Shown here: positions 1 to 9,613 of the stretch, in pieces
Position numbering within the stretch: position 1 is the first letter of the stretch
Layout of the letters: each line of letters starts with the position of its first letter
Assembly: GCA_938045315.1 (NCBI GenBank)
Contig: CALINM010000028.1
Location: 1 to 9,613 of the forward strand
Reading direction: 5' to 3'
DNA from: an uncultured bacterium
Lineage (GTDB): Bacteria > CALINM01
Length of the DNA: 9,613 nt
The notes under the pieces: model-generated
Seen by the model: the letters and a program-made list of their open reading frames with translations, nothing else
What the model was told of the DNA's origin: nothing
Database searches by the model: none
Made by a program: the position numbers and the translations under genes

Positions 1-1158
1 GTAGATTTCATTAAAACTAAATTTTGCAAGAATTTTTCCTAACAGAACATGATAATAACGACTCCACTTACCAAGTTCTTTCATATCTCCAAGTATCACA
101 CATTTTTTCCTGAAGTTTAATTTATCGAAAGTCTCAATGGCGTTTTTAACTGCAGCAGGGTTTGAATTATAAGCATCAATAATAACAGATGTATTTCCAA
201 TTTTTATCATCTCCATTCTCATTTTTGGTAGAGAAACATTTTTTAAAGCATCAATTATATCATCCCAATCTATATTAAAATACCTTCCCACAGCAACTGC
301 CCCTGCAATATTAGCAGCAAGCTCAATTCCCGGATACGGAAAGACAACTTCTCTTTTATTTTTTGAATCATCGATAATATCTAATTTCATATGTCTTTCA
401 TTCATAATTATGACATTTTTATACCTTATATTTCCTTTTCTGCCAAACTTTACAATATCAACACCATCCCTGTAATAATCATTAAGAAATCTATTATCAC
501 TATTTATAAAAACCACGTCCCTGGCACTATCAAGAAGCACGCTTTTCTCCATAAAAATCTCTTTTAAACTCGGTATACCCTCGAGATGAACAGGAGCAAT
601 ATTCGTTACTATTACCCCATCTGGTTGAATAATTTCTGCCAAATCCCTCATTTCACCCTTATGATTAATACCCGCCTCGAGAACAGCAAAATTTTCTTCT
701 CTTAATCTAAGAAGGGTTAAACTAACACCAAAATAGTTGTTTAAGTTTCCATAGTTTTTCAAAGTTTTATATTTCTTAGAAAGAAGTGCATAAATTATTT
801 CTTTAGTGGAGGTCTTACCACAACTTCCTGTAACAGCAATCACTCTGGGAGTTATTTTTCTCCTCCAGTAAGCTGCTATCTCTCCCAGAGTTTTTTTAGT
901 ATCATCAACATAAATATAAAAACTACCTCCTTTATTTTTACCTTTAAAGCTTTTATTAGCTATTACGCCTGAAGCCCCTTTTTTTATAGCATCTTCAATG
1001 AATTCATGACCATCAAACCTATCACCCTTTAAAGCTAAAAAAACTTCCCCTTTTTTTATGGTTCTTGAATCAGTTGAAATTCCATCAAAAAAAATATTCT
1101 CATCACCTTTAAGAATTCCCTGAGTTATATCTCTCAATTCTCCAGCTTTACCAAGCAC
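1..1158 (-). CDS. murF: UDP-N-acetylmuramoyl-tripeptide--D-alanyl-D-alanine ligase MurF, 3' end cut by window edge
   Basis: MurF is the cytoplasmic ATP-dependent ligase that adds D-Ala-D-Ala to UDP-MurNAc-tripeptide, the last soluble step in making the peptidoglycan stem. I translated 386 codons of open frame up to the window edge; family members are about 450 residues, so roughly the last 60-70 are missing. Visible motifs are STDSR at residues 28-32, the Mur-ligase P-loop GSCGKTSTK at 111-119, GNLNN at 137-141, EAGINHKGE at 161-169, the conserved HLEG at 190-193, and DAYNSNP in the C-terminal half. There is no ATG. I chose GTG at 1158-1156 because a GGAG sits 8 nt upstream and the resulting N-terminus matches the length of E. 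coli MurF from memory. It overlaps murE by 25 nt. The alternative is TTG at 1137, which would overlap the murE stop as TTGA. Identity is sure; the start is less so. Confidence 0.95.
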   Translation of the reverse strand, partial: MLGKAGELRDITQGILKGDENIFFDGISTDSRTIKKGEVFLALKGDRFDGHEFIEDAIKKGASGVIANKSFKGKNKGGSFYIYVDDTKKTLGEIAAYWRRKITPRVIAVTGSCGKTSTKEIIYALLSKKYKTLKNYGNLNNYFGVSLTLLRLREENFAVLEAGINHKGEMRDLAEIIQPDGVIVTNIAPVHLEGIPSLKEIFMEKSVLLDSARDVVFINSDNRFLNDYYRDGVDIVKFGRKGNIRYKNVIIMNERHMKLDIIDDSKNKREVVFPYPGIELAANIAGAVAVGRYFNIDWDDIIDALKNVSLPKMRMEMIKIGNTSVIIDAYNSNPAAVKNAIETFDKLNFRKKCVILGDMKELGKWSRYYHVLLGKILAKFSFNEIY

Positions 1159-2606
1159 TGTCTTATCTCCAGAATTTTTTTTGCCACTTCCTGATCAGAA
1201 AAATGAACGGTCTTATCTTTAAAAATCTGGTAATTCTCATGACCTTTACCAGCAATAATTATAATGTCTCCCTTTCTTGCAGAGTAAATGGCGTCTTTTA
1301 TAGCCTTTTCTCTATCAGGTTGAATTATAATTTTTTTTGAAAAATCAAGCCCTTTTTTTATATCCTCAATTATATCTTCTGGATTTTCATTTCTTGGATT
1401 ATCTGATGTTACAATTACTATATCAGAATATTTTGATGCTACTTTTCCCATAGGTTCCCTTTTACTTTTATCCCTATCACCGCCACATCCAAAAACTGTA
1501 ATTACTCTATTCCTGGCAAATTCCCTTACCGTTATTAACACATTCTCAAGGGCATCAGGAGTATGAGCATAATCCACAAGAACACTAAAACCACATTCAT
1601 TAGGTATTTCCTCCAGCCTTCCGGGTATATTTAATACCCTCTTTAAACCTTCTTTTATTATATTATTATCAATCCCCAGTTTCCTTGCAGCAATGTAAGC
1701 ACCACAAAGATTATAAGCATTAAACCTTCCCTTTAAACTTGATGAAATAATATCACTAAAATCTTTAGACCAAATACCCACATCAATACCTTTTTCATCC
1801 ATTTTTAATAAAGCACAGGTATAATCGGTTTTTAAATTAAAAGAAAAACCTTCGATCTTTTTATCAGCAAGTTCTTCATACAATCTTTTTCCATAGGCAT
1901 CATCAATATTAATAATCCCAATACCATCTTTTTTAAGATGTCTCTCAAATAATATCTTTTTTGAACTGTAATAATCCTCCATATGAGAATGAAAATCCAG
2001 ATGTTCTGGAGTTAAGTTAGTAAACAGTGCCAAATCAAACTTTAACTCTCCAATTCTATTCTGCTTAAGTGCATGAGAAGAAACTTCCATTACAACCACA
2101 TCACAATTATGTCTATTAAATTCATCGAGAATCTTAAAAAGGCTTTTCATGTCAGGTGTAGTGTGTGTGGAATTTTTTATTAGAGAACCACACCTATAAT
2201 TAACTGTACCAATTATTCCAGGATTTCTGCCATTTGTTTTTAAAATAGATTCCATTAGATACGTGAACGTTGTTTTACCGTTTGTACCTGTAACAGCTAC
2301 AAAGGGGATCTTGTCTAAATCAAGATTGTATTTTAATTGTAGGGCTTCAAAAAAAGCCCTTTTAGTAGAACTTACAAGAATTTGTGGAGTTGAAATATCC
2401 TGAACATATCTTTCAACAATAGCAATAAACTTCCCTTTTATATCTTTGAGGAAATCATGTCCATCCTTAGAAATCCCTTTTATTGCAAAAAATATATCAT
2501 TATCAGATATCTCTCTACTGTCATCGGTAATATCATTATAAAAATCTGGAAGTTCACCCTTTATTTCTAAAGGGTTTATTTTTTTTAAAAGCCTGTCTAT
2601 TCTCAT
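1134..2606 (-). CDS. murE: UDP-N-acetylmuramoyl-L-alanyl-D-glutamate--2,6-diaminopimelate ligase MurE
   Basis: MurE is the cytoplasmic ATP-dependent ligase that adds the third amino acid to UDP-MurNAc-L-Ala-D-Glu. The 490-residue length is normal for the family. The N-terminal UDP-binding domain has DDSR at 28-31. The central ATPase domain has the P-loop GTNGKTT at 107-113, TTPD at 149-152, EVSSH at 174-178 and a lysine near 216 that fits the carbamylated Lys of Mur ligases. The C-terminal domain has DYAHTPDALE at 345-354, GCGGDRD at 373-379, DNPR at 402-405 and GKGHE at 453-457. DNPR plus GKGHE is the family signature for meso-diaminopimelate rather than L-lysine, so the peptidoglycan is inferred to be of the mDAP type. 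It begins with ATG after a TAGGTG ribosome binding site that overlaps the ftsI stop codon, 10 nt after that gene. It is the fifth gene of the cluster. Confidence 0.97.
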   Translation of the reverse strand: MRIDRLLKKINPLEIKGELPDFYNDITDDSREISDNDIFFAIKGISKDGHDFLKDIKGKFIAIVERYVQDISTPQILVSSTKRAFFEALQLKYNLDLDKIPFVAVTGTNGKTTFTYLMESILKTNGRNPGIIGTVNYRCGSLIKNSTHTTPDMKSLFKILDEFNRHNCDVVVMEVSSHALKQNRIGELKFDLALFTNLTPEHLDFHSHMEDYYSSKKILFERHLKKDGIGIINIDDAYGKRLYEELADKKIEGFSFNLKTDYTCALLKMDEKGIDVGIWSKDFSDIISSSLKGRFNAYNLCGAYIAARKLGIDNNIIKEGLKRVLNIPGRLEEIPNECGFSVLVDYAHTPDALENVLITVREFARNRVITVFGCGGDRDKSKREPMGKVASKYSDIVIVTSDNPRNENPEDIIEDIKKGLDFSKKIIIQPDREKAIKDAIYSARKGDIIIIAGKGHENYQIFKDKTVHFSDQEVAKKILEIRQCLVKLEN

Positions 2607-2616
2607 AAATTAGCAC

Positions 2617-4599
2617 CTATTTTAGATATAAGACAACTTTCTTATTACAACCATCAGAAGATGAATTAGGAGATGGGCTTTGATCGTACACAATTCCACT
2701 CCCCTGTATCTCTATATTAAGCCTTTTTAAATTTGCCACCCTTATCGCTTCTCTTAAAGCAAGACCTCTAAAATCTGGTATTGCTTTATTATTCATTTCT
2801 GTAAGTTTTATATTGGCATTTTCGCTATTATCTACTGGTATTTCTTTTTTATTATAAGCCACATTTTCCATAACAACAATCTTTCTTTCTCCACCTTGAA
2901 ATTCAACTATTTTTTTAGCTATTTCTCTAAATATAGGTGCTGCAACATATCCACCATAAGCAATCCCTTTAGGGGCATCAACCCCCACAAGTATGGCATA
3001 TTTGGGATTATCTTTAGGAAAGGCACCTATAAAGGAAGCGTAATACTCATCTAAATAACCTCTTTTGCCCGGTTTTTGTGCAGTTCCTGTTTTACCAATA
3101 ACTTCTAATCCTGTGACTTCCGCTTCTTTACCAGTACCTTCAATAACAGCCTTTCTTAATATTTCTCTTAAAGTTTTTGATGTATTATCACTGATCACCC
3201 TTCTTATTAACTCTTTTTGATTTGACCATATGGTATTGTTGTCTTGATCAAGAATTCTTTTTATTAATATTGGCTTTACTAAATATCCTCCATTGATAAC
3301 CGCTGAAAATCCTCTTATTAATTGCAAAGGTGTTACTGAAATACCCTGACCAAAAGAAACAGTTGATAACCTAACAGGTGTTAATTCCTTTGGAGATGGT
3401 ACAATCCCCCTGACCTCACCCGGAAATCCTACTTCTGTTTTTGCTCCAAACCCAAAATCTGTTAGATATTCATAAAGTTTCCTTTTCCCAAGAAGTTCTC
3501 CAACCTTTATGGATCCTATATTGCTGGAATATTTCAGAATTTCCTCCACTGTAAGTGTCCCATAACTTTTGTGATGAGCTTCCTTAAATTTTCTGTCGTG
3601 AACCTTGTATAATCCATTTTCACAAAAGACCTTCGTCTGAGGACTTATTAACCTTTCTTCAATACCAGCAGCTATTACAAAAACCTTCATGACTGAACCA
3701 GGCTCAAATAAATCTATTATGGCCCTGTTTCTTCTTTCCCATGGAGAATAATTGGAATAATTATTTGGATTAAATGTAGGATAAGAGGCAATTGCTAAAA
3801 TTTCACCAGAATTTGGATCCATTACAATTGCAAAACCACTTCTTGCCTTTGTCTTTAAGATACCCTTCTTCAATTCCTCTTCAACAATTGATTGGATGTC
3901 TCTATCAATACTTAGTTCTAAACTATTACCTTCTTTTACAGGTTTACCTTTTATGAAGAAACCTTCAGGGATATCGGCGCCATAACTTACTTTTGCAGCC
4001 ATACCCTTGATTTTTTTGTCATAAAAGTATTCTATCCCTTCAAGCCCCTCATTATCCTCATTCACAAAACCAAGAACATGCGCCGCTAACTCTTTGTAGG
4101 GATAATATCTTTTACTTTCCTCCACTATTTCAAAGGCATCCGAAAATCCTTTCTTAGCCTGTTTTTTAAATTCATAAAGTTTATTTTTAACGGTCAAATC
4201 TTCTATCTTTTTAGCTATGTAGAGTCCTCTGGATTGCGTTTTATCAATAATAGAAATAATCTCATCCCTTTTAATCCCTAAAATCTCTGACATAATACTT
4301 GCAAAATTGTTAAGATCAGAAATTTTGTTTTTGTATACATAAACAGAAAAGGATAAAACACTTGTTGCTAATTCAACTCCATTTCTATCATAGATATCTC
4401 CACGAAAACTCGCATTATTGTTAAAAACTCTTCCATATTGACTCTGAAGTTTTGACAGATAAAATCCCCTTTCTCCTATTTGGATTACATAAAGCCTAAC
4501 TATAACAGATACAAAAAGGCCAGTTACTATTAAGCATAAAAGCAGTATTTTAAACTTTCTAAAATTAAATTTTTTCTCATGACAGCTCTTTTTTGTCAT
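2617..4599 (-). CDS. ftsI: Septal peptidoglycan transpeptidase FtsI/PBP3 (class B PBP) with one C-terminal PASTA domain
   Basis: This is a division-specific class B penicillin-binding protein that cross-links septal peptidoglycan in the periplasm together with FtsW. It has 660 residues. A basic cytoplasmic tail is followed by a single membrane segment at about 16-37, then the pedestal/dimerisation domain beginning with RGDIYDRNG at 66-74. The transpeptidase domain shows all three active-site motifs: SVMK at 302-305 (nucleophile S302), SSN at 358-360 and KTGT at 503-506. After a linker, residues about 605-660 (AIPDFRGLALREAIR onward) look like one PASTA domain. Enterobacterial FtsI lacks PASTA, whereas sporulation PBPs (SpoVD), PBP2x and some other lineages have it. 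The position directly after ftsL and before murE supports ftsI over spoVD. The ATG overlaps the ftsL stop as ATGA, with a GGTGG ribosome binding site 10 nt upstream. Confidence 0.95.
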   Translation of the reverse strand: MTKKSCHEKKFNFRKFKILLLCLIVTGLFVSVIVRLYVIQIGERGFYLSKLQSQYGRVFNNNASFRGDIYDRNGVELATSVLSFSVYVYKNKISDLNNFASIMSEILGIKRDEIISIIDKTQSRGLYIAKKIEDLTVKNKLYEFKKQAKKGFSDAFEIVEESKRYYPYKELAAHVLGFVNEDNEGLEGIEYFYDKKIKGMAAKVSYGADIPEGFFIKGKPVKEGNSLELSIDRDIQSIVEEELKKGILKTKARSGFAIVMDPNSGEILAIASYPTFNPNNYSNYSPWERRNRAIIDLFEPGSVMKVFVIAAGIEERLISPQTKVFCENGLYKVHDRKFKEAHHKSYGTLTVEEILKYSSNIGSIKVGELLGKRKLYEYLTDFGFGAKTEVGFPGEVRGIVPSPKELTPVRLSTVSFGQGISVTPLQLIRGFSAVINGGYLVKPILIKRILDQDNNTIWSNQKELIRRVISDNTSKTLREILRKAVIEGTGKEAEVTGLEVIGKTGTAQKPGKRGYLDEYYASFIGAFPKDNPKYAILVGVDAPKGIAYGGYVAAPIFREIAKKIVEFQGGERKIVVMENVAYNKKEIPVDNSENANIKLTEMNNKAIPDFRGLALREAIRVANLKRLNIEIQGSGIVYDQSPSPNSSSDGCNKKVVLYLK

Positions 4600-4937
4600 T
4601 CTCTAACTACCACCAACTCAATTTTTTCTTCCTTCTGAAAATTTCTTGAATAATCTAATAAAACATCTTTTTCACTATACTTAGATAGCTCTTTCTTTAC
4701 TTTTTTAAGCTCACTTTCGGTTATCTTTAATCTATATTTAAGAGAATCTACATTCTTTGCTTCAATAATCACAAGATTACTAACATATATTTTAAAAAAC
4801 ATTGTTAACAAGAAAAAAAAAGCAAATAAAACAAGTAACTTATTAGATACACGAATTTTTACTACACAACTTTTATCAATTTTTGAAAAGATATTTTTCA
4901 ATGTAAAAGCATTATCTTTAGCAATTAATTTAAACAT
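4596..4937 (-). CDS. ftsL: Cell division protein FtsL-like bitopic membrane protein
   Basis: This is a 113-residue protein with the FtsL layout: a basic cytoplasmic N-terminus (about 33 residues), one hydrophobic membrane span at about 34-53, then a charged heptad-like stretch at about 58-90 likely to form a coiled coil in the periplasm. In well-studied bacteria FtsL binds FtsB (DivIC) and FtsQ and activates FtsW-FtsI. FtsL sequences are poorly conserved, so the name rests on topology, length and position between rsmH and ftsI rather than on motifs. The ATG overlaps the rsmH stop by one base (TAATG), with GGAG 10 nt upstream inside rsmH, and the stop overlaps the ftsI start as ATGA. Both arrangements suggest translational coupling. 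Confidence 0.85.
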   Translation of the reverse strand: MFKLIAKDNAFTLKNIFSKIDKSCVVKIRVSNKLLVLFAFFFLLTMFFKIYVSNLVIIEAKNVDSLKYRLKITESELKKVKKELSKYSEKDVLLDYSRNFQKEEKIELVVVRE

Positions 4938-5812
4938 TATATTTTTTCTCCTACTCTTAGTTTTGAACTCCTTGCTTTAGGATTAAACTTTATTTCTCTT
5001 CCCAGTGGTGTTATTGGTTTTTTAGTTAAAATTTTTAAAACACCTTCCTTATCTTTTGATTTAAAAAAATTCTTTACAATTCTATCTTCAAGGGAATGGA
5101 AAGAGATAACAGCTATCCTCCCACCTGGTGTAAGAAAATCTAAGCATTTACTCAAAAACTCCTCCAATGCTCCCAATTCATCGTTTATATAGATTCTTAA
5201 TGCTTGAAAAACCCTTGTAGCCGGATGTATTTTCTGTTTCTTAGGAACACACTCTATTAAAATTTTTGCCAGTTCATCAGTAGTCTCTATTCTCTTTCTC
5301 TTTCTATATTCAACAATTGCTTTTGCAATCCTTCTTGAAAATCTCTCCTCACCATATTTATAAAATACATGGGCCAACCTTTCCCTAGGGTAAGTATTTA
5401 CAACAAAAGCAGCGGTTATCTCACTACTTTTATCCATTCTCATATCAAGGGGGCCACTTTTCATAAAACTAAACCCTCTCTCTTCATCAGACAATAAATC
5501 ACTGGACACACCCAAATCTAATAAAAAAAATTTTACACTATCGAGCCCCTCCCTTTTTAAAACAAGATCCACATTCCTGAAATTCTCCCTATATAGTTTC
5601 AACCTATCCCCATAAATATTCTTTAATTCTAATCCTCTCCTTATCGCATCTTCATCCTGATCAATCCCAATAATAGAAATTCCATTAAAATTATCAAGTA
5701 TTACTTTTGCATGACCACCACCACCAAATGTACAATCTACCAAAATGCCCTTTTCAAAATTAATAAGTCTAAGCACCTCATCTACAAGAACAGGAATATG
5801 AACCGTACTCAT
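4937..5812 (-). CDS. rsmH: 16S rRNA (cytosine(1402)-N(4))-methyltransferase RsmH (MraW)
   Basis: RsmH methylates N4 of C1402 in 16S rRNA using S-adenosylmethionine, fine-tuning the ribosomal P site. It conventionally sits second in dcw clusters. The 291-residue length is close to the usual 300-315. Visible motifs are HIPVLVDEV at 5-13, the SAM-binding DCTFGGGGHA at 26-35, DLGVSSDLL at 99-107, RGFSF at 112-116, PLDMRMD at 121-127, HPATRVFQALRIYIN at 196-210 and the C-terminal ISFHSLEDRIVKNFF at 236-250. Together these are diagnostic for the family. The ATG overlaps the mraZ stop as ATGA, and only a weak ribosome binding site (CGGAA) precedes it. Its translation is therefore probably coupled to mraZ. 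Confidence 0.97.
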   Translation of the reverse strand: MSTVHIPVLVDEVLRLINFEKGILVDCTFGGGGHAKVILDNFNGISIIGIDQDEDAIRRGLELKNIYGDRLKLYRENFRNVDLVLKREGLDSVKFFLLDLGVSSDLLSDEERGFSFMKSGPLDMRMDKSSEITAAFVVNTYPRERLAHVFYKYGEERFSRRIAKAIVEYRKRKRIETTDELAKILIECVPKKQKIHPATRVFQALRIYINDELGALEEFLSKCLDFLTPGGRIAVISFHSLEDRIVKNFFKSKDKEGVLKILTKKPITPLGREIKFNPKARSSKLRVGEKI

Positions 5813-6258
5813 ATTCCGAGTCTACTCGCCATTTCACTAATTGACGTGCCCGAAGAAGCATCCAGTGATGGCTTTATTATCCTCTCCTCAAATCTTTCTT
5901 TAGACCATATTTCAATCCTTTTTAACATCCCTGCAAAAATTACGTCCTTCAAAATCCCAGCATATTCTCGATGAGTGGTTGGCAAAATAATCCTGCCTAA
6001 TTTATCAACCCCACATTCCATAGCACCAGAAAAAAATATTCTCATAAAGTGCCTGTCTTCTGGCTTAATAATTTCATAGTTGGATGCCTTTTCTTCTATT
6101 TGCTTCCATTCTTGATAAGGGTATGCATAAAGGCAACCATCCATTGTTGTAATTATAAGTCTCTCATCATACTTAACCCTCAGTATCTCCCTGAATTTAG
6201 CGGGGATACTTATTCTACCCTTTTCATCAATGGTATGTTCATACCTTCCTAAGAACAA
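5809..6258 (-). CDS. mraZ: Transcriptional regulator MraZ of the division and cell wall cluster
   Basis: MraZ is a nucleoid-associated, ring-forming DNA-binding protein that in studied bacteria represses its own dcw operon. The 149 residues hold two tandem SpoVT/AbrB-like domains. The first, about residues 5-47, carries DEKGRISIP at 11-19. The second, about 79-122, carries DKLGRIILP at 85-93. This duplicated D-x-K/L-G-R signature defines the family. The N-terminus FLGRYEHTIDEKGR matches the usual MraZ start, which places initiation at a TTG codon (6258-6256). A strong GGTGG ribosome binding site lies 6 nt upstream. It is first in the gene cluster, is preceded by a good sigma-70 promoter, and its likely own binding repeats lie between promoter and start. 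The C-terminal tail (about 130-149) is Ser-rich and looks disordered. Confidence 0.96.
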   Translation of the reverse strand: MFLGRYEHTIDEKGRISIPAKFREILRVKYDERLIITTMDGCLYAYPYQEWKQIEEKASNYEIIKPEDRHFMRIFFSGAMECGVDKLGRIILPTTHREYAGILKDVIFAGMLKRIEIWSKERFEERIIKPSLDASSGTSISEMASRLGI

Positions 6259-6269
6259 TTTTTACCACC
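6259..6269 (-). promoter_or_regulatory. Ribosome binding site of mraZ, fixing a TTG start
   Basis: GGTGG at 6269-6265 lies 6 nt before the TTG codon of mraZ. Its spacing and the family N-terminus agree, so TTG is very probably the true start. The same bases form the last of the four TGG repeats of the putative MraZ operator, so binding site and translation signal share sequence. Confidence 0.75.
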
Positions 6270-6300
6270 TTTTTCCATTTTATACCACTTTTTACCAATA
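6261..6300 (-). promoter_or_regulatory. Putative MraZ operator: four TGG-centred direct repeats with exact 10-bp period
   Basis: Read on the minus strand, 6300-6261 divides into four decamers: TATTGGTAAA, AAGTGGTATA, AAATGGAAAA and AGGTGGTAAA. TGG is at the same position in each (6297, 6287, 6277, 6267). Known MraZ sites are direct repeats with this helical-turn spacing: TGGGN separated by 5 nt in E. coli, and AAAGTG[T/G] type in Mollicutes. AAAGTGG occurs exactly once here. The array begins immediately after the -10 box and runs through the ribosome binding site, a position suited to autorepression. Period and position are seen directly; MraZ binding is inferred. Confidence 0.75.
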
Positions 6301-6325
6301 TTATCCTCTTCATAAAATTTGTCAA
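6298..6325 (-). promoter_or_regulatory. Sigma-70-type promoter of the mraZ-rsmH-ftsL-ftsI-murE-murF cluster
   Basis: On the minus strand a perfect -35 TTGACA (6325-6320) is followed after 16 nt by TAATAT (6303-6298), which matches TATAAT at four of six positions. Transcription would start near 6291, inside the TGG repeat array, giving a leader of about 30 nt before the mraZ TTG. No other promoter of this quality was seen within the cluster, whose genes touch or overlap, so it probably drives the entire operon. Confidence 0.75.
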
Positions 6326-6345
6326 GAAAAATAATTATTTTTTGT

Positions 6346-6351
6346 TATAAT
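6346..6351 (+). promoter_or_regulatory. Possible -10 box for the two-component operon
   Basis: TATAAT at 6346-6351 lies 26 nt before the kinase ATG on the plus strand. The best -35-like sequence, TTGTCA at 6319-6324, is 21 nt away, which is longer than normal, and the correctly spaced positions hold only A-rich sequence. In DNA this AT-rich a chance TATAAT is easy to find, so this is weak. TTGTCA overlaps the divergent TTGACA of the mraZ promoter. Confidence 0.35.
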
Positions 6352-6377
6352 TTTTAAAAAAGTTTAAAATAATCCAC

Positions 6378-7799
6378 ATGAAAAGAAATCCTATGGCAAA
6401 GATGGGACTAAAAACAAAACTAATACTTGCTATGTCTTCTATTTTCATTCTCTTTTCCCTCGTTCTTTTTCTAATAAGTCAAAATGCTCAGAAAAGATTG
6501 ATAAAAGAAATGGAAGAAAATATTGACGAGCTAACCAAAGCATTTCAAGTAAGTGTTGAAAAATTGACCAGTGAGGAGCAAAAAAATCCTGAGATGCTGA
6601 AAGAACTAATAATGAAACTCAAAAAAAAGGGCATTAATGAGATATCTATACTTTCTGAAAGCAGAGAGATAATAGCTAGTACTAATCCTAAGAAAATAGG
6701 ACATGTAGCCAGAAGCACTAAAGATACCGACTTTTTAATTAAAGCTGAACTGGGTGTAAAATCCAAGAAAGAATACACAAAAACTATAAACGTACCAATA
6801 ATAATTGGTGATGAGAACTATGGATATATAAATATAGTTATGCACATGGAAAATTTAACGGGTATTCAAAAAAGAAATTTTTACTTAAGGCTTTTTAGCA
6901 CATTAATTATTTTTGTTTTTGGAACTTTAATCATAATATACCTTGCAGACAAATATACAAAACCAATACATATGATTGTGGATGCAACAAAAAGAGTTGC
7001 TAAAGGTGATTTGACACCTATTAATATTGATCTTTCTCTTGGACCTGAAATAAAAGAATTAGTAATCAACTTTAATCAAATGATAGAAAAATTGAAAGAA
7101 AGACAAATTTTAGAGAATAAAATTAAAGAAATGGAACATATATACCAGATTGGTCAACTTTCTTCTGCCATAGCCCATGAGATAAAAAATCCCCTAAACT
7201 TTATTAATTTAGCTATAGATCAAATAAAGGATGAATTAAAGCAAATAGATACAGAACCAAAAACCTTCGAGCTTATAGAAGCCATTGACACTGAAATATA
7301 TAGAATTAATAATATGTTGCATCATTTTCTTGAATACGGTAGACCTTTAAAATTAAATATGGAATATATTAATCTACTGGAACTCTTCAAGGATATTGAA
7401 AAAATAATTAAAACAAAGACCGATGATTTAAATATTAAAATTGTACTTAATATTGATGAAAATATTAATTTTCTTGGGGATAAAGAAAAATTAGTAGGTT
7501 GTTTTCTCAATCTCTTCTTGAATGCTATTGACTCTATAAAATGTGATGGTGTTATTATAATAACAGGGACAAAAAAAGACGATAAAATAGTAATAAACTT
7601 TAAAGATACAGGGCAAGGGATTCCTGAAATGATAGCTGATAAAATTTTTGAACCCTATTTTTCTTCGAAGGATACGGGTATGGGATTAGGGCTTGCATTT
7701 ACAAAAAAAATATTAATTGAGCATGGTGGAGATATCTGGTTAAACAAAAATTACAGCAATGGTGCAGAATTTATTATCATAATTCCTACAAACATATGA
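6378..7799 (+). CDS. Membrane sensor histidine kinase (periplasmic sensor, HAMP, HisKA, HATPase)
   Basis: This is a 473-residue inner-membrane kinase that should autophosphorylate on His and pass the phosphate to the regulator encoded next to it. Membrane segment 1 lies at about 14-34. A periplasmic domain of about 130 residues (35-166), possibly of the Cache/PAS-like type, follows, with its ligand unknown. Then come membrane segment 2 at about 168-190 and a HAMP linker at about 190-242 (TKPI...AKGDLTP). The HisKA dimerisation helix carries AHEIKNP with phospho-acceptor H267. The ATPase domain has the N-box N378/N382, DTGQG at 410-414, EPYFSS at 425-430 and GMGLGL at 434-439. All catalytic motifs are intact. 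The layout is that of kinases partnering NtrC-type regulators, such as ZraS/HydH. No clear ribosome binding site precedes ATG 6378; ATGs at 6393 and 6402 are alternatives. It overlaps the regulator gene as ATGA. Confidence 0.93.
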   Translation: MKRNPMAKMGLKTKLILAMSSIFILFSLVLFLISQNAQKRLIKEMEENIDELTKAFQVSVEKLTSEEQKNPEMLKELIMKLKKKGINEISILSESREIIASTNPKKIGHVARSTKDTDFLIKAELGVKSKKEYTKTINVPIIIGDENYGYINIVMHMENLTGIQKRNFYLRLFSTLIIFVFGTLIIIYLADKYTKPIHMIVDATKRVAKGDLTPINIDLSLGPEIKELVINFNQMIEKLKERQILENKIKEMEHIYQIGQLSSAIAHEIKNPLNFINLAIDQIKDELKQIDTEPKTFELIEAIDTEIYRINNMLHHFLEYGRPLKLNMEYINLLELFKDIEKIIKTKTDDLNIKIVLNIDENINFLGDKEKLVGCFLNLFLNAIDSIKCDGVIIITGTKKDDKIVINFKDTGQGIPEMIADKIFEPYFSSKDTGMGLGLAFTKKILIEHGGDIWLNKNYSNGAEFIIIIPTNI

Positions 7800-9178
7800 A
7801 TAAAATTCTAATCGTTGATGATGAAAAAAATCAAAGAGAATTAATAAGTTACATATTACAAAAGGAGTCTTACATTACCCAATCTTCAGCAACAGCTGAA
7901 GAAGCTCTAAATATTATTAAAAACGATGAAATTGATGTTCTCATAACAGATCTTAAATTACCTAAAATGGATGGTATACAACTTCTTAAAGAGGTATCAA
8001 ACATTTCGCCAGAAACATCTGTAATTATAATCACTGGTCATGGAAGCATCGATTCTGCAGTATATGCTATAAAAAATGGCGCTTTTGATTACATAACCAA
8101 ACCTTTAAAAAAAGAACAAATAATCTTAGTTACGAAAAAAGCAATTGAGAGAACTAATCTACTTAAGGAAAGAAAGTTTTTGGTTTCCCGAATATCATCA
8201 AAGGAAGCTTTTGAAGGAATGATAGGGGAACATCCGCTTTTTAAAAATGTTATAAAACTCATTTTAAAAATTGCTCCTTTAGATTCTACAGTTCTTATCA
8301 CCGGCGAGAGTGGCACAGGTAAGGAAATGGTTGCTAGAGCTATCCATAATATTAGCCCGAGAAAAAATCATCCCTTTATACCTGTTAATTGTGCAGCGCT
8401 TCCAGAAAATCTTATAGAAAGCGAACTTTTTGGATATTTACCCGGAGCTTTTACAGGTGCCATAGGAAGAAAAAAGGGCATTTTTGAGGCTGCATCGAAG
8501 GGGACAATTTTTCTTGACGAGATTTCAGAAATACCCATTCAAACTCAAGTAAAGCTATTAAGATTCTTGCAAAATAAAGAGATTTATCCCCTCGGTGCTA
8601 CAACTCCAACACATGTAGATGTTAGAATTATTGCAGCATCAAATGTTGATTTAGAAGAAAGAATCAAAAATGGTAAATTCAGGGCAGATTTATATTATAG
8701 ATTGAATATATTTTCTATTAAACTGCCAGCATTAAGAGAAAGAAGTAGTGATATCCCTTTACTTGCAAACTATTTTTTAGAAAAATACAGGAATTTAGCT
8801 CAAAGGGAAAATAAGTTTTATACATCTGGTGCAATTAAAAAGATGCTTGATTATGAATGGCCCGGTAATATAAGGGAACTCGAATCTGTGGTACAAAAAG
8901 CCATCATCCTTTCAGATGATGAAGAGATTAATGAAGATATAATATCAACCATACTAAAGATTGACAGCCCACTAACACATAAAAACATTGAAACTACAAA
9001 TAATGCTATAAAAGATAGAAAAACCCTGGAAGAAATAGAAAAAGACCTGATAATTGAAGCCCTGAATAAAACGGGATGGAATATGAGTAAAGCATCTAGA
9101 ATATTAGGAATTACCTATAGGACACTCCAATATAGGCTGGGAAAATATGGTATAAAAAAACCCAGTGATATACCATAA
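7796..9178 (+). CDS. Sigma-54-dependent response regulator, NtrC family (REC-AAA+-Fis HTH)
   Basis: This is a 460-residue enhancer-binding protein that, once phosphorylated, uses ATP to remodel sigma-54 RNA polymerase into an open complex. The receiver domain (1-120) has D8/D9, phospho-acceptor D52, T80 and K102. The AAA+ domain (about 142-370) has Walker A GESGTGKE at 170-177, the sigma-54-contacting GAFTGA loop at 217-222, Walker B GTIFLDE at 236-242, arginine-finger region RADLYYRLN at 297-305 and WPGNIREL at 355-362. A Fis-type helix-turn-helix occupies about 418-453. Domain order and length are standard for the family, and every key residue is present. Its ATG overlaps the kinase stop by 4 nt with no evident ribosome binding site, implying coupled translation. 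A matching sigma-54 promoter lies 77 bp downstream of its stop codon and is the obvious candidate target. Confidence 0.96.
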   Translation: MNKILIVDDEKNQRELISYILQKESYITQSSATAEEALNIIKNDEIDVLITDLKLPKMDGIQLLKEVSNISPETSVIIITGHGSIDSAVYAIKNGAFDYITKPLKKEQIILVTKKAIERTNLLKERKFLVSRISSKEAFEGMIGEHPLFKNVIKLILKIAPLDSTVLITGESGTGKEMVARAIHNISPRKNHPFIPVNCAALPENLIESELFGYLPGAFTGAIGRKKGIFEAASKGTIFLDEISEIPIQTQVKLLRFLQNKEIYPLGATTPTHVDVRIIAASNVDLEERIKNGKFRADLYYRLNIFSIKLPALRERSSDIPLLANYFLEKYRNLAQRENKFYTSGAIKKMLDYEWPGNIRELESVVQKAIILSDDEEINEDIISTILKIDSPLTHKNIETTNNAIKDRKTLEEIEKDLIIEALNKTGWNMSKASRILGITYRTLQYRLGKYGIKKPSDIP

Positions 9179-9218
9179 GGTATAAAATTTAACCTTTTGG
9201 AATACACATAAATTCACA
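9177..9218. promoter_or_regulatory. Candidate activator (enhancer) sites upstream of the sigma-54 promoter
   Basis: Two imperfect dyads lie in the gap after the regulator gene. AAGGT-N10-ACCTT spans 9177-9196 and GAAT-N8-ATTC spans 9200-9215. CACA also recurs at 9205 and 9215. They are about 65-105 bp upstream of the predicted start site, a normal distance for NtrC-family binding sites. The arms are short and the DNA is AT-rich, so chance is possible; the first dyad could also be a weak terminator remnant of the kinase-regulator transcript. Confidence 0.3.
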
Positions 9219-9254
9219 ATTTTAAAAAATTTATTAAAAACAGTAAGTTATGTT

Positions 9255-9272
9255 TTGGCACCAACATTGCTT
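9255..9272 (+). promoter_or_regulatory. Sigma-54 (-24/-12) promoter of the small exported protein gene
   Basis: TTGGCAC at 9255-9261, a 5-nt spacer, then TTGC at 9267-9270 followed by TT, is a full match to the sigma-54 consensus (TGGCAC-N5-TTGCW). The invariant GG (9257-9258) and GC (9269-9270) are at the required spacing. Transcription should start near 9282, giving a leader of about 29 nt that contains the strong ribosome binding site. It sits directly downstream of a sigma-54 activator gene, which strengthens the call. Dependence on that particular regulator is inferred. Confidence 0.88.
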
Positions 9273-9295
9273 TATTAAATTATGAAAATTAAATA

Positions 9296-9305
9296 GAGGA
9301 GGTGA
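9296..9305 (+). promoter_or_regulatory. Strong ribosome binding site selecting ATG 9311
   Basis: AGAGGAGGTG at 9295-9304 is close to a perfect anti-16S complement and lies 6 nt before ATG 9311. It includes an in-frame GTG (9302), which is part of the binding site and not the start. The strength contrasts with the near-absent sites before the kinase and regulator genes and suggests high expression of the small protein. Confidence 0.85.
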
Positions 9306-9310
9306 ATCAC

Positions 9311-9580
9311 ATGAAAAAAGCATTCACAGCAATACTTGCAGCTATGTTAATGGTAGTTTTCTCTAGCTTTGCTTTCGCAGCCGATCAGGCAAAACCTGCA
9401 GAGAAGAAAGAAGCAGCTCCAGCAGCAGCTCCAGCACCTGAAAAGAAAGAAGTAAAAGAAGAGAAAAAGGCAAAGAAAACCAAAAAAACTAAAAAAGCTG
9501 AGGAGAAAAAAGAAGTAAAAGAAGAGAAGAAAGAAGAGAAGAAAGAAGCAGCTCCAGCAGCAGCTCCAGCAAAAAAATAA
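9311..9580 (+). CDS. Small exported Ala/Lys/Glu/Pro-rich low-complexity protein, function unknown
   Basis: This is an 89-residue protein. Residues 1-23 form a classical signal peptide: MKK, a hydrophobic core, then AFA before a predicted cleavage ahead of A24-D25. The 66-residue mature part contains 23 Lys, 14 Glu, 17 Ala and 6 Pro and only six other residues, with no Cys, His, Trp, Tyr or Phe. It is strongly basic overall (net about +8) and probably unfolded or an extended single helix. It is built from repeats: EKKEAAPAAAPA at 31-42 and 76-87, and EKKEVKEEKK at 44-53 and 65-74, around a Lys/Thr-rich centre. Similar Lys/Ala-rich exported proteins occur in many bacteria without known function. 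Binding to an anionic envelope polymer is possible but is a guess. It is not recognisably the zinc-binding ZraP, since it has no metal ligands. The gene has its own sigma-54 promoter and a strong ribosome binding site. Confidence 0.85.
   Translation: MKKAFTAILAAMLMVVFSSFAFAADQAKPAEKKEAAPAAAPAPEKKEVKEEKKAKKTKKTKKAEEKKEVKEEKKEEKKEAAPAAAPAKK
9401..9571 (+). repeat. Perfect 36-nt direct repeat inside the small exported protein gene
   Basis: The 36 bases at 9401-9436 recur without a mismatch at 9536-9571, offset by 135 nt (45 codons, in frame). Both encode EKKEAAPAAAPA. A second, diverged pair encodes EKKEVKEEKK near 9440 and 9503. Identity at synonymous positions suggests recent duplication or gene conversion rather than only protein-level constraint, and makes the gene prone to length change by recombination. 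Confidence 0.9.
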
Positions 9581-9593
9581 CTTCTAAACACAT

Positions 9594-9613
9594 GGCACAA
9601 TTTAAATTGTGCC
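9594..9613 (+). terminator. Probable intrinsic terminator stem, truncated by window edge
   Basis: GGCACAATTTAAATTGTGCC is a perfect 20-bp palindrome 14 nt after the stop codon of the small exported protein. It can fold into an 8-bp stem with a TTAA loop. The position suits a terminator, but the T-tract expected after it would lie beyond the window, so a protein-binding palindrome is not excluded. Confidence 0.6.

Follow-up and report, generated by a model that had tools for sequence, protein, structure and literature searches.

A two-component gene pair followed by a predicted sigma-54 promoter and a gene for a Lys/Ala/Glu/Pro-rich, putatively exported protein, conserved in three genomes of a little-studied bacterial phylum

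The ZraS–ZraR/ZraP system of Enterobacteria, associated with zinc and envelope stress, joins a membrane kinase and an NtrC-type activator to a sigma-54 promoter and a small exported effector, ZraP, which is a periplasmic chaperone under ZraR (PMC4987338). Another described protein, Asr of the Escherichia coli acid shock response, is described as a disordered chaperone of the periplasm that helps to keep the outer membrane intact (PMC10746267). The locus studied here has the four components of the Zra system in common with it, and its product is, like Asr, a short, Lys/Ala/Pro-rich protein of low complexity with predicted export.

The window analyzed, 9,613 nt long, is contig C28 in full, from an assembly (G000) of 1.86 Mb in 244 contigs. 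The phylum, a small and little-studied bacterial lineage, was sampled by three genomes, all of one family: G000, G001 and G002. The features of the window are as follows.

6258–6297, minus strand: array of four 10-nt repeats of the TGG(T)AAAA type, resembling an MraZ operator, in the gap that separates mraZ from the divergent kinase gene (context, outside the circuit proper)
6378–7799, plus strand: membrane sensor histidine kinase of 473 aa, with HAMP, HisKA (His267) and HATPase_c from a domain scan
7796–9178, plus strand: NtrC/AtoC-type sigma-54 activator of 460 aa, with receiver (Asp52), AAA+ domain containing GAFTGA, and Fis-type HTH
9179–9194, no strand assigned: tentative activator site, an imperfect palindrome GGTATAAAATTTAACC, directly after the regulator stop codon
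9255–9271, plus strand: predicted -24/-12 sigma-54 promoter TTGGCACCAACATTGCT with GG-N10-GC spacing, from pattern search and conservation
9298–9304, plus strand: ribosome binding site GGAGGTG, invariant in the three genomes
9311–9580, plus strand: Lys/Ala/Glu/Pro protein, 89-aa precursor with signal peptide (9311–9379) and mature part of 66 aa, predicted to be exported
9594–9613, plus strand: terminator-like hairpin GGCACAATTTAAATTGTGCC at the contig end

The initial annotation had described an overlapping kinase and NtrC-family regulator pair, and this stands: the two ORFs (6378–7799 and 7796–9178) overlap by 4 nt (ATGA) and carry the expected domains. The kinase has an extracytoplasmic Cache/PAS-like domain flanked by two TM segments. 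The regulator scans as receiver, Sigma54_activat and HTH_8, with the GAFTGA loop read in the translation, and so combines the receiver, the sigma-54 AAA+ domain with GAFTGA and the Fis-type HTH of a type Ia NtrC-family sigma-54 activator. Identity to the window copy is 79% (G001) and 55% (G002) for the kinase and 84% and 65% for the regulator; outside the phylum, the best matches of the regulator reach at most about 47%. The best family matches are AtoS and AtoC, both under their equivalog cut-offs, and the Zra equivalogs are not reached either (kinase, 145.5 bits against 479 for ZraS; regulator, 369.4 bits against 760 for ZraR).

The sensor domain, 63% identical in G002, is matched by the Cache_WalK model in all three genomes at E up to 1 (best E 2.2e-4), the window copy scoring 14.2 bits against a cut-off of 27. 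A profile search placed it near Staphylococcus aureus WalK chains (E 0.016–0.05), and WalK chains also topped the fold search, with none under E 0.001; the likeness is weak because the query model of the domain is poor (pLDDT 54). Taken as predictions, these matches support a Cache/PAS-type sensor and not a WalK orthologue.

Between the regulator and the small gene, the proposed full-consensus -24/-12 promoter held up at 9255–9271: TTGGCACCAACATTGCT is the only TGGCAC-N5-TTGCW without mismatch in the window, and no second exact TTGGCAC-N5-TTGCW occurs anywhere in the assembly. When one mismatch was allowed, the whole assembly contained 27 sites versus 1 for the reversed control, and the genome therefore really uses -24/-12 elements. 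The genes downstream of such sites, named from their first residues, include glutamine synthetase, flagellar export and motor genes and anaerobic aromatic degradation, a conventional sigma-54 set, and rpoN is present in one copy in each of the three genomes. First-order simulation of the intergenic region gave TGGCAY-N5-TTGCW by chance in 8 (the window), 6 and 35 of 100,000 sequences for the three genomes. The boxes TGGCAY and TTGCT are invariant among them, while the spacer has diverged (CCAAC-A, TTTTG-T and TTTTT-T-like), and the element lies 39, 39 and 46 nt before the ATG. Transcription from it is predicted to start at about 9281–9282.

Elsewhere in the assembly, TTGGCAT-N5-TTGCT precedes genes that read as benzoyl-CoA reductase activase-like, oxocyclohexene-carbonyl-CoA hydrolase-like and tungsten aldehyde oxidoreductase-like (L008, L009 and L011); judged by these motifs, sigma-54 control of anaerobic aromatic degradation is possible in this phylum.

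A sequence resembling the palindrome at 9179–9194 is found in all three genomes, with different orientation and spacing in G002. Genome-wide, its pattern matched no more often than the reversed control, and therefore no regulon was called; as a binding site of the regulator this sequence is a tentative candidate.

Behind the promoter, the described ribosome binding site and gene for an exported 66-residue Lys/Glu/Ala/Pro protein were both found, with GGAGGTG followed by ATG 9311, a signal peptide ending in ..FAFA and a 66-aa mature part. A longer frame of 92 aa could begin at GTG 9302, but the conserved start codon is the ATG. The mature protein contains 23 Lys, 17 Ala, 14 Glu and 6 Pro (91% Lys/Ala/Glu/Pro, net charge +8), and across the three genomes the mature parts are 91–96% Lys/Glu/Ala/Pro with net charge +8 to +10. 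All lack His and Cys, as had been pointed out for the window copy, and metal buffering of the ZraP kind was rejected on that ground.

Among the three circuit proteins, the small protein is the best conserved, above regulator and kinase, with identities of 94% (G001) and 82% (G002) to the window copy that are to be read with the caveat that low complexity can inflate alignments. Between G000 and G001, its gene shows 22 synonymous versus 5 nonsynonymous codon differences, and third positions hold 25 of the 33 base changes; this pattern indicates a real gene constrained by purifying selection. The C-terminal PAKK is kept in all three genomes. Downstream, G001 and G002 have hairpins of different sequence in the corresponding position, so that a hairpin follows the small gene in every genome.

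The charges of the small protein follow a KKEE pattern with a period of four, produced by 12-nt AAAGAAGAGAAG units, and the G001 and G000 genes differ by one 12-nt block. Opposite charges are depleted at i,i+4 and enriched at i,i+2, which speaks against a salt-bridged single alpha-helix. In the AF2 model (mean pLDDT 59.7), helices are limited to the signal peptide and residues 45–79, the latter surrounded by low-confidence linkers and unstructured Pro-Ala ends; the model agrees with intrinsic disorder of the Asr kind without proving it, and the highly charged protein is probably unstructured. Its best NCBIfam match is Asr (NF033636), full length at 23.6 bits (E 6.9e-5) against a cut-off of 50 bits, and may reflect composition only. 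A Pfam match to SLC52 was rejected as compositional and below cut-off. No ZraP/Spy-type match was found in Pfam or NCBIfam, and no match in PHROGs or plasmids.

The initial annotation had suggested looking in relatives for the order of regulator, -24/-12 element and exported Lys/Ala-rich ORF. That order is present in all three genomes of the phylum, as part of a longer arrangement of mraZ, divergent kinase and regulator, -24/-12 element, ribosome binding site and small gene. Past the small gene the neighborhood differs: G001 has a convergent gene with a PAS-like region (a PAS-type sensor protein), G002 a convergent fur-like gene, and in G000 the contig ends. The small gene is thus probably monocistronic and travels with the regulator, and the survival of the promoter element, the coding constraint and the adjacency in three genomes speaks for the small protein being a genuine product, and probably an important one.

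On the other side, the minus strand of the window carries mraZ, rsmH, an ftsL-like gene, ftsI, murE and murF (names from reading the translations, not from family scans), and the plus-strand kinase gene stands head-to-head with this mraZ/dcw cluster in all three genomes. The four repeats at 6258–6297 are consecutive, immediately follow the mraZ -10 element and are kept in G001 and mostly in G002. The array is at the same time upstream of the kinase gene on the other strand, so MraZ might have an effect on the kinase. In G002, a second pair of sensor kinase and NtrC-type regulator genes lies near the module and convergent with it (L121 6314–9318, plus strand), beside type IV pilus assembly genes, and is PilS/PilR-like by position.

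We also looked for similar genes in other genomes. In the GC-rich genome G177, a profile search recovered an exported Lys/Ala-rich protein of 71 aa, and seven homologous loci of its family (L181–L186 and L189) encode exported Lys/Ala/Glu/Pro-rich proteins of 64–91 aa. In all seven, GGCAY-N5-TTG stands about 51–65 nt before the start codon, and in the alignment of the upstream regions the GGCAY and TTG blocks are the most strongly conserved, the rest having diverged. A -24/-12 score of at least 9 of 12 was reached in six of the seven loci versus 1.8% of random 130-nt windows there; the loci are related and are therefore not seven independent tests. Within 4 kb of them no activator gene was found, except for a GAFTGA-containing frame near one of the two G347 copies. 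Further upstream, the family has a conserved GAT-containing block that could be an activator site. Similarity to the present protein is slight outside composition and signal peptide, and we read these genes as convergence or a wider theme and not as homology.

Where a suitable ORF could be assigned, Lys-rich exported proteins of other phyla (profile search, L200–L209) lacked a -24/-12 element (best score 6–7 of 12), so composition alone does not imply sigma-54. Searching 336 genomes for TTGGCAY-N5-TTGCW followed by a ribosome binding site and ATGAAR gave, among the loci examined from other phyla, no Lys/Ala-rich low-complexity protein; some of these loci look like small exported proteins. Two of them, L144 and L160, have a good -24/-12 element before small exported Spy/ZraP-like proteins, probable true Zra-type effectors. 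Of 38 distant AtoC-like regulators followed by a sufficient length of DNA, four had a good -24/-12 element downstream and none a Lys/Ala-rich exported protein behind it.

Gene order, the promoter and its conservation, coding constraint and rpoN are read from the genomes themselves; direct activation, export, disorder and protection are our inference. The reading we prefer, to which we give about even credence, is a dedicated envelope-response two-component circuit driving one disordered, cationic periplasmic protectant or chaperone. The kinase would sense the extracytoplasmic state through its Cache/PAS-like domain and pass the phosphoryl group from His267 to Asp52 of the regulator, which would bind just 3' of its own gene, tentatively near 9179–9194. 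GAFTGA-driven opening of sigma-54 RNA polymerase at 9255–9271 would then start a transcript near 9282, comprising one gene and closed by the hairpin. The product would be Sec-exported, cleaved after Ala23, strongly cationic and largely disordered, with Pro-Ala ends on either side of a charged, helix-prone middle. In the periplasm it would most likely protect or chaperone envelope proteins or membranes as an abundant disordered protein, resembling Asr or ZraP in effect and not in descent, and perhaps also feed back on the kinase. This function is the least secure step of the mechanism; an Asr/ZraP-like disordered envelope protectant is the most likely inferred role.

With the same circuit, the protein could instead be a structural cationic polymer that binds peptidoglycan or outer-membrane phosphates, or is linked to them via its C-terminal lysines, and stiffens or spaces the envelope, which we consider unlikely. 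The guess of a charged polymer on envelope or peptidoglycan in the initial annotation retains weak circumstantial support from the WalK-like Cache sensor and the conserved mraZ/dcw linkage; the head-to-head arrangement in all three genomes, the weak resemblance to a cell-wall kinase, the net charge of +8 to +10 and the PAKK terminus all fit such a polymer, but the dcw linkage may be ancestral synteny only, Glu is nearly as frequent as Lys in the middle part, and there is neither a peptidoglycan-binding domain nor a lipobox cysteine. It is improbable that the protein serves mainly as feedback, binding the charged extracytoplasmic kinase domain and switching the kinase off. ZraP is reported to act so on ZraSR, according to a title cited in PMC4987338, and kinase, regulator and small gene are paired one to one; yet conservation is higher in the small protein than in the sensor domain (82% versus 63% to G002), the reverse of a simple coevolving pair, and no other target of the circuit was identified.

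The remaining alternative changes the wiring: the small gene could be sigma-54-driven by another activator, or also read by sigma-70, its place after the regulator being inherited synteny. The matches to the 9179–9194 pattern at control level make that site only a candidate, and in the GC-rich family similar genes with -24/-12-like elements do not adjoin an activator gene. Against this, the adjacency is kept in all three genomes even though in G001 and G002, the two relatives readable beyond the small gene, the neighborhood is different from there on, and we regard this alternative as quite improbable.

Returning to the protectant circuit, we tentatively suggest, with more doubt than confidence, that unrelated bacteria have independently, and more than once, placed exported disordered Lys/Ala/Glu/Pro polymers under sigma-54 control as an envelope strategy, with a dedicated kinase and regulator here and as stand-alone genes with conserved -24/-12-like elements in the GC-rich family (perhaps Anaeromyxobacteraceae). 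If true, such polymers would be a sigma-54 counterpart of Asr. The circuit would have one input and one output, its effector belonging to a class of short, charged low-complexity proteins easily lost in annotation, and the similar pairing in a second lineage suggests that sigma-54-controlled disordered envelope proteins are possibly an overlooked group. A published proposal holds that the bacterial exterior is the main object of sigma-54 control (PMC3162934), and the present circuit is in line with it.

Compared with known systems, the analogy to Zra with an unrelated effector, as first proposed, is supported as a likeness in logic. A small exported effector gene stands behind a predicted sigma-54 promoter next to a kinase–regulator pair, and an extracytoplasmic PAS/Cache-like sensor is expected in both systems. 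In contrast, none of the three circuit proteins passes the family tests for Zra or ZraP: the ZraS and ZraR cut-offs are far above the present scores, and the effector is not ZraP-like. The layouts also differ, the small gene being downstream and codirectional here, whereas zraP and zraSR are divergent in Salmonella, both with sigma-54 promoters (PMC4987338). The circuit would work like ZraSR–ZraP but is not a member. The AtoS–AtoC and NtrB–NtrC type supplies the best family matches, but no ato-like metabolic genes adjoin the pair. With WalK/YycG of Bacillota, the sensor shares weak matches to Cache_WalK and S. aureus WalK structures, and its own model is of low confidence; the partner of WalK is an OmpR-type regulator. 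Asr carries His and Gln repeats and answers to other regulators, and we know of no sigma-54 link; the present protein scores below the Asr cut-off and has a sigma-54-type promoter. A keyword search of a library of open-access papers found no description of such a circuit–effector pairing, which is weak evidence of absence. The type of circuit is itself known, and what is new is that a two-component system of the sigma-54 kind is joined to a low-complexity effector specific to this phylum.
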